Source of the DNA: Paenacidovorax monticola
Lineage (GTDB): Bacteria > Pseudomonadota > Gammaproteobacteria > Burkholderiales > Burkholderiaceae_C
Assembly: GCF_014489595.1 (NCBI RefSeq)
Contig: NZ_CP060790.1
Location: 1,302,001 to 1,366,000 of the forward strand
Direction: 5' to 3'
DNA: 64,000 bases
The translations under genes were made by a program, and so were the position numbers. Below, piece after piece: positions 1 to 64,000 of this stretch. The notes below the pieces were generated by a model. That model saw only the letters and a list, made by a program, of their open reading frames with translations, searched no databases and was not told the DNA's origin. Numbering within the stretch: the stretch's first letter is position 1; each line of letters starts with the position of its first letter.

Positions 1-1
1 C

Positions 2-1120
2 TACATGCTGGGCCTGGGCACCTGGGGCTTCGGCGGCCCCGTGGCCCTGGTCGGCTACATGTACCGCGACCTGGTGGAGCAGCGCCACTGGATCTCCGAG
101 AGCGACTACAAGGAGGGCCTGGCCCTGGCCCAGCTCATGCCCGGGCCCCTGGCCGCGCAGCTGGCCATCTACCTGGGCTATGTGCACTACCGCATCCTGG
201 GCGCCACCCTGGTGGGCCTGGCCTTCGTGCTGCCCTCGTTCTGCATGGTGGTGGCGCTGGGCGCGGCCTATGCCGCCTTCGGCGGCATAGGCTGGATGCA
301 GTCGGTGTTCTACGGCGTGGGGGCCTCGGTGATCGGCATCATCGCCCTGAGCGCCTACAAGCTCACCACCAAAAATATCGGCCGCGACCGGCTGCTGTGG
401 GTCATCTTTCTCGTGAGCGCCACGGTCACGGTGCTCACGCAGTCCGAAGTGGTCTGGCTGTTCCTGGGCGCGGGCGTGCTGGTGTGGTTCTGGCGGGCGC
501 CGCCGGCCTGGGTGCGGCACGGCGGCGTGCGCGGCATGGCCGCCCCGCTGTGGGCCTTCTTCACCCTCGAAACCCTCGACTGGCACAGGCTGGCCCAGGT
601 CGGCACCTACTTCGCCTATGCAGGCAGCTTCGTGTTCGGCAGCGGGCTCGCCATCGTGCCGTTCCTGTACAGCGGCGTGGTCAAGGAGTACGGCTGGCTC
701 ACCGACCGGCAGTTCGTGGATGCCGTGGCCGTGGCCATGATCACGCCGGGGCCCGTGGTCATCACCACGGGATTCATCGGCTACCTGGTCTCGGGGTTCT
801 GGGGCGCCGTCGTCGCGGCCCTGGCCACCTTTCTGCCTTGCTATCTGTTCACCGTGATCCCCGCGCCCTACTTCAAGAAGTACGGCAAGCGGCCCGCGAT
901 CATTGCCTTCGTGGACGGGGTGACGGCAGCGGCCATCGGAGCCATCACGGGCGCCGTGGCCGTCATCGGCCAGCGCTCCATCACCGATGGCGTGACGGCG
1001 CTGCTGGCCGTCGCCACGGCCGCCGTGCTGTGGAAGTTCAAGAAGCTGCCCGAGCCCGTGGTCGTGCTGGCAGCGGCCTTGGCAGGGCTGCTGCTCTACC
1101 CGCTGGCGCACCCGGCATGA
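2..1120 (+). CDS. chrA: Chromate transporter ChrA (5' end cut by window)
   Basis: Inner-membrane CHR-family transporter that exports chromate. The reading frame is open to the first base, so the true start lies upstream; about 373 residues are visible. The N-terminal CHR signature is present as WGFGGPVAL near residue 9, followed by a Q-x-MPGPLAAQL segment. The second homologous half repeats the pattern (FGSGLAIVPF, then MITPGPVVI near residue 250), as in two-domain ChrA proteins of about 400 residues. Many hydrophobic helices are visible. The next gene encodes a ChrB-type chromate resistance protein, which supports the call. Confidence 0.93.
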   Translation, partial: YMLGLGTWGFGGPVALVGYMYRDLVEQRHWISESDYKEGLALAQLMPGPLAAQLAIYLGYVHYRILGATLVGLAFVLPSFCMVVALGAAYAAFGGIGWMQSVFYGVGASVIGIIALSAYKLTTKNIGRDRLLWVIFLVSATVTVLTQSEVVWLFLGAGVLVWFWRAPPAWVRHGGVRGMAAPLWAFFTLETLDWHRLAQVGTYFAYAGSFVFGSGLAIVPFLYSGVVKEYGWLTDRQFVDAVAVAMITPGPVVITTGFIGYLVSGFWGAVVAALATFLPCYLFTVIPAPYFKKYGKRPAIIAFVDGVTAAAIGAITGAVAVIGQRSITDGVTALLAVATAAVLWKFKKLPEPVVVLAAALAGLLLYPLAHPA

Positions 1121-1179
1121 GCCACCTGGAACGCCAGCTCGCATCCCAGCCGCACCACTCCACCGATAAGGAGGCCACC

Positions 1180-1632
1180 ATGCAATGGATCACACGCGAA
1201 CGCCCCAAAATCGACCGCATCGCCTGCCCATGGCTGGTCAGGCGCTTCATCGACCAGGGCGCGGAGTTCCTCTACGTACCGCCTGCCGACGTGCTGCGCA
1301 TTGCCCGCGAGACGGGCGCCATCCCCTACGACATTCCCGGGGTGGAGCTGTCCCATGCCGGCGATCTGTGCAGCTTCGATGCGTTTCTCGCCAGGTACGG
1401 CCTGCGCGACCCCGCGCTGGACCAGATGGCCGTGATCGTGCGCGGCGCGGACACCTCGCGGCTCGACCTCGCGCCCCAGTCGGCAGGGCTGTATGCCCTG
1501 TCGTTGGGCCTGTCCAGGACCTTCGCCGACGACCAGGAAATGCTGCGGCATGGCCTGGTGATGTACGACGCACTCTATGCCTGGTGCCGGGACTGCCAGA
1601 CGGAAACGCACCGCTGGCCCCCTGCGATGTAG
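1180..1632 (+). CDS. ChrB C-terminal-domain protein, chromate resistance
   Basis: A 150-residue protein that matches only the C-terminal domain of ChrB (conserved KIDRIACPWLVRRFID and later CSFDAFL and ADT segments). Full-length ChrB of chromate operons is about twice as long, so this is the short single-domain form often found with chrA. The start is chosen because AAGGAGG lies 5 bases upstream of ATG. Its Cys, His and Asp residues could bind metal, but the biochemical role is not settled. It lies 59 bases after chrA and 14 before the next gene, so the three are probably co-transcribed. Confidence 0.82.
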   Translation: MQWITRERPKIDRIACPWLVRRFIDQGAEFLYVPPADVLRIARETGAIPYDIPGVELSHAGDLCSFDAFLARYGLRDPALDQMAVIVRGADTSRLDLAPQSAGLYALSLGLSRTFADDQEMLRHGLVMYDALYAWCRDCQTETHRWPPAM

Positions 1633-1646
1633 CGCAGCAGGCAAGA

Positions 1647-2711
1647 ATGGACACCATGACCCGTTCCATCGCACATCTCCCGGCACTGCGTGGCGGCCTG
1701 CTGGCCCTGCTCGCGGCGGCGCTGTTCGGCGTGAGCACGCCGCTGGTGCAGAAGCTGGGCCTGGGCCTCGGCCCCTTCACGACGGCCGCGCTGCTCTATG
1801 CCGGAGCCGCCTGCATCGGCGCGCTGTTGCGCCAGCCCGTGGAGAAGGAAGCGCGCGTGCGGCGCTCGGACCTGTCGCGCCTGCTGGCCGTGGCGCTCTT
1901 CGGCGCCGTGATTGGCCCCGTGGCCTTGGCCTGGGGCCTGCAGCGCACGAGCGGCACGGGGGCCTCGCTGATGCTGACCCTGGAGGCGCTGTTCACCGCC
2001 GTGCTGGCCTGGCGCCTCTACGGCGAGACCATGGACCGCCGGGTCTGGGCCGCCGTGCTGCTGCTGCTCGCCGGCGGCATCGCCCTGGTGCTGGACCAGA
2101 GCCAGAGCGGCGGCGGCCAGCTCTGGGGCCTGCTGGCCGTCATGGCAGCCACCGCCGCCTGGGGCATGGACAACACACTGTCGCGCGCCCTGGCCGAGCG
2201 CGACCCCGGGCAGGTGGTGCTGGCCAAGGCGGTGCTGGGCGTGGCCGCCACGGCCAGCCTGGCGTGGCTGGCGGGCGAGCCGCTGCCCGGCGCCTGGGCC
2301 GCCCTGGGCCTGATGGCGGTGGGGGCGAGCGGCTACGGCCTGAGCCTGCGCTTTTACCTGCTCGCGCAGCGTGCCTTCGGTGCCGCGCGCACGGGCTCGG
2401 TCTTCGCGTTCGCACCGTTCATCGGGGCCGCCCTGGCGATTGGGCTGGGGGAGCGTTCGGGCGGCTGGGGCCTGTTGCTGGGCGGCGTGCTCATGCTGCT
2501 GGGCGTCGCCGTCCACCTGATGGAATCCCACCACCACGAGCACGCACACGAGGCCCTGCAACACGAGCACGCCCACACCCATGACGACGGGCACCACGAC
2601 CACGTGCACGACCCCATGCCCGCCGGCGCGCACAGCCACGTTCACGTGCACCGCCCGGTGCGGCACAGCCACGCGCATGTGCCGGACATTCACCACGCCC
2701 ACCGCCACTAG
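1647..2711 (+). CDS. EamA/DMT-family exporter with histidine-rich C-terminal tail
   Basis: A 354-residue membrane protein with ten predicted hydrophobic segments arranged as two EamA repeats (residues about 10-135 and 150-290). After the last helix comes a cytoplasmic tail of about 60 residues dominated by His with Asp and Glu (repeats such as HEHAHTHDDGHHDH). Such tails are typical of metal-binding regions in Ni/Co/Zn transporters and are not usual in plain EamA drug/metabolite exporters. It follows the chromate genes closely, so a role in metal efflux or sensing is likely. The substrate cannot be told from sequence. Start: MDTM, with a second in-frame ATG three codons on. Confidence 0.8.
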   Translation: MDTMTRSIAHLPALRGGLLALLAAALFGVSTPLVQKLGLGLGPFTTAALLYAGAACIGALLRQPVEKEARVRRSDLSRLLAVALFGAVIGPVALAWGLQRTSGTGASLMLTLEALFTAVLAWRLYGETMDRRVWAAVLLLLAGGIALVLDQSQSGGGQLWGLLAVMAATAAWGMDNTLSRALAERDPGQVVLAKAVLGVAATASLAWLAGEPLPGAWAALGLMAVGASGYGLSLRFYLLAQRAFGAARTGSVFAFAPFIGAALAIGLGERSGGWGLLLGGVLMLLGVAVHLMESHHHEHAHEALQHEHAHTHDDGHHDHVHDPMPAGAHSHVHVHRPVRHSHAHVPDIHHAHRH

Positions 2712-2792
2712 GCTGAATCGGCCATCCCCTTGCCCCCTCCGGGCGCCTGTTCTAAGCTGCTCCGAGGCCCGTCGCTCTGAAAGGGGGCGCCC

Positions 2793-3692
2793 ATGAACCA
2801 CGAGCTTGAACGGCTGGAGGCCATGCTCCGCGCGCGGCCGGCATTCCACTCCAACGAGCAGCGCCGGGCGGCCTACGATGCCCAGGCGGAGCTCTTTCCG
2901 CTGGCGACCGATGTGCGCGTGGACCCCATGGACGCGCACGGCATTCCGGCGGAATGGACCTCCACGCCCACCGCGAACGCCCATGAGGCCATCCTCTACC
3001 TGCATGGCGGCGGCTACGCCTGGGGCTCGCTCAAGAGCCACCGGCACCTCGCGAGCGAGCTGGGCCGCGCGGCGGCGATGAGAACCCTGGCCATCGACTA
3101 CCGGCGCGCACCCGAATACCCCTTTCCGCAGGCCCTGGAAGACGCGGCCAGCGGATACCGCTTCCTCCTCGAGGCGGGCTTTCATCCCGGCCGCATCGCC
3201 GTCGCGAGCGACAGCGCGGGCGCGGGCCTGGCCGTGGCACTGCTCGTGCGGCTGAAGGCGCTGGGCGTGCCGCAACCAGCCTGTGCCCTGCTCTTCTCGC
3301 CCTGGGCCGACATGACGGCCAGCGCGGACAGCTACACCCGCAACGCGGCGCGCGACCCGGTGCTCAACCGCGAGACCATGCAGTTCCTGGCCGCGCAGTA
3401 CCTGGGCACGCTGCCCCGCGAGACACCGCTGGCGTCACCGGTCTTTGCCGACCTGGCCGCCATCGCGCCCCTCGTGATCTTCGTGGGCACCACGGAAGCC
3501 CTGCTGGACGACGCGATCGCTCTCGCCCGCGCGGCGGGCCTGGCCGATGTGGGCGTGCGGCTGGAGATCTGGCCGGGGATGTTCCACATCTGGCCCAGCT
3601 ACCACCAGGTGCTGGCACAGGGCCGGCAGGCGATCGACAGGGCGGGAAGGCTGCTGCGCGAGGCCATGGAGGCCGGTGAGGCGGCCCCTTAG
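2793..3692 (+). CDS. Alpha/beta hydrolase, HSL-type esterase
   Basis: A 299-residue soluble hydrolase of the hormone-sensitive-lipase family. The oxyanion-hole motif HGGG is at residues 71-74. The nucleophile elbow reads SDSAG, with Ser near 141; the family usually has GDSAG, so the first Gly is replaced by Ser. The acid is likely the Asp in LLDD near 238 and the His is in MFHIW near 268. Substrates of this family are short-chain esters; the natural one is unknown. No signal peptide. It converges on the next gene, with stop codons overlapping by 4 bases. Confidence 0.85.
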   Translation: MNHELERLEAMLRARPAFHSNEQRRAAYDAQAELFPLATDVRVDPMDAHGIPAEWTSTPTANAHEAILYLHGGGYAWGSLKSHRHLASELGRAAAMRTLAIDYRRAPEYPFPQALEDAASGYRFLLEAGFHPGRIAVASDSAGAGLAVALLVRLKALGVPQPACALLFSPWADMTASADSYTRNAARDPVLNRETMQFLAAQYLGTLPRETPLASPVFADLAAIAPLVIFVGTTEALLDDAIALARAAGLADVGVRLEIWPGMFHIWPSYHQVLAQGRQAIDRAGRLLREAMEAGEAAP

Positions 3693-4360
3693 CGACCCCG
3701 CCGGTACGTGACCACCTGCACCAGACCGCGCCCAGGCGCATAGATGTACGAATAGTCCAGCCCCCGGCTCGTCTTCCAGCGGTACTGAAGGGCCCCGTCG
3801 ACCCCTTCGTAGGTGCACGACAGCTTCTCGATCTCGACGGAGCTGGTGAGCGCCGCGTCCCGCTGGGCCGTGTGGTAGACGGTGTTGTACGTGCGGCGCT
3901 GGCCCTGCTGCCAGACTCCTACCGGAAACTTGCCCTCGTTGGTCGCATTGCCCCAGCGTTCATCGTAGACACGGCCGATGGCCGTGCGATCCGCCGTCAG
4001 CGCAAAACGCTCATGGGCCCGCGGGACCTTGCGTTCGTACACCTCGTACACCTTGCCGCCCTCGCCGGTCCAGGACATGGGGCCTTCCAGGCTCGTCTCC
4101 TTGATATCGCCGGAGCGGTCGGGCGATGCGTCGATGAACGGATACACCCTCTTCACGGGAGCAAACGTGAGTTCCGGCTTTTCCGGAAGGGGGTTGCCCG
4201 TCAGCAGCTCGACGGGGATGAACCGCTCCGTGGCCTGCATGTCCTGCACGCATTCGGGCGCCGCGACCTGGCCTTGGGCCTGGGCATTCACGCTGGCTGC
4301 GGCAGCCAGCAGCGCCATGACCGAGCCGGAGCACAGTCCGTAGATTGAACTTCTTTCCAC
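3689..4360 (-). CDS. Exported protein of unknown function
   Basis: I do not recognise a family. The 223-residue product starts with a signal peptide (hydrophobic core at about 8-22, ending ASVNAQA), so it is likely periplasmic. The mature part has two Cys residues (near 37 and 182) that could form a disulfide, and no transmembrane segments. Start is GTG, supported by AGGAGGAGG 7 bases upstream, stronger than at most neighbours. It is transcribed alone on the minus strand. Confidence 0.7.
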   Translation of the reverse strand: MERSSIYGLCSGSVMALLAAAASVNAQAQGQVAAPECVQDMQATERFIPVELLTGNPLPEKPELTFAPVKRVYPFIDASPDRSGDIKETSLEGPMSWTGEGGKVYEVYERKVPRAHERFALTADRTAIGRVYDERWGNATNEGKFPVGVWQQGQRRTYNTVYHTAQRDAALTSSVEIEKLSCTYEGVDGALQYRWKTSRGLDYSYIYAPGRGLVQVVTYRRGR

Positions 4361-4444
4361 AGCGAAACCTCCTCCTGGTTGATACCAGTCGGTATAGCAC
4401 GGTTCTCCGGATGCGGCGCCGTTCCGGGCCGGGGCACGCGCCCC

Positions 4445-4975
4445 TCAGCCGTCCACGGGGTGCAGCGGCGTGTCCAGAAGCAGTTGGTAGAACGCCAGGT
4501 CCAGCCAGCGCCCGAACTTGAAGCCCACCTGCGGCAGCGTGCCGGCATGCCGGAAGCCCAGGCGTTCGTGCAGCGCGATGCTGCCGGCGTTCGCGGCGTC
4601 GATGCCGCCCACCATGGCATGCACGCCGCGCTGGCGGGCCTCGGCGATCAACGCCTGCATCACGGTGCGGCCCAGGCCCTTGCCGCGGTGGTCTTGGTGC
4701 ACGTACACGGAGTGCTCGACCGTGTACTTGTAGGCCGGCCATGCCCTGAAGGTACCGAAGCTGCCGAAGGCCAGCAGCGTGCCCCCGGAGTCCTCGATGC
4801 CCACCACGGGAAAGCCCCCCTTGTCCTTGGCCGCGAACCAGGACTCCATGCTTTCGGGCGAGCGCGGGTGGTAGTCGTACAGGGCGGTCGAGTTCAGGAT
4901 CGCCTCGTTGAAGATGTCCAGGATGGCGCGCGCATGCCGCGCGTGGGTTGCCTGGACGATGGTGTGCGTCGTCAT
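4445..4975 (-). CDS. GNAT acetyltransferase, phosphinothricin-acetyltransferase-like
   Basis: A 176-residue GNAT enzyme. The acetyl-CoA-binding motif A reads HQDHRGKGLGRTVM around residue 88, with a following LHERLGFRHAGTL segment typical of the PAT/Bar subfamily. The N-terminal part (DIFNEAILNSTALYDY) also matches that group. Substrate unknown; members acetylate phosphinothricin, methionine sulfoximine or sulfone, and other amines. It overlaps the upstream XRE-cupin gene by 4 bases (ATGA), so the regulator and enzyme form an operon. Confidence 0.85.
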   Translation of the reverse strand: MTTHTIVQATHARHARAILDIFNEAILNSTALYDYHPRSPESMESWFAAKDKGGFPVVGIEDSGGTLLAFGSFGTFRAWPAYKYTVEHSVYVHQDHRGKGLGRTVMQALIAEARQRGVHAMVGGIDAANAGSIALHERLGFRHAGTLPQVGFKFGRWLDLAFYQLLLDTPLHPVDG

Positions 4976-5559
4976 GCCGTTCTCCGGGGAAGGTCGGGGG
5001 TGCTGCTCAGCGCCAGCAGGTAGCGCGCGGGCTGCGTGCCGGGGTTGTGGAATGCGATGCGGTGGCCGAGCCGCATGGCCAGGCAGTCGCCCGCGGCCAG
5101 GCGCCAGGCCTGGCCGTCGACGGTGATGTCCATGCGCCCCTTCAGGACCCACACCTGCTGGTGGATCCCCGCACTGCGAACGGGGTTGTCGAAGACGACG
5201 GTGGCCCCGGCGGGAAAGCCCACCTCCACCAGTTCGATGGGCGACCCGACCCCCACGGGCGAGAGATGCCGCCGCTCATAGCCCGAGGCCGGATCGGTCC
5301 AGACGGACTGGTCCGCACGCCGGGAAACGGGCCCCTCCCCCGCCGGCGGCGCGTCGGCCGCGAACAGGGTGGGCAGGGACACGCCCAGCGCGTCGGCCAG
5401 CTTGTTGAGCACGGCGGCCGTCGGGCTGGTCTCCTGCCGCTCGATCAGCGAGATCATGGAACGGCTCACACCGCTGGCCTGCGCCAGTTGCTCCAGCGTC
5501 AGGCCACGGGCCTTGCGCAGCGCGTGCACTCGTTGGGCAAGAAGGGCATCGACGTCCAT
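4972..5559 (-). CDS. XRE-family regulator with C-terminal cupin
   Basis: A 195-residue transcription factor. An N-terminal helix-turn-helix (residues about 10-65, LTLEQLAQASGVSRSMISLIE) is followed by a cupin_2 domain at about 110-185. This architecture (PuuR/SutR-like) usually senses a small amine or amino-acid-like ligand through the cupin. It is the first gene of a two-gene operon with the GNAT enzyme. A perfect palindrome 13 bases upstream of its start is a candidate autoregulatory operator. Confidence 0.87.
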   Translation of the reverse strand: MDVDALLAQRVHALRKARGLTLEQLAQASGVSRSMISLIERQETSPTAAVLNKLADALGVSLPTLFAADAPPAGEGPVSRRADQSVWTDPASGYERRHLSPVGVGSPIELVEVGFPAGATVVFDNPVRSAGIHQQVWVLKGRMDITVDGQAWRLAAGDCLAMRLGHRIAFHNPGTQPARYLLALSSTPDLPRRTA

Positions 5560-5572
5560 GAATCCAGTTTAA

Positions 5573-5586
5573 TGGAATTAGTTCCA
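5573..5586. promoter_or_regulatory. Palindrome TGGAATTAGTTCCA, candidate operator of the XRE-cupin gene
   Basis: A perfect 5+5 inverted repeat (TGGAA-TTAG-TTCCA) just upstream of the XRE-cupin start codon. The position suits an autorepressor site. Assignment to this regulator is inference. Confidence 0.45.
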
Positions 5587-5713
5587 CCAAACAAGATTCC
5601 ATGCCACCGCCACGCCCCACCCCGCCATGGCAAGCGCGCAAAGCTCCGGGCACGGTCACAATGCTGTACGGCCTCTACAAGCCCATCCAACCCGATCCCA
5701 ATAGAAGGCCGAC

Positions 5714-6202
5714 ATGCCCCACGAACCCCGACTGATGCAATCGCTGCGCGCCCTGCTCGGCGCGCGCCGCACCGCCGCGCTGGGCACGCTGTCGGAAGGG
5801 CCGCAGCCCATGCCGTTCGTGTCCTTCGTGCCGTTCGCGGTGGATGCCCAGGCGGGCACGCTGGTGCTGCATGTGAGCGCGCTGGCCGCGCACACACGGC
5901 AGATGCAGCGCTGCCCCGAGGTGTCGATGCTCATCACCGCCGCCGAGGTGCCCGGCGAAGGCGTGCATGCGCTGGAGCGCGTGACGCTGAATGGCCGTGC
6001 CACGGTGCTCGCGCCCGAAGCAGCGACAGCGGCGCGCGCGGCCTACCTCACGCGCTTTCCCGAGGCCGAACCGATGACGTTGCTGGCCGATTTCCGCTTC
6101 GTGGCCATCGCGCCCACTGCGGCGCGGCATGTGGCGGGCTTTGGCGCGGCGCGCGATGTGCCGGCCGAGGAACTGGCGGCGCTGCTGCGCGCGGCGCCGT
6201 AG
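5714..6202 (+). CDS. Pyridoxamine-5'-phosphate-oxidase-fold (HugZ-like) flavin-binding protein
   Basis: A 162-residue protein of the split-barrel, FMN-binding PPOX superfamily. The N-terminal half (ALLGARRTAALGTLSEGPQPMPFVSFVPFAV) matches the family, as does the pattern of strands to residue 110. Related proteins act as heme oxygenases (HugZ) or F420/FMN oxidoreductases, but the C-terminal haem-binding extension of HugZ is absent, so function is open. It stands alone between the divergent XRE operon and the converging hrpA. Confidence 0.75.
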   Translation: MPHEPRLMQSLRALLGARRTAALGTLSEGPQPMPFVSFVPFAVDAQAGTLVLHVSALAAHTRQMQRCPEVSMLITAAEVPGEGVHALERVTLNGRATVLAPEAATAARAAYLTRFPEAEPMTLLADFRFVAIAPTAARHVAGFGAARDVPAEELAALLRAAP

Positions 6203-6232
6203 CGCGGCGCCCTCACCCGCCTTGCCGCCGCC

Positions 6233-9200
6233 CTATTGCTGCAGCTGCGCCCAGACCTTGTCGAGCCGCTTGACGCTCACGGGCTGGGGCGTGCGCAGTT
6301 CCTGCGCGAAGAAGCTCACGCGCAGCTCCTCCAGCAGCCAGCGCAGCTCCTGCATGCGCGCGTCCACCGCGCCCTTGCGCTCGGCCACCAGGCGCCAGTA
6401 GCGCTGCTCCTGCGGACGCAGTTCGGCCAGCCTGGCCGCATCGCGCGCAGGGTCGGCGCGGACCTTGTCGAGCCGCAGGGTGATGGCCTTGAGGTAGCGC
6501 GCGAAGTGCGCGAGCTGCGCCCAGGGCGCAGCCGCGATGAAGTTCCTGGGCATGAGGCGCTGCAGCTGCTGCTGCGCGTCCTGCGTGGCCTCGGGGGCGT
6601 TCTTGGTGTCCTTGATCTTGCGCGCTGCCGTGGCGTACTCGGCCAGGATGGTGCCCGCCAGGCGCGCCACCTCGTTGGCGATGAGCGTGAGGCGGCCGCG
6701 CCCCTCGTCCACGCGGCGCTTGAAGGCGGCCTCGTCGGTGGGCAACGGCTCCTGCAGGAAGGCGCGCTCCAGCGCCACGTCGATGATCTGCGTGCGCAGC
6801 TCCTCCTGCGTGCCCAGGGGCATGTAGGCCACGGCCATCTTCTGCAGGTCGGGGATGTTCTTCTCCAGGTACTTGAGCGCGTCCTTGATCTGCAGCGCGA
6901 ACAGGCGGCGCAGGCCCGCGCGGTGCTTGGCGGCAGCCACCTCGGGCTCGTCGAACACCTCGATGCTCACGGCGTCGCCACCGTCGATGAGCGCCGGAAA
7001 GCCGATCAGCGTCTGCCCGCCCTTCCTGATCTCCATGAGTTCGGGCAGCTCGCCAAAGGTCCAGGCCGTGTAGCGCTGGCCCGCGGGCACGGCGGCGGGC
7101 GCGGGAGTGCCCTTTGCTTCCGTTTTGGTAGCTGCAGGCGCTTTACCCACCTGCGCTGGCGGCGCTTTCTTCTCGGATTCCGCCGGCACACCACCCAGCT
7201 TGAGCCCCGCGAGCGCCTGGAACGCACCGCGCGCCTTCGCGCCCCATTCGGCCTTGAGCGCGCCCAGGTTGCGGCCCTGGCCGAGCTGGCGGCCGTGCTC
7301 GTCCACCACGCGGAAGTTCATGAACAAATGGGCGCTGAGCATGTCGAGCTTGAAGTCGGCGCGCTTCACGTCGAGGGAAGTCTCGTCACGCACCTGCTTG
7401 AGCAACACATCGACCAGGCCGCCCTGGCCGAAGCGCTCGGGCGCGCCCAGCAGCTCGGCCAGGCGCGCGGCGTTCTCAGGCAGCGGCACGAAGCGGCTGC
7501 GCGGGCGCTGCGGCAGGCTCTTGAGCAGGGCCTGGATCTTGGGCTGCAGCATGCCGGGCACCAGCCATTCGCAGCGCTCTTCGCTCACCTGGTTGAGCAC
7601 GAACAGCGGCACCGTGACGGTGATGCCGTCGCGCGCGTCGCCGGGCTCGTGCAGGTAGCTGGCCGCGCAGTCCACACCGCCCAGCCGCACGGTCTTGGGA
7701 AAGGCGCTGGTGGTAATGCCCGCCGCCTCGTGGCGCATCAACTCCTCGCGCGTGAGCTTGAGCAGTTCGGGGTTGGCGCGGCTCGCCTCCTTGTACCAGC
7801 GCTCGAAGGTCGCGCCGCTGCACACGTCCTGCGGCACCTGCTGGTCGTAGAAGGCATAGATGAGTTCGTCGTCCACCAGCACGTCCTGGCGGCGGGACTT
7901 GTGCTCCAGCTCCTCCACCTTGGCGATGAGCTTCTGGTTGGCGGCGAGGAAGGGCAGGCGCGTCTCCCACTCGCCCGCCACCAGCGCCTCGCGCAGGAAC
8001 ACGTCGCGCGCGCCGTGCGGGTCCACCTTGCCGAAGTCCACGCGCCGGTTGTTGTAGATGACGATGCCGTAGAGCGTGGCGCGCTCCAGCGCCGTGACCT
8101 GGGCGGCCTTCTTCTCCCAGTGCGGGTCCAGCATCTGCTTCTTGAGCAGGTGGCCGCCGATCTGCTCGATCCACTGTGGCTCGATGGCGGCGATGCCGCG
8201 CCCGAACAACCGCGTGGTCTCCACCAGCTCGGCCGCCACGATCCAGCGGCCGGGCTTCTTGCTCAGGTGCGCGCCGGGGTGCCGGTAGAACTTGATGCCG
8301 CGCGCGCCCAGGTACCAGTCGTCCTCGTCGCTCTTCACGCCCACGTTGCCCAGCAGGCCCGAGAGCATCGAGAGGTGGATCTGCTCGTAGCTCGCGGGAC
8401 GGGTATTGAGCTTCCAGCGGTGCTCGGTCACCACGGTGAGCAGTTGCGTGTGGATGTCGCGCCACTCGCGCAGGCGGCGCACGCTGATGAAGTTCTGGCG
8501 CAAGAGCGCCTCGTACTGGCGGTTGCTGAGCTTGTGCGTGGGGGCCGGGGCCTCGGCGGCAGGCGCTGGCGCTGCGGCAACGCGCTGGCCCACGGGCAAC
8601 ACTGCCGCGCTGGCGCGCTTGGGCGCACTGTGCTGCGCCGCCATCTCGCGCCGGGACTGCGCCACGGGTACGCCGCCGCGCGCGTCGTTGATCCACTTCC
8701 AGAGCTTGAGGTAGCCGCTGAACTCGCTCTTGTCGTCGTCGAACTTGGCGTGGGCCTGGTCGGCCTGCTGTTGCGCCTCCAGCGGCCGGTCGCGCACGTC
8801 CTGCACGCTCAAGGCGCTGGCGATCACCAGCACCTCGTCGAGCGCCTGGCGGTCGCGCGCCTCCAGGATCATGCGGCCCACGCGCGGGTCGAGCGGCAGG
8901 CGCGACAGCTCCTGGCCCATGGGCGTGAGTTCATTCGCATCGTCCACCGCGCCCAGCTCGCCCAGCAGCTGGTAGCCGTCGGCAATCGCGCGGCCCGAGG
9001 GCGCCTCGATGAAGGGGAATTGCGCCACGTCGCCCAGGTGCAGCGACTTCATGCGCAGGATCACGCCCGCGAGCGACGAGCGCAGGATCTCGGGGTCGGT
9101 GAAGCGCGCGCGGCCGTTGAAGTCGGCTTCGTCGTACAGGCGGATGCAGATGCCGTTGGCCACGCGCCCGCAGCGGCCCGCGCGCTGGTTGGCGGCGGCC

Positions 9201-10334
9201 TGGCTGATGGGCTCCACCAGCAACTGCTCCACCTTGCTACGGAATGAATAGCGCTTGACGCGCGCCGTGCCCGCGTCGATCACGTAGCGGATGCCCGGCA
9301 CCGTGAGCGAGGTCTCGGCCACATTGGTGGCCAGCACGATGCGGCGGCCCGTGTGGCCGTCGAAGATGCGGTCCTGCTCGGCCTGCGACAGGCGCGCGAA
9401 CAATGGCAGCACTTCGGCACCGCGCATCACCGGCTGGTGCGACAGGTGCTTGCGCAGGTGGTCGGCGGCCTCGCGGATCTCGCGCTCGCCGGGCAGGAAG
9501 ACGAGAATGTCACCCGGCGCATTGCCGGCCCAGAGTTCGTCCACGCCGTCGGCAATGGCCTCGTTCAGGCCGTAGTCGCGGCTCTCCTCGAACGGGCGCC
9601 AGCGCTGCTCCACGGGGAAGGTACGTCCCGACACGTAGATGACGGGCGCTGGAATCAACTCGCCCCCACGGTCCCCCACTTCGTGTGGGTCGCTGCCCCC
9701 GAGGGGGCCGCACCCGGCTTGGGGCGGCCCGGCGCCGGGCGGGCGCTCGCGAAGTGCTTGGCGAAGCGCTCGGCGTCGATGGTGGCCGAAGTCACCACCA
9801 CCTTCAGGTCGGGCCGGCGCGGCAGGATCTGGCGGATGTAGCCCAGCAGGAAGTCGATGTTGAGGCTGCGCTCGTGCGCCTCGTCGATGATGATGGTGTC
9901 GTAGGCCTTGAGCAGCGGGTCAGTCTGCGTCTCGGCCAGCAGGATGCCGTCCGTCATGAGCTTGACGGACGCATCGCGCGAGAGCCGATCCTGGAACCGC
10001 ACCTTGAAGCCCACCACGTCGCCCAGCGGCGTCTGCAGCTCCTCGGCGATGCGCTTGGCCACGCTGCTCGCAGCGATGCGGCGCGGCTGCGTGTGACCGA
10101 TGAGCTGGCCCTTCTGTCCCGGCTTCGCATTGCACCTGCCCGCCCCAGCGCCAGCGCTATTTTTGGCAACTGCGTGGTCTTGCCCGAGCCCGTTTCACCG
10201 CACACGATGATGACCTGGTGCTGGCGCATCGCGGCCATGATCTCGTCGCGCTTGCCCGACACGGGCAGCGACTCCGGGAAGGTGATGCGCAGCGGCGCGG
10301 CGGAGGAGGGAATGGAAGGCGCGGATTCGGTCAT
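6233..10334 (-). CDS. hrpA: ATP-dependent RNA helicase HrpA (two apparent frameshifts)
   Basis: DEAH-box helicase acting on mRNA and ribosomes; about 1367 residues after repair, close to the usual 1300. Walker A GETGSGKT lies near residue 45, the DEAH box in [10 protein letters not shown] near 150, then the helicase C, HA2 and long DUF3418 regions. Two frame breaks exist. One lies near 10143-10146 (a C run), between QLPKIALAL and [14 protein letters not shown]. The other is at 9673-9677 (five C). Adding one base at each restores a continuous conserved protein, so I treat them as sequence errors. Two Pro/Ala-rich linkers coincide with dispersed repeats (see repeat entries). The start MTESAPS is preferred; an ATG three codons earlier is possible. 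Confidence 0.9.
7113..7170. repeat. Dispersed-repeat-like segment inside hrpA (linker)
   Basis: This stretch, with TTTTGGTAGCTGCAGGCGC followed by CACCTGCGCTGGCGGCGC, has the look of a short dispersed element common between genes in Comamonadaceae (recognised from memory, not searched). Here it is read in frame as a low-complexity Lys/Pro/Ala linker before the [11 protein letters not shown] segment of HrpA. Confidence 0.4.
9665..9745. repeat. GC-rich nested-palindrome repeat inserted in hrpA
   Basis: Contains three nested inverted repeats: CCCAC...GTGGG, GCCCCCGAGGGGGC and GCCCGGCGCCGGGC. The pattern resembles intergenic palindromic elements of Comamonadaceae. In hrpA it adds about 30 residues (Pro/Gly/Ala-rich) between FAKHF and [11 protein letters not shown]. 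Other HrpA proteins, such as that of E. coli, have only a few residues there. Confidence 0.5.
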
Positions 10335-10491
10335 GAAGGGCCGCATTATCCGAGCCCGCCGTTGGCCTTGCACAACAAGGGGCCCGCACGCCATTGCCAG
10401 CGCGCGCGGGGCGCTTTCATAATCGCGTCTTCGCTTCACCAGCGCCGCAACGAGCAACCTTGCCGGCGCATCCTCTCAGGAGCATTTGCCC

Positions 10492-10521
10492 ATGTCCCAT
10501 TCGTTCATCTTCTTCGACTGA
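10492..10521 (+). CDS. Leader peptide MSHSFIFFD, Phe-rich
   Basis: A nine-residue open frame, ATG to TGA, with AGGAG 9 bases upstream of the ATG. Three of nine residues are Phe, two adjacent at the end. It is followed immediately by alternative RNA hairpins and a T-run, the layout of a transcription-attenuation leader. The downstream genes encode a small basic protein and an AAA+/M41 protease. Regulation by Phe-tRNA supply or by ribosome stalling is inference. Confidence 0.6.
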   Translation: MSHSFIFFD

Positions 10522-10608
10522 ACACGGTTCCCCGCCCCGGCTGAACCGTGTCGCACACCGCACGTTCAGCCAGGCCCCAAGGCCCTGGCACGCAAGCCGG
10601 GGCTTTTT
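10522..10608 (+). promoter_or_regulatory. Candidate attenuator with mutually exclusive hairpins
   Basis: A perfect 8-bp stem pairs 10522-10529 (ACACGGTT) with 10544-10551 (AACCGTGT). Its loop contains GCCCCGGCT (10534-10542), which is perfectly complementary to AGCCGGGGC (10595-10603), directly followed by TTTTT. The two pairings cannot both form. The segment 10595-10603 can also pair locally with GCCCC at 10574-10578. Together with the leader peptide just upstream this fits a terminator/antiterminator switch. Confidence 0.6.
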
Positions 10609-10625
10609 GCTTTCAGGAACCGCAC

Positions 10626-10871
10626 ATGAGTGCACAAAAACGTTCCCGCGCCTTCGAGCAAGGCCGGGTCAAGGCATTGCGCCGCATGAAGCAGCCGATG
10701 GCGCTGCACCTCGAAGCCAGCGCGCCCCCGCGCAACCCCGTGGCCCGGGCGCTCGCAGCGCGCTCGGCCAGCGGCGGCGCGGGCCGCCACATCCGCAGCC
10801 AGGGCGCGCAGCGACGCGCCGACCGCATGGCGCTGCAGCGCAACCTGCGCGGCGGAGGCACCACGGAATGA
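10626..10871 (+). CDS. Small basic protein of unknown function
   Basis: An 81-residue, Arg/Lys/Ala/Gln-rich product with no recognised domain and no membrane segment; the high positive charge suggests nucleic-acid or ribosome binding. Its start follows CAGGAAC. Its stop overlaps the start of the AAA+/M41 gene (ATGA), so translational coupling is likely and the two proteins probably work together. The attenuator lies between the leader peptide and this gene. Confidence 0.65.
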   Translation: MSAQKRSRAFEQGRVKALRRMKQPMALHLEASAPPRNPVARALAARSASGGAGRHIRSQGAQRRADRMALQRNLRGGGTTE

Positions 10872-12880
10872 GAACCGACACCATGGACATGGGCACTGTT
10901 TCCCCCACCCTCCCCGCTCCGGCACCCGCCGGCGCGGGGCTGCACGCCCAGTTGGAGCAGCGCCAGCGGCGCCTCGATGAGGCCGCCGCCCAGCTCAAGG
11001 CCGAGCTGTTCGGCATCGACGACGTGATCGATCGCGTGATCGACAGCATTCGCGCCTGGTACGTGCTGCCGCAGTGCATCACGCGGCCCGTCATCGTGTG
11101 CCTGTGGGGCCTCACAGGCACGGGCAAGACACAGCTCACACGGCGCTTGGCGCAGTTGCTGGACTTCTACGACCGCTTCGTGGAGGTGCAGATGGACGGC
11201 TTCAGCAACGGCGCGGGCAGCCGCAGCACGTCGATCGCCGCGATGCTGGGCAACTCCGATATCGACGAAGGCGCGCCTGGCGTGCTGGTGCTGGACGAGT
11301 TCCAGCGCTTTCGCACCCGCAACGCCAAAGGCGAGGATGTCAAGGTGGAGCGCTACCAGGACGTGTGGACGCTGCTGTCCGACGGCAGGCTGCCGCCGCC
11401 CCTGGGCGCGCTGGGCGACATCGAGCGCAAGCTGGCCGAGGCCCACTACAACGCCGAGCGCGAGGACAGTGGGCGCAACGGCCAACCCTACCGATTCCAC
11501 CTCGACGTCTGGGATGCCAACGAACTCAAGGGCATGTTCAAGCTGCGCGAGCCGCTCGCGGAGATCATGCAGTGGCCGCCCGAGAGGGTGCAGCAACTGT
11601 TCGCCACGTTCCGCGAGACGCAGCAGGCCTGGGAGACCGACTACAGCCGGCTGCTGATCTTCGTGTGCGGCAACCTCGACGAGATGTACCACGAGACCGC
11701 CCGGCGCGTGGAGGACTGCGACACCGACGCCGACATCTTCCACCGCCTCACGCGGCGGCTGTCGGTCATCGACGTGAAGAAGGCGCTGGCCGAGCGCTTC
11801 AAGCCCGAGCAGATCGCGCGGCTGGGCAACACCCATGTCATCTACCCTTCGTTCAACCGCGCCACTTACGAGCGGCTGATCCAGGGCCTGTGCGAGCGCT
11901 ACGTGAACGACATCCACGCGCAGACGGGCGTGCGCTTCGCGGTGGGAGCCGATGTGCGCGGCGCGCTGTACGCCAACGCGGTGTTTCCGGCACAGGGTAC
12001 GCGGCCGCTGTTCTCGTCGGTGCACGCCATCCTGAGCGCCACGCTCGTGAAGGCGGCGCTGTGGGCCATCGAGCAGCGCCTGCCCGCGCATGCGCCCGTG
12101 GCGCTCACGCTCGGCGCGGACCGCCGGCATCTCGTCGCCGAGGGCCGCGCCCCGGACGGCACGCCCGTGCAGGGGCGCTTCGCCGTGGCGCTGGAGCTCG
12201 ACCGCCTCAAGCAGCGCGCCAACGCGGACTTCCGCGCACTGCTCGCGGTGCACGAGGCGGGCCACGGCCTGGTCTACGCACTGCTGTTCGGGCACGCGCC
12301 GCAGGAGATCAAGATCAACATCGCCTCGTTCGAGGGGGGCTACAACAGCTTCGCGAGCCTCAAGGCCACGACGCGCCAGAACGCGCTGGACATGGTGTGC
12401 GTGGGCCTGGCCGGCCGCGTGGCCGAAGAGATGGTGTTCGGCGAGATGGCCTGCACCACCGGCGCCGAGAGCGACTACAAGCAGGCCACGGCGCTGGCCG
12501 CGCGCCACATCCGCCACCACGGCTTCGGCGCGCGCATCAGCCGCACCGACACCACGGTGGAGACGGACGAGCACATCAACACCGACATCGGCCCCAGCAA
12601 CGCGGCGGTCGAGGCGCTGCTCGCCACGCAGTACCAGCGCGCCCGGGCCTTGCTCGCCGAGCGGCGCGAGGCGTTCGGCCGCACCGTGGACGCCCTGCTC
12701 GCGCGTGGCGCCATCGCCCCCGCCGAAATGGTGGCGCTGCTGGGCGCATGCGGCATCGCGCTCGCGCCCACGGCCGCCCAGGCGGCCGACGAGGGCCTGG
12801 TGCTGGAGCCCTTCGCGGCCCGCCTGGCGGCGTTCCGCGCCGGGCCGGCGCGGGTGCACGCCCCGGCTGTTGCGGCCTGA
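10868..12880 (+). CDS. Soluble AAA+ ATPase fused to M41 (FtsH-type) metallopeptidase
   Basis: A 670-residue protein. Walker A (GLTGTGKT) is at 81-88 and Walker B (GVLVLDEF) at about 138-145. The zinc site HEAGH has His at 462 and 466, with a likely third ligand Asp in TTGAESDYKQAT some 70 residues later, as in FtsH. Unlike FtsH there are no N-terminal transmembrane helices, and the region between ATPase and peptidase is much longer. It is therefore a cytosolic FtsH relative rather than FtsH itself. It is coupled by a 4-base overlap to the small basic protein and sits behind a leader-peptide attenuator. Substrates unknown. Confidence 0.85.
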   Translation: MRTDTMDMGTVSPTLPAPAPAGAGLHAQLEQRQRRLDEAAAQLKAELFGIDDVIDRVIDSIRAWYVLPQCITRPVIVCLWGLTGTGKTQLTRRLAQLLDFYDRFVEVQMDGFSNGAGSRSTSIAAMLGNSDIDEGAPGVLVLDEFQRFRTRNAKGEDVKVERYQDVWTLLSDGRLPPPLGALGDIERKLAEAHYNAEREDSGRNGQPYRFHLDVWDANELKGMFKLREPLAEIMQWPPERVQQLFATFRETQQAWETDYSRLLIFVCGNLDEMYHETARRVEDCDTDADIFHRLTRRLSVIDVKKALAERFKPEQIARLGNTHVIYPSFNRATYERLIQGLCERYVNDIHAQTGVRFAVGADVRGALYANAVFPAQGTRPLFSSVHAILSATLVKAALWAIEQRLPAHAPVALTLGADRRHLVAEGRAPDGTPVQGRFAVALELDRLKQRANADFRALLAVHEAGHGLVYALLFGHAPQEIKINIASFEGGYNSFASLKATTRQNALDMVCVGLAGRVAEEMVFGEMACTTGAESDYKQATALAARHIRHHGFGARISRTDTTVETDEHINTDIGPSNAAVEALLATQYQRARALLAERREAFGRTVDALLARGAIAPAEMVALLGACGIALAPTAAQAADEGLVLEPFAARLAAFRAGPARVHAPAVAA

Positions 12881-12976
12881 CGGCAACAAACGCCCCCTCG
12901 GCGCGCCCTGCGGTCTTATTATTCCGGCCTCGCAAATTCATTCCCGTTCGTCCACCGCCCACGCCCGCCCACCGAC

Positions 12977-14322
12977 ATGTCCGCCGTCTTCAACTTCACC
13001 TTCGTGCCCTGGTTCCGCTCGGTCGCGCCCTACATCCACAAGTTCCGCAACCAGACTTTCGTGGTGGGGCTCACGGGTGAGGCCATCGCGGCGGGCAAGC
13101 TGCAGAACATCGCGCAAGACCTGGCCCTGATCCAGGCCATGGGTGTGCGCATCGTGCTGGTGCACGGCTTTCGCCCGCAGGTGAACGAGCAGCTGCAGGC
13201 CAAGGGGCACGAGGCGCGCTACTCGCACGGCATCCGCATCACCGACTCGGTGGCGCTCGACTGCGCGCAGGAGGCCGCGGGCCAGCTGCGCTACGAGATC
13301 GAGGCCGCGTTCAGCCAGGGCCTGCCCAACACGCCCATGGCGGGGGCCACCGTGCGGGTGATCTCGGGCAACTTCATCACGGCGCGGCCCGTGGGCATCG
13401 TGGACGGCATCGACTTCCAGCACTCGGGCCTGGTGCGCAAGGTGGACGTGGCCGGCGTCACGCGCACGCTGGACATGGGCGCCATGGTGCTGATCTCGCC
13501 CTTCGGCTTCTCGCCCACGGGCGAGGCCTTCAACCTAAGCATGGAGGAGGTGGCCACGCGCGTGGCCATCGAGCTGCAGGCCGACAAGCTGATCTTCCTG
13601 ACCGAGGTGCCGGGCATCCGCATCGACCCCGACAGCCCCGAAAGCGAAGACAACCCCATCGACACCGAATTGCCGCTGGCCACCGCGCAGGCGCTGCTCG
13701 CGCGGCTGCCCGAGGCGCAGCACCCCACGGACACGGGCTTCTACCTGCAGCACTGCGTGAAGGCCTGCAAGGGGGCGTGGAGCGCAGCCACATCCTGCCC
13801 TTCGCCACCGACGGCTCGCTGCTGCTGGAGGTGTACGTGCACGACGGCATCGGCACCATGGTGATCGACGAGAAGCTCGAAGAGCTGCGCGAGGCCACCA
13901 TCGACGACGTGGGCGGCATCCTGCAACTCATCGAGCCCTTCGAGAAGGACGGCACCCTGGTCAAGCGCGACCGCACCGAGATCGAGCGCGACATCGACAC
14001 CTACACCATCATCGAGCACGACGGCGTGATCTTCGGCTGCGCCGCGCTCTACCCCTATCCCGAGTCCCGAACGGCCGAGATGGCGGCCGTCACCGTGTCG
14101 CCGCAGAGCCAGGGCACGGGCGACGGCGAGAAGCTGCTCAAGCGCATCGAGCAGCGCGCCCGCGCCATGGGGCTGGACAGCATCTTCGTGCTCACCACCC
14201 GCACCATGCACTGGTTCATCAAGCGCGGCTTCTCGCCCGTGGACCCCGACTGGCTGCCCGATGCGCGCAAGCGCAAGTACAACTGGGACCGCAAGAGCCA
14301 GGTGCTCGTGAAGAAGCTCTGA
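12977..14322 (+). CDS. argA: N-acetylglutamate synthase ArgA (one apparent frameshift)
   Basis: First enzyme of arginine biosynthesis (acetyl-CoA + glutamate). About 448 residues after repair, the normal size. The N-terminal amino-acid-kinase-like domain (FVVGLTGEAI, VLVHGFRPQVN) is followed by a GNAT domain near the C-terminus (MAAVTVSPQSQGTGDGEKLL). The frame breaks at the five-G run 13771-13775: one extra G gives KACKGGVERSHILPF, matching the family. Both halves are otherwise intact, so the gene is probably functional. The start is the ATG before SAVFNFTFVPWFRS. Confidence 0.93.
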
Positions 14323-14335
14323 GCCCCCCGGCCCC

Positions 14336-15221
14336 TCAGGCCGTCACCCAGGCGGCCACGCGCCGCGCCACTTCGGCGATCGCTGCGTCGCGCTGCTCGG
14401 CCGTGCCCGGGCTGCCCGTGAGGTAGCAGACCAGCACCACGGGCGCGCGGCCCGTGGGCCAGAGCACGCCGATGTCGTTGCTCGTGCCACGCGGGCCCGT
14501 GCCGGTCTTTTCGCCCACGCGCCAGCCCTGGGGCACGCCCGCGCGCAGGCGCTTGTCGCCCGTGCGGTTGCCCAGCATCCAGCCCTGAAGCCGCTCGCGC
14601 GAGGCGGGCGAGAGCGCCTCGCCCAGTGCCACGGCCTGCAGCGTGTGCAGCATGGCCAGGGCGTGGTGGTGTCGCGCACCTCTCCGGGCGGCACGTCGTT
14701 GAGGCCAGGCTCGTTGCGGTCGAGCCGCGTATGGCGATCGCCCAGGGAGCGCACCCAGGCCGTCAGGGCCTCGGGCCCACCCTGCCGGGCCAGCAGCAGG
14801 TTGGCGGCGGTGTTGTCGCTCAGCACCATGGCCGCCTCGCAGAGTTCGCCCACGGTCATGCCATCGCCCTGCGCGTGCTCGCCCGTCACGGGGGAATACT
14901 CCACCAGGTCCGACTGGGTGTAGGCAATGCGGTGGTCCAGCCGCTCGGCCCCCTGGTCCACGCGGCGCAGCACCTGGGCCGCCAGCAGCAGCTTGAAGGT
15001 GCTGCACAGCGCAAAGCGTTCTTCCCCCCGGTGCAGGGCGAGCCGGCCCGAACCGGTGTCCAGCGCCGCCACGCCCAGCCGCCCGCCCACGCGGGTTTCG
15101 ACCGCGCGCAGGGCCTGCTCCAGCGCCAGACTGGGTTTATCCCTGTTTTTCTTGCCCTCGGCCCATGCTGCCCCGCCCAGGGGGTGAGCAATGCCGCCAT
15201 GATGAATGCCCTTCTCTGCAT
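14336..15221 (-). CDS. Class A beta-lactamase (two apparent frameshifts)
   Basis: Secreted serine beta-lactamase of about 295 residues after repair. Class A motifs are all present: STFK near 73, SDN near 135, E-x-x-LN near 169 and KTG near 236. A signal peptide (RRAFIMAALLTPWA) begins at the chosen start, which has GAAGGAA upstream. Frame breaks at 15171-15174 and 14659-14661 are each repaired by one base in a G/C run. The divergent neighbour is an AmpR-type LysR regulator, as for inducible chromosomal class A enzymes. Which beta-lactams are hydrolysed cannot be read from sequence. Confidence 0.9.
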
Positions 15222-15326
15222 CAGCTTTCCTTCGCCTTGTGTTTCAACAGGGCGCAACGATAAAGAGTGTCCGGCGTTTTGACCATCGACAATAATCGCC
15301 CTCAGACCCAAGAAAAACTGATACCC
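15222..15326. promoter_or_regulatory. Divergent promoter region between beta-lactamase and its LysR regulator
   Basis: 105 bases separate the two divergent starts. This is the usual place for an AmpR/PenR operator controlling both genes. I see no perfect palindrome; the assignment rests on arrangement. Confidence 0.45.
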
Positions 15327-16190
15327 ATGCACCTGCCCCTGAATGCGCTGCGTGCGTTCGAAGCCTCGGCACGCCACCTCAACCTCACGCGCGCCGCCCA
15401 GGAGCTGAACGTGACCCAGACGGCCGTGAGCCAGCACATCCGCAACCTGGAGGACCGGCTGGGCCAGCCTCTGTTCCGGCGCCTGCCCCGTGGCCTGGCG
15501 CTGACGGACGAAGGCCAGGCCCTGCAGCCCGTGCTGGCGGATGCGTTCGCGCGCATCGCCGCGGCGCTGGAGCGGTTCAGCGACCAGCGCCCGCGCGAGG
15601 TGCTCACCGTGGGCGCTGTGGGCACCTTCGCCGTGGGCTGGTTGCTGCCGCGCCTGCGCGACTTCCAGGCCGCCTGCCCCTTCGTGGACCTGCGCCTGCT
15701 CACCAACAACAACCGGGTCGACCTGGCGGGCGAAGGGCTGGATTGCGCGATCCGCTTTGGCGACGGCGCGTGGCACGGCACCGAGGCCAATCGGCTCATG
15801 GAGGCTCCGCTGTCGGCCATGTGCGCCCCGGCCATCGCCGCGCGGCTGCGCACCCCCGCCGACCTGGCGCACCAGCCCCTGCTGCGCTCGTACCGCGCGG
15901 ACGAATGGAGCAGCTGGTTCGCGGCGGCCGGTGTGCCCTGCCCGCTCGTGCGCGGCGCGGTCTTCGACTCGTCCCTCACGCTGGCCGAGGCCGCCGCCCA
16001 GGGCGCGGGCGTGGCGCTGCTGCCCGTGCGCATGTTCACGCGCGAGTTGCAGCAGGGGCGCCTGGCCCAGCCCTTCGCGCTGGAGCTGGCGCGGGGCGGC
16101 TACTGGCTCACCCGGCTCAAGTCCCGCCCGCCCACGGCCGCGCTGGAGGCTTTCCGCGGCTGGCTGCTGCGGGAAACGGCACAGGGCTGA
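15327..16190 (+). CDS. LysR-family regulator, AmpR/GcvA-like, next to beta-lactamase
   Basis: A 287-residue LysR regulator: helix-turn-helix at residues 18-60 (LNLTRAAQELNVTQTAVSQHIRN) and a substrate-binding domain from about 90. The opening LPLNALRAFEASARHLNLTRAA is typical of the AmpR/GcvA branch. Divergent orientation to a class A beta-lactamase indicates that it controls that gene, probably in response to muropeptides as AmpR does. An upstream in-frame ATG exists, but the second Met starts the conserved domain directly. Confidence 0.87.
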   Translation: MHLPLNALRAFEASARHLNLTRAAQELNVTQTAVSQHIRNLEDRLGQPLFRRLPRGLALTDEGQALQPVLADAFARIAAALERFSDQRPREVLTVGAVGTFAVGWLLPRLRDFQAACPFVDLRLLTNNNRVDLAGEGLDCAIRFGDGAWHGTEANRLMEAPLSAMCAPAIAARLRTPADLAHQPLLRSYRADEWSSWFAAAGVPCPLVRGAVFDSSLTLAEAAAQGAGVALLPVRMFTRELQQGRLAQPFALELARGGYWLTRLKSRPPTAALEAFRGWLLRETAQG

Positions 16191-16244
16191 AGCGGCCGGG
16201 CGCGCTTCCGACGGGCGCAATAAACTACAAAATAGATAGCAAAC

Positions 16245-17886
16245 CTAGCGCGCGGGCTGCGCCGGGCCATCCCACGGGTGTACCGCGTCGATCTGCCCCG
16301 GCTCCAGAAAGCGCTCGGCGTAGCGCAGGTACACGCGCTCGCGCATGAACACATCGAACAGGTCGGGGTCGATGTGGCCGTTGCGCACCATGCGCTGCAT
16401 CACGGCCAGGGCTTCCGAGAGCTTCATGCCGCTCTTGTAGGGCCGGTCCGCCGCCGTGAGCGCCTCGAAGATGTCGGCCACGCCGAGCATGCGCGCCTGC
16501 CACGACATCTGCTCGCGCGTGAGGCCGCGCGGGTAGCCCTTGCCGTCCATGCGCTCGTGGTGCCCGCCCGCGTACTCGGGCACGTTGCGCAGGTGGCGCG
16601 GCCAGGGCAGGCTTTCGAGCATGCGGATCGTGGCGACGATGTGGTGGTTGATCACGTCGCGCTCGGCCTGGGTCAGCGTGCCCGCGCGGATGGTGAGGTT
16701 GTCCTGCTCGTCGTCGGTGAGGAAGGCCGTGGTCACGCCGTCGGGGTTGCGCCACTGGCGCTGCGTGCCGATGGCGCGCACGCGCTGCTGGTCGGCTTCC
16801 GGCATGGCTTCGCTGCCCCGGTTGCAGCGACGCAGGAACTCGCGCTCCGCATGCAGCGTCTGCTGCACCTGCCGCAGCGGGCCCTGCAGATCGGCCTCGG
16901 CTTGGGCATCCACCACCGGCCGCAGCGCGAGCTGGCGGCGCAGCATGTCGATCTCGGCGTCGCGCTGGAGCACCTCGAAGCGCGTGTCCACCAGGCCAAT
17001 GCGGTCGTAGAGCGTCTGCAGCTTGGTGGCCTTGTCCACCACATGCACGGGCGTGGTGATCTTGCCGCAGTCGTGCAGCAGGCCGGCCATGCGCAGCTCG
17101 TAGCGGTCACGCTCGCCCATGTGGAACGCGGCCAGGGCGCCCTCCTGCGTGGCATCGGCCGCCTCGGCGAGCATCATCGTGAGCTCGGGCACGCGCTGGC
17201 AGTGCCCGCCGGTGTAGGGTGACTTCTCGTCGATGGCCGCGTTGATGAGGTTGACGAACGACTCGAACAGCCGCTCCAGCTGGGCAATGAGCAATTGGTT
17301 CGTGAGCGCAATGGCCGCCTGCGAGGCCAGCGACTCCACCAGGCTCTGGTCGGCGAGCGAGAACACCGTGGCCTCGCCCGTGCGGGGTCGGTGGCGTTGA
17401 TGAGCTGCAGCACGCCGATGAGTTCGTGGTCGTGGTTCTTCATCGGCACCGTGAGGAACGAGCGCGACCGGTAGCCCATGCGCTTGTCGTAGGCGCGCGT
17501 GCCCGAGAAGTCGAAATCCGGCTCGCTGTACGCATCGGCGATGTTGACCGTGCGGTCGTGGATCGCGGCATGCGCGGCCACCAGCGTGTCATTGGGCGAG
17601 CCGTCCGCGCGGCGCAGCGGCAGGTCGGGAAAGTCCACGGCCTGCCCTGTGGTGCCCCCAGGCGGATGCCGCGCGACTGGGTGCGCACGATGGCGAAGCG
17701 CAGCGCGCCTCCGTCGTCCGTGACCCGGTACAGCGTGCCGCCGTCCGCGCCCGTGAGGGCCTGCGCCGCCTCCAGGATGCTCTCCAGCAAGCGTTCGGTA
17801 TGGCGCTCGCGCGACAGCTGCGCGCCGATCCGGTGCAACTGCTCCAGCCGCCCCAGCAGGCCGGCAACGGTTTCTTCATCGCGCAT
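16245..17886 (-). CDS. GAF + HD-GYP cyclic-di-GMP phosphodiesterase-like protein (two apparent frameshifts)
   Basis: A soluble signalling protein of about 547 residues after repair. A GAF domain (about 25-190, SFLTVPMKNHDHELIGVLQLINA) precedes an HD-GYP domain with LLHDCGK and later HHERMDGKGYP, the two signature parts of the active site. It is expected to hydrolyse cyclic di-GMP. Frame breaks at 17655-17659 and 17384-17387 are each fixed by one base in a C or G run. Start chosen for AGGGAGGTG 5 bases upstream of ATG. It is divergent from the MHYT gene, another likely nucleotide-signalling membrane protein. Confidence 0.88.
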
Positions 17887-18099
17887 GGCACACCTCCCTG
17901 CAATTGCGGCGCGCCCGGCAAAACCCCGCATATTGCCTGCCCCCGTGGGCCCCAGGGCCCGATACCTCGGACATCAGTGGTGTTTTATGCATGGGAAATT
18001 TACCAAAACGCCTTTTTACAAGTAAACCAACGATTCACCTTGAAGTTGCAAATATCTACATTTGTAATCCGTTCTGAAATCATTTTCTGGGGGTTTCTG

Positions 18100-18867
18100 A
18101 TGAATTCTGTCATTACAACCAGCTACAACCCGGGCCTCATCGCCCTGTCGTACGTGATTTCCGTCGTGGGCGCGTTCGCCGCGCTGTCGGCCGCCAGCCG
18201 CGTCCACGCATTTCCGGGGCGCCCCCTGGCGCACAACTGGGTGAACCTGGGCATCGCGGGGATCGCCCTCGGGGGCATCGGTGTCTGGTCCATGCATTTC
18301 ATCGGCATGCTGGCGCTGAACATGGACATGGGGCTGGGCTATTCGATGGTCGAGACCGTCATTTCCCTCGTGGCCGCCATCGTCGTCACCGCGCTCGCGC
18401 TGGCCGTGGTGGCCAAGAACCCGCGCAGCATCAACCGCGTGCTCGGCGCCGGGGCCATGCTCGGCCTGGGCGCGGGCTTCATGCACTACCTGGGCATGTA
18501 CGGCATGCGCTTCGGCGGCCACTTCCGGTGGTCGTTCGATGTCGTGGGTCTGTCGCTGCTCATCGCGCTCGTGGCGGCCACGGCGGCGCTGTGGCTCGCC
18601 TTCCACACCCGCACGCTCGCCAGCCGGCTGCTGGCCGCCTGCGTGATGGGCCTGGCCGTGTGCGCCATGCACTACACCGGCATGGCCGCCGCCGAGTTCA
18701 TCTGCACCACCGAGAACCGGCGCGCCATTCCTTCGGGCTTCGGCGTGATCAGCGTCATGCAGCTGCCCCTGCTGGTCATCACCCTGGCCGTGGGCATGGC
18801 GACCACCATCGCGATCGACCTGCTCTACCAGAGCACCACGGTGCGCAAGCCCGCGCGGATCGCCTGA
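18100..18867 (+). CDS. MHYT-domain integral membrane sensor
   Basis: A 255-residue protein with seven predicted membrane helices and three M-H-x-x-G-M motifs (MHFIGM near 67, MHYLGM near 128, MHYTGM near 191). These define the MHYT domain, proposed to sense gases or redox state through copper. The usual C-terminal GGDEF/EAL or kinase output domain is absent, so it is a sensor-only form. The upstream region is AT-rich relative to its surroundings. The partner could be the divergent HD-GYP protein, by proximity only. Confidence 0.85.
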   Translation: MNSVITTSYNPGLIALSYVISVVGAFAALSAASRVHAFPGRPLAHNWVNLGIAGIALGGIGVWSMHFIGMLALNMDMGLGYSMVETVISLVAAIVVTALALAVVAKNPRSINRVLGAGAMLGLGAGFMHYLGMYGMRFGGHFRWSFDVVGLSLLIALVAATAALWLAFHTRTLASRLLAACVMGLAVCAMHYTGMAAAEFICTTENRRAIPSGFGVISVMQLPLLVITLAVGMATTIAIDLLYQSTTVRKPARIA

Positions 18868-18906
18868 GCCCGGCAGCGCCCGCGCGGCGGCTATCATCGC
18901 GGCCCC

Positions 18907-19863
18907 ATGGCCCCGATCCTGACCGCCGCCCTCTACCACTTCGCCACCCTGCCCGACTGCGCCGCACTGCGCGCGCCGCTGCAGGCACTGTGCGACGCAC
19001 AAGGCGTGCGCGGCCTGCTGCTGTTGGCGCCCGAAGGCATCAACGGCACCATCGCGGGCAGCGAGGACGGAGTGCGCGCCGTGCTTGCGCACCTGCGCGG
19101 CGATCCGCGGCTGGCCGCGCTTCGTCACAAGGAAGCCTGGGGCGAGCGCATGCCCTTCTACCGCATGCGCGTGCGCCTCAAGCGCGAGATCGTGACGCTG
19201 GGCGTGCCGGGCCTGGACCCCGCGCGCCATGCGGGCACCTATGTGAAGCCGCGCGACTGGAACGCGCTGATCGACGACCCCAACGTGGTCGTCGTGGATG
19301 TGCGCAACGACTACGAGGTCGGCATCGGCAGCTTCGAGCGCGCCATCAACCCGCACACGCGCCAGTTCGCCGACTTCCCCGCCTGGGTGGAACGCGAATC
19401 GCAGCCCGGCGGCGTGCTCGCCGGCCAGCCGCGCGTGGCCATGTTCTGCACGGGCGGCATCCGCTGCGAGAAATCCACCGCCCTGCTCAAGGCCCGGGGC
19501 TTCGCCGAGGTGTACCACCTCGAAGGCGGCATCCTGCAGTACCTGGAAGACGTGGCGCCGCAGGACAGCCGCTGGCATGGCAACTGCTTCGTGTTCGACG
19601 AGCGCGTATCGGTGGGCCACGGCCTCGCGCCCGGCCACCACAGCCTGTGCCGCGCCTGCCGCATGCCGCTGGGCGAGGCCGAGCGCGCCTCGCCGCACTA
19701 TGTGGCCGGCGTGAGCTGCCCCTATTGCCACGGCACGCGCACGCCCGCCCAGCTGCAGGCCCTGGCCGAGCGCGAGCGCCAGGTCGCGCTGGCCGAGCGG
19801 CGCGGGCACGCGCACATCGGCGCCCACCCGCCCGCCGCACCCGGCGGCGAACCAGCGCCATGA
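18907..19863 (+). CDS. trhO: tRNA uridine(34) hydroxylase TrhO (YceA-like, rhodanese domain)
   Basis: A 318-residue protein with the conserved N-terminal domain (GLLLLAPEGINGTIAG), a rhodanese domain with catalytic Cys in MFCTGGIRCEKS near 182, and a C-terminal Cys-rich region (CRACRMPL...CPYC). TrhO makes 5-hydroxyuridine at the wobble base of certain tRNAs with oxygen. The stop overlaps the next start (ATGA). Confidence 0.9.
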   Translation: MAPILTAALYHFATLPDCAALRAPLQALCDAQGVRGLLLLAPEGINGTIAGSEDGVRAVLAHLRGDPRLAALRHKEAWGERMPFYRMRVRLKREIVTLGVPGLDPARHAGTYVKPRDWNALIDDPNVVVVDVRNDYEVGIGSFERAINPHTRQFADFPAWVERESQPGGVLAGQPRVAMFCTGGIRCEKSTALLKARGFAEVYHLEGGILQYLEDVAPQDSRWHGNCFVFDERVSVGHGLAPGHHSLCRACRMPLGEAERASPHYVAGVSCPYCHGTRTPAQLQALAERERQVALAERRGHAHIGAHPPAAPGGEPAP

Positions 19864-20508
19864 GCGAACTGCCCGTCCTCTACTCGTTTCGGCGCTGCCC
19901 CTACGCCATGCGCGCCCGCCTGGCCATCGCCGCGAGCGGCCAGCAGTGCGAGTTGCGCGAGGTGGTGCTGCGCGACAAGCCGGCAGCACTGCTGCAGGCA
20001 TCCCCCAAGGGCACGGTGCCCGTGCTCGTGCTGCCGGATGGCGCCGTGCTGGAGCAGAGCCTGGACATCATGCACTGGGCCCTGGCGCGCAACGACCCGC
20101 AGCACTGGCTGGACGCCGACCCCGCCCAGGCACGGGCCATGCAGGCCCTGGTCGCCGAGTGCGACGGCGCCTTCAAGCAGGCTCTGGACCGTACCAAATA
20201 CCCGCAGCGCTATCCCAGCGAAGACCCCACCCCGCACCGCCAGCGGGCCGAGGACTGGCTGGTAGGGCTGGAGCAGCGCCTGGCCACCGGTGGATTCCTC
20301 TTCGGCCCCAGGCCCGCTGGGCCGACATGGCCATCCTGCCCTTCGTGCGGCAGTACGCGGGCATCGACACCGAACGCTGGCAGGCCCTGCCCAGGCCGCA
20401 TCTGCAGCGCTGGCTGGCCCAGTGGCAGGCTTCGGCCCTGTTCGCCCAGGTAATGCACAAGGCCCGGCCTGGGCCGAGGGCGGGCCCGGCGTGCCGTTTC
20501 CGCCCTGA
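19860..20508 (+). CDS. Glutathione S-transferase family protein (two apparent frameshifts)
   Basis: About 216 residues after repair. The N-terminal thioredoxin fold has a CPYAMRARLA segment (active-site Cys/Ser position) and KGTVPVLVLPDGAVLEQSLDIM, typical of GSTs of the YfcG/stringent-starvation group. The C-terminal helical domain ends in PGVPFPP. Breaks at 20306-20309 and 20463-20465 are each fixed by one C. It overlaps trhO by 4 bases and is probably translated with it. Confidence 0.85.
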
Positions 20509-20516
20509 GCCCGGCA

Positions 20517-20546
20517 TGAAAAAAGGGCGCCCTCGGGGCGCCCTTG
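20517..20546 (-). terminator. Rho-independent terminator of dsbB
   Basis: A perfect 10-bp stem (20523-20532 with 20536-20545) with a 3-base loop, followed on the minus strand by a run of T. It lies just after the dsbB stop and may also serve the converging GST gene. Confidence 0.85.
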
Positions 20547-20565
20547 GCGTGGAGCGGCGCGCCGC

Positions 20566-21075
20566 TCAGGCCGCCCGCGCGCGCAGGCCGCGCGCCAGCA
20601 GGGCCAGCAGCACCACGGCGATGCCCACGAAGCAGATGAACGACCAGTTGGCGATGGAGCCGCCAAGGAAGGTCCAGTCCACGGCCGCGCAGTCGCCCGA
20701 GCCGCGGAAGATCATGGGGATGGCGCGGCTGATGGGGTAGCTTTCGATCATGCCGTAGAAGTCGCGCCCGCAGGTGGCGAACTCGGGCGGGTACCACTGC
20801 AGCCAGCTCTGGCGCGCCGCGACGAAGGCGCCGAAGCCCGCCGTCGCCAGGGCCAGCAGGCCCCAGCCCATCCACCAGCCCTTTTGCCCACGGGCGCTTG
20901 CCAGCCCTGCGAAGACCGCTACACCAATGAGAGCATAGCGCTGCACGATGCACATGGGGCAAGGCTCCAGCCCCACCACATGCTGCAGGTACATGCCAAA
21001 GGCCAGCATGGCCACACAGGCGGCGCTGATGAGCGCCAGCACGCGGCGCGGAGCCGCATCCAACCAGTTCAACAC
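20566..21075 (-). CDS. dsbB: Disulfide bond formation protein DsbB
   Basis: A 169-residue inner-membrane quinone reductase that reoxidises DsbA. Four membrane helices are visible. The first redox pair is CPMC near residues 39-42 and the second is formed by Cys in ATCGRDF and in GDCAAV (about 102 and 127), the usual DsbB layout. Confidence 0.92.
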   Translation of the reverse strand: MLNWLDAAPRRVLALISAACVAMLAFGMYLQHVVGLEPCPMCIVQRYALIGVAVFAGLASARGQKGWWMGWGLLALATAGFGAFVAARQSWLQWYPPEFATCGRDFYGMIESYPISRAIPMIFRGSGDCAAVDWTFLGGSIANWSFICFVGIAVVLLALLARGLRARAA

Positions 21076-21122
21076 TTTTTCTTCCTTTGAGGCCTCCCGC
21101 TCCGGGCCGCCCTCGGGGCGGA

Positions 21123-22247
21123 TCAGATGCCAGCGGCTTGGTCCAGAAACACGCGGGCGCGGCGCGGCGTGACCACCAGCGTTTCGCCCTCCCTAAACCC
21201 CATGTCCTTGAACTGCTGCGCAGGGATCTGCGCCTCGATCAAGGTGTCTGGAGCTGCATTGTCCGCTGGTTTGTGGTCGGCATCGGGAATAAGTTCCAGC
21301 CGCGCGATCGGCCCCACGACGATGGCACGCGAGAGCTGTGCCACGATGCCGCGCGGGCGGCCCTGCTCGTCCACGCCTTCGCCGGGCGAGTAGCGCTGCA
21401 CGTCCAGGTCGTGTGGGCGCACGTAGGCGAAGGCGCTGGCGTTCTGCGCGCTCGCATGCTCGGGCGAGTCGATCTGCATGCCCTCCACATGCACCAGGCC
21501 CTCGTGCGCGCGGCCGTGGAACAGGTTCACGTCGCCCAGGAAGCCGTAGACGAAGGGGCTGGCGGGCTGGTCCCACACTTCCTGCGGGGAGCCGCTCTGC
21601 TCGATCCGGCCCTGGTTGATGACGACCACGCGGTCGGCCACTTCCAGCGCCTCTTCCTGGTCGTGCGTGACGAAGATGGAGGTGACGTGCAGCTCGTCGT
21701 GCAGGCGGCGCAGCCAGCGGCGCAGTTCCTTGCGCACCTTGGCGTCCAGCGCGCCGAAGGGCTCGTCCAGCAGCAGGACCTTGGGCTCCACGGCCAGCGC
21801 GCGCGCCAGGGCGATGCGCTGGCGCTGCCCGCCCGAGAGCTGCGAGGGGTAGCGGTCGGCCAGCCAGTCGAGCTGCACGAGCTTGAGCAGGTCGGTCACC
21901 TTCTGCTTGATCTGGGCCTCGCTCGGGCGCTCGCCGCGCGGCTTCACGCGCAGGCCGAAGGCCACGTTCTCGAACACCGTCATGTGGCGGAACAGCGCGT
22001 AGTGCTGGAACACGAAGCCCACGCCCCGGTCGCGCACGTGCACGTCGGTGGTGTCCTCGCCGCTGAAGTGGATGCTGCCCGTGTCCGGCGTCTCCAGCCC
22101 CGCGATGATGCGCAGCAGCGTGGTCTTGCCGCAGCCCGAGGGGCCCAGCAGCGCGATGAGTTCGCCCGACTGGATGTCCAGGCTCACGTCGCGCAGCGCC
22201 TGGAAGTCGCCGAACTGCTTGCTGATGTTGCGGATTTCAATGCTCAT
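21123..22247 (-). CDS. cysA: Sulfate/thiosulfate ABC transporter ATP-binding protein CysA
   Basis: A 374-residue ATPase that energises sulfate import. Walker [10 protein letters not shown] near 35, signature LSGGQRQR, Walker [14 protein letters not shown], then a C-terminal TOBE-like domain ([14 protein letters not shown] onward). It is the last gene of sbp-cysT-cysW-cysA, all on the minus strand with short or overlapping junctions. Confidence 0.94.
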
Positions 22248-22257
22248 GGTGTTTCTT

Positions 22258-23167
22258 TCAGCGGGCGCCGGCCAGGGCGGGCGTGGGCCGCTCGGGCGGC
22301 AGCTCGGCAGCGGCCTTGCGGTCCTGCTCCGCGCGCCATTCGGCGATCGACTTGATGACCAGGGTGACCAGGGCCAGCAGCGCCAGCAGCGAGGCCGCCG
22401 CGAACGCCGCGACCGACTGGTACTCGTTGTAGAGGATCTCGACGTGCAGCGGAATGGTGTTGGTCTGCCCCGGATGTGGCCCGACACCACCGACACGGCG
22501 CCGAACTCGCCCATGGCGCGCGCGTTGCACAGGATCACGCCATACAGCAGGCCCCACTTGATGTTGGGCAGCGTCACATGCCAGAAGGTCTGCCAGCCCG
22601 AGGCGCCAAGCACGATGGCGGCCTGCTCCTCGTCGTTGCCCTGCGCCTGCATGAGCGGGATCAGTTCGCGCGCGATGAACGGGAAGGTGACGAACACCGT
22701 GGCCAGCACGATGCCGGGCACCGCGAAGATGATCTTGATGTCGTGCGCCTGCAGCCAGGGCCCCAGCCAGCCGTTGGCGCCAAACATGAGCACGTAGATC
22801 AGGCCCGCCACCACGGGCGAGACGGAGAACGGCAGGTCCACGAGCGTGGTCAGGAAGGCCTTGCCGCGGAACTCGTACTTGGCGATGGCCCAGGCCGCCG
22901 CGACGCCGAACACGAGGTTCAGCGGCACGGCGATCAGGGCCGTGACGAGCGTGAGCCGGATCGCGGCCCAGGCATCGGGCTCGCGCAGGCCGGCCAGGTA
23001 GGCCCCCAGCCCTTGCGCAGCGCCTCGGTGAACACGGCCGCCAGCGGCAGCACGAGGAACAGCAGCAGGAACGCGAGCGCGAGCGTGATCAGCGTCCACT
23101 TGACCCACGGGGCCTCGGTGGTGCCGGCCTGGGCGCGCCGCACGGTGCGGGTCGTCGTCGAACTCAT
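22258..23167 (-). CDS. cysW: Sulfate ABC transporter permease CysW (two apparent frameshifts)
   Basis: Membrane permease of about 303 residues after repair. The EAA loop ([22 protein letters not shown]) contacts CysA. Frame breaks at 23010-23012 and 22468-22471 are each repaired by one base in a C run (plus strand); the second restores [17 protein letters not shown], strongly conserved in CysW. The start overlaps the cysT stop (ATGA). Confidence 0.92.
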
Positions 23168-24053
23168 GCCGGGGCCCCCGCGTGGCGGCGCTGCCAGGCT
23201 TGCAGCGCGTTGATGACAAGCAGCAGGACGAAGGAGATGACCAGCATCACCACGGCCACGGCCGTGGCGCCCGCGTAGTCGTACTGCTCCAGCTTGCCGA
23301 TGATGATGAGCGGCGTGATCTCCGAGATCATGGGCATGTTGCCCGCGATGAAGATGACCGAGCCGTACTCGCCGATGGCGCGCGCGAACGCCATCGCGAA
23401 GCCCGTGAGCAGCGCGGGCGTGATCGAGGGCAGGATCACCTTGGTGAAGATCTGCCAGCGCGTGGCGCCCAGGCTGGTGGCGGCCTCCTCCAGTTCCTTC
23501 TCGGCGTCCTCCAGCACAGGCTGCACGGTGCGCACCACGAACGGCAGGCCGATGAAGATCAGCGCGATGACCACGCCCGCGGGCTTGAACGCGAGCTGGA
23601 TGCCCAGGGGCTCCAGGTACTGCCCCACCCAGCCGTTGCCCGCGAGCAGCGCGGTGAGCGAGATGCCCGCCACGGCCGTGGGCAGCGCGAACGGCAGGTC
23701 CACCAGCGCGTCAACGATTTTCTTGCCCGGAAAGGTGTAGCGCACCAGCACCCAGGCGATGAGCAGGCCGAACACGAGGTTCACGAGCGCGGCGATCAGC
23801 GAGGCGCCGAAGGTGAGCCGGTACGAAGCCAGCACGCGCGGCGCGCTGATGGCCGTCCAGAACTGCTCGAGCGTGAGCGAGAAGGTCTTGAACACCAGCG
23901 CCGACAGCGGGATCAGCACGATGATGCTCAGGTAGAAGATGGTGTAGCCCAGGGTGAGCCCGAAGCCGGGCAGCACCCGCTTGGGGCTTCTGCGGGCGCC
24001 CGGGGCGGCCGCGGCTGCGGCCCCTGCGGGCTGAAGGAGGTCGCCGAGGCCAT
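23164..24053 (-). CDS. cysT: Sulfate ABC transporter permease CysT (one apparent frameshift near the start)
   Basis: Permease partner of CysW, about 296 residues. The core ([11 protein letters not shown]... and the EAA loop [20 protein letters not shown]) is unbroken. The likely true start is an ATG at 24051-24053. One extra base in the C run 24021-24024 joins it in frame through an Ala-rich stretch to [16 protein letters not shown], giving the family's usual N-terminus. Otherwise translation would have to start within the first helix region. Confidence 0.9.
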
Positions 24054-24057
24054 GGGT

Positions 24058-25062
24058 TTACTTGGCGCCGGGGGTGTAGAGCTTGTCGAACTGGCCGCCG
24101 TCGTTGAAGTGCACCTTCTGCGCCTCGGTCAGCGAGCCAAAGTACTTGGCCACGGTGAACTGCTTGATGGGCTTGAACACGTCGGCATGCTTCTTGAGCA
24201 CGGCCTCGGAACGCGGGCGGATCGCGTGCTTGGCGGCGATCTCCTGCGCCTCGTCGGAGTACAGGTAGTCGAGGTAGGCCTTGGCGAGCGCGCCCGAGCC
24301 CTTCTTGGCGGCGGTGCGCTCCACGACGGCCACAGGGTTCTCGGCCGTGATGCTCACCGAGGGGTAGACGGCGTCGACCTTGCCCTTGCCGAACTCGCGG
24401 TCGATCGACACGACCTCGGATTCGAAGGTGATCAGCACGTCGCCGATGTTGCGCTGCAGGAAGGTGGCCGTCGCGTCACGGCCGCCCTTGGCGAGCACGG
24501 GCACGTTCTTGTAGAGCTTGCCCACGAACTCGGCGGCCTGCGCGTCGGTGCCGCCCTTCTCGCGCACCGAGCCCCAGGCGCCCAGGTAGGCATAGCGGCC
24601 GTTGCCGCCGGTCTTGGGATTCACCACCACGACCTGCACACCGGGCTTGACGAGGTCGTCCCAGTCCTTGATGTTCTTGGGATTGCCGTTGCGCACCAGG
24701 AACAGCATGGTCGAGGTGGTGGGCGATGCGTCGTGCGGAAACTTCTTGGCCCAGTCCTTGGCCACCACGCCGTTGTCGGCGAGGAACTGCACGTCGGTCG
24801 TGGTATTGAAGGTGACCACGTCGGCCTCCAGGCCGTCGTTCACGGCACGGGCCTGGGCGCTGGAGCCGCCATGGGCCTGGTCCACCTTCACGTCCTTGCC
24901 CGTGGTCTTCTTGTAGTGGGCGATGAAGGCCTGGTTGTAGTCCTTGTAGAACTCGCGCGCCACGTCATACGACACGTTCAGCAGCTGGTTCTGCGCGAAG
25001 GCCGCGCCACCGGCAGCCAGGGCCACGGCGGCCAGCAGGGTCTTGAGTTTCGAAGAGTTCAT
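24058..25062 (-). CDS. sbp: Sulfate-binding periplasmic protein
   Basis: A 334-residue periplasmic protein with a clear signal peptide ([16 protein letters not shown]). Conserved parts for oxyanion binding are present: LLNVSYDVAREFY, AHGGSSAQARAV and NPKTGGNGRYAYLGAWG. It is the first gene of the sulfate import operon. The upstream region carries the box shared with the peroxiredoxin gene and a metQ. Confidence 0.94.
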   Translation of the reverse strand: MNSSKLKTLLAAVALAAGGAAFAQNQLLNVSYDVAREFYKDYNQAFIAHYKKTTGKDVKVDQAHGGSSAQARAVNDGLEADVVTFNTTTDVQFLADNGVVAKDWAKKFPHDASPTTSTMLFLVRNGNPKNIKDWDDLVKPGVQVVVVNPKTGGNGRYAYLGAWGSVREKGGTDAQAAEFVGKLYKNVPVLAKGGRDATATFLQRNIGDVLITFESEVVSIDREFGKGKVDAVYPSVSITAENPVAVVERTAAKKGSGALAKAYLDYLYSDEAQEIAAKHAIRPRSEAVLKKHADVFKPIKQFTVAKYFGSLTEAQKVHFNDGGQFDKLYTPGAK

Positions 25063-25111
25063 GGTTGCATCGCCTGGAGAGCTGAAGATGTAACCATTGT
25101 GCGAACGGCAT

Positions 25112-25134
25112 CTTAAAACTCAAACGAATATATT
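25112..25134 (-). promoter_or_regulatory. Shared sulfur-type box upstream of sbp
   Basis: On the minus strand: AATATATTCGTTTG, then AGTTTTAAG, 50 bases before the sbp start. Nearly identical boxes lie before the peroxiredoxin gene (26606-26628) and a metQ (43971-43993). A CysB-family site is the natural candidate, by inference. Confidence 0.6.
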
Positions 25135-25262
25135 TTTGTTAATTAATCGATTTTGAGAATATAGAGCCATGCAGCCGACTCCGAATGCTGCACAAAAAGA
25201 ACCACTGGCGCGCGTCCAATGGGCGCCAAAAGCTATCAATTCAGTAGCAAAGGCAGCCGCCG

Positions 25263-25909
25263 TCAGGCTGCGGCGGCCTGCGCAGGCGCGCCCCAGCCCA
25301 GGCCCTGGGTCAGCGACTGCAGCAGCGCCACGCCCAGCGGCCACTCGCCGTGACCCGATTCGATGTTGATGTGGCCTGCGTTCTGCAGCCGCACGAATTC
25401 GCTGCCCCAGGCGCGCGCATAGGCCCCCGCGAGGCGGATGGGGCAGTACGGATCATTGCTGCTCGCCACGAGGATGCTGCGATACGGCAGCGCCCCGTAG
25501 GGCACGGGCGCGAAGTCGCTGAGGATGGCGCGGCGCTCGGGGTCGGCCGGCGCCACGAGCAGCGCGCCCTGCACGCGCGCCACCGCCTCGGCCCCATGTG
25601 CGTGGTGGCAATGCAGCCCAGGCTGTGCGCGACGATCACCACCGGGTGCGCCGCCGCGAGCACGGTTCTCTCAAGCGCGGACACCCAGGCGGCGCGCGTG
25701 GGCGTCATCCAGTCGTCCTGCACCACGCGCGTGGCGCCGGGCAGCCGCTCGGCCCACAGGCTCTGCCAGTGGCCGGGGCCCGAGTCGCGCCAGCCCGGCA
25801 CGATGACGATGGACACCGCGCCGCCGCCCTGGCCCGCGCCGGCCGAAGCCACGGCATGCGGAGGCAGCGCCGCCTGCGGAGAGGCCACGGCCGAGGGAAT
25901 GCCCACCAT
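25263..25909 (-). CDS. Serine hydrolase of the RBBP9/YdeN family (one apparent frameshift)
   Basis: About 215 residues after repair. The family motifs are clear: IVPGWRDSGPGHWQSLWAERLPGA, nucleophile in VIVAHSLGCIA, SNDPYCP (acid) and NAGHIN (His). The break at 25592-25595 is fixed by one C (plus strand). Function of the family in bacteria is poorly known. It follows the peroxiredoxin gene by 10 bases on the same strand, so the two are probably one transcript. Confidence 0.85.
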
Positions 25910-25919
25910 CACCGCCCGC

Positions 25920-26561
25920 TCATTTGTTGGGCTGCGGCGTGATGCGCAGGTAGGGCTTCACCGCCTTGTAGCCCTTGGGGAAGCGCTGGGCGATCTCGGC
26001 CGGGTCCTGCAGGCTGGGGACGATGATCACATCGTCGCCGTCGCGCCAGTTCACGGGCGTGGCCACCTTGTGGCTGTCGGTGAGCTGCAGCGAGTCGATC
26101 ACGCGCAGGATCTCGTCGAAGTTGCGCCCCGTGCTGGCGGGATAAGTGAAGGTGGTGCGCACCACCTTCTTCGGGTCGATGATGAACACACTGCGCACCG
26201 TGGCCGTGGTCGAGGCGCCCGGGTGGATCATGTCGTACAGGTCGGCCACCTTGCGGTCGGCATCGGCCAGGATGGGGAAGTTCACCGTGGTGTTCTGGGT
26301 CTCGTTGATGTCGGGCACCCAGCCCGCGTGCGATTCGAGCGAATCCACGCTCACCGCGATGGGCTTGACGTTGCGCCGCGCGAACTCGCCCGACAGCGCG
26401 GCCGTCTTGCCCAGCTCGGTGGTGCACACGGGCGTGAAGTCGGCGGGATGGGAGAACAGGACCACCCAGGCATCGCCCGCCCATTCATGGAAGCGGATCG
26501 TGCCCGCGGTCGATTCCTGCGTGAAGTCGGGGGCCGTGTCGCCCAGTCTGAGGGTTGCCAT
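25920..26561 (-). CDS. 1-Cys peroxiredoxin (Prx6 type)
   Basis: A 213-residue thiol peroxidase. The peroxidatic Cys is at 46 in FTPVCTTE; the long C-terminal dimerisation domain (RVIDSLQLTDSHKVATPVNW) and absence of a resolving Cys indicate the Prx6/1-Cys class. It reduces peroxides in the cytoplasm. The shared sulfur-type box lies 45 bases upstream of the start, which links expression to sulfur supply. Confidence 0.92.
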   Translation of the reverse strand: MATLRLGDTAPDFTQESTAGTIRFHEWAGDAWVVLFSHPADFTPVCTTELGKTAALSGEFARRNVKPIAVSVDSLESHAGWVPDINETQNTTVNFPILADADRKVADLYDMIHPGASTTATVRSVFIIDPKKVVRTTFTYPASTGRNFDEILRVIDSLQLTDSHKVATPVNWRDGDDVIIVPSLQDPAEIAQRFPKGYKAVKPYLRITPQPNK

Positions 26562-26605
26562 TCGCTCGCTCCAAGATGGTGATGAAGGCATTCTGCGAGC
26601 GGCCT

Positions 26606-26628
26606 CTTAAAACCCAAACGAATATATT
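26606..26628 (-). promoter_or_regulatory. Shared sulfur-type box upstream of the peroxiredoxin gene
   Basis: Minus strand: AATATATTCGTTTG then GGTTTTAAG. It differs from the sbp box at one base in 23, and similarity continues for about 20 bases downstream (GCCG-TCGCA-AATG). Confidence 0.6.
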
Positions 26629-26652
26629 CTTTTGAATTTATCGCAAAAACAT

Positions 26653-27078
26653 CTATGAAGAGCGGCGCCGGGCCCGCCACGCCAGCCAGGGCGAGGCGGC
26701 GGTGACGATGAGCACCAGGGGCCAGATGTGCCCGTCCTTCAGGTCGTAGTCCTCCCACACGGCCGACCAGGGGCGGCCCAGCAGGTAGTGCCCCACCAGC
26801 GACTCGAACGCCATGGTCAGCGCCACCCAGGCCAGGCCGGTGCGCAGCGCCTGGCGCTCGGAGCGCAGGCACAGCCAGGGCGCCAGCCACCACACGGCCG
26901 CCACGATCCACAGGCACAGCATCAGCGTGCTCAGCACATGGGCGGTCTCGGCATCGAAGTGGCGCACCAGCCAGGCCTCGCGCGCCGCGCCGTTGACCAC
27001 AGCCAGCAGCAGCAGCACGCACCACACCGCGATGGCACGCCAGGCCCGGTAGCGCCCCGGCTGCGCGGGCCCGCTCAT
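26653..27078 (-). CDS. Small integral membrane protein of unknown function
   Basis: A 141-residue protein with four predicted membrane helices and a basic C-terminus (WRARRRSS). A Glu in REAWL and another in AFESLVGHYLLGRPW sit in or near helices. I do not recognise the family with certainty. Its start overlaps the end of the LysR gene once that gene's last frame break is repaired (ATGA), so it is probably co-translated with the regulator. Confidence 0.7.
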   Translation of the reverse strand: MSGPAQPGRYRAWRAIAVWCVLLLLAVVNGAAREAWLVRHFDAETAHVLSTLMLCLWIVAAVWWLAPWLCLRSERQALRTGLAWVALTMAFESLVGHYLLGRPWSAVWEDYDLKDGHIWPLVLIVTAASPWLAWRARRRSS

Positions 27079-28046
27079 ATGCCGGCCCCAGGCTGGCGTC
27101 GCTGTCGGCCAGCTCCTTGCACTGGCTCTCGGTGAGCCCGCTGCGTCCCGGCATGGTCTCGCCCAGAAAATCCAGAAAGCTGCGCACGGCGGGCGACAGC
27201 CCCCGGCGCGAGGGGAACACCGCGTGCACGATGCCATTGGGCAGGGACCAATCCCGCAGCAGCCGCACCAGGCGGCCCGAGCGCACCTCCTCGTGGCACA
27301 TGTAGTCGGGCAGCCAGCACATGCCAGAGCCGCTCAGCACCGCGAACTTGAGCGTGAGCAGGTCGTCCGCGACGTAGCGGGGCTCAGTTGCACGGTGTGC
27401 TCGCGCCCTTCGGGGTCGATCAACTCCAGCAGGGCGCGCCCTTCGGTGGCCGACATGGCCATGCAGTCGAGCCGCGCGAGGTCGTCCAGCGTGCGCGGCA
27501 CGCCCTGGCGCGCCAGCAGTTCGGGCGCTGCCACGAGCAGCTTGCGCGAATCGTCGAGCCGCTTGACCACCATGCTGCCGCTGTCGTCCAGCGTGGGGCG
27601 CACGCGCAGCGCCACGTCCACTCCCTCCTCCACCAGATTCACGCTGCGGTTGGTGACCTGCATGTCCACGCGCACCTGCGGGTAACGGGCCAGGAACAGC
27701 GGCATCAGCTCCCCCAGCACCGTCTGCGCCAGGGTCACGGGGCAGCTCACGCGCACCGTTCCGCGCGGCGCCGTCTGCACGCGCGCCACCATGTCGGCCG
27801 CCGCCTGGGCCGACTCGCGCATGGCCTGGCAGTGGCGCAGATACGCCTCGCCCACCTCGGTCAGCGAGAGCTTGCGCGTGGTGCGCTGCAGCAGGCGCAC
27901 GCCCAGCTGCGCCTCCAGCTCCGAGACGCGGCGCGACAGCCGCGACTTCGGAATGCCCAGGGCCCGCCCGCGGCCGCAAAGCCGCCGCGCTCGACCACCT
28001 CGGCGAAATACAGCATGTCATTGAGATCCTGCACCCGTCGCTCCAT
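27075..28046 (-). CDS. LysR-family regulator divergent from azoR (three apparent frameshifts)
   Basis: About 324 residues after repair. Helix-turn-helix near 17-55 (ERGGFAAAG then [14 protein letters not shown]), co-inducer domain from 90 ([21 protein letters not shown]). Three single-base losses in C/G runs (27967-27969, 27379-27382, 27086-27089) explain the split frames; the last gives a stop that overlaps the next gene. The divergent gene is an azoreductase, the usual target of such regulators, and an inverted repeat lies at the start codon. Confidence 0.85.
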
Positions 28047-28066
28047 TGTTCCAACTACAGAACAAT
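28045..28066. promoter_or_regulatory. Inverted repeat ATTGTTC-N8-GAACAAT, candidate LysR operator
   Basis: A perfect 7+7 inverted repeat that overlaps the LysR start codon and lies about 95 bases before azoR. The size and place fit autoregulation plus control of azoR. Confidence 0.55.
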
Positions 28067-28161
28067 CTATCGCAACTACGGCGACTTATCAATCCAGGCG
28101 CACCAATCCACAATCACTCCATCGCCACTACCGTGGTTTCAACACACCCCAGGAGCCTCAC

Positions 28162-28806
28162 ATGCAACTGCTGCACATCGATTCCGCCATCACCGGCGAC
28201 CAGTCCGTCTCCCGCCAACTGTCGGCCCGCGCCGTGCAGGCCTGGGTGCAGGCCCACCCCGGCACCCAGGTCCAGCGCCTGGATCTGGCCGTGGACGCAC
28301 CGAGCCACCTGTCGGCCGACTCGCTCGGTTTCCGCACGGGCCAGGCCGCCGAAACCGAGGTGCAGCGCCGCGAGAACGCCGTGTCGGAAGCGCTGGTGAG
28401 CCAGTTCCTGGCCTCGGACGTGATCGTGATCGGCACGCCGTTCTACAACTTCACGATCCCGACCCAGCTCAAGGCCTGGATCGACCGCATCGCCCAGTCC
28501 GGCCGCACCTTCAAGTACACCGACAAGGGTCCCGTGGGCCTGGCCGGCGGCAAGACCGTGATCGTGGTGGTGAGCCGCGGCGGCATCTACTCGACGAGCG
28601 AAGGCGGCCGCGCCATGGAGCACCAGGAAGGCTACCTGCGCACGGTGTTCGGCTTCATGGGCGTGACCGACGTGCGCTTCGTGCGCGCCGAGGGCGTGGG
28701 CATGGGCCCGGACGCCAAGAACCAGGCCCTGGCCAACGCCGAGCGTGACATCCAGGCCCAGACCGCCGTGGCGGCCAACCAGGCCCGGGTGGCGCAAGCC
28801 GCCTGA
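28162..28806 (+). CDS. azoR: FMN-dependent NADH-azoreductase AzoR
   Basis: A 214-residue flavodoxin-fold oxidoreductase. Typical segments: [17 protein letters not shown] (FMN phosphate loop), [18 protein letters not shown] and SRGGIYS. It reduces quinones and azo dyes by two electrons. Preceded by AGGAG 7 bases before ATG and controlled probably by the divergent LysR. Confidence 0.93.
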
Positions 28807-28825
28807 AGCCGGCGCGCGCCGCGCC

Positions 28826-29521
28826 TCACGCGGCGCGCAGCATGATCTCGTGCCCGTGGAAGGCGCCCAGCGCCCGGCTGCCCAGCGCCGCCGCCACATA
28901 GCCATGGGCCGGGTCGCGCACATGGGCCAGGAAGGCCGCCGAGGCCTCCATGTCGCTGTTGTCGGCCGCCACCAGCGCGCAGGGCGCCAGCCGCGCCTCC
29001 AGCAGCCGCAACACCGCCAGGTACTGCGACTTGGCCCCGTCGAGCAACAGCAGGTCGATCGACGCGGGCAGGCCTTCGCGCAGGGTGCGCAGCGCATCGC
29101 CCGCACGCAGTTCCACCAGATCAGACAGCCCTGCCTCCTCCAGGTGGGCACGTGCCCGCGCGACCTTGGCGGGCTCCAGTTCCGTGGTAATCAGGCGGCC
29201 GCCTCCGTTGTCCCGCAGCGCGGCCGCCAGGAAGAGCGTGGAGATGCCGAACGAAGTGCCGTACTCCACGACCGAACGGGCACGCACCGCGCGCGCCAGC
29301 AGGTACAGCAGCTTGCCGAACTCGGGGGTGACCGGCATGTAGGCCCCACGCATGGCGCCGTAGAAGCCCGGGTCCTGCTCGCCGATGCCCTGTGCCGACG
29401 CGGCCTGCCGCAGGCCGGGGTCCTGGCGCAGCGCGTCGCCGTACAGGCGCGCCAGCAGCGCATCGAGGCGCGCCGAGCCCAGCGCCGGAAAGGTGTCTGT
29501 GGATGTGATCGTCATGGCCAT
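28826..29521 (-). CDS. Class I SAM-dependent O-methyltransferase (family 3, CCoAMT-like)
   Basis: A 231-residue methyltransferase. The SAM-binding motif is VVEYGTSFGISTLFLA near 80, followed by acidic TTELEP and LLLDGAKSQY, the metal-binding part of family-3 O-methyltransferases. Substrate unknown; family members act on catechols and caffeoyl-CoA. Start chosen for AGGAAG before ATG. It is divergent from the AraC-type regulator. Confidence 0.87.
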   Translation of the reverse strand: MAMTITSTDTFPALGSARLDALLARLYGDALRQDPGLRQAASAQGIGEQDPGFYGAMRGAYMPVTPEFGKLLYLLARAVRARSVVEYGTSFGISTLFLAAALRDNGGGRLITTELEPAKVARARAHLEEAGLSDLVELRAGDALRTLREGLPASIDLLLLDGAKSQYLAVLRLLEARLAPCALVAADNSDMEASAAFLAHVRDPAHGYVAAALGSRALGAFHGHEIMLRAA

Positions 29522-29629
29522 GGACTTCCTGCCGTTGATTGAGAGACCTGCGATTCTTCGCACGCCGCCCCCGCCTGGCTTGTATCCGCGCGCCACGCAC
29601 AACCGGCACAAGGCCCTACCATCGGCCCC

Positions 29630-30442
29630 ATGACTGCCTGGCTGAGCTACCACCTGCTGAGCGCCTCGCTGGCCCCGGCCGAGCACGATCCGGCGCGCCT
29701 GTTCGTCTGGACCGTGGAGACCGCCGTGCAAGGCTTCGTGCCGCACGCCGCCTATGCGGCGCTGGCAGAGCGCGCCGCCGCGCGGGGCCTGCCCATGGCC
29801 CATGTGGAAGCGCGCATGGCCGGGCTTCTGGCGCTCGACGCCAACCCCGTGGCCGCGCTCATGGCCGGCAGCGGCAGCCAGCAGGCGCTTGTGCGCCGCT
29901 GGAACGGCTTCAACCACCAAGCCCCGCTCGGCGTGCACACGCTCATGACAGGCCCGGCCGGCGCCCCACTGCAGCGTTCCGCGCGGCACGCCGGCGCCCA
30001 CAGCGCGCTGCGCCAGGGCGTCACGGCGGCCTGCGTGCAGCAATTGTCCAGGGCAGTGGACCGTCCGGCGCACGAAGCGCGGCACGCGTCCCCCTTGCTC
30101 GCGCGCCTGGCAGCCCTGCATGCCGGAGGCGGCGGCCTGCACGACTGCACCGAGCACCTCCACGCCCAGCCCGCCGCCACGCTGGCCGAGTGCGCCCGGG
30201 CCCTGGGCATGTCGGCGCGCACGCTGCAGCGCATGCTGGAGGCCCGGGGCCTGCGCTTCACGCGGCTGCGCCAGGCGGTGCGCATCACGCTCGCCGGCCA
30301 GGCCTTGCGCACCGGTTCCGGCACGTTGACCGGGGTAGCCCTGGACGCCGGCTTCTTCGACGCCGCGCACTTCGCCCATGCCTGGAAACAGGCCTGCGGC
30401 CTGTCGCCCTCGCAGTACCGTCAGCTCGCCTTGCTCCATTGA
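29630..30442 (+). CDS. AraC-family transcriptional regulator
   Basis: A 270-residue regulator with a C-terminal AraC double helix-turn-helix (LAECARALGMSARTLQRML and VALDAGFFDAAHFAHAWKQACGLSPSQYR, about 185-265). The N-terminal half has no recognised cupin motif. It is divergent from the O-methyltransferase, its most likely target. Confidence 0.85.
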   Translation: MTAWLSYHLLSASLAPAEHDPARLFVWTVETAVQGFVPHAAYAALAERAAARGLPMAHVEARMAGLLALDANPVAALMAGSGSQQALVRRWNGFNHQAPLGVHTLMTGPAGAPLQRSARHAGAHSALRQGVTAACVQQLSRAVDRPAHEARHASPLLARLAALHAGGGGLHDCTEHLHAQPAATLAECARALGMSARTLQRMLEARGLRFTRLRQAVRITLAGQALRTGSGTLTGVALDAGFFDAAHFAHAWKQACGLSPSQYRQLALLH

Positions 30443-30513
30443 GCCCCATGGCCGGGGCCGGCGCTGCGGGCGCGCGCACGAATCGCCAGGATCGTGTACC
30501 ATCGCGCCCGCCG

Positions 30514-30546
30514 TCTCACGTGAGAGAGTCGCCGTAAGCGTTTACG
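30514..30546. promoter_or_regulatory. Two adjacent palindromes before the DUF2798 gene
   Basis: TCTCACGTGAGA (30514-30525, perfect 12-base palindrome) and CGTAAGCGTTTACG (30533-30546, five-base arms CGTAA/TTACG). They lie about 115-150 bases upstream of the small membrane-protein gene. Role unknown; operators or a structured 5' leader are both possible. Confidence 0.35.
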
Positions 30547-30660
30547 TCAATCAACGCGCCCACCGCCGCCGGATGTGTCCGGGCCGCGGATGGCTGCAGC
30601 GCCCCCGGGCACTGCGCCACTGGCGCCTTGAATGACCCGCCGGCCTATGGATTCCACACC

Positions 30661-30936
30661 ATGAACTCTCCGAAAACTCCCCTCCCCCGCAACTTCCTGG
30701 GCCTGCGCAAGCTCCCCGCCCGCTTTGCCGGCATCGTGATGCCGCTGCTGCTGTCGATCCTCATGACGTTCATCGTCTCGGCGATCAGCACCATGCGCGG
30801 CATCGGGATCACACCCGACTTCCTGCGCCTGTGGCTCGGGGCCTGGGGCCTGTCCTGGCTCGTGGCCTTCCCCACCCTGCTGGCCGTGCTGCCGCTGGTG
30901 CGGCGCGCCACGGCGGTCTTCGTGCACATGGAGTGA
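30661..30936 (+). CDS. DUF2798 small membrane protein
   Basis: A 91-residue protein with two hydrophobic helices (VMPLLLSILMTFIVSAIST and a WL-rich second) and the DUF2798 pattern (LPARFAG, TLLAVLPLVRR). Function unknown. The ModE-like fragment begins 23 bases downstream on the same strand. Confidence 0.8.
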   Translation: MNSPKTPLPRNFLGLRKLPARFAGIVMPLLLSILMTFIVSAISTMRGIGITPDFLRLWLGAWGLSWLVAFPTLLAVLPLVRRATAVFVHME

Positions 30937-30959
30937 CCGCCCAGGGCCTGCTGACGCCA

Positions 30960-31163
30960 TGGAAGCCAAGGCCCGGTTCCGCCCCCGCATCTACCGGGAC
31001 GACAGCGTCGCCATCGGGCCCGGCAAGGTCGACCTGCTTGAAGCGTCGCACGGGCGGGCTCGATCTCGGCGGCGGCCCGCGAGCTGGGCATGTCGTACCG
31101 GCGGGCCTGGCTCCTGATCGACGAGATGAACCGGGCCCTGCGCGAGCCCGTCATGGCTGCGGG
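30960..31163 (+). pseudogene. ModE-like winged-helix regulator, C-terminally truncated
   Basis: The first about 70 residues match the N-terminal DNA-binding domain of ModE-like regulators (IGPGKVDLLEA then GSISAAARELGMSYRRAWLLIDEMN). A frame break at 31056-31058 is of the single-G-loss type seen elsewhere. After REPVMAAGG the conserved C-terminal part is missing and the frame runs antisense into the 3' end of benE. The homology end coincides with the benE stop, so this looks like a rearrangement junction rather than a sequence error. Confidence 0.6.
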
Positions 31164-31190
31164 CGGTACGCTGAGCGGGCCTCGCGCCGC

Positions 31191-32407
31191 TCACCTGGCA
31201 CCAGCCGCCGCAGCGATCGGCCCGCGTCCGCCATGGATCAGCGCGTGCACCACCAGCCCCGCCACCAGCCCCCAGAACGCGCCACCCACGCCCAGCAGGG
31301 TCACGTTGGCGGCCGTCGCCAGGAAGGTGATCAGCGCCGTCTCGCGCGCCCGCGCGTCGGCCATGGCATTGGCCAGGCTGCCACCAATGGCACCGAGCAG
31401 GGCCAGGCCTGCCAGCGTGGTGATGAAGACGCGCGGCAGCACCATGAACAGGCTGGCCAGCGTGACGCCGAAGACGCCGACCGTGACGTACAGCGCGCCG
31501 CACACCAGGCCGGCGATATAGCGCTTGGACGGGTCCTCGTGCGCGTCCTTGCCCGTGCAGATGGCAGCGGTGATGGCGGCCACGTTGAACGCATGCGCGC
31601 CGAAGGGCGCCATGGCAAGCGAGCCCAGCCCGTGAGCGTGAGGATCGGGTTGGCACTGGTCGTGAAGCCGTCGTTGCGCAGCACCAGCATGCCGGGCATG
31701 TACTGCCCCGTGAGCGTGATGACGAACAGCGGCAGCGCCACCCCCAGCAGCGAGGCCACCGAGAAGCGCGGCATCTCGAAGACCGGCGCGGCCAGTTGCA
31801 AGGAGATGCCCTGCGCATCGATCCGGCCTTGCGCGACCAGCAGCGCCATGCCGATGCAAAGGATCCCCACGACCGCAAAGCGCGAGGTGAAGCGGCGCAG
31901 CACGGCGTAGGACAGCAGCAGCACCACGACCAGCAGCGGGTCGGCGCTGGCGCCGCCGAAGGCGTTCACGCCGAACTGCAGCAGGATGCCCGCGAGCAGG
32001 CCCGCCGCGATGCCGCCGGGAATCAGCCGCACCAGCCGCTCGAACGCGCCGGACAGGCCCAGCAGCACGAAGCCGATGGCGCTGACCATGTAGGCCCCGA
32101 TCACCTCGCCATACGGCGTGAAGGGCATGACCGTGGCCAGGAAGGCCACGCCCGGCGTGGACCAGGCGGTGATGATGGGCTCGCGGTAGCGCCAGCTCAG
32201 CCAGGCGCCGGTGACGCCCACGCCGATGCTCACCGACCAGACCCACGAGGCCGTCTGCGCGGCGCTCAGCTGGGCCAGCTGCGCGGCCTGGAAGACCAGC
32301 ACGAAGGTGCCGCCGTAGTTGACGATGACCGAGATCAGCGCGGCGATGCCGGGCGCGATGAAGTCGGCGGGGCGTAGTCCTGGGGCGGTGCGGTTCACGG
32401 CGGGCAT
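31191..32407 (-). CDS. benE: Benzoate/H+ symporter BenE family (one apparent frameshift)
   Basis: About 405 residues with 11-12 membrane helices. Characteristic parts are STPGVAFLATVMPF, TGQYMPGMLVLRNDGF and, after the break, FGAHAFNVAAITAAICTG. The break at 31629-31631 needs one base in a C run (plus strand). The family imports benzoate by proton symport. It lies 96 bases downstream of the MocR gene on the same strand and could be in its operon. Confidence 0.9.
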
Positions 32408-32503
32408 TCCTTCTCCTGGTGGTGGGAAGGCAAGCTTAGGGGCCCATGGACCGCCGCGGCAGTCCAATTCGGCCCCACCGGCCAGACCACTTGGGTGCAC
32501 GCT

Positions 32504-33997
32504 CTACGCGATGGCCCGGGCCAGGCGCACGATGGCCGATTCGATCTCGTGCGGCGTGAGCGCCGCGAACCCGAGCAGCCACCCACCCCGGCTGGGCGGC
32601 ACCGCATACAGCCGGCTGAGCCCCGGCAGCTGGATGCTCACCCGGGCGGCCCGCCGGATCGTCTCGGCCTCGGACCAGCCCTCGGCCAGCAGGCAGGGCA
32701 TCTGCAGCCCGCCGGGCGGCAGGTGGGCCGTGACGATGCCCTCCAGGTGCTGCCGCACCGCATGGGCCATGGCCTCGCGGCGGGCCGCGTACACCTTGCG
32801 CATGGCGCGGATGTGGGCGCCGAAATGCCCCTCGGCCATGAACCGGGCCAGGGTGAGCTGCGCGATCTGCGGCGTGTGGCCGTCCAGGATGCTGCGGGCA
32901 TGGCGCATGGGCTCGACCAGTTCCGGCGGCAGCACCATGTAGCCCATGCGCAGGCCCGGGAACAGCGATTTGGCGAATGTGCCCAGGTAGATCGTCCGCT
33001 GCACGCTGCCCAGCCCCTGCACGCAGGCCGTCGGCGCGCCCTCGTAGTGGAACTGGCTGTCGTAGTCGTCCTCGATGATCCAGCCCTGGCGCCGCACGGC
33101 CCAGGCCGCCAATTCGAGCCGGCGCTCCAGCGCCAGCGTGGCGCCCGTGGGGTACTGGTGCGACGGCGTGACGTAGATGGTGTTGGCGCCGCTGCGGTCC
33201 GCGAGCAGCCGGTCCGTGCGCAGGCCCAGGGCGTCCACGGGCACGGGCACGATGCGCAGCTGAGCCATCTCGAACGCCTTGCGCGCGCCGAAGTAGCCGG
33301 GGTCTTCCATCAGGATGGGCTGGCCCGGGTCGGCCAGCACCTGGGCACACAGGAAGAGCGCCTGGCGCGCGCTGCTCAGCACCAGCACCTGCTCGGCCGC
33401 CGCACGCGCGCCGCGCTCGCGGTTCAGGTACTCGGCAATGGCCTGGCGCAGCGGCAGCGCGCCCAGCGGGTCGCCGTGCAGCAGCGCACCGGACCGGTGT
33501 TCCTTCGAGACCTGGCGCTGCAAGCGCTCCCAGAGCTCCATGGGGAAGGTGCGCGTCTCGGGCAGCCCGGTCGCGAAGGCCCGCACCGCCTGCTGGTCGG
33601 ACACGCCGCCGCCGGCCTGGATGGCCGCGCCCCGGGCGCTGAGGGCCGCCGGGGCGTCCGCCCGCGGGTGCGGCGCGGCGGGCGCCCCACCCCAGGGCGG
33701 GCGCGCGCCGCGCAGACCCGGGCCGAGCCGGTCGGAGACGAAGCTGCCCGAGCCCTTGCGCCGGCTGAGGTAGCCATCCAGCTGCAGCTGGGCATAGGCC
33801 ATCTCCACGGTGTCGCGCGACATGCCCAGGGCATGTGCCGCCGCGCGGGTCGCTGGCAGGCGGCAGCCCGGTGGGAGGACGCCGTCGAGGATCATCTGCC
33901 GCAGCGCGCGCTGCACGCGCACGCGCAGCTCCAGCGGCGCCAGGGCCGGGTCGGCGATGCGGATGCGGAGGGTGTCGAGCGCAAAGTGGTCTGCCAT
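32504..33997 (-). CDS. MocR/PdxR-type regulator (GntR HTH fused to aminotransferase fold)
   Basis: A 497-residue protein. An N-terminal winged helix (LRQMILDGVLPPGCRLPATRAAAHALGMSRDTVEMAYAQL reduced here to its key parts LPATR and SRDTV) is followed by a proline-rich linker and a fold-type I aminotransferase domain. PLP-binding residues are visible in TPSHQYPTG, EDDYDSQF and the Lys in GTFAKSLFPGLRMGY. MocR proteins bind PLP and control vitamin B6, GABA or transport genes. The adjacent benE is a plausible target. Confidence 0.9.
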   Translation of the reverse strand: MADHFALDTLRIRIADPALAPLELRVRVQRALRQMILDGVLPPGCRLPATRAAAHALGMSRDTVEMAYAQLQLDGYLSRRKGSGSFVSDRLGPGLRGARPPWGGAPAAPHPRADAPAALSARGAAIQAGGGVSDQQAVRAFATGLPETRTFPMELWERLQRQVSKEHRSGALLHGDPLGALPLRQAIAEYLNRERGARAAAEQVLVLSSARQALFLCAQVLADPGQPILMEDPGYFGARKAFEMAQLRIVPVPVDALGLRTDRLLADRSGANTIYVTPSHQYPTGATLALERRLELAAWAVRRQGWIIEDDYDSQFHYEGAPTACVQGLGSVQRTIYLGTFAKSLFPGLRMGYMVLPPELVEPMRHARSILDGHTPQIAQLTLARFMAEGHFGAHIRAMRKVYAARREAMAHAVRQHLEGIVTAHLPPGGLQMPCLLAEGWSEAETIRRAARVSIQLPGLSRLYAVPPSRGGWLLGFAALTPHEIESAIVRLARAIA

Positions 33998-34052
33998 GGC
34001 GGGTGGATTATCCCTTTCCAGCCATCCAGCGCGGCAGCGGCAGGCGCCCCAG

Positions 34053-34086
34053 GAAAAAAGGCCGGTCCCCAGAGGCACCGGCCTTG
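34053..34086 (-). terminator. Rho-independent terminator after the FMN reductase gene
   Basis: Nine-base stem AAGGCCGGT (34058-34066) with ACCGGCCTT (34077-34085); on the minus strand it is followed by six T. Confidence 0.85.
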
Positions 34087-34107
34087 CATGGTGGGGTGTG
34101 CCAGCGC

Positions 34108-34656
34108 TCAGGCGTGGCGCTTGACCCAGTCCACGTACTTGTCCATCCAGCCCTGCAGGAAGGCGCGGCTGGCCTCGCCAATGTTGCCGGAGGCGTCGAA
34201 CAGCCCTTCCTTGGCATGGACGAAGGCCTCGGGCTGGCCCAGCGTGGGCACGTCCAGGTAGGCCAGCACATTGCGCAGGTGCTGCTGCGCGAGCGCCGTG
34301 CCGATGGCGCCGACCGAGGTGCCGATCACGCCCGCCGGCTTGCCCGCCCAGGCGCTCTTGCCGTAGGGGCGCGAGGCCTGGTCGATGGCGTTCTTGAGCA
34401 CGCCCGGGATAGAGCGGTTGTACTCGGGCGTGACGAACAGCAGGCCCTGGGCCGCCGCGATCTCGCTCTTCAGGCGCAGCACGGGCGCGGACTGCTGGGC
34501 ATCGTCGTCCTGGTTGTACAGGGGCAGGTCGTCGATGCGCACCTGCGTGAAGCTGAACTCGGGTGGAGCCAGGCGCGCCAGCGCGGTGGCGAGCTGGCGG
34601 TTGAACGAATCCTTGCGCAGGCTGCCGACGACGACAGCAATCTGGTACTTGCTCAT
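34108..34656 (-). CDS. NADPH-dependent FMN reductase (flavodoxin fold, ChrR/YieF-like)
   Basis: A 182-residue flavoprotein. The FMN phosphate loop reads VVGSLRKDSFNRQLA near residue 9 and the second contact TPEYNRSIPGVLKNAID near 78. Relatives reduce quinones, flavins and chromate. It ends in its own terminator and lies downstream of the encapsulin operon on the same strand, separated by 151 bases. Confidence 0.88.
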   Translation of the reverse strand: MSKYQIAVVVGSLRKDSFNRQLATALARLAPPEFSFTQVRIDDLPLYNQDDDAQQSAPVLRLKSEIAAAQGLLFVTPEYNRSIPGVLKNAIDQASRPYGKSAWAGKPAGVIGTSVGAIGTALAQQHLRNVLAYLDVPTLGQPEAFVHAKEGLFDASGNIGEASRAFLQGWMDKYVDWVKRHA

Positions 34657-34807
34657 GGGAACCCCTTTGCAAAAAAATCTTCGCGGCACACCGGGGCCGC
34701 GCCAGCCATGATACCCAGCACGCGCCGACCCGGTGTGGCGGCAGGGGCCGCGCGCCAGGCCCCTGCGCCATCGTTGCCAAGGCACCGCAGGCGCATGTGC
34801 CCTGCCG

Positions 34808-36627
34808 TCAGCCCGCGCGGCGCTGGGCGGCCAGGCGCCGCACCACGTCCAGCAGCCGGTCGACCTCGTCGAAGGTGTTGTAGAACGCGAGCGAAGGCCG
34901 CACCGTGGTCTCCACGCCGAAGCGGCGCAGGATGGGCTGGGCGCAGTGGTGGCCCGTGCGCACGGCAATGCCCTCCTCGTTCAGCGCACGGCCCACCTCC
35001 TCGGTCGAGTAGCCGGACAGCACGAACGACATCACGCTGGCCTTGTCGGCGGCGGTGCCGATGAGCCGCACGCCGGGAACCCCGCCCAGGTGCTGCATGC
35101 CGTAGGCCAGCAGCTCGTGCTCGTAGCGCGCGATGGCCTCAATGCCGATGCGGTTCACGTAGTCGATCGCCGCGCCCAGGCCCACCGCATCGGCGATGTT
35201 GCCGGTGCCGGCCTCGAACTTGTTCGGGATCGGCTGGAACACGGTCTTCTCGAAGGTCACGTCCGCGATCATGTTGCCGCCGCCCTGCCACGGCGGCATG
35301 TCCTCCAGCACCTCGCGCCGGCCCCAGACCACGCCGATGCCCGTGGGCCCGAAGACCTTGTGGCCCGAGAACACGAAGAAGTCGGCGCCGATGTCCTGCA
35401 CGTCCACACGCATGTGCGAGATGGACTGCGCGCCGTCCACCAGCGCCTTGGCCCCCGCGCGGTGGGCGAGCGCCACGATCTCCTTGACGGGCACCACGGT
35501 GCCCAGCGCGTTGGAGACCTGCGTGACGGCGACCAGCCGGGTGCGGTCGTTCAGCAGCTTCTGGTATTCATCAAGCAGCACTTGGCCGGAGTCGTCCACC
35601 GGGATCACGCGCAGCCTGGCGCCCTTGGCGGCGGCGAGCTGCTGCCAGGGCACGATGTTGGCGTGGTGCTCCAGGTGGCTGACGATGATCTCGTCGCCCT
35701 CGCCGATATGCTGCGCGCCCCAGCTCTTGGCCACGAGGTTGATGGCCTCGGTAGTGCCGCGCACGAAGATCACCTCGTTCACGTCGGGCGCGTTGATGAA
35801 GTCCTTCACGCGCTGGCGCGCGCCCTCGTAGGCATCGGTGGCACGCGCGGCCAGCGCATGCGCCGCGCGGTGGATGTTGGAGTTCTCGTGCGCGTAGAAG
35901 TGGCTGATGCGGTCGATCACCGCCTGCGGCTTGTGCGTGGTGGCCGCGTTGTCGAACCACACGAGCTGGCGGCCGTTCACGCGCTCGGAGAGCACGGGAA
36001 AATCGCGCCGCACGGCATGCACGTCGAATGCCGGGTGCCGGCCCTGGCCCGCCAGGGGCGCCGCGCCGTGCGGCGCCGGCTTGGGGGGCGTGACGTAGCC
36101 GCTGGGCAGCACCACGGCATCGACGAAGTAGAACTTCGGATCGGAGGACGGCACGCCCTGCGGCGCGGCGGGCTGCGCAGGCACGCCCAACACGGCGCTG
36201 CCGATGCGCGGCTCGTAGGCCGGCAGCGTGCTCACCACCGTGTCGGGCAGGCCGTTGGCCGCCGTGGCATGGGGTAGCAGTGCGGGTGCGCGGTGGGTGA
36301 GCGAGAGCAGTTGCGTGGGCGACGCGGGCAGCAGGTTGGCCCCCGGCACCAGGCCCTGGGGAACCGGCGTGCCCGGCACGCCGGGACCGAAGCCCGCAGG
36401 GCTGGCAAGCGGCGAGCCCGGCGGCGCGATGTTGCCCGGCGCCTGCACGCCCGGGGGCTGGCGCCCAGGCCGGGCACGGACGGCGCGGCCGCGGGGAGCG
36501 CGCCGGCCGGCGCCGGGGCCTCGCCCGGCAGCGCCTGGAACAGGGCATTGGCCATGCGCGCGATCACCGCCGGGTCGATGGGGGCCCCGGGCGCGCCGGC
36601 GCCCGTGGAGAGGGAAGCGAGGGTCAT
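34808..36627 (-). CDS. Cysteine desulfurase with N-terminal encapsulin-cargo domain (one apparent frameshift)
   Basis: About 606 residues after repair. Residues about 200-606 are a type II (SufS/CsdA-like) cysteine desulfurase: PLP-binding His in HLEHHANIVPW, Lys in FSGHKVFGPTG near 423, and catalytic Cys in RTGHHCAQPILR near 561. It would release sulfane sulfur from cysteine. The first 200 residues are rich in Pro, Ala and Gly and probably disordered, with a short helix motif IDPAVIARMANALFQALPG at 17-35. This is the arrangement of cargo desulfurases of family 2A encapsulins, where the extension targets the enzyme inside the shell. The break at 36453-36457 (five G) lies in the extension. The shell gene is 16 bases upstream. 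Confidence 0.93.
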
Positions 36628-36643
36628 GGCCGCTCCTCGTGCT

Positions 36644-37575
36644 TCACTTGTAGGTGTCCGGGTAGTCGTGGTACTTGTTGACCTCGACGTCGTCCAGCAC
36701 GGCCAGCGCGTCGCTGGTCAGCACGGCCAGCGAGCAGTACTGCGAGATCAGGTACGAGGCGATGGCGTGGTTGTTGATGCCCATGAAGCGCACCGACAGG
36801 CCCGGACCCTGCTCGCCCGCCAGCCCCGGCTGGAACAGGCCCACCACGCCCTGGCGCTTGTCGCCCACGCGCAGCAGCAGGATCTTGCTCTTGCCGTCTG
36901 CCACCGGCACCTTGTCCGAGGGGATCAGCGGGACGCCGCGCCAGGTGATGAACTGCGAGCCGAACAGGCTCACCGTGGGCGGCGGCGTGCCCCGGCGCGT
37001 GGCCTCGCGGCCGAAGGCGGCGATGGCCACCGGGTGCGCGAGGAAGAACGCGGGCTCCTTCCAGACCTTGGTGAGCAGCTCGTCCAGGTCGTCGGGCGTG
37101 GGCGCGCCCGTGAGGGGAAGATGCGCTGCTCGTCCGCCACCTGCGCAAGCAGGCCGTAGTCGGGGTTGTTGATGAGCTCGCTCTCCTGGTTCTCCTTGAT
37201 GGTCTCGATGGTCAGGCGCAGCTGCTCCTTGATCTGGTCGTGCGGGCTGCTGTAGAGGTCGGACACGCGCGTATGCACGTCGAGGATGGTGCTCACCGCG
37301 TTCAGAAAGTACTCGCGCGGGTGCTCCTCGTAGTCCACGAAGGTGCGCGGCAGCTGGTTCTCCTCCTCCTTGGCGGTGCAGGTGACCTTGATCGCCTCGG
37401 GGTTGCGCACGCGGTTGAGGCGGTAGATGCCCGCCTCCACCGGCACCCACTGCAGCAGGTGCGTGAGCCAGCGCGGGCTGATGGTGGCGAGCTGGGGAAC
37501 GGTCTTGGTGGCGTTGGCTAGTTGCCGCGCGGCGTTGTCGCCCAAAGCGGTCGTGCCGCCCACGGTTGCAGACAT
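36644..37575 (-). CDS. Family 2A encapsulin shell protein, SrpI-like (one apparent frameshift)
   Basis: About 310 residues after repair, HK97-type capsid fold by family. Recognisable SrpI-type parts: an N-terminal arm, ISPRWLTHLLQWVPVEAGIYRLNRV, the segment YEEHPREYFLNAVSTILDVHTRVSDLYSSP reduced to its key EHPREY, HPVAIAAFGREATRRG, and a C-terminal FMGINNHAIASYLISQYCSLAV. There is no cNMP-binding insertion, so it belongs to 2A rather than 2B. It assembles into a closed protein compartment around the cysteine desulfurase encoded next door. The break at 37114-37117 is fixed by one base in a G run and restores IFPLTGAPTPDDLDELL. Confidence 0.93.
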
Positions 37576-37639
37576 GTGAAAACTCCCTTGGGTTGGTGTC
37601 GAAAAACAGGTTCGAGTGTCGAAGCGCGGCCCAGGGCGT

Positions 37640-37909
37640 TCAACATGCTATAGCCGTCAATCGCAGGCCGCGCACCAGGTTGGCCTGGCCGATGACCTCG
37701 CCGCGCGTCACCAGGGCCGAGGGCATCACGCCCAGGGCGCCGGCGAGCTTTTCCACGGTGAGCAGCGAGGCGATGACCGCACCGCGCTCGATCTCTCCCA
37801 CGTAGGAGCGGTTGAGGTCCGAGTGCTCGGCCAGTCGCTCCTGCGACCAGCCCTGGGCCTCGCGCGACTGGCGCACGGCCACGCCGAAGTTGCGGATCAG
37901 TGCCGACAT
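37640..37909 (-). CDS. Small XRE-family regulator inside the encapsulin operon
   Basis: An 89-residue single-domain Cro/CI-type DNA-binding protein: helix-turn-helix at about 20-65 (WSQERLAEHSDLNRSYVGEIERG). No ligand domain. It sits 11 bases after the serine acetyltransferase gene and 64 before the shell gene, in the same direction. It probably regulates this operon; a palindrome in the promoter region (39502-39515) is a possible site. Confidence 0.85.
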   Translation of the reverse strand: MSALIRNFGVAVRQSREAQGWSQERLAEHSDLNRSYVGEIERGAVIASLLTVEKLAGALGVMPSALVTRGEVIGQANLVRGLRLTAIAC

Positions 37910-37920
37910 GGCGCGCCTCC

Positions 37921-38883
37921 TCAGGCCAGCGCGGCGGCCGCGCGCGGCGCGCCGGGCACTGCGTCGTGCGGTTCATCGCGCGACAGGGCCTGGGCGACAT
38001 GGCCGCCGGCCGGCACGTCGCGCGTGAGCCATACGTTGCCGCCGATCACCGCGCCCCGGCCCAGCGTGACGCGGCCCAGGATGGTGGCGCCCGCGTAGAT
38101 GACCACGTCGTCCTCCACCACGGGATGGCGCGGCAGACCCTTCTGCAACTGGCCCTGGGCGTCGGTGGGAAAGCGCTTGGCGCCCAGCGTCACCGCCTGG
38201 TAGATGCGCACGCGCTCGCCGATCACGGCCGTCTCGCCGATCACCACGCCCGTGCCGTGGTCGATGAAGAAGCCCGCGCCGATGCGCGCGCCGGGGTGGA
38301 TGTCGATGCCCGTCTGCGCATGCGCCAGCTCCGCCACGATGCGCGCGAGCAGCGGCAGCCCCAGCGTGTAGAGCCGGTGCGCGAGGCGGTGGTGGATCAT
38401 GGCCAGCACGCCGGGGTAGCACAGCAGCACCTCGTCCACGCTGCGCGCGGCGGGGTCGCCCTGGTAGGCCGCCAGCACATCGCTGTCGAGCAGGCGGCGG
38501 ATGGCGGGCAGCGACGCCGCGAAGGCCTGGGCCGCCGCGCGGGCGCGCTCGTCCAGCGCGCTGCCGCCCGCATCGGGGCCGGGCCGGGGCGTGCCGGCGC
38601 GCTGCACGTAGGCCAACTCCAGGCGGATCTGCGCCAGCAGGGCATGCAGGGCCGCATCGAGCGTATGGCCCACGTAGAAGTCCTCGCTCTCCTGGCGCAG
38701 GTCGGGCGGCCCCAGGCGCATGGGGAACAGCGCGCCCTTGAGCTGCTCGACGGCATGCGCGAGCGCATCGCGCGAGGGGAACTCGCGCCCGCCGGGCTCC
38801 TGCGAGCGGTTGTTGGCCTCGCGCCATTCGCGGCGCGCGGCGTGCAGCGACTGCACGATGGCATCGGTATCGAAAACGGCCAT
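37921..38883 (-). CDS. epsC: Serine O-acetyltransferase (EpsC/CysE-like)
   Basis: A 320-residue enzyme making O-acetylserine, the carbon acceptor for sulfide in cysteine synthesis. An N-terminal helical domain precedes a left-handed beta-helix of hexapeptide repeats (about 200-300: GIDIHPGARIGAGFFIDHGTG, VIYAGATILGRVTLGRGAVIGGN), with the active His in FIDHGTG. The long N-terminal domain is the EpsC form found in family 2A encapsulin operons. It lies between the rhodanese and the XRE gene. Confidence 0.9.
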   Translation of the reverse strand: MAVFDTDAIVQSLHAARREWREANNRSQEPGGREFPSRDALAHAVEQLKGALFPMRLGPPDLRQESEDFYVGHTLDAALHALLAQIRLELAYVQRAGTPRPGPDAGGSALDERARAAAQAFAASLPAIRRLLDSDVLAAYQGDPAARSVDEVLLCYPGVLAMIHHRLAHRLYTLGLPLLARIVAELAHAQTGIDIHPGARIGAGFFIDHGTGVVIGETAVIGERVRIYQAVTLGAKRFPTDAQGQLQKGLPRHPVVEDDVVIYAGATILGRVTLGRGAVIGGNVWLTRDVPAGGHVAQALSRDEPHDAVPGAPRAAAALA

Positions 38884-38899
38884 GGTGTGCCCTCCGCGC

Positions 38900-39391
38900 T
38901 CAGTCCTGCACCCAGGGCAGGCCGTGGAAGCGCCAGCCGTCGCCATGGCCCCGCTGCTGCCGCGCGTCCAGCTCGCCCTCGAAGCCCTCGAGCACGTTGA
39001 AGACATTGGCGATGCCTGCCTTGGCCGCGGCCTCGGCCGCCAGGGCCGAGCGCTTGCCGCTGCGGCACAGCAGCAGCACGGGCGCGCCGGGCCCGGCTTC
39101 GCGGGCCACCAGGGCCTCCAGCTCGCGCAGGAAGCGCGGGTTGCGCGTGAGCGCCGTGCCCGTGGCCCAGGCCACATGCCGGCTGCCGGGTACCTGGCCG
39201 ACGAACTTGCGCTCCTCGCCCGAGCGCACGTCAACGAGCAGGGCCTGCCCTTCGGAGAACAGCGCCCATGCCACGGGCGGCGCGACGCCCCCTGCATGGC
39301 CCAGCCCCTGGGCCTGGGCGCGCTCGCGCGCGGCCCGCAGCTCGGCGGGGAGGTCTTCGGTGGAGGGGGCTTCGGACAGAACGCTGGACAT
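38900..39391 (-). CDS. Rhodanese-like sulfurtransferase, first gene of the encapsulin operon
   Basis: A 163-residue rhodanese with an N-terminal helical extension. The active loop is LLCRSGKRS (Cys near 116). It can carry sulfane sulfur as a persulfide. Rhodaneses are frequent partners of family 2A encapsulins and probably exchange sulfur with the shell-enclosed desulfurase. It precedes the acetyltransferase gene by 16 bases. Confidence 0.9.
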   Translation of the reverse strand: MSSVLSEAPSTEDLPAELRAARERAQAQGLGHAGGVAPPVAWALFSEGQALLVDVRSGEERKFVGQVPGSRHVAWATGTALTRNPRFLRELEALVAREAGPGAPVLLLCRSGKRSALAAEAAAKAGIANVFNVLEGFEGELDARQQRGHGDGWRFHGLPWVQD

Positions 39392-39501
39392 GCAAGGACT
39401 CCTTGGAAGGTGGTGGCCCCAGGCTGCGGAATGCCGCCCATAGCCACCATGCAGCCCACTGTAGGAGCGCCCCGCAGGCACGCCAACGAAGCAAAACGCG
39501 C

Positions 39502-39515
39502 TTTCTCAGAAGAAA
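39502..39515. promoter_or_regulatory. Palindrome TTTCTCAGAAGAAA before the encapsulin operon
   Basis: TTTCT-CAGA-AGAAA, perfect 5+5 arms, about 110 bases upstream of the rhodanese start. Candidate operator for the XRE regulator of the operon; inference from place only. Confidence 0.35.
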
Positions 39516-39548
39516 AACGTCTGTAGTCCGCACACCCTGCAAACGGCT

Positions 39549-39582
39549 GCGCCCTCCCCCCGCGCTGCGGGTTGGAGGGCGC
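39549..39582. terminator. Strong hairpin after metQ, before the encapsulin operon
   Basis: Nine-base stem GCGCCCTCC (39549-39557) with GGAGGGCGC (39574-39582), just downstream of the metQ stop on the minus strand. No T-run follows, so it may only slow or partly stop transcription into the encapsulin operon. Confidence 0.45.
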
Positions 39583-39620
39583 ATGCCTGCGGTGCGCGCG
39601 GCCTGCGCCGCGCCACGGCG

Positions 39621-40445
39621 TCACTGCAGGAAGGACGGCTTGGCGTAGCCCTGGAAGCGCGTGTCCACCACGGCCTTGTATTCCTTGGAACGATAGGCTT
39701 CCACCAGGTCCCTGGCCCAGGCGCTGTCCTTGTCCTGGGTCTTCACGGCGACCACGTTCAGGTAGTGGTCGGGCGTCTTCTCCAGCGCCACGGCCTCGGT
39801 GAGCTTGAGGCCCGAGGAGATCGCGAAGTTGCCGTTGATGATGGCGTACTCGGAGTCGCCCAGCGAACGGGGCAGTTGCGCGGCCTCCAGCGGGATGAAC
39901 CGGAGCTTGCGCGGGTTCTCGGCCAGGTCCTTCTCGGTGGCGCGCAGCGGATCGATGCCGGGCTTGAGCTTCACGAGCTGGTTCTGCTCCAGCAGCACCA
40001 GGGCACGGGCCAGGTTGCTCGGGTCGTTGGGCAGGGTCACACGGTCGCCCTCCTTGGCTTCGGCCAGGGTCTTGCGGTTCCTGGAGTACACGCCCAGCGG
40101 CGCGATGGGGCCCTGCACCAAGTCCACGATGTCGAGCTTCTGGTCGGCCGCGAACTTCTTGAGGTACACGAGGTGCTGGAAGAAGTTGGCGTCCAGCGAG
40201 CCCTGGGCCAGCGCGAGGTTGGGCTGCACGTAGTCGTTGAATTCGACGAGCTTGACCTTGTAGCCCTTCTTTTCGAGCAGCGGCACGATGCCGTATTTGA
40301 GCTGGTCGATGTTGGAGCCGGCGGTGCCGCCGATCACAAGCTCTTTCTTGGCCTGGGCCTGCGCGGGCAGCGACGCGCCGGCAATGGAGAGGGCCGCCAG
40401 CGACAGGGCCAGGACAGAGCGGCGAAGCAGGGTGGTTTGTTTCAT
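39621..40445 (-). CDS. metQ: MetQ-family substrate-binding protein (paralogue 1)
   Basis: A 274-residue periplasmic protein with a signal peptide ending PAQAQA (no lipobox Cys). NlpA/MetQ pattern: LVIGGTAGSN, VEFNDYVQPNLALAQGSLDANFFQH, LPNDPSNLARALVLLEQ and LPRSLGDSEYAIINGNFA. It differs from paralogues 3 and 4 in lacking [10 protein letters not shown], so its ligand may differ. It closes a metN-metI-metQ operon that points into the encapsulin operon. Confidence 0.9.
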   Translation of the reverse strand: MKQTTLLRRSVLALSLAALSIAGASLPAQAQAKKELVIGGTAGSNIDQLKYGIVPLLEKKGYKVKLVEFNDYVQPNLALAQGSLDANFFQHLVYLKKFAADQKLDIVDLVQGPIAPLGVYSRNRKTLAEAKEGDRVTLPNDPSNLARALVLLEQNQLVKLKPGIDPLRATEKDLAENPRKLRFIPLEAAQLPRSLGDSEYAIINGNFAISSGLKLTEAVALEKTPDHYLNVVAVKTQDKDSAWARDLVEAYRSKEYKAVVDTRFQGYAKPSFLQ

Positions 40446-40486
40446 GGTGTGGTCTCGCGAGGGAACAGTGGAAGAATACGGAGGAA

Positions 40487-41149
40487 TCAGCGCTTGTCGA
40501 GCCGGCGCGCGGCCGTGTTGCCCGCGAACTGGATGATCTGCACCAGCAGCACGAGCAGCGCCACGGTGAGCACCATCACATCGGTCTGGAAGCGGTAGTA
40601 GCCGTAGCGGATGGCCAGGTCGCCGATGCCGCCGCCGCCCACCACGCCCGCGATGGCCGAGTAGGACAGGAAGCTCACGGCCAGCACCGTGAGCGCCAGC
40701 ACCAGGCCCGAGCGTGCCTCGACCACGAGCACGCGCCACACGATCTGCAGCTCGCTCGCACCCATGGCATGGGCGGCCTCGATGACGCCGCGCGGCACCT
40801 CGCGCAGGCACTGGTCCACGAGCCGCGCGAAGTACGGAATCGCCGCGAACGACAGCGGCACGGCCGCGGCCAGCGGGCCGATCGAGGTGCCCGCGATCAC
40901 GCGCGTGAAGGGCACCAGCGCCACCAGCAGGATGATGAACGGGAAGGAGCGCACGGTGTTCACCAGCCAGTTGAGCACCAGGAACGCGGGCCGGTTCTCC
41001 AGCGACTGGCCGGGGCCCAGCAGGAACAGCAGCACGCCCAGCGGCCCGCCGATCACGATGGCGGCCGTGAGGCCGATGCCCAGCATCAGGAAGGTCTGGC
41101 CAATGGCCACCCACAGCTCGGGCAGGATGGAGGAGATGCTTTCAGGCAT
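40487..41149 (-). CDS. metI: Methionine-type ABC transporter permease MetI (first set)
   Basis: A 220-residue permease with five membrane helices and the EAA loop (GVIEAAHAMGASELQIVWRVLVVEA). NTVRSFPFIILLVALVPFTR is the typical MetI segment. The start overlaps the metN stop by 8 bases. Confidence 0.9.
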   Translation of the reverse strand: MPESISSILPELWVAIGQTFLMLGIGLTAAIVIGGPLGVLLFLLGPGQSLENRPAFLVLNWLVNTVRSFPFIILLVALVPFTRVIAGTSIGPLAAAVPLSFAAIPYFARLVDQCLREVPRGVIEAAHAMGASELQIVWRVLVVEARSGLVLALTVLAVSFLSYSAIAGVVGGGGIGDLAIRYGYYRFQTDVMVLTVALLVLLVQIIQFAGNTAARRLDKR

Positions 41150-41978
41150 AGCGCAGGTCGTTGGCGGGTTGGGAGATGGAAGCGGGCGCGCGGGAGCCGC
41201 GCTGGGCCACCAGCGCGTCGATCTCGCGGCCGAGCACGGTGCAGCGCTCGCCGCCGGGCGCGCCCAGTTCGAACTGCTCAGCCAGGCGCCCATGCTCCAG
41301 GATGGCCACGCGGCGGCACAGCGCCTCGACCACGGGCAGCTCGTGCGTCACGATCACGATGGTCACGCCCAGCTGTTCGTTGATGGCGCGCAGCGTCTGC
41401 AGGATGCTGCGCGTGGTCTCGCTGTCGAGCGCCGAAGTGGGCTCGTCGCACAGCAGCACCTGGGGGCGCGGCGCCAGCGCGCGCGCGATGGCCACGCGCT
41501 GCTTCTGGCCGCCCGAGAGCTGCGCGGGGTGGCTGTCGATCTTCTCGCCCAGGCCCACGATGGACAGGCATTCGCGCACGCGGGTGTCTATCTCGGCGCG
41601 CGAGTGGCGGCCGTGGATCTTGAGCGGGAAGGCCACGTTGTCGAACACCGAGGCGTTTTGCAGCAGATTGAACTGCTGGAAGATCATGCCGATGTTCTGC
41701 CGCGCCTCGCGCAGCGCGCGGCGCCCGAGCGTGGTGAGGTCGTGCCCCGCGACGCTCACCCGCCCCGCATCGGGCCGCTCCAGCAGGTTGATGAGGCGCA
41801 GCAGCGTGGACTTGCCCGCGCCGCTCTTGCCCACCAGGCCGAAGATCTCGCCCTGGGGAATGTCGAGCGACAGTGCGTGCACCGCGTCGAACGCCGCTCC
41901 GCCAGGCAGGCGGAACGACTTGCGCACCGCGTCGAGCCGGATCACGGGCGGCGCGGGCTCATGGAGAGGAATGCTCAT
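41142..41978 (-). CDS. metN: Methionine-type ABC transporter ATPase MetN, short form without NIL domain
   Basis: A 278-residue ATPase: Walker A GKSGAGKST, signature LSGGQKQR, Walker B VLLCDEPTSALD. MetN normally carries a C-terminal NIL/ferredoxin-like domain of about 90 residues that binds methionine and shuts the transporter. Here only about 40 residues follow the ATPase core, so this feedback is probably absent. The second set (47247-48314) has the domain. Confidence 0.9.
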   Translation of the reverse strand: MSIPLHEPAPPVIRLDAVRKSFRLPGGAAFDAVHALSLDIPQGEIFGLVGKSGAGKSTLLRLINLLERPDAGRVSVAGHDLTTLGRRALREARQNIGMIFQQFNLLQNASVFDNVAFPLKIHGRHSRAEIDTRVRECLSIVGLGEKIDSHPAQLSGGQKQRVAIARALAPRPQVLLCDEPTSALDSETTRSILQTLRAINEQLGVTIVIVTHELPVVEALCRRVAILEHGRLAEQFELGAPGGERCTVLGREIDALVAQRGSRAPASISQPANDLRYA

Positions 41979-42095
41979 GGAATCGAATCGGCGGCCCGGG
42001 CGAGGATGGCCGCAAGGCGCCCTGGAAAAGGCTCCAGTGTGGCGACGCGCGCGCATGCGCAGAAGGAAGAATTTCAGCGCTGCATATGCGCGATT

Positions 42096-42107
42096 GCTAT
42101 AAGGAAT
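42096..42107. promoter_or_regulatory. GCTATAAGGAAT motif between divergent metN and metQ
   Basis: Lies between the divergent starts of metN (41978) and metQ paralogue 2 (42228). Sequences of the type ATAAGGAAT occur near sulfur-regulated promoters in related bacteria (from memory). Low certainty. Confidence 0.3.
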
Positions 42108-42227
42108 GCAGCAGCCCTGCCAGCACGGACAAGCGCCAAATCAGATACCGATATGCGCAAGCCTTCGTTGGGCGGTGCGCGCGCCGGTGCCACAGTCGCG
42201 CTCCGTTCCACTCTTTGCATGACACCC

Positions 42228-43044
42228 ATGCGCACTGCAATCCCGCACCGCCGCCACCTGCTGGCCCTGGCGGCCTCCGCCCTGCTTGCCGCCCCGTTCG
42301 GCGCCGCCCAGGCCCAGGACAAGAACCGGCTCAAGGTCGGCATCTCGGTCGGCAATGCCGAGCAGATCTTCGAGGTGGTCAAGCGCGTGGCCGCGCGCGA
42401 CGGCCTCACGCTCGACATCGTGGTGTTCAACGACTACCAGCTGCCCAATGCCGCGCTGGCCGCCGGCGACCTGGATGCCAACGCCTTCCAGCACAGCCCT
42501 TCCTGGACAACCAGAACAAGGCGCGCGGCTTCAGGATCGTGCCCGTGGGGCTCACGGTGACGGCGCCGCTGGGCTTCTACTCGCGCAAGATCAAGTCGCT
42601 GGCCGAGCTGCCCGAGGGCGCCACGGTGGGCATCCAGAACGATCCGTCGAACGGCAACCGCGCCCTGCTTTTGCTGCAGCAGGCCGGGCTCATCACGCTC
42701 AAGCCCGAGGCCGTGAAGGCCAACACGGCCACGCCGCTGGATGTGGTGGGCAATCCCAGGCGGCTCAGGCTCGTGCCGCTCGACGCGGCGCAACTGCCGC
42801 GCTCGCTCGACGACCTCGTGATCGCCTCGATCAACAACGACTATGCCGAGAAGGCCGGCCTGTCGCTCGCGCGCGACGCGGTGATCAAGGAGTCGCCGCA
42901 GGGCCCTACGCCAACCTCATCGCCGTGCGCGAGGCCGACAAGGACAAGCCCTGGGCACAGCGCCTGGTGCGCGCCTACCAGTCGCCCGAGGTCAAGGGCT
43001 TCATCGAGTCGAAGTTCAACGGCGCGCTCGTGCCCGCCTTCTGA
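42228..43044 (+). CDS. metQ: MetQ-family substrate-binding protein (paralogue 2, two apparent frameshifts)
   Basis: About 272 residues after repair; signal peptide ends AAQAQ. It has VVFNDYQLPNAALAAGDLDANAFQHSPFLDNQNK and IASINNDYAEKAGL, typical of MetQ; GISVGNAEQIFEVVK replaces the usual GVTAGPH. Breaks at 42497-42499 and 42904-42906 each need one C. It is the only metQ on the plus strand and stands alone, ending in a bidirectional hairpin. An in-frame ATG three codons upstream is an alternative start. Confidence 0.88.
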
Positions 43045-43058
43045 GCTGCCCCAAAGCA

Positions 43059-43100
43059 CAAGAGCCGCAGGCGCCGGGGGCCCGGCGCATGCGGCTCTTG
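43059..43100. terminator. Bidirectional hairpin between two convergent metQ genes
   Basis: Ten-base stem CAAGAGCCGC (43059-43068) with GCGGCTCTTG (43091-43100), extended inward by GC-rich pairing. It lies between converging stop codons; no clear T-run on either strand. Confidence 0.6.
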
Positions 43101-43125
43101 CCATGGCGGCGCGCGCCGGCGGAGG

Positions 43126-43956
43126 TCAGAACGCGGACAGCACCGCGCCCTTGAACTCCACCTCGATGAACTTGCGGATCTCCTCGGAGTGGTAGGCCTT
43201 CACGAGCTTGGCCACCCAGGGCTTGTCCTTGTCGGCCTCGCGCACGGCGATGAGGTTGGCGTAGGGGCTCTTGGCGCTTTCCTGCGCGATGGAGTCGGTC
43301 TTGGGGTTCAGGCCCGCCGAGATCGCGAAGTTGGTGTTGATGGCCGAGGCGTCCAGGTCATCGAGCGAGCGGGCGAGCTGGGCCGCGTCGAGTTCGACGA
43401 ACTTGAGCTTCTTGGGGTTGCTCACCACATCCAGCGGCGTGGCCTTCAGGCCCGCGCCGTCCTTGAGCTTGATGAGGCCTTTGTCCTGCAGCACGAGCAG
43501 CACGCGGCCGCCGTTGGTGGGGTCGTTGGGAATGCCGAACTTGGCGCCCTCCTTCAGGTCTTCGAGCTTCTTGACCTTCTTGGAGTACAGGCCGATCGGG
43601 AAGTTGACCGTGTAGCCCACCGGCACGAGCTTGTAGCCGCGGTCCTTGATCTGCGCGTCGAGGTAGGGCTTGTGCTGGTAGCTGTTGGCGTCCAGGTCGC
43701 CGGCGGCCAGCGCGGCATTGGGCTGCACGTAGTCGCTGAACTCGACGATCTGGATCTTCAGCCCGTCCTTCTCGGCGACCTTTTTCACCTGCTCGAAGAT
43801 CTGGGCGTGCGGGCCGGCCGTCACGCCGATCTTCAGGGGCTTGTCCTGCGCGAGCACGCCGGACGCGAAGCCGGCGGCCAGGGCCAGCGCAAGGGTCGAT
43901 TGGAGCAGGGAACGCTTGTTCACGGGAAATACCTTGTTGACAACGATGTGCGCCAT
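43126..43956 (-). CDS. metQ: MetQ-family substrate-binding protein (paralogue 3)
   Basis: A 276-residue periplasmic protein with signal peptide (LALALAAGFASGVLAQ). Full MetQ pattern: [69 protein letters not shown]. It shares the last about 40 residues closely with paralogue 2 (SPYANLIAVREADKDKPW). Its promoter carries the shared sulfur-type box right before the start, so it is probably transcribed separately from the genes behind it. Confidence 0.92.
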   Translation of the reverse strand: MAHIVVNKVFPVNKRSLLQSTLALALAAGFASGVLAQDKPLKIGVTAGPHAQIFEQVKKVAEKDGLKIQIVEFSDYVQPNAALAAGDLDANSYQHKPYLDAQIKDRGYKLVPVGYTVNFPIGLYSKKVKKLEDLKEGAKFGIPNDPTNGGRVLLVLQDKGLIKLKDGAGLKATPLDVVSNPKKLKFVELDAAQLARSLDDLDASAINTNFAISAGLNPKTDSIAQESAKSPYANLIAVREADKDKPWVAKLVKAYHSEEIRKFIEVEFKGAVLSAF

Positions 43957-43970
43957 GGTAAGCGCGTGCG

Positions 43971-43993
43971 CTTAACACCCGAAAGAATAAATT
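43971..43993 (-). promoter_or_regulatory. Shared sulfur-type box upstream of metQ (paralogue 3)
   Basis: Minus strand: AATTTATTCTTTCG then GGTGTTAAG. It matches the sbp and peroxiredoxin boxes at 18-19 of 23 positions, with TATTC and TTAAG fully kept. It begins only 15 bases from the annotated ATG, so the true start may be the second Met/Val region a few codons in. Confidence 0.55.
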
Positions 43994-44055
43994 TTCATTT
44001 CTTTAGCTCCAGGCAAGATAAGCACTCTTGCCGGCGGGCGTGCCAAGCGCCCGCC

Positions 44056-45144
44056 TCAGCCGCGCAGCGCCACGTTGTTGAGCCTGTCCAGCCGCTCGGG
44101 CCAGGTGCCCGTGGTGGCGGACTGCAGCAGGATGCGCGTCCACGCGATCCATGCGTCCCACTGCACGCGCTTGTCCCAGGCGTTGCCCCAGGCGCTGAAG
44201 GCCTGCAGCGCGCTCTCGGCGGCGCGCCGGGCATCGTCGGGCCGGCGCGCCGACAGGTAGAGCTGGGCCAGCACCATCTGCGGCTCGCCCACCCAGGGGT
44301 TGTGGCGCACGGCCTGCTCCAGCACGGCCGTGGCGGCGTCCAGGTCCACGAGCGGCTGGTCGAGCTGGATCACCGACCAGTACAGCGACGTGGCGGCCGC
44401 CTCGTCGGCCTGCGCCAGCGGCCGGGTGCACTGCTCGAACATGGGGGGCAGTGGCAGTTGGCCGCGCAGGCCCGGGTGCTGCAGCGCGAGCCCCAGGGCC
44501 GCGATCTGGTGCAGCATGCGAGCGCTGGGCCGCATCGGGCCGGGCCACAGCGAGGCCGCCCAGTGCGCGGTCTGCGGGCGCTGCAGCACATGCGGAAAGC
44601 GCGAGAAGATGTCGTCCTGCCAGCTGAACCATTGCTCCATGGCGTCGGCCATGCTCACGATGGTGAAGGCCGCCACCTCGTAGGGGCTCAGGCGCTGCGG
44701 CTGGCCGTCCTTTTCGAGCACTAGGCCGCCGTCGGCCTCGAACTCGCCGGCCAGCACCTTCTGCACGAACTGCGTGCGGCTCATGGTGCAGAACAGGTAG
44801 ACCAGCTGCTCGGCGCCTTCGCCCACCAGCGCGGCCAGGCGGCCGCGCTCGCTCGCGGCGTCGAACTTGACGAGGTCCACGTACGCATTGCCGTACACGC
44901 TGTGCAGCAGCCCGAGCAGGCGCACGTCCCGGGGCTGGCGCCACAGCGCCAGCGCGCGCGCCACGCCCACGAGGTGGTGGCGGAAGGTGCCGGCCTTGTG
45001 CCAGTCCTGCCCCACGCCGCGCGCGAGCACGGTGGGCAGCACGGGCGCCAGGTCGGCGTCGCGGGCCAGCCATTCGTCGTCGAGCAGCGCACGCGCGCGT
45101 TCGAACAGATCGGGGTCGAGGGCTTGGAAAGGCAGGGTGGTCAT
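44056..45144 (-). CDS. DUF6817 / HD-like domain protein with C-terminal helical repeats
   Basis: A 362-residue soluble protein. The N-terminal part ([38 protein letters not shown]) matches the DUF6817 pattern, an HD-like helical domain with His and Asp positions that may bind metal. The C-terminal third looks like TPR-type helices ([30 protein letters not shown]). Function unknown. It overlaps the cupin gene by 4 bases and ends the second methionine-transport operon. Confidence 0.75.
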
Positions 45145-45665
45145 GCAAGGGTCTCCAGCGGTGCGGCGGCGCGGCCCGTGTAGCGCGCCACCCAGCCCGC
45201 AGTATCGGAGAAGAGCCGCAGCGCCTTGATGCGCCGCGCGGGGGTGAGCGTGAAGCGGTGCTCCACGCCCGCCGGAATGCGCAGGTAGTCGCCCGGGCCC
45301 ACGCGCGTCACGCACTCACGGCCTGCCGCGTCGAAGAAGCCGAACAGCCCTTCGCCGTCGAGGATGTAGCGCACCTCGTCGTCGCCGTGCGTGTGCGCCT
45401 GGTCAAAGCGCGCCAGGGCTTCTTCGAGCCCCGGAGTGCCGGGGTGCAGCACCACGAGGTCCTGCGAGCGGTAGCCGTGGCGCGCGCATTCGTCCGCCAC
45501 GATGGGCGCCACGGCGGCCACCACGCGGGCCTTGCCGTCCTCGCCGAGCGCGGGCTCGGCCAGCAGCGCGGCCAGGGCCGGCGCAGCGTCCACAGGGCGG
45601 CGCAGCCACTGCACGCCCAGGGCTTGCACGAAGGCGGCGAGATCGTCGGGCACTGCGGTGCGCAT
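45141..45665 (-). CDS. Acireductone dioxygenase-like cupin
   Basis: A 174-residue cupin. The metal-binding pattern [22 protein letters not shown] around residue 90 and HRF further on match acireductone dioxygenase (MtnD), which acts in methionine salvage using Fe or Ni. Other mtn genes are not in the window, so the substrate may be a related compound. It lies between metQ and the DUF6817 gene in one operon. Confidence 0.75.
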
Positions 45666-45684
45666 GGCGTGCTCCCTGCGCCGC

Positions 45685-46476
45685 TTACCAGGCGACCGTG
45701 TAGGCGCCCTTGAACTGCGCGTCCACGAACTGCTTGACCTCGCTGGACTGGTAGGCCTTCACGAAGGCCTGCAGGCCCGCATCCTTCTCGTGGCCGGCGC
45801 GGGTGGCGATCACCACCGTCACGTAGGGCGTGTTCGGGTTCTCGAGCGCGAGCGAATCGCCCGTGGGCGACAGGCCGGCAGCCACGGCGTAGCTGCTGTT
45901 CACGGCGGCGGCGTCGAGGTCGCCGAGCGCGCGCGGCAGCTGGGCCGCCTCCAGCTCGATGAATTTGAGCTTCTTGGGGTTGTCCGTGATGTCGAGCACC
46001 GAGGCGCGCGTGGCCGCGCCGTCCTTGAGCTTGATGAGCTTCTGCTCGGCCAGCACCAGCAGCGCGCGCGAGCCGTTGGTCGGATCGTTGGGAATGCCGA
46101 AGCGCGCGCCCTCGGGCAGGTCGGCGAGCTTCTTCACCTTCTTCGAGTACACGCCCATCTGCTGGCGCACGGCGGGCGCCACGGGCACGAGCTTGTAGCC
46201 GCGGTCCTTGTTCTGCGCCTCCAGGAAGGGCACATGCTGGTAGATGTTGGCGTCGAGCTGGCCCTGCGCGAGCGCGGCATTGGGCTGGATGAAATCGCTG
46301 AACTCGACGAGCTTGACCTTGAGGCCGTTCTTCTCGGCCACGCGCTTGGCCACCTCGGCAATCTGCGCATGCGGGCCAGCCGTGACGCCGATCACCACTT
46401 CCTTGTCGGCGGCCAGTGCGGCCAGCGGCGCGAGCGCGGCCAGGGCCAGCGACTGCAGCAGGGTACGTTTGAGCAT
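45685..46476 (-). CDS. metQ: MetQ-family substrate-binding protein (paralogue 4)
   Basis: A 263-residue periplasmic protein with signal peptide ([14 protein letters not shown]). Full MetQ pattern including [24 protein letters not shown] and [16 protein letters not shown]. Start at MLKRT is backed by CGGAGGAA 7 bases upstream. It is the binding protein of the second metN-metI-metQ set. Confidence 0.92.
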
Positions 46477-46568
46477 GGAAATTCCTCCGGTTTTGGTTTC
46501 TTTGAGGCGAAGAAGCCCCGGGCGCTTGCCCCGCAAGTGCCTCAAGCTCTCCTATTCATAGCAGCGGC

Positions 46569-47234
46569 CTAGCGGTGGCTCAGGCGCCGCACGGCCCAGT
46601 CGCCCAGGCTCTGCACGGCCTGCACGAAGAAGATCAGCACGATCACCACGGCCAGCATCACGTCGGGCAGGAAACGCTGGTAGCCGTAGCGGATGCCCAG
46701 GTCGCCCAGGCCGCCGCCGCCGATGGCACCGGCCATGGCCGAGTAGCCCGTGAGGCTCACGAAGGTGATGGTGAGGCCCGCCACGATGCCGGGCAGCGCC
46801 TCGGGCAGCAGCACCTTCCACACGATCTGGCCCGTGGTGGCGCCCATGGCCTGGGCGGCCTCGATGAGGCCGTTGTCCACCTCGCGCAGCGAGGCCTCCA
46901 CCAGGCGCGCCACGAACGGCGCGGCCGCGATGGTCAGCGGCACCACGGCCGCGGCCGTGCCGATGGACGAGCCCGTGATGAAACGCGTGAACGGGATGAT
47001 GGCCACCAGCAGGATGATGAACGGCGTGGAGCGCACGGCGTTCACGATCCAGCCCACCGTCTTGTTGAGCGGGCCGTTCTCCAGCACGCCGCCCTGGTCC
47101 GTGAGGCGCAGGAACACGCCCAGCGGAATGCCGATGAGCGCGCCCACCACGCCCGAGATGCCCACCATGATGAGCGTCTCCCACAGCGAGGTGGCGAACA
47201 GCTCCAGCATCATTTCCGAAAAATTCTCAAACAT
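46569..47234 (-). CDS. metI: Methionine ABC transporter permease MetI (second set)
   Basis: A 221-residue permease with five helices; NAVRSTPFIILLVAIIPFTRFITG and the EAA loop GLIEAAQAMGATTGQIVWKVLLPEALPGI are classic MetI. It follows metN by 12 bases. Confidence 0.94.
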   Translation of the reverse strand: MFENFSEMMLELFATSLWETLIMVGISGVVGALIGIPLGVFLRLTDQGGVLENGPLNKTVGWIVNAVRSTPFIILLVAIIPFTRFITGSSIGTAAAVVPLTIAAAPFVARLVEASLREVDNGLIEAAQAMGATTGQIVWKVLLPEALPGIVAGLTITFVSLTGYSAMAGAIGGGGLGDLGIRYGYQRFLPDVMLAVVIVLIFFVQAVQSLGDWAVRRLSHR

Positions 47235-47246
47235 CGTCCCTGCCCC

Positions 47247-48314
47247 TTACTGCGCGCTCGGCACTTCTTCCACCAGCACCCCGCCCTCGCGCAACTGCGC
47301 GACGGCGGTGGCCAGACGCTGGCCGTCGCCGCTCGCGTAAACGGCGAGCGAGCCGAAGGTCTGGTCCTGGATCTCGTCGATCTGGCCATGCAGGATGGAC
47401 AGGTCCAGCCCGTGGTCGCGGATCAGGCGCGAGAGGATGGGCTGGTAGGCGCGCTCGCCCGAGTACGACAGGCGCAGCAGCTGCCCCACGTCGCCCTGCC
47501 CCGCACTGCGCAGCTGCGCGGAGAGGTGGCGCACATGGTCCATCACGCTGGCCGGCAGCTCCTGCGGCACGATCTCGTCGATCAGGCTCCTGGTGATGGC
47601 CTGCTGCGGGCGCGTGAACACGTCGAGCACGGGGCCCATCTCGACGATGCGGCCCGCCTCGATCACGGCCACGCGGTCGGCGATCTGCTTGATGACCTGC
47701 ATCTGGTGCGTGATGAGCACCACCGTCACGCCCAGCTCGCGGTTCACCTGGCGCAGCAGGTCGAGGATGGAGCGCGTGGTCTCGGGGTCGAGCGCCGAGG
47801 TGGCCTCGTCCGACAGCAGCACCTTGGGGCGGCTGGCCAGCGCGCGCGCAATGCCCACGCGCTGCTTCTGCCCGCCGCTGATCTGCGCGGGATAGCGGTC
47901 GGCCAGGTGCGACAGGCCCACGAGTTCGAGCAGCGGGCCCACGCGCTCGCGGATCGCGGCCTGGCCCATGCCCGCGAGTTCGAGCGGCAGCGCCGCGTTA
48001 TCGAACACCGTGCGCGAGGACAGCAGGTTGAAGTGCTGGAACACCATGCCGATGTCGCGCCGCGCCTCGCGCAGCTGTGCGTCATTGAGCTTGGTGAGGT
48101 CGCGGCCCGCGACGAAGACCTCGCCCTTGGTGGGCCGGTTCAGCAGGTTGATGACGCGCACCAGCGAGCTCTTGCCCGCGCCGCTGCGGCCGATGATGCC
48201 GAACACCTCGCCCGGCGTGATGTGCAGGTCGATGCCGCGCAGGGCCTCGACGGGGCCTTGTGGGCCCTGGTAAATCTGGGTGATACCCCGAAGATCGATC
48301 ATGGTGAAAAGCAT
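47247..48314 (-). CDS. metN: Methionine ABC transporter ATPase MetN (second set, with NIL domain)
   Basis: A 355-residue ATPase: Walker [10 protein letters not shown], signature ISGGQKQR, Walker [13 protein letters not shown], then a C-terminal NIL domain (about 265-350) that in E. coli binds methionine for feedback inhibition. Start either MLFTM or, more likely by comparison, MIDLRG four codons later (48302). Confidence 0.94.
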
Positions 48315-48549
48315 GCGCCGCCGCCAAGCCCGGGCCTGGCGGCGGCGCCATAGACAGACAGAAACGAAATGTAGCGCAACGCTATAAAAAGGCTAACTAT
48401 CGAATTATTAAGTAATAAGACACGTTGGTCATAAGGCCGCAAGAAGCAGAGGACCCTGGGCGCGCAGGGCTATTCCCGCCGTCACGAATCTGCCATCCAC
48501 CGTTTCCACAATTGCATCAAATTGTTAACAACGGCAGGCCAGCACCTCC

Positions 48550-50870
48550 ATGACCGTACGGCAACGCATCATCCTTCTCATCGCCCTGGCCTTCGCCGCG
48601 CTCGGCGGCATCGGCGGCTTCGCGCTCTACCAGTCCCAGAAAGGGGCGCGCGAGGTCAAGTCCGTCACCGAGGGCGTGGTGCCCAGCACCATCCAGTCCG
48701 TGGAGCTCGCAGGGCAGCTCAAGGACATCCAGATCGCCACCCTGTCGATGGTCGCGGCCCCCGACAAGGAGACCGCGCAGCGCGCCCACGAGGAGCTGAG
48801 CGCGCGCAAGGCCGGCCTGCAGAAGGCGCTGCAGGCCCAGCGCGAGCAGGCCGACAGCGCCGCGCAGCGCGGCCTCATCCAGGAGGCGCAGGCCAGCCTG
48901 GACAACTACTTCGCGGCCATCGACGACACCGCGCGCTTCAAGCTCGCGGGCCAGCAGGAGGCGGCCGAGGCCATCATGGCGGCCACCGTGGACCAGTACC
49001 TGCGCGAGCAGGGGCAGATGCTCGAAGCGGTGCAGGTGGAAAAGCGCCGCAGCAAGGACCAGGCCATCGAGGCGCTCAACCAGAACCTCACGGACACCAG
49101 CGCCACGCTGGCCGTGGTGACCGTGGTGTCCGTGTTAGGCCTGGCCTTCATCGGCTACCTGCTGCACCGGCAGATCGTCCACCCCATCGGCGAGATGGAG
49201 GCGAAGATGACCGCCATCGCCACGAGCCAGGACTTCACGCTGCGCGTGCCGGTGACCCGCCAGGACGAGATCGGGCGCTCGCTCATGGCCTTCAACACCA
49301 TGGTCGAGAAGATCCAGCAGAGCAGCGAGCTGGTACGCCAGAAAAGCGCCGACATCCAGGCCATGCTGCACTACATCCCGCAGGGCATCCTCACGCTCCA
49401 GCCCGGCGGCCGCATCCACCCCGAGTTCTCCGAGCACCTGGCCACGCTGCTGGGCACGCGCGACATCGCCGGCCAGCGCGTGGCGGACGTGGTCTTCGCC
49501 GGCGCCGGCCTGGGGCCGACGCCACGGACCAGGCCTTGGCCGCCATCGACGCGTGCATCGGCGAGGACGCGATGAACTTCGACTTCAATGCCCACCTGCT
49601 GCCGCGCGAGATCACCCGCCCGCAGGCCGGCGGCGGCACGCGCACCTGGGAGCTGGGCTGGTCGCCCATCACCGACGCACACGGCACGATCGAGCGGCTC
49701 ATGCTGTGCATCCGCGACGTGACCGAGCTGCGCCAGCTCGCGCATGCCGCGCGCGCCCAGCAGCAGGAGCTGGCGATCATCGGCGAGATCCTCGGCATGG
49801 CGCCCGAGAAGTTCCAGGCCTTCGTCGCGGGCAGCACGGCCTACCTGCAGGCCAACGAACGCCTCATACGGCAGGCCGGCGAAGACGCCGGCGCACGCCC
49901 GGCGGCCCTGGCCGAACTGTTCCGCAACATGCACACCATCAAGGGCAATGCGCGCACCTACGGCCTGCAGCAGCTCACCGACGTAGTGCACGCGGCCGAG
50001 CAGCGCTACGACCAGCTCCGCCAGGATCCCGCAGGCTGGGCCACCGACGCGCTCGAAGCCGACCTGGCCGAGGTGCGCGACATGCTGGGCATCTACCAGG
50101 CCGTCAACGAGGCCAAGCTGCGCGGCCGCGGCGCGCCCGCCGCCCAGGGCCTTGCGGCCCCGCGCGAGCAGGTAGAGGCGCTGGCGCAAACGCTGTGCGG
50201 CGCGGCTCGGGGCACGGACCTGGCCGCCCTGCAGGCCGCCGCAGCCCAGGCCGGGCACACGCTGCAGCGCTGGTGCGGTGTGCGCCTGTCCGACGCGCTG
50301 GACGGCGCCCTGGCCTCGCTGCCGTCGCTCGCGGCGCAACTCGGCAAGGAGGCGCCCACGGTGCAGGTGAACGACGGCGACCTCATGGTGCGCCCCCCCA
50401 TCGCCGACATGCTGCGCGACGTGTTCACGCACCTGCTGCGCAACGCCATGGACCACGGCATCGAAGCCGCCCCGGAGCGCGTGCGCGAGGGCAAGCCCTC
50501 CGCCGGGCGCATCGACATCGACCTGGCGCTGCACGGCGAGCGCCTGCAGCTGCGCATGGCCGACGACGGCCGCGGGCTCGACCTGGAGCGCATCCGCGCC
50601 AAGGCGCAGGAGGCCGGGCTGCTCGCGCCGCACGACCAGCCCGAAGACGAGGCCCTGGCGCAGCTCGTGTTCGAGCCGGGCTTTTCCACCGCCGCCGCGG
50701 TCACCACGGTATCGGGCCGGGGCGTGGGAATGGATGCGGTGAAGGCCTTCCTGGCGGCCCATGGCGGCAGCGTCGCGCTGCGGCTGCGTGCGGCCTCCAG
50801 CACCGCCCACCGGGCCTTCGACATCCTGATCCACCTGCCCGCGCAGCACGCCCTGCGCGCACAGGGCTGA
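48550..50870 (+). CDS. Receptor-type CheA-like sensor kinase: 4HB-HAMP-PAS-Hpt-HATPase (one apparent frameshift)
   Basis: About 773 residues after repair. Two membrane helices (7-27 and about 188-208) bracket a chemoreceptor-like four-helix periplasmic domain; HAMP follows (HRQIVHPIGEMEAKM). A PAS-like segment leads to an Hpt domain with phospho-His in NMHTIKGNARTYG near 461, and a CheA-type HATPase (HLLRNAMDHGIE, DDGRGLDLERI, VSGRGVGMDAV). The CheW-like P5 domain of CheA is missing. The break at 49512-49515 needs one G. It thus joins receptor and kinase in one chain and heads a four-gene module. Confidence 0.85.
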
Positions 50871-50889
50871 ACGCGCCGGAGACCCGTCC

Positions 50890-51588
50890 ATGGACATGCT
50901 GATCTCTTTCGCTGGCGGCGCCGTGGCCTGCGCCCTGGTGCTGGGCTGGTGGCTGGCGCGCCGCCACGCCCCCGAGCCCATCGTCATCGACGAAGGCCCC
51001 GCGCTGCGCGAGGCCAACGCCGACCTGCAGGCGCGCATCGAGCTGCTGCAGGACGCGCTGCAGCAGGCCGAGCAGGCCCTGCAGGCCGCGCAGCAGAGCC
51101 TGCCGCGCGAGCTGCACGCGCTGGAATGCAGCGCGCAGGCCCGCACCGACGCGCTCGTCGGCAGCGCCCTCGCGCACACGAACACGTTGTCGGCCTCGCT
51201 CACCGAGCTGCAGGGCATCAGCAAGACCTTCGAGCGCTGGCACGCCGACATGAGCCAGCTCGTGGCCCACAACAAGGACATGCACCGCAAGAACGACGAG
51301 TTCGCGCGCATCGTGTCGCAGATGGTCATCGTGGCGCTGAACGCCTCCATCGAGGCCGCCCGCGCGGGGCTGGTGGGCCAGGGCTTCGCCGTGGTGGCCA
51401 GCGAGATGCGCTCGCTGTCCGTGCGCGCCGAGGCGCTCTCCAAGCACTACCGCGACCACCTCTACCAGAACGACCTGATCGCCACGACGGTCTTCCAGGA
51501 CATGCAGGCCGGCGGCAAGATGGTCATCAACGCGGCCATCGGCCTGGAGCTGACCAACCACAAAGTCCAGGCGGCACTGCACGCATGA
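50890..51588 (+). CDS. Membrane-anchored short MCP-signalling-domain protein
   Basis: A 232-residue protein with one N-terminal helix (4-22), a coiled coil (about 40-90) and the tip of a methyl-accepting chemotaxis signalling domain (VIVALNASIEAARAGLVGQGFAVVASEMRSLSVRAEAL at about 150-190, key part NASIEAARAG). There is no periplasmic domain, and the descending arm of the hairpin is much shorter than in real MCPs. The stop overlaps the next start. Confidence 0.8.
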   Translation: MDMLISFAGGAVACALVLGWWLARRHAPEPIVIDEGPALREANADLQARIELLQDALQQAEQALQAAQQSLPRELHALECSAQARTDALVGSALAHTNTLSASLTELQGISKTFERWHADMSQLVAHNKDMHRKNDEFARIVSQMVIVALNASIEAARAGLVGQGFAVVASEMRSLSVRAEALSKHYRDHLYQNDLIATTVFQDMQAGGKMVINAAIGLELTNHKVQAALHA

Positions 51589-52151
51589 GCCCGGCTTCCC
51601 TGATCAGCACGCGCGCCAAGGCCAGCCTGGACCGCATGATGGAGCTGGGCCTGCGCCACGGCATCGCCGGCGGCGACCCGGGCACCGGCATCCAGTCTCT
51701 CGGGCAGATCGAGCGCGGCAGCGGCACCCGCATGGTGGTGCTCTCCATCGCCTCGTACACCTTCCGCATCGTCACCGCCCTGCACTTCGACGAGTCGGAG
51801 CCCATGAAGGCGCACATGGCGCGCATCGGCCAGCGCGCGCCGCAAGCCATGGGCCTGCAGGACTTCATCGACGCCGTCTGCGAGAGCGGCAACATGTGCA
51901 GCGGTACCCTCAACCGGGAGCTGGGCGCGTTCTACAACGGCCTGGGCCTGTCCACTCCGCAGATCCTGGACATCCAGAGCCTGCCCCACCTCGACCGCCT
52001 GGGCGCGCAGCACCTGCGGCACTTCCGCGTGGATGCCCCGGACGGCCTGCGCCTGTACGCGTCGATGTGCGTGCGGGCCCACGAGCCCATGGACTTCGAC
52101 TGGAAGGCCGAGGAGCAGCCCGTCAGTGCCGGCGAGCTGGAGCTGTTCTGA
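51585..52151 (+). CDS. CheX/CheC-type CheY-phosphatase-like protein
   Basis: A 188-residue protein. The CheC/CheX active-site signature D-x3-E-x2-N is present at D96, E100 and N103 (DAVCESGN), preceded by a region that could form the CheX dimer. It probably removes phosphate from the CheY encoded next. Coupled to the MCP-like gene by a 4-base overlap. Confidence 0.72.
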   Translation: MSPASLISTRAKASLDRMMELGLRHGIAGGDPGTGIQSLGQIERGSGTRMVVLSIASYTFRIVTALHFDESEPMKAHMARIGQRAPQAMGLQDFIDAVCESGNMCSGTLNRELGAFYNGLGLSTPQILDIQSLPHLDRLGAQHLRHFRVDAPDGLRLYASMCVRAHEPMDFDWKAEEQPVSAGELELF

Positions 52152-52201
52152 GGCCCGCCCCCACACCACACCCCAACCCCCTTCCAAGGACACACACCCC
52201 C

Positions 52202-52570
52202 ATGGCAAACGTACTCGTCGTCGATGATTCCAGCACCGTGCGCAACGAACTCGGCGACTTCCTCACCAAGAACGGCTTCAAGGTGGCCTTCGCCACCGAC
52301 GGGCAGGACGGCCTGGGCAAGCTGCGCCAGGACCCTGGCATCAAGCTCGTGGTCTGCGACGTGAACATGCCCCACATGGACGGGCTCACCATGGTGGAGA
52401 AGGTGCGCGGCGAGCTGCGCAACACCGCCGTGAACATCGTCATGCTGACCACCGAGAACTCCCCCGCGATGAAGGAACGCGGCAAGGCCGCCGGCATCCG
52501 CGGCTGGATCGTCAAGCCCTTCAACGGGCCAGCCGTGCTGAACACGTTCAAGACACTGGCAGGGGTCTGA
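52202..52570 (+). CDS. CheY-like single-domain response regulator
   Basis: A 122-residue receiver domain. Acidic pair D8-D9, phospho-acceptor D53 (VVCDVNMPHMDG), T83 and K105 (IVKPF) are all present. No output domain. It is the natural acceptor for the Hpt/HATPase kinase three genes upstream. Confidence 0.92.
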   Translation: MANVLVVDDSSTVRNELGDFLTKNGFKVAFATDGQDGLGKLRQDPGIKLVVCDVNMPHMDGLTMVEKVRGELRNTAVNIVMLTTENSPAMKERGKAAGIRGWIVKPFNGPAVLNTFKTLAGV

Positions 52571-52591
52571 TCCCCCGGGCCCCGCGGGCCG

Positions 52592-53299
52592 TCACAGCGT
52601 GGCGAGCCGCAGCCGGAAGCGGGAGAACGGCAGCACCGCATCCGGCGCGCTGCGGGGCAGGCGCTGCTCCTGGCATCCCGTCGCGCTCGGCGCGACGAAG
52701 CCGGCGGCGATGCCGGCCAGGGCCACGCGGTGCGAGCCCGTCCAGTCCCAGCCCCACTCCGGCCCCTCGATCGCGCCGGCAAAGAGCCGTGCGCCCCGCA
52801 GGCTGGTGCCCGCACGAATCTCGATGGTCATCCGGTTGGCCAGGGTCCCGAGGCGGTAGCCCGCCCGGATGCGGACCGTGAAGACCGGGTTGACCACCGG
52901 GCTGAACACCGCCCCCGAGGTGTTGGCGATGCTGGAGAGCCCCGGGCTGAAGGTGCCGTTCCAGCGCTCGGCCATGACGCCCCCGTCGCCGAAGATGATG
53001 AAGCCGCGCGCGAGGGACCACAGGTTCTGCCCATGGCGGTAGATGGGCCCGCAGTGCGGGTTGTCGCTGCCCTGCCCGCCCTCGCAGTCCAGCGCGAAGA
53101 CCATGTGGTCCGCTCCGTTCGCGTAGAAGCCCGAGCAGTCCACCGTGCAGACCACGTCGCTGTGGCGCGTGGGCAGCCGGCTCGCCCTGGGAGGCAGGTA
53201 CCAGAAGTCCAGGTCGTTGATCGCCAGGCTGAGCTGCGAGACCTCTTGCTCCACCGGGGCCGCCACGGGATGGCGGCTGGACGTGTTCTTGCGGTTCAC
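52592..53299 (-). CDS. Protein of unknown function, Cys-containing, possibly beta-rich
   Basis: I do not recognise a family. The product has about 235 residues, many Gly, Ser and aromatic residues, and six Cys. No membrane helix or clear signal peptide. GTG at 53299 is preferred because AAAGGA lies 5 bases before it; ATG at 53323 is in frame upstream. It converges on the chemosensory module and is transcribed alone. Confidence 0.6.
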   Translation of the reverse strand: MNRKNTSSRHPVAAPVEQEVSQLSLAINDLDFWYLPPRASRLPTRHSDVVCTVDCSGFYANGADHMVFALDCEGGQGSDNPHCGPIYRHGQNLWSLARGFIIFGDGGVMAERWNGTFSPGLSSIANTSGAVFSPVVNPVFTVRIRAGYRLGTLANRMTIEIRAGTSLRGARLFAGAIEGPEWGWDWTGSHRVALAGIAAGFVAPSATGCQEQRLPRSAPDAVLPFSRFRLRLATL

Positions 53300-53403
53300 G
53301 GGGGTCCTTTCAGGCAAGGGCATGCCAGGGGCGGCATGGCGCCTGGCACGGGAATGCGGACCCCAACCCTACCAGAAGCCCCGCCGCGACGGCTCGCAGC
53401 GGC

Positions 53404-53781
53404 TCAGGTCAGGTCGCGGGCCACCAGGGCCTGCACCTCGGCCCACTCCGCGTCGGTGAACAGCCGCGAGCGCGTGTGGAACGCCCGGCCCGTGCTCCCC
53501 TCCAGCGAGAACGTGCCGCCCTGCCCCTCGATCACATCGAGGATGAGCTGCGTATGGCTCCAATACTCGTACTGGTACTTGCCGATATAGAACGGCGCCC
53601 CGCCCACATGCCCCAGCAGCACGTCCTGGGTGCCGATCGTCAGGTCGGTGGGCAGGTAGCAGTTGGCGGCGCTGTTGTCGCAGCAGCCGCCGGACTGGTG
53701 GAACATCACGGGGCCGTGCTCGGCCTGGAGTTCGGCGATCAGCGCCAGCGCGGCCGGCGTGGCGGTCACTCTATCGACCAT
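53404..53781 (-). CDS. DUF779 protein, partner of aldehyde dehydrogenase
   Basis: A 125-residue protein with the DUF779 pattern: FHQSGGCCDNS (adjacent Cys), CYLPTDLTIGTQDVLLG and FYIGKYQYEYWSHTQL. Biochemical role unknown; it very often follows acetaldehyde/aldehyde dehydrogenase genes of the ExaC/AcoD group, as here (59 bases downstream). Confidence 0.88.
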   Translation of the reverse strand: MVDRVTATPAALALIAELQAEHGPVMFHQSGGCCDNSAANCYLPTDLTIGTQDVLLGHVGGAPFYIGKYQYEYWSHTQLILDVIEGQGGTFSLEGSTGRAFHTRSRLFTDAEWAEVQALVARDLT

Positions 53782-53840
53782 GGCTCGCTCCTTCGCGGTG
53801 CCGGGCGGGCCAGGCCCTGCCCCCCCCGGCACGGAGTGGT

Positions 53841-55364
<1,524 letters not shown>

Positions 55365-55438
55365 GCTGTGTGTCTCCGGTGGGTGTTGTGGACATCCGTC
55401 CGCACACCCCGGGGCACGCGGCTGGATGCGCAGCACCA

Positions 55439-55454
55439 CTCAAAAGCCGTGCCA
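55439..55454 (-). promoter_or_regulatory. Candidate sigma-54 promoter of the aldehyde dehydrogenase gene
   Basis: Minus strand TGGCACGGCTTTTGAG matches the -24/-12 consensus (TGGCAC-N5-TTGC) except that TTGA replaces TTGC. Position, and a divergent sigma-54 activator, support it. Confidence 0.65.
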
Positions 55455-55523
55455 GGCCAGCGCCGCGCGCAAGATATTGATTTGATTGGTATTTTTTGAA
55501 TCGAATGCCCATACCCCCGAGCC

Positions 55524-55559
55524 GGTGTCTCAGGGCATGGCGTTCCAGGGCAGGACACC
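55524..55559. promoter_or_regulatory. Inverted repeat GGTGTC-N24-GACACC, candidate activator site
   Basis: Perfect six-base arms, about 80-100 bases upstream of the sigma-54 promoter candidate. The spacing suits an enhancer for the AcoR-type protein. Confidence 0.55.
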
Positions 55560-55673
55560 TGTCACGAAATGGAACAGTCGGCACACGGGGCCGGGGGCTT
55601 CGCTTGCCCTTCGCCGGGCCGCCCCCCATACTGCCCAGCAACGCGGCGCCATGACGCCCGAGCAGGAGACAGC

Positions 55674-57602
<1,929 letters not shown>

Positions 57603-57759
57603 GGGCGAGAATGGCGCGGCGCCCGGCAAAGCATAAGCGCCGCCGCCCAGGCTCCCGGGGCATTGAACAGCGGGAATTTGCGTCGAAGAATCCCGCCATG
57701 GCGTAACTCGTATGCAAATTACTTCATACTTACGCCCGCAATCACCCCAGGGACCCACC

Positions 57760-58050
57760 ATGAATTCGTACAAGGAATTGCTCGCCCAGCGCGACGCACT
57801 CGAAAAACAGATCCACGCCGCCCGCGAAGCGGAATTGAAAGGCGCCATTGCCAAAGCCAGGGAACTGATCGCCCAATTCGGCCTGAACGAGGCCGACATT
57901 TTCGGCAAGGCCAAGGCCGCCGGTGAACGCAAGGCCGCCAGCCCCGTCGCCCCCAAATACCGCAATCCCGCCACCGGCGCCACCTGGACGGGACGCGGCA
58001 AGCCCCCGCTGTGGATTGCCGGCCAGGACCGCGCGCAGTTTCAGATCTGA
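57760..58050 (+). CDS. H-NS-family nucleoid protein (short betaproteobacterial type)
   Basis: A 96-residue protein with an N-terminal coiled coil (YKELLAQRDALEKQIHAARE) and the C-terminal DNA-binding motif YRNPATGATWTGRGKPPLWI. It prefers AT-rich, often foreign DNA. The flanking region is an accessory-looking patch. Ends in a terminator. Confidence 0.9.
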   Translation: MNSYKELLAQRDALEKQIHAAREAELKGAIAKARELIAQFGLNEADIFGKAKAAGERKAASPVAPKYRNPATGATWTGRGKPPLWIAGQDRAQFQI

Positions 58051-58130
58051 AACCCGAATATCCACACATGCCCAGGCACGGTGAAGCGTTGACCGAATCG
58101 GCCGCCCCATAAGCCACCAACGCATTCACC

Positions 58131-58160
58131 GGGCTGGCCCCGCCAGCCCCTTTCGTTTCT
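58131..58160 (+). terminator. Terminator after the H-NS gene
   Basis: Stem GGGCTGGC (58131-58138) with GCCAGCCC (58142-58149), loop CCC, then CTTTCGTTTC. Confidence 0.7.
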
Positions 58161-58384
58161 CTCCCTCCCCCTCTCTGCGCCAGCAGCCCGACGCCATCGG
58201 CGCCATGGACTGCGCACCAGCGCCGCCGCGCCCATCCATGGGCCACAGGCCAGGCCCACCCGGCTGTGCCTCACCCCACGGCAACCGTCAACTATCGTCA
58301 AATCCTCACGCCGCCCATAGGCGAATCCCGGCGCTTGGGGTACCTTTGAATGGCGAACAGTGAGTACTCCAATCCCCCTCTTGA

Positions 58385-58409
58385 GCCCGCCACGCGCGGG
58401 CGTTTTTTT
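58385..58409 (+). terminator. Terminator in front of the first small membrane-protein gene
   Basis: Stem GCCCGC (58385-58390) with GCGGGC (58396-58401) then G and seven T. No annotated gene ends here, so an untranslated short transcript or leader between 58160 and 58409 is implied. Otherwise I see no gene in 58161-58384. Confidence 0.75.
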
Positions 58410-58441
58410 CTGAAACGCGGCACATCCCCGAACGCAAGCCC

Positions 58442-58726
58442 ATGACCCTCGACCAGATCGCCATCGCCGCGCTCGGCGCGGTCGCCGTGTGGCTGTCCCA
58501 GGCTCGCTCCGAGGCGGCGCGCCGCTGGGCCTGCATCACGGGCCTGTGCAGCCAGCCCTTCCTGTTCTACGCCGTCTGGAACTTCGGCCTGCCGGAAGCC
58601 TTCGTCTTCAGTGCCCTCTACGCCGTGGCCTGGCTGCACGGCCTGTGGGTGTACTGGCTGCGCCCGCGCCCCGCCACGGGCGTGGCCACCATCCAGCTCC
58701 CGCCCGAGAGCCGCAACCCCCAGTGA
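58442..58726 (+). CDS. Small membrane protein, copy 1 of a local duplication
   Basis: A 94-residue protein with two to three membrane helices and a conserved core: DQIAIA-LGA near the N-terminus, WLSQAR, ARRWACI, QPF-FYA and GVWVYW/GLWVYW followed by RPRPATGV. It is roughly two-thirds identical by eye to the gene at 60337. I associate this type with phage-derived or accessory regions, but the function is unknown. The stop overlaps the next start (GTGA). Confidence 0.78.
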   Translation: MTLDQIAIAALGAVAVWLSQARSEAARRWACITGLCSQPFLFYAVWNFGLPEAFVFSALYAVAWLHGLWVYWLRPRPATGVATIQLPPESRNPQ

Positions 58727-58988
58727 TCCTCACCCTGCGCATCCACCGGGCCGGGCCGGGCCACTACCGTGCCGCGGTCCTTGACGGCCCCGAGGAACTG
58801 GGCACGCTCCATGCCCCACCCTGGGCGCCGCCATCCAGCAATGCGCCCAGGACTGGATGCCCGGCCTCTCGGGCATGCATGTCTGGTACGAGCATGTCTG
58901 CGCCGGCACGCTCCCGCTGTCGAGCATGCGCACCGACCCGCATGCCATCGCCCAGCAATTGATGGTGCTGCACGGATCGCTGCGCTAA
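58723..58988 (+). CDS. Small protein of unknown function, coupled to copy 1 (one apparent frameshift)
   Basis: About 88 residues after repair, from a GTG start overlapping the previous stop. It reads VILTLRIHRAGPGHYRAAV, and after adding one C at 58814-58817 continues through TLGAAIQQCAQDWMPGLSG to a TAA. No known domain. A decayed relative follows copy 2 of the upstream gene (60614-60820), which supports a two-gene unit duplicated as a block. Confidence 0.65.
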
Positions 58989-59620
58989 AAAACCGCAAGG
59001 CAAAGCCCTTGCCCATTACCGCCGACGAACGATCTTGCAATTCCAAGTGGTGATCGGCGTTACACCGCTGTAGACGCTGCCAGTGAATCTCTTTCCGCCA
59101 GCCCCAACGAAAATCACCGGATCCCCTCTGAAAGCGTTTCCATTCACGGCATGTTCCTGCAGGCCGTCGCTGTCGCAGGCATCTGATTAGGTCAGGTGCA
59201 TTGGAAACCGCGCCGACCCCGCACCGAGCACAAAACCCGCGCTGCGCGACACGGCCTATCCCATCACGAGTCGGTGTGCCCTGGGCAGGGCAGCCCCTTC
59301 ACGCTGGAACCCAATTCAATAATTGATCCACGCAGGCGCCCCGCCACAAGCATGCCGGGCCAATGCGGCCACCAGCGGCGGGCCTTCATCTCGCGTGCAG
59401 ACAGAATATCCCAGCCCTCCAAGGCCATGGCATTCCATGGCCGCCTTGCCGTAGGAAAGGACACCCAACTCGGCCACAAAGCCTCCGCCCAGGGCCTGTT
59501 CGACCGGCGCCAGCCGTGGTGGCTCCATGCCCCGGGTCCCCTGTGCCCACCCCAGCCCGCCGGACGTTGCGCGGCGGCGACGCATGCACCGACTCCATGG
59601 TTTGCACCCTCACCACAATA
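58989..59620. other. 632-base stretch without a convincing gene
   Basis: The only hint of coding is a minus-strand frame at 59016-59147 from a GTG (44 codons, reading FVGAGGKRFTGSVYSG then TTWNCKIV), which could be a gene remnant. The rest shows no codon structure I trust, no tRNA and no clear hairpin terminator. Confidence 0.5.
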
Positions 59621-59636
59621 CTGTATATTTTTACAG
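59621..59636. promoter_or_regulatory. LexA (SOS) box CTGTATATTTTTACAG
   Basis: Matches the CTGT-N8-ACAG consensus with an AT-only centre. It lies 19 bases before the ATG at 59656, where it would block transcription until DNA damage. Confidence 0.8.
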
Positions 59637-59655
59637 TATTCAATTGGAGAGTCCC

Positions 59656-59964
59656 ATGGATATTGCCGAGCCCCTGTTCACGGTCGCCCTGCGCGACTAT
59701 CCCGAAGACCTGCCCGCCAAGGACCGCAGCGCGGCCGAGGCCCGCTATGCCAAGGAGCTGGAGCGGCAGTTCGGCTCGCCCGGGCAAGTGGCCGCGGCGC
59801 TGGACACCATGCACAGCCTGGAAGAGTCGCCACCCGAGGTGGTATCCCCCAGCGAACTGGCGCTGCTCAAACACTGGGGCAAGGCCAGCACCGCAGCGCG
59901 CCAAGCAGGCTTCCGCGACCTGGGCGATGCCGAGGCCGCCTACTTCGACGTGCAACTGTCCTGA
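59656..59964 (+). CDS. SOS-controlled small acidic protein of unknown function
   Basis: A 102-residue protein, acidic and mostly helical (EARYAKELERQFGSPGQVAAAL), no membrane segment, no family recognised. TGGAGAG lies before the start. The LexA box right upstream suggests induction by DNA damage; a damage-response or phage-related role is inference. Confidence 0.72.
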   Translation: MDIAEPLFTVALRDYPEDLPAKDRSAAEARYAKELERQFGSPGQVAAALDTMHSLEESPPEVVSPSELALLKHWGKASTAARQAGFRDLGDAEAAYFDVQLS

Positions 59965-60007
59965 GGGCTACACGCCCCCGCGCATCAAGGCGCCACGCTC
60001 AACCTGC

Positions 60008-60199
60008 TATACTGCGCCCTTTGGTGGGATTGCCTCACCAGACTGCCTGCGCAGGCAACGCCGCATTTCACGACGGCACGTCGAACCAGAGCCCTCACGA
60101 CGACAAAAACAAAGAGTGCTCCTGCATGGAATGTGCCGTAACGTGGGCCGCGTAAGTGCCCACGGCCAACACCTCAGCCCGCCTTGTGCGGGCTTTTTT
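60008..60199 (+). ncRNA. Candidate short RNA or leader with terminator
   Basis: A -10 sequence TATACT (60008-60013) is followed about 165 bases later by a clean terminator: AGCCCGC (60176-60182) with GCGGGCT (60188-60194) and T-run. Inside is a tiny frame MECAVTWAA (60126-60155) whose end overlaps a hairpin GTGGGC/GCCCAC (60143-60148 with 60158-60163). It could be an independent small RNA or an attenuating leader for the gene at 60337. I could not match a known RNA family. Confidence 0.45.
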
Positions 60200-60308
60200 G
60201 CGGGCAGAAAGAACATTTATCTACTCATATTCATTTAATTGATTATTTTTGTACTCAATACAACACCCATGCCATCCAGAATGTCCTGAGCATATTTCAC
60301 ATGCCATA

Positions 60309-60324
60309 CTGTGCGTTTGCACAG
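60309..60324. promoter_or_regulatory. LexA-like palindrome CTGTGCGTTTGCACAG
   Basis: Perfect six-base arms fitting CTGT-N8-ACAG, 12 bases before the start of small membrane-protein copy 2. Its centre is less AT-rich than a typical SOS box, so affinity is uncertain. Confidence 0.55.
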
Positions 60325-60336
60325 TAGCATTGCACC

Positions 60337-60617
60337 ATGAGCTTCGACCAGATCGCCATCGCCATCCTGGGTGCCGCCGCGGCCTGGCTTTCCCAGGCCC
60401 GTGGCGAGAACGCGCGCCGCTGGGCCTGCATCTTCGGCATGCTGGGCCAGCCGTTCTGGTTCTACGCGAGCTGGAAGGTCGGCCAGTGGGGCGTGTTCGC
60501 GGTCAGCGTGCTGTATGCCCTGGCCTGGATGAAGGGCGTGTGGGTGTACTGGATCCGTCCCCGCCCGCCACGGGCGTGGGCACCATCCAGCTCTCGCCCG
60601 ACAGCCGGCTCCCCTGA
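60337..60617 (+). CDS. Small membrane protein, copy 2 of a local duplication (one apparent frameshift)
   Basis: About 93 residues after adding one C at 60564-60566, which restores WIRPRPATGVGTIQL and a stop matching copy 1. Same helices and motifs as copy 1 (DQIAIAILGAAAAWLSQAR, ARRWACIFGMLGQPFWFYA). A LexA-like box lies just upstream, absent from copy 1, so the two copies are probably regulated differently. Confidence 0.75.
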
Positions 60618-60820
60618 GTCTCACTCTGCGTATCCGCAAGACGGGCCCCCGTCGCGGCCACACCGAGGCATTCGACGGCCGCAAGAAACCGGGCAGGTTT
60701 GGTGTGCCCGGCCAGACCTGGACCGAAGCGCATGTTCCAGGGTGCCGCCATCTTGCGGGGCCTGGCGACTGCCTCTGCCATCGCGGTATCGGCCATCACC
60801 GGCAAGCCAACGAATACTGA
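60614..60820 (+). pseudogene. Decayed relative of the 58723 gene
   Basis: Overlapping the stop of copy 2, a frame without ATG/GTG/TTG (only CTG) reads SLTLRIRKTGPRRGH, comparable with ILTLRIHRAGPGHYR in 58723-58988, and then diverges. It looks like the second gene of the duplicated pair after loss of its start. Confidence 0.45.
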
Positions 60821-60891
60821 GGCGAAACGGCACTCGCCCCCCTCGCCAGGGCTGCCCGTTACACTGATTTCTGGTCCAGGATCGGCGAAAG

Positions 60892-62181
60892 GTGGCAGGC
60901 TTGCATTTCGATATCGTGATCGTTGGAGGGGGCGCCGGAGGGCTCGAGCTTGCGGCGCGGCTAGGGCGTCAACTGGGCAGGGCCCAGGGCCGGGAGCGCG
61001 TGCTGCTCGTGGACAAGTTTCCGTTCCATATCTGGAAGCCGACCTTGCACGAAGTGGCCGCCGGCACGCTGGACGCGCACCAGGAAGGGCTGTCCTACAC
61101 AGTGCTGGCGCGGCGCAATCACTTCAGTTTCACCATGGGCGAGCTGTGCGCGCTGGACGCCCAGCGCAAGACCATCACGCTGGAGGCCATCCGCGGCACC
61201 GGAGGCGAGGAGATCGTGCCCTCGCGCACACTCAGCTTCCAGCGTCTGGTGCTGGCGCTGGGCAGCGGCTCCAACGCATTCGGCACGCCCGGCATCGCGC
61301 ATGCCTACCTGCTGGAGAACGTACGCGACGCGCAGCGCTTCCATGCCGATTGGCTGAGCGCGAGCGCGCGGGCCTCGTTCTCCAGCGAGCACAGCCTGTC
61401 CATCGCGATCGTGGGCGCGGGCGCCACGGGGGTGGAGTTATCGGCCGAACTGCTGGAGGCCCATGCCGTCCTGCTGGAAAGCCTGGGCAGCGCGCAGCGC
61501 TTCCGGCTTGACATCACCCTGGTGGAAGGCGGCGACCGCATCCTGGGCGGGCTGCCCCCGCGCATCTCGGAACAGGCCATGGTGGCGCTGCAGCGCAAGC
61601 AAGTCCGCGTGCTCACGGGCACGCGGGTGCAAGAGCTGCGCAAGGGGGTGCTGCTCACCTCGGCGGGCGAGATCGGCGCCGACATGATCGTCTGGGCGGC
61701 CGGCATCAAGGCGGCGGACGCCAACGCCCGGCTCGGGCTGGAGACCAACCGGCTCAACCAATTCGCCGTGGACGCGCACCTGCGCACCTCGGCGCCGGAC
61801 ATCTACGCCATGGGCGACTGCGCGGCCTGCCCGTGGGAAGACGGCAAGACCGTACCCGCGCGCGCCCAGGCCGCGCACCAGCAGGCCACCTACCTGGCCC
61901 AGGTGCTCTCCGCCCTGCTGCGCGAGCGCGCCATGACCGCACCGTTCGCGTACCAGGACCTCGGCTCCCTGGTCTCGCTGGGGGACAACAAGGGCGTGGG
62001 CAACCTCATGGGCGGACTGGCCGGGCGCAACTTCTTCGTCGAAGGCCTGATCGCCAAGTGGATGTACATGTCGCTGCACCTCATGCACCACCGCGCCATC
62101 CTGGGCACGGGCAAGACGGTGCTGCTGGCCGTCGCGCGCCTGCTGCAGCAGCGCGTATCAGGGCGGCTCAAGCTGCACTGA
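60892..62181 (+). CDS. ndh: Type II NADH:quinone oxidoreductase (NDH-2)
   Basis: A 429-residue FAD enzyme without proton pumping. FAD motif IVGGGAGGLELAARLG at the N-terminus, NADH motif IVGAGATGVELSAEL near 165, and a second FAD motif DIYAMGDCAACP near 303. The C-terminus (KWMYMSLHLMHHRAILG) forms the membrane-binding helices. Start: GTG at 60892, though AAAGGTGG overlapping it would better serve a TTG three codons later (60901). Confidence 0.92.
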   Translation: MAGLHFDIVIVGGGAGGLELAARLGRQLGRAQGRERVLLVDKFPFHIWKPTLHEVAAGTLDAHQEGLSYTVLARRNHFSFTMGELCALDAQRKTITLEAIRGTGGEEIVPSRTLSFQRLVLALGSGSNAFGTPGIAHAYLLENVRDAQRFHADWLSASARASFSSEHSLSIAIVGAGATGVELSAELLEAHAVLLESLGSAQRFRLDITLVEGGDRILGGLPPRISEQAMVALQRKQVRVLTGTRVQELRKGVLLTSAGEIGADMIVWAAGIKAADANARLGLETNRLNQFAVDAHLRTSAPDIYAMGDCAACPWEDGKTVPARAQAAHQQATYLAQVLSALLRERAMTAPFAYQDLGSLVSLGDNKGVGNLMGGLAGRNFFVEGLIAKWMYMSLHLMHHRAILGTGKTVLLAVARLLQQRVSGRLKLH

Positions 62182-62209
62182 GGCGTGCGCCGCCACGGCG
62201 CGGCGCGCC

Positions 62210-64000
62210 TCAGCCGCCCACGCGCCACCAGCGCGGCAGCAGCGCCCGCACCTCGGCGCGCCGGTAGCGATCGTCGATGAGGACCACCACGCCCCGGTCC
62301 TGCTCGCTGCGGATCACGCGGCCCGCCGCCTGCACCACCTTGCGCAGGCCCGGGTAGAGGTAGGTGTAGTCGTAGCCCTTGTCCGCGCCGAAATGGCGGT
62401 CCATGGCGCGCCGCATCTGCTCGTTGACGGGGTTGACCTGGGGCAGCCCCAGCGTGGCCACGAAGGCGCCGATCAGGCGCTCGCCCGGCAGATCCACCCC
62501 TTCGGAGAACGCGCCGCCCAGCACCGCGAAGCCGATGCCCCGCCCCCTTCGGCAAAGCGCGCCAGAAAAGCCGCGCGCCCCTCCTCGTCCATGGCCGGCG
62601 TCTGCAGCCACAGCGGCAGTTGCGGGTGCGCCTGCCGCACGCAGTCGGCCGCGCGCTGCAGGTAGTCGAAGCTGCTGAAAAAGCACAGATAATTGCCCGG
62701 CTGGCGCGCGTACTGCGCGGCCACCAGGTCGGCGATGGGCTGCAGCGACCGCTCGCGGTCGCGCCAGCGCGTGGAGATGTGGCCGGCCACCCGCACATCG
62801 AGCTGCTCGGCCTGGAACGGCGAGCCGGCCTCAGTCCAGCGCGTGCCTTCGGGCAGCCCCAGCATGTCGCGGTAGAAATGCGGCGGGCTCAGCGTGCCCG
62901 AGAAGAGCACCGTGGCATGCGCCCCTGCGTGGCGCGCCCGCAGGTGAGGCGCCGGCACCACGTTGCGGATGCACAGCGTCGAGGCCCGCGCCCCGCGCGG
63001 GCCGGGCCCGCCGGGCAGCAGGTGCACATCGAACAGCGCATGGCCGCCGAACTGCTCGGCCAGCGCCATGAACTGCAGCGCCTCCCAGTAGAAGGCCAGC
63101 ACCGGATCGCCAGGCAGCATGGGACGGTCCGCCTGGGCATCGGCGATGGCGCCCACGGCGCGCTGCACGGCGCCCAGCAGCGCGGCAGGCACTTCCTCAT
63201 GGGCCTGGTAGCTGGCGGCCTGCGCCTTGTTCAGGGCGCTCCAGGCGCGCTGCAGCCGATCCAGCGCCTTGCGCACCGCACCGCTCGCGGCCTTGCGCGC
63301 GCCGGCCAGCGCGAACTGCGACAGCTCCGCCGTGTACATGCGCCGCGCGCGCTCGGGCAGGTTGTGGGCCTCGTCCACCAGCACGCCCACCCTCCACTGC
63401 TGGGCCTGCGCCAGCGCGTACAGCATGGCCGAGGTGTCGTAGAAATAGTGGTAGTCGGCCACCACCACGTCGCTCCAGCGCACCAGCTCCTGCGCCAGGT
63501 AATAGGGGCAGACCGCGTGCGCCAGCGCCACGCCGCGCACGGCCGGCGCATCCCAGGGCCCGGGCTGCGCCAGGGCCTGGGCGCGCGCGGCCGGCAGCCG
63601 GTCGTAGAAGCCCCGCGCCAGCGGGCACGAATCGCCATGGCAGGCCTTGTCCGGGTGCTCGCAGGCCTTGTCGCGCGCCAGCACATCGAGCACACGCAGC
63701 CGCTGCCCGTGCGCCGGGGCGCCCAGCGCGCGGCCAATGGCGTCCAGCGCCTGCAACGCCAGCGCGTGGCCCGTGCCCTTGGCGGTGAGGAAGAACAGCT
63801 TGTCCAGCCCCTGGCCCGTGCTGGCCTTGAGCATGGGAAAGATCGTGCCCAGCGTCTTGCCGATGCCCGTAGGTGCCTGCGCCATCAGGCACTGGCCGCC
63901 CGCCTCGGCGCGCGCGCTGCGGTACACGGCCACGGCCAGCTCACGCTGCCCCGCGCGAAAGCGCTCCATGGGAAACGCCAGCGCCGCCAGCGCCGCGTCG
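62210..64000 (-). CDS. Rad3/DinG-like ATP-dependent DNA helicase (5' end outside window, one apparent frameshift)
   Basis: The frame is open at the window edge; about 597 residues are visible. Walker A PTGIGKT, four Cys of an iron-sulfur domain (in CEHPDKACHGDSCPL and AVCPYY), the DEAH-type VDEAHNLPERA and motif VI QAAGRVIRSEQDRG are present, as in XPD/DinG helicases. Relatives carry an upstream nuclease-like domain of about 200 residues, expected beyond 64000. The break near 62543-62547 needs one C (plus strand). Confidence 0.9.

Follow-up and report, generated by a model that had tools for sequence, protein, structure and literature searches.

A family 2A encapsulin operon of Paenacidovorax monticola with a candidate XRE regulatory switch

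The window considered here is a stretch of 64,000 nucleotides from Paenacidovorax monticola (contig NZ_CP060790.1). Open reading frames and profile matches bear out the layout proposed in a first-pass annotation: five minus-strand genes in the order rhodanese, serine O-acetyltransferase (SAT), XRE-family regulator, shell, and desulfurase, at the coordinates below. The intergenic gaps are 16, 11, 64, and 16 bases, within the proposed range of 11–64.

38900..39391, minus strand: rhodanese (sulfurtransferase), 163 aa; PF00581, E 1.5e-12
37921..38883, minus strand: serine O-acetyltransferase of the EpsC type, 320 aa; NF041874, 162 bits (cut-off 150)
37640..37909, minus strand: XRE-family regulator, 89 aa; PF01381, 1.7e-12
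36644..37575, minus strand: gene for the family 2A encapsulin shell; matches to PF19307 and NF041162 divided between two frames, switch at 37109-37120 (C run)
34808..36627, minus strand: cysteine desulfurase cargo of family 2A, extended at its N-terminus; PF00266 and NF041166, frame switch at 36448-36460 (C run)
36544..36564, minus strand: IARMANA, 5' of the cargo frame change, resembling the published loading motif LARLANEFFS (PMC8049743)
36116..36142, minus strand: DPKFYFVDA, resembling the published motif AASPYYFLDG (PMC8049743)

The reading frames of the rhodanese, SAT, and XRE genes are all open in the window. The rhodanese translation contains a CRSGKR stretch, which we take to be an active-site-like loop. 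In the XRE protein, R34, Y36, G38, E41, and R42 are invariant across 105 aligned XREs.

Judged by sequence, the locus is a known kind of system, a family 2A encapsulin operon. The profile search that had been proposed for the shell matched PF19307 and NF041162 across two frames; against the NCBIfam cut-off of 380 bits for NF041162, the shell pieces alone score 229 and 286, both under it. NF041166 gives the desulfurase 910 bits against a cut-off of 800. A cNMP-binding domain is the mark of family 2B, and a Pfam scan of both shell pieces found no cNMP family, as the first reading of the shell had held. The intact shell of one relative matches PDB 8t6r with an E value of 3e-164 and SrpI (6x8m) with 4.9e-145. 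Together, the profile and structure matches support the earlier assignment to family 2A with a desulfurase cargo. The closest solved shell, 8t6r ('Major membrane protein I'), is presumably an encapsulin of A. baumannii, and its likeness to this locus covers the shell alone. The A. baumannii encapsulin reportedly stores crystalline sulfur; our literature search did not find a paper on this.

All five genes occur in the same order and on the same strand in 73/80 named relatives; these rank as the top 80 among at least 571 loci, and are thus biased to intact, similar shells. Three of the remaining seven are cut by a contig end, three have no detected XRE, and one has no detected SAT. A phage capsid lacking encapsulin-type neighbours, named beforehand as the contrary case, is ruled out by the encapsulin profile matches and by the sulfur-gene neighbours in these relatives. 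Locus L097 duplicates L033 and was left out of the spacer, codon, O1, O2/XRE co-occurrence, XRE-alignment, and cargo-motif counts given below; it is still included in the gene-order tally (88) and in the codon-scan set (85 loci).

The pairing of a rhodanese and a serine acetyltransferase with family 2A, also part of the first-pass annotation, is published. In PMC8346489, these two are the most enriched partners of the family, 1281 family 2A cysteine desulfurase operons are listed, and the operons resemble this locus in having shell, desulfurase, rhodanese, and serine O-acetyltransferase; the term XRE is absent from its main text. The SrpI/CyD system of S. elongatus, as described in passages of PMC8049743, shares with this locus a family 2A shell (6x8m) and a SufS-like desulfurase cargo with a disordered extension and two loading motifs. 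Those passages do not give a rhodanese, a serine (O-)acetyltransferase, or an XRE as operon partners of SrpI, and report no growth defect for SrpI and cargo knockouts.

For closure of the shell, loading of the cargo, and the way in which sulfur flows, we reason here by analogy with the S. elongatus work. The shell protein would assemble into a closed HK97-type particle, and the SufS-like desulfurase would be packaged via its disordered N-terminal extension and would strip sulfur from cysteine. The acetyltransferase would feed cysteine synthesis, and the rhodanese would take sulfur or hand it on. The cargo N-termini of relatives carry the strict motif-1 pattern in 49/125 and motif 2 in 102/125 at called starts, rough counts because the start caller is wrong at least for L091, where it gave the shell instead.

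The first-pass annotation gave the XRE gene no role, and the less known part of the locus lies there. Three candidate regulatory elements accompany it:

37640..37660, minus strand: O2 element TTGACGGCTATAGCATGTTGA, proposed XRE operator, 21 bp, overlapping the XRE 3' end
37615..37643, minus strand: P2, proposed shell-cargo promoter, with a -35-like sequence (37643-37638), 17 nt, and the -10-like GACACT (37620-37615)
39431..39450, minus strand: O1, weak palindrome, proposed second XRE site, downstream of the -10-like TACAGT (39463-39458)

The O2 21-mer abuts this -35/17 nt/-10-like arrangement, and it overlaps the -35-like TTGA. A promoter scan of the window found no consensus promoter at P2. 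Among 73 loci, the spacer is 17 nt in 50, 18 nt in 17, and other in 6; this count used a strict pattern, which missed the XRE-containing variants L018, L032, L033, L035, and L044, later counted by a 3-mismatch rule. O2 occurs exactly once in the window, and a search of the genome that allowed up to 2 mismatches gave a single site. The genome has no second exact O2 core; one further site differs from the core by 2 mismatches, whereas the reversed control gave 4. Of 56 shell genomes, 37 carry the 21-mer upstream of the shell, and 16/16 exact sites fall there. Off-target matches in 299 genomes number 24, all with 1-2 mismatches, against 16 for the reversed control (hand count).

The presence of O2 follows that of the XRE gene. 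The element occurs in 103/104 loci with XRE (one exception) and 0/22 loci without it, though loss of the gene tends to remove O2, since the two overlap in most loci. In nearly all pairings, 6/6 independent pairs agree with this co-occurrence. The count omits L045 (no upstream DNA), L145 (no shell by BLAST), repeated shells, and the window itself. No close copy of XRE that might act in trans (none above 45% identity) was found in eight genomes whose loci lack it, that of L048 not being among them.

An O1-type palindrome related to O2 lies upstream of the rhodanese gene in most XRE-containing loci and is rare elsewhere. The window's own O1 scores 6.6, a value reached by 1/100 shuffles, and is far weaker than that of most XRE-containing relatives. 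A matrix built from O2 alone detects O1 in 64/77 XRE-containing loci, the other 13 having no significant O1. On loci outside this first set, and excluding L094-L096, which were already in the 77-locus analysis, the O2 matrix finds O1 in 19/28 loci with XRE vs 2/13 without. O2 resembles the O1 palindrome only in its left half; with the mirrored matrix, no O2 site scored 15 or more, giving 0 hits in the P2 region. An O1-like site is kept where XRE was not detected in L048, L134, and L135.

The conserved candidate sites and their co-occurrence with XRE are the basis for the operator assignment, from which we infer that XRE is a dedicated local regulator of the operon. It would bind O1 at the rhodanese promoter P1 and the related O2 abutting the -35 of P2, an internal promoter that would drive shell and cargo. 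By restraining P1 (rhodanese-SAT-XRE) and activating the weak P2, it would most likely form a small CI-type switch. Lambda CI, a small HTH protein, has an operator at the promoter of its own gene and another that abuts the -35 of a weak promoter. The proposed system resembles it in the small HTH protein and in the placement of its sites, and differs in that there is no lysogeny and apparently a single local target operon, given one O2 match in the genome.

Because O2 overlaps the -35, XRE could also repress P2 by blocking it, or roadblock read-through from P1, either of which would lower shell and cargo. The overlap with TTGA, and the position of O1 next to a -10-like sequence (judged by eye), fit such a repressor. 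The poor P2 hexamers, however, are as expected for an activated promoter, and the centre of O2 is at roughly the position typical of class II activators; we regard repression as fairly unlikely. That O2 is kept as XRE-tail coding sequence or as an RNA signal is improbable: it encodes the last XRE residues in 78/106 XRE-containing loci (amino-acid rule), but it is noncoding in Duganella- and Lampropedia-type loci, where XRE stops earlier, its rare codons are fixed, and the O2-derived matrix locates O1 upstream of the rhodanese. For the codons, the isoleucine in 78 XRE tails chosen by amino acid alone is ATA in 78/78, vs 1.9% overall; an earlier 61-locus count was circular for ATA, its loci having been chosen by the letters ATAG.

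Neither the shell nor the cargo occupies one open frame in this record, which the first-pass annotation overlooked. PF19307 positions 14-115 match the shell in one frame and 109-253 in another, and 94/95 relatives' ORFs aligned to the region break at ~37110; the earlier description of an SrpI-like shell thus stands for family and missing cNMP domain but not as a single reading frame. PF19307 is found in 56 genomes of the family: 54 show one full-length match in a single frame, G094 has a weak partial match, and this genome has two frames. For the cargo, the ATG at 36627 lies in a different frame from the 36448-34808 ORF, which by itself lacks the first loading-motif-like stretch. The 200-residue extension claimed for the desulfurase is recovered, at roughly that length, only with both frames joined, and is split in the record. 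A codon scan places the switch at 36459, within the C run 36448-36460, and the evidence for this break consists of the reading frames and the scan. By homology it is visible in only 1/91 relatives' ORFs, which we think is explained by a variable, hard-to-align extension.

The same scan, for which the window and the 80 named loci served as training data and which applies a mechanical 45-nt rule, counts 21 switches resembling frameshifts over 57,930 coding nt of the window vs 29 over 1,430,404 in 85 relative loci, a density about 18 times higher. Further window genes are also broken when compared with relatives. Elsewhere in the genome, the essential dnaE is in five pieces and is whole in 4/4 relatives checked; a second, shorter-scoring dnaE-like gene sits in one frame. 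Both rpoB and rpoC are unbroken, which shows that indels do not affect every gene. The density of breaks and the fragmented dnaE make assembly error the likely cause, and the frame changes in shell and cargo are most likely assembly indels; the living strain would then probably have a working shell and cargo. True decay of the operon, with both as real pseudogenes, could draw on the fact that both particle proteins are broken while rpoB and rpoC are intact. It is nonetheless very unlikely, as unrelated window genes and dnaE are similarly broken, no break interrupts the rhodanese, SAT, or XRE gene, and both breaks fall in C runs. Conclusions about gene loss from this genome record should wait until it has been polished.

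It is quite probable, as the best joint explanation, that this is a family 2A operon whose shell and cargo breaks are assembly indels and whose XRE acts as a switch through O1 and O2. The part that looks new is regulatory, namely XRE with O2/P2 and O1. The literature searched yielded no account of control by XRE, or of an operator for it, in family 2A operons; passages of PMC8987985 mention XRE and encapsulins in separate sections.

What triggers the sulfur encapsulins of family 2A, and what they are for, are questions that a dedicated regulator could address. If XRE restrains rhodanese-SAT-XRE and turns on shell and desulfurase, the compartment would be assembled only once the enzymes that handle sulfur are present. 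More tentatively, and with some doubt on our part, the XRE gene with its own operator-promoter may be a portable module between SAT and shell, gained or lost several times, that orders shell and desulfurase after the upstream enzymes. If true, family 2A encapsulins would with this module have their first reported dedicated transcription switch, as judged by the literature searched. Such a regulator, together with its defined operators, would offer a direct genetic handle, and the signal sensed by XRE would reveal when the compartment is made and for what reason.

The operon runs on the minus strand of the window from 39391 to 34808 and encodes a rhodanese, an EpsC-type serine acetyltransferase (SAT), a small XRE regulator, a family 2A shell protein, and a cargo cysteine desulfurase. 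The five-gene layout read in the first-pass annotation, with gaps of 11–64 bases, is borne out, successive genes being 16, 11, 64, and 16 bases apart. The profile search that it proposed for the shell gene matched PF19307 and NF041162, and the cargo matches NF041166 (910 bits). An intact shell from a relative (L011) matches, over almost its full length, two family 2A shells of known structure, 8t6r and 6x8m. The window cargo contains stretches resembling both published loading motifs; among 125 called cargo N-termini of relatives, strict motif 1 occurs in 49 and motif 2 in 102, rough figures as some starts are miscalled. By analogy with the family, the operon would carry out sulfur chemistry inside a shell.

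Neighbouring features in the window
34108–34668, minus strand: NADPH-dependent FMN reductase (PF03358), about 140 bases past the desulfurase
39621–43956, upstream of the operon: ABC importer with permease (PF00528), ATPase (PF00005), and a pair of unbroken NlpA lipoproteins (PF03180); methionine or a sulfur source may be its substrate
42140–43044, plus strand: NlpA/MetQ-like lipoprotein gene (named by eye) in three frames, with frameshift-like switches at 42492 and 42903
43126–43956: NlpA lipoprotein (PF03180), neighbour of the preceding gene

All five genes are present in the same order in 73 of 80 named loci (the best 80 of at least 571), which their record titles place in Comamonadaceae, Oxalobacteraceae, and similar groups. 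PMC8346489 lists 1281 family 2A desulfurase operons, in which the accessory genes most enriched encode serine O-acetyltransferase and rhodanese. Taken together, these numbers make the core idea of the first-pass annotation, a sulfur nanocompartment, known biology, and the window operon adds one more member to an established type of compartment.

The annotation identified the shell and desulfurase genes correctly, but missed that neither is a continuous frame in this record. The shell consists of two PF19307 pieces in different frames, and it breaks at ~37110 against 94 of the 95 relatives' ORFs that align there. In the cargo, the frame that opens at 36627 gives way to a different one at about 36450, a break visible by homology in only 1 of 91 ORFs. 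PF19307 matches occur in 56 of 299 family genomes: 54 have a single full-length frame, our genome has two frames, and one match (G094) is weak and partial. Probable assembly indels are the best reading of both breaks. In the window, a Viterbi scan of codon usage marks 21 frameshift-like switches over 57,930 coding bases (3.6 per 10 kb), against 29 in 1,430,404 bases of 85 relative loci (0.20 per 10 kb). Further window genes are broken at 22470 (3/3 relatives' ORFs), 25590 (7/7), and 27380 (6/6); the rhodanese is broken against 0/71 and SAT against 4/82. The essential dnaE lies in five pieces (G000:C1:765999-769099), in successive frames judging from coordinates, and is whole in all four relatives queried; rpoB and rpoC are intact. 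The stated completeness of this record with a split dnaE is 99.11.

The XRE–shell junction carries a 21-bp element, TTGNNGGCTATAGCNTGTTGA (O2; 37660–37640), a putative XRE operator. XRE and O2 occur together in 37 of 57 loci and are both missing from 20; among 126 distinct shells the counts are 103 and 22, with one exception (L015) that has XRE and only a more diverged O2. On the shell tree (FastTree) this label switches 6–9 times, and in nearly all of 200 pairings O2 accompanies XRE in six of six independent pairs. Joint loss is partly mechanical, because in most loci the last bases of XRE are also part of O2. Codon choice was examined in 78 XRE tails, selected by amino acid alone from 106 distinct XRE-containing loci. 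In these tails, Ile is ATA in 78/78, the preceding Ala is GCT in 67/73, and Cys is TGT in 63/63, whereas ATA, GCT, and TGT account for 1.9%, 4.7%, and 5.4% of the Ile, Ala, and Cys codons in the operon's SAT, shell, and cargo genes. Where XRE ends earlier, O2 is still conserved though noncoding. In the family sample, O2 lies 235–344 bases upstream of the shell match in 37 of 56 shell genomes, and all 16 exact sites are upstream of shell; matches elsewhere number 24, each with 1–2 mismatches, versus 16 for a reversed control (hand count). Long inserts occupy the XRE–shell gap in L041 (346 nt, with a second O2-like core) and L078 (220 nt).

A putative second site, O1, is a palindrome upstream of the rhodanese, found with a matrix built solely from the mirrored left halves of 76 O2 sites. 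It is present at 0–1/100 shuffles in 64 of 77 loci with XRE versus 1 of 5 without. At a score of at least 15 there are 53 matches in 15,600 bases upstream of rhodanese and 4 elsewhere in 1,579,250 scanned positions; no O2 site reaches 15, because only its left half fits. Among loci outside the first O1 set, O1 occurs in 19 of 28 with XRE versus 2 of 13 without. The window's own O1 is weak (6.6). Three exceptions (L048, L134, L135) keep an O1-like site with no XRE detected, and a search of the L134 and L135 genomes found no close XRE elsewhere. A T-rich TTTTATTC, probably part of the rhodanese–SAT–XRE promoter P1, occurs upstream of rhodanese in 44 of 82 regions (shuffle maximum for any 8-mer, 7).

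The XRE recognition region is invariant at R34, Y36, G38, E41, and R42 in 105 sequences, as expected if the operator is conserved, and it is quite likely that XRE binds these putative sites. By eye, O1 is at or adjoining a -10-like sequence, a location typical of a repressor. O2 directly adjoins the -35 of the putative shell–cargo promoter P2, an activator-like position where -35 occlusion is also possible; in 67 of 73 loci a -10-like NACACT lies beyond a spacer of 17 or 18 nt. The P2 hexamers are poor, and a consensus promoter scan gives no match there. From the two positions we propose that XRE would restrain rhodanese–SAT–XRE transcription and would activate shell and cargo, a direction of control that we rate as an even bet. 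A literature search for an XRE-type regulatory variant of family 2A encapsulin operons found none, and the XRE/operator arrangement seems to be a new regulatory variant of these operons.
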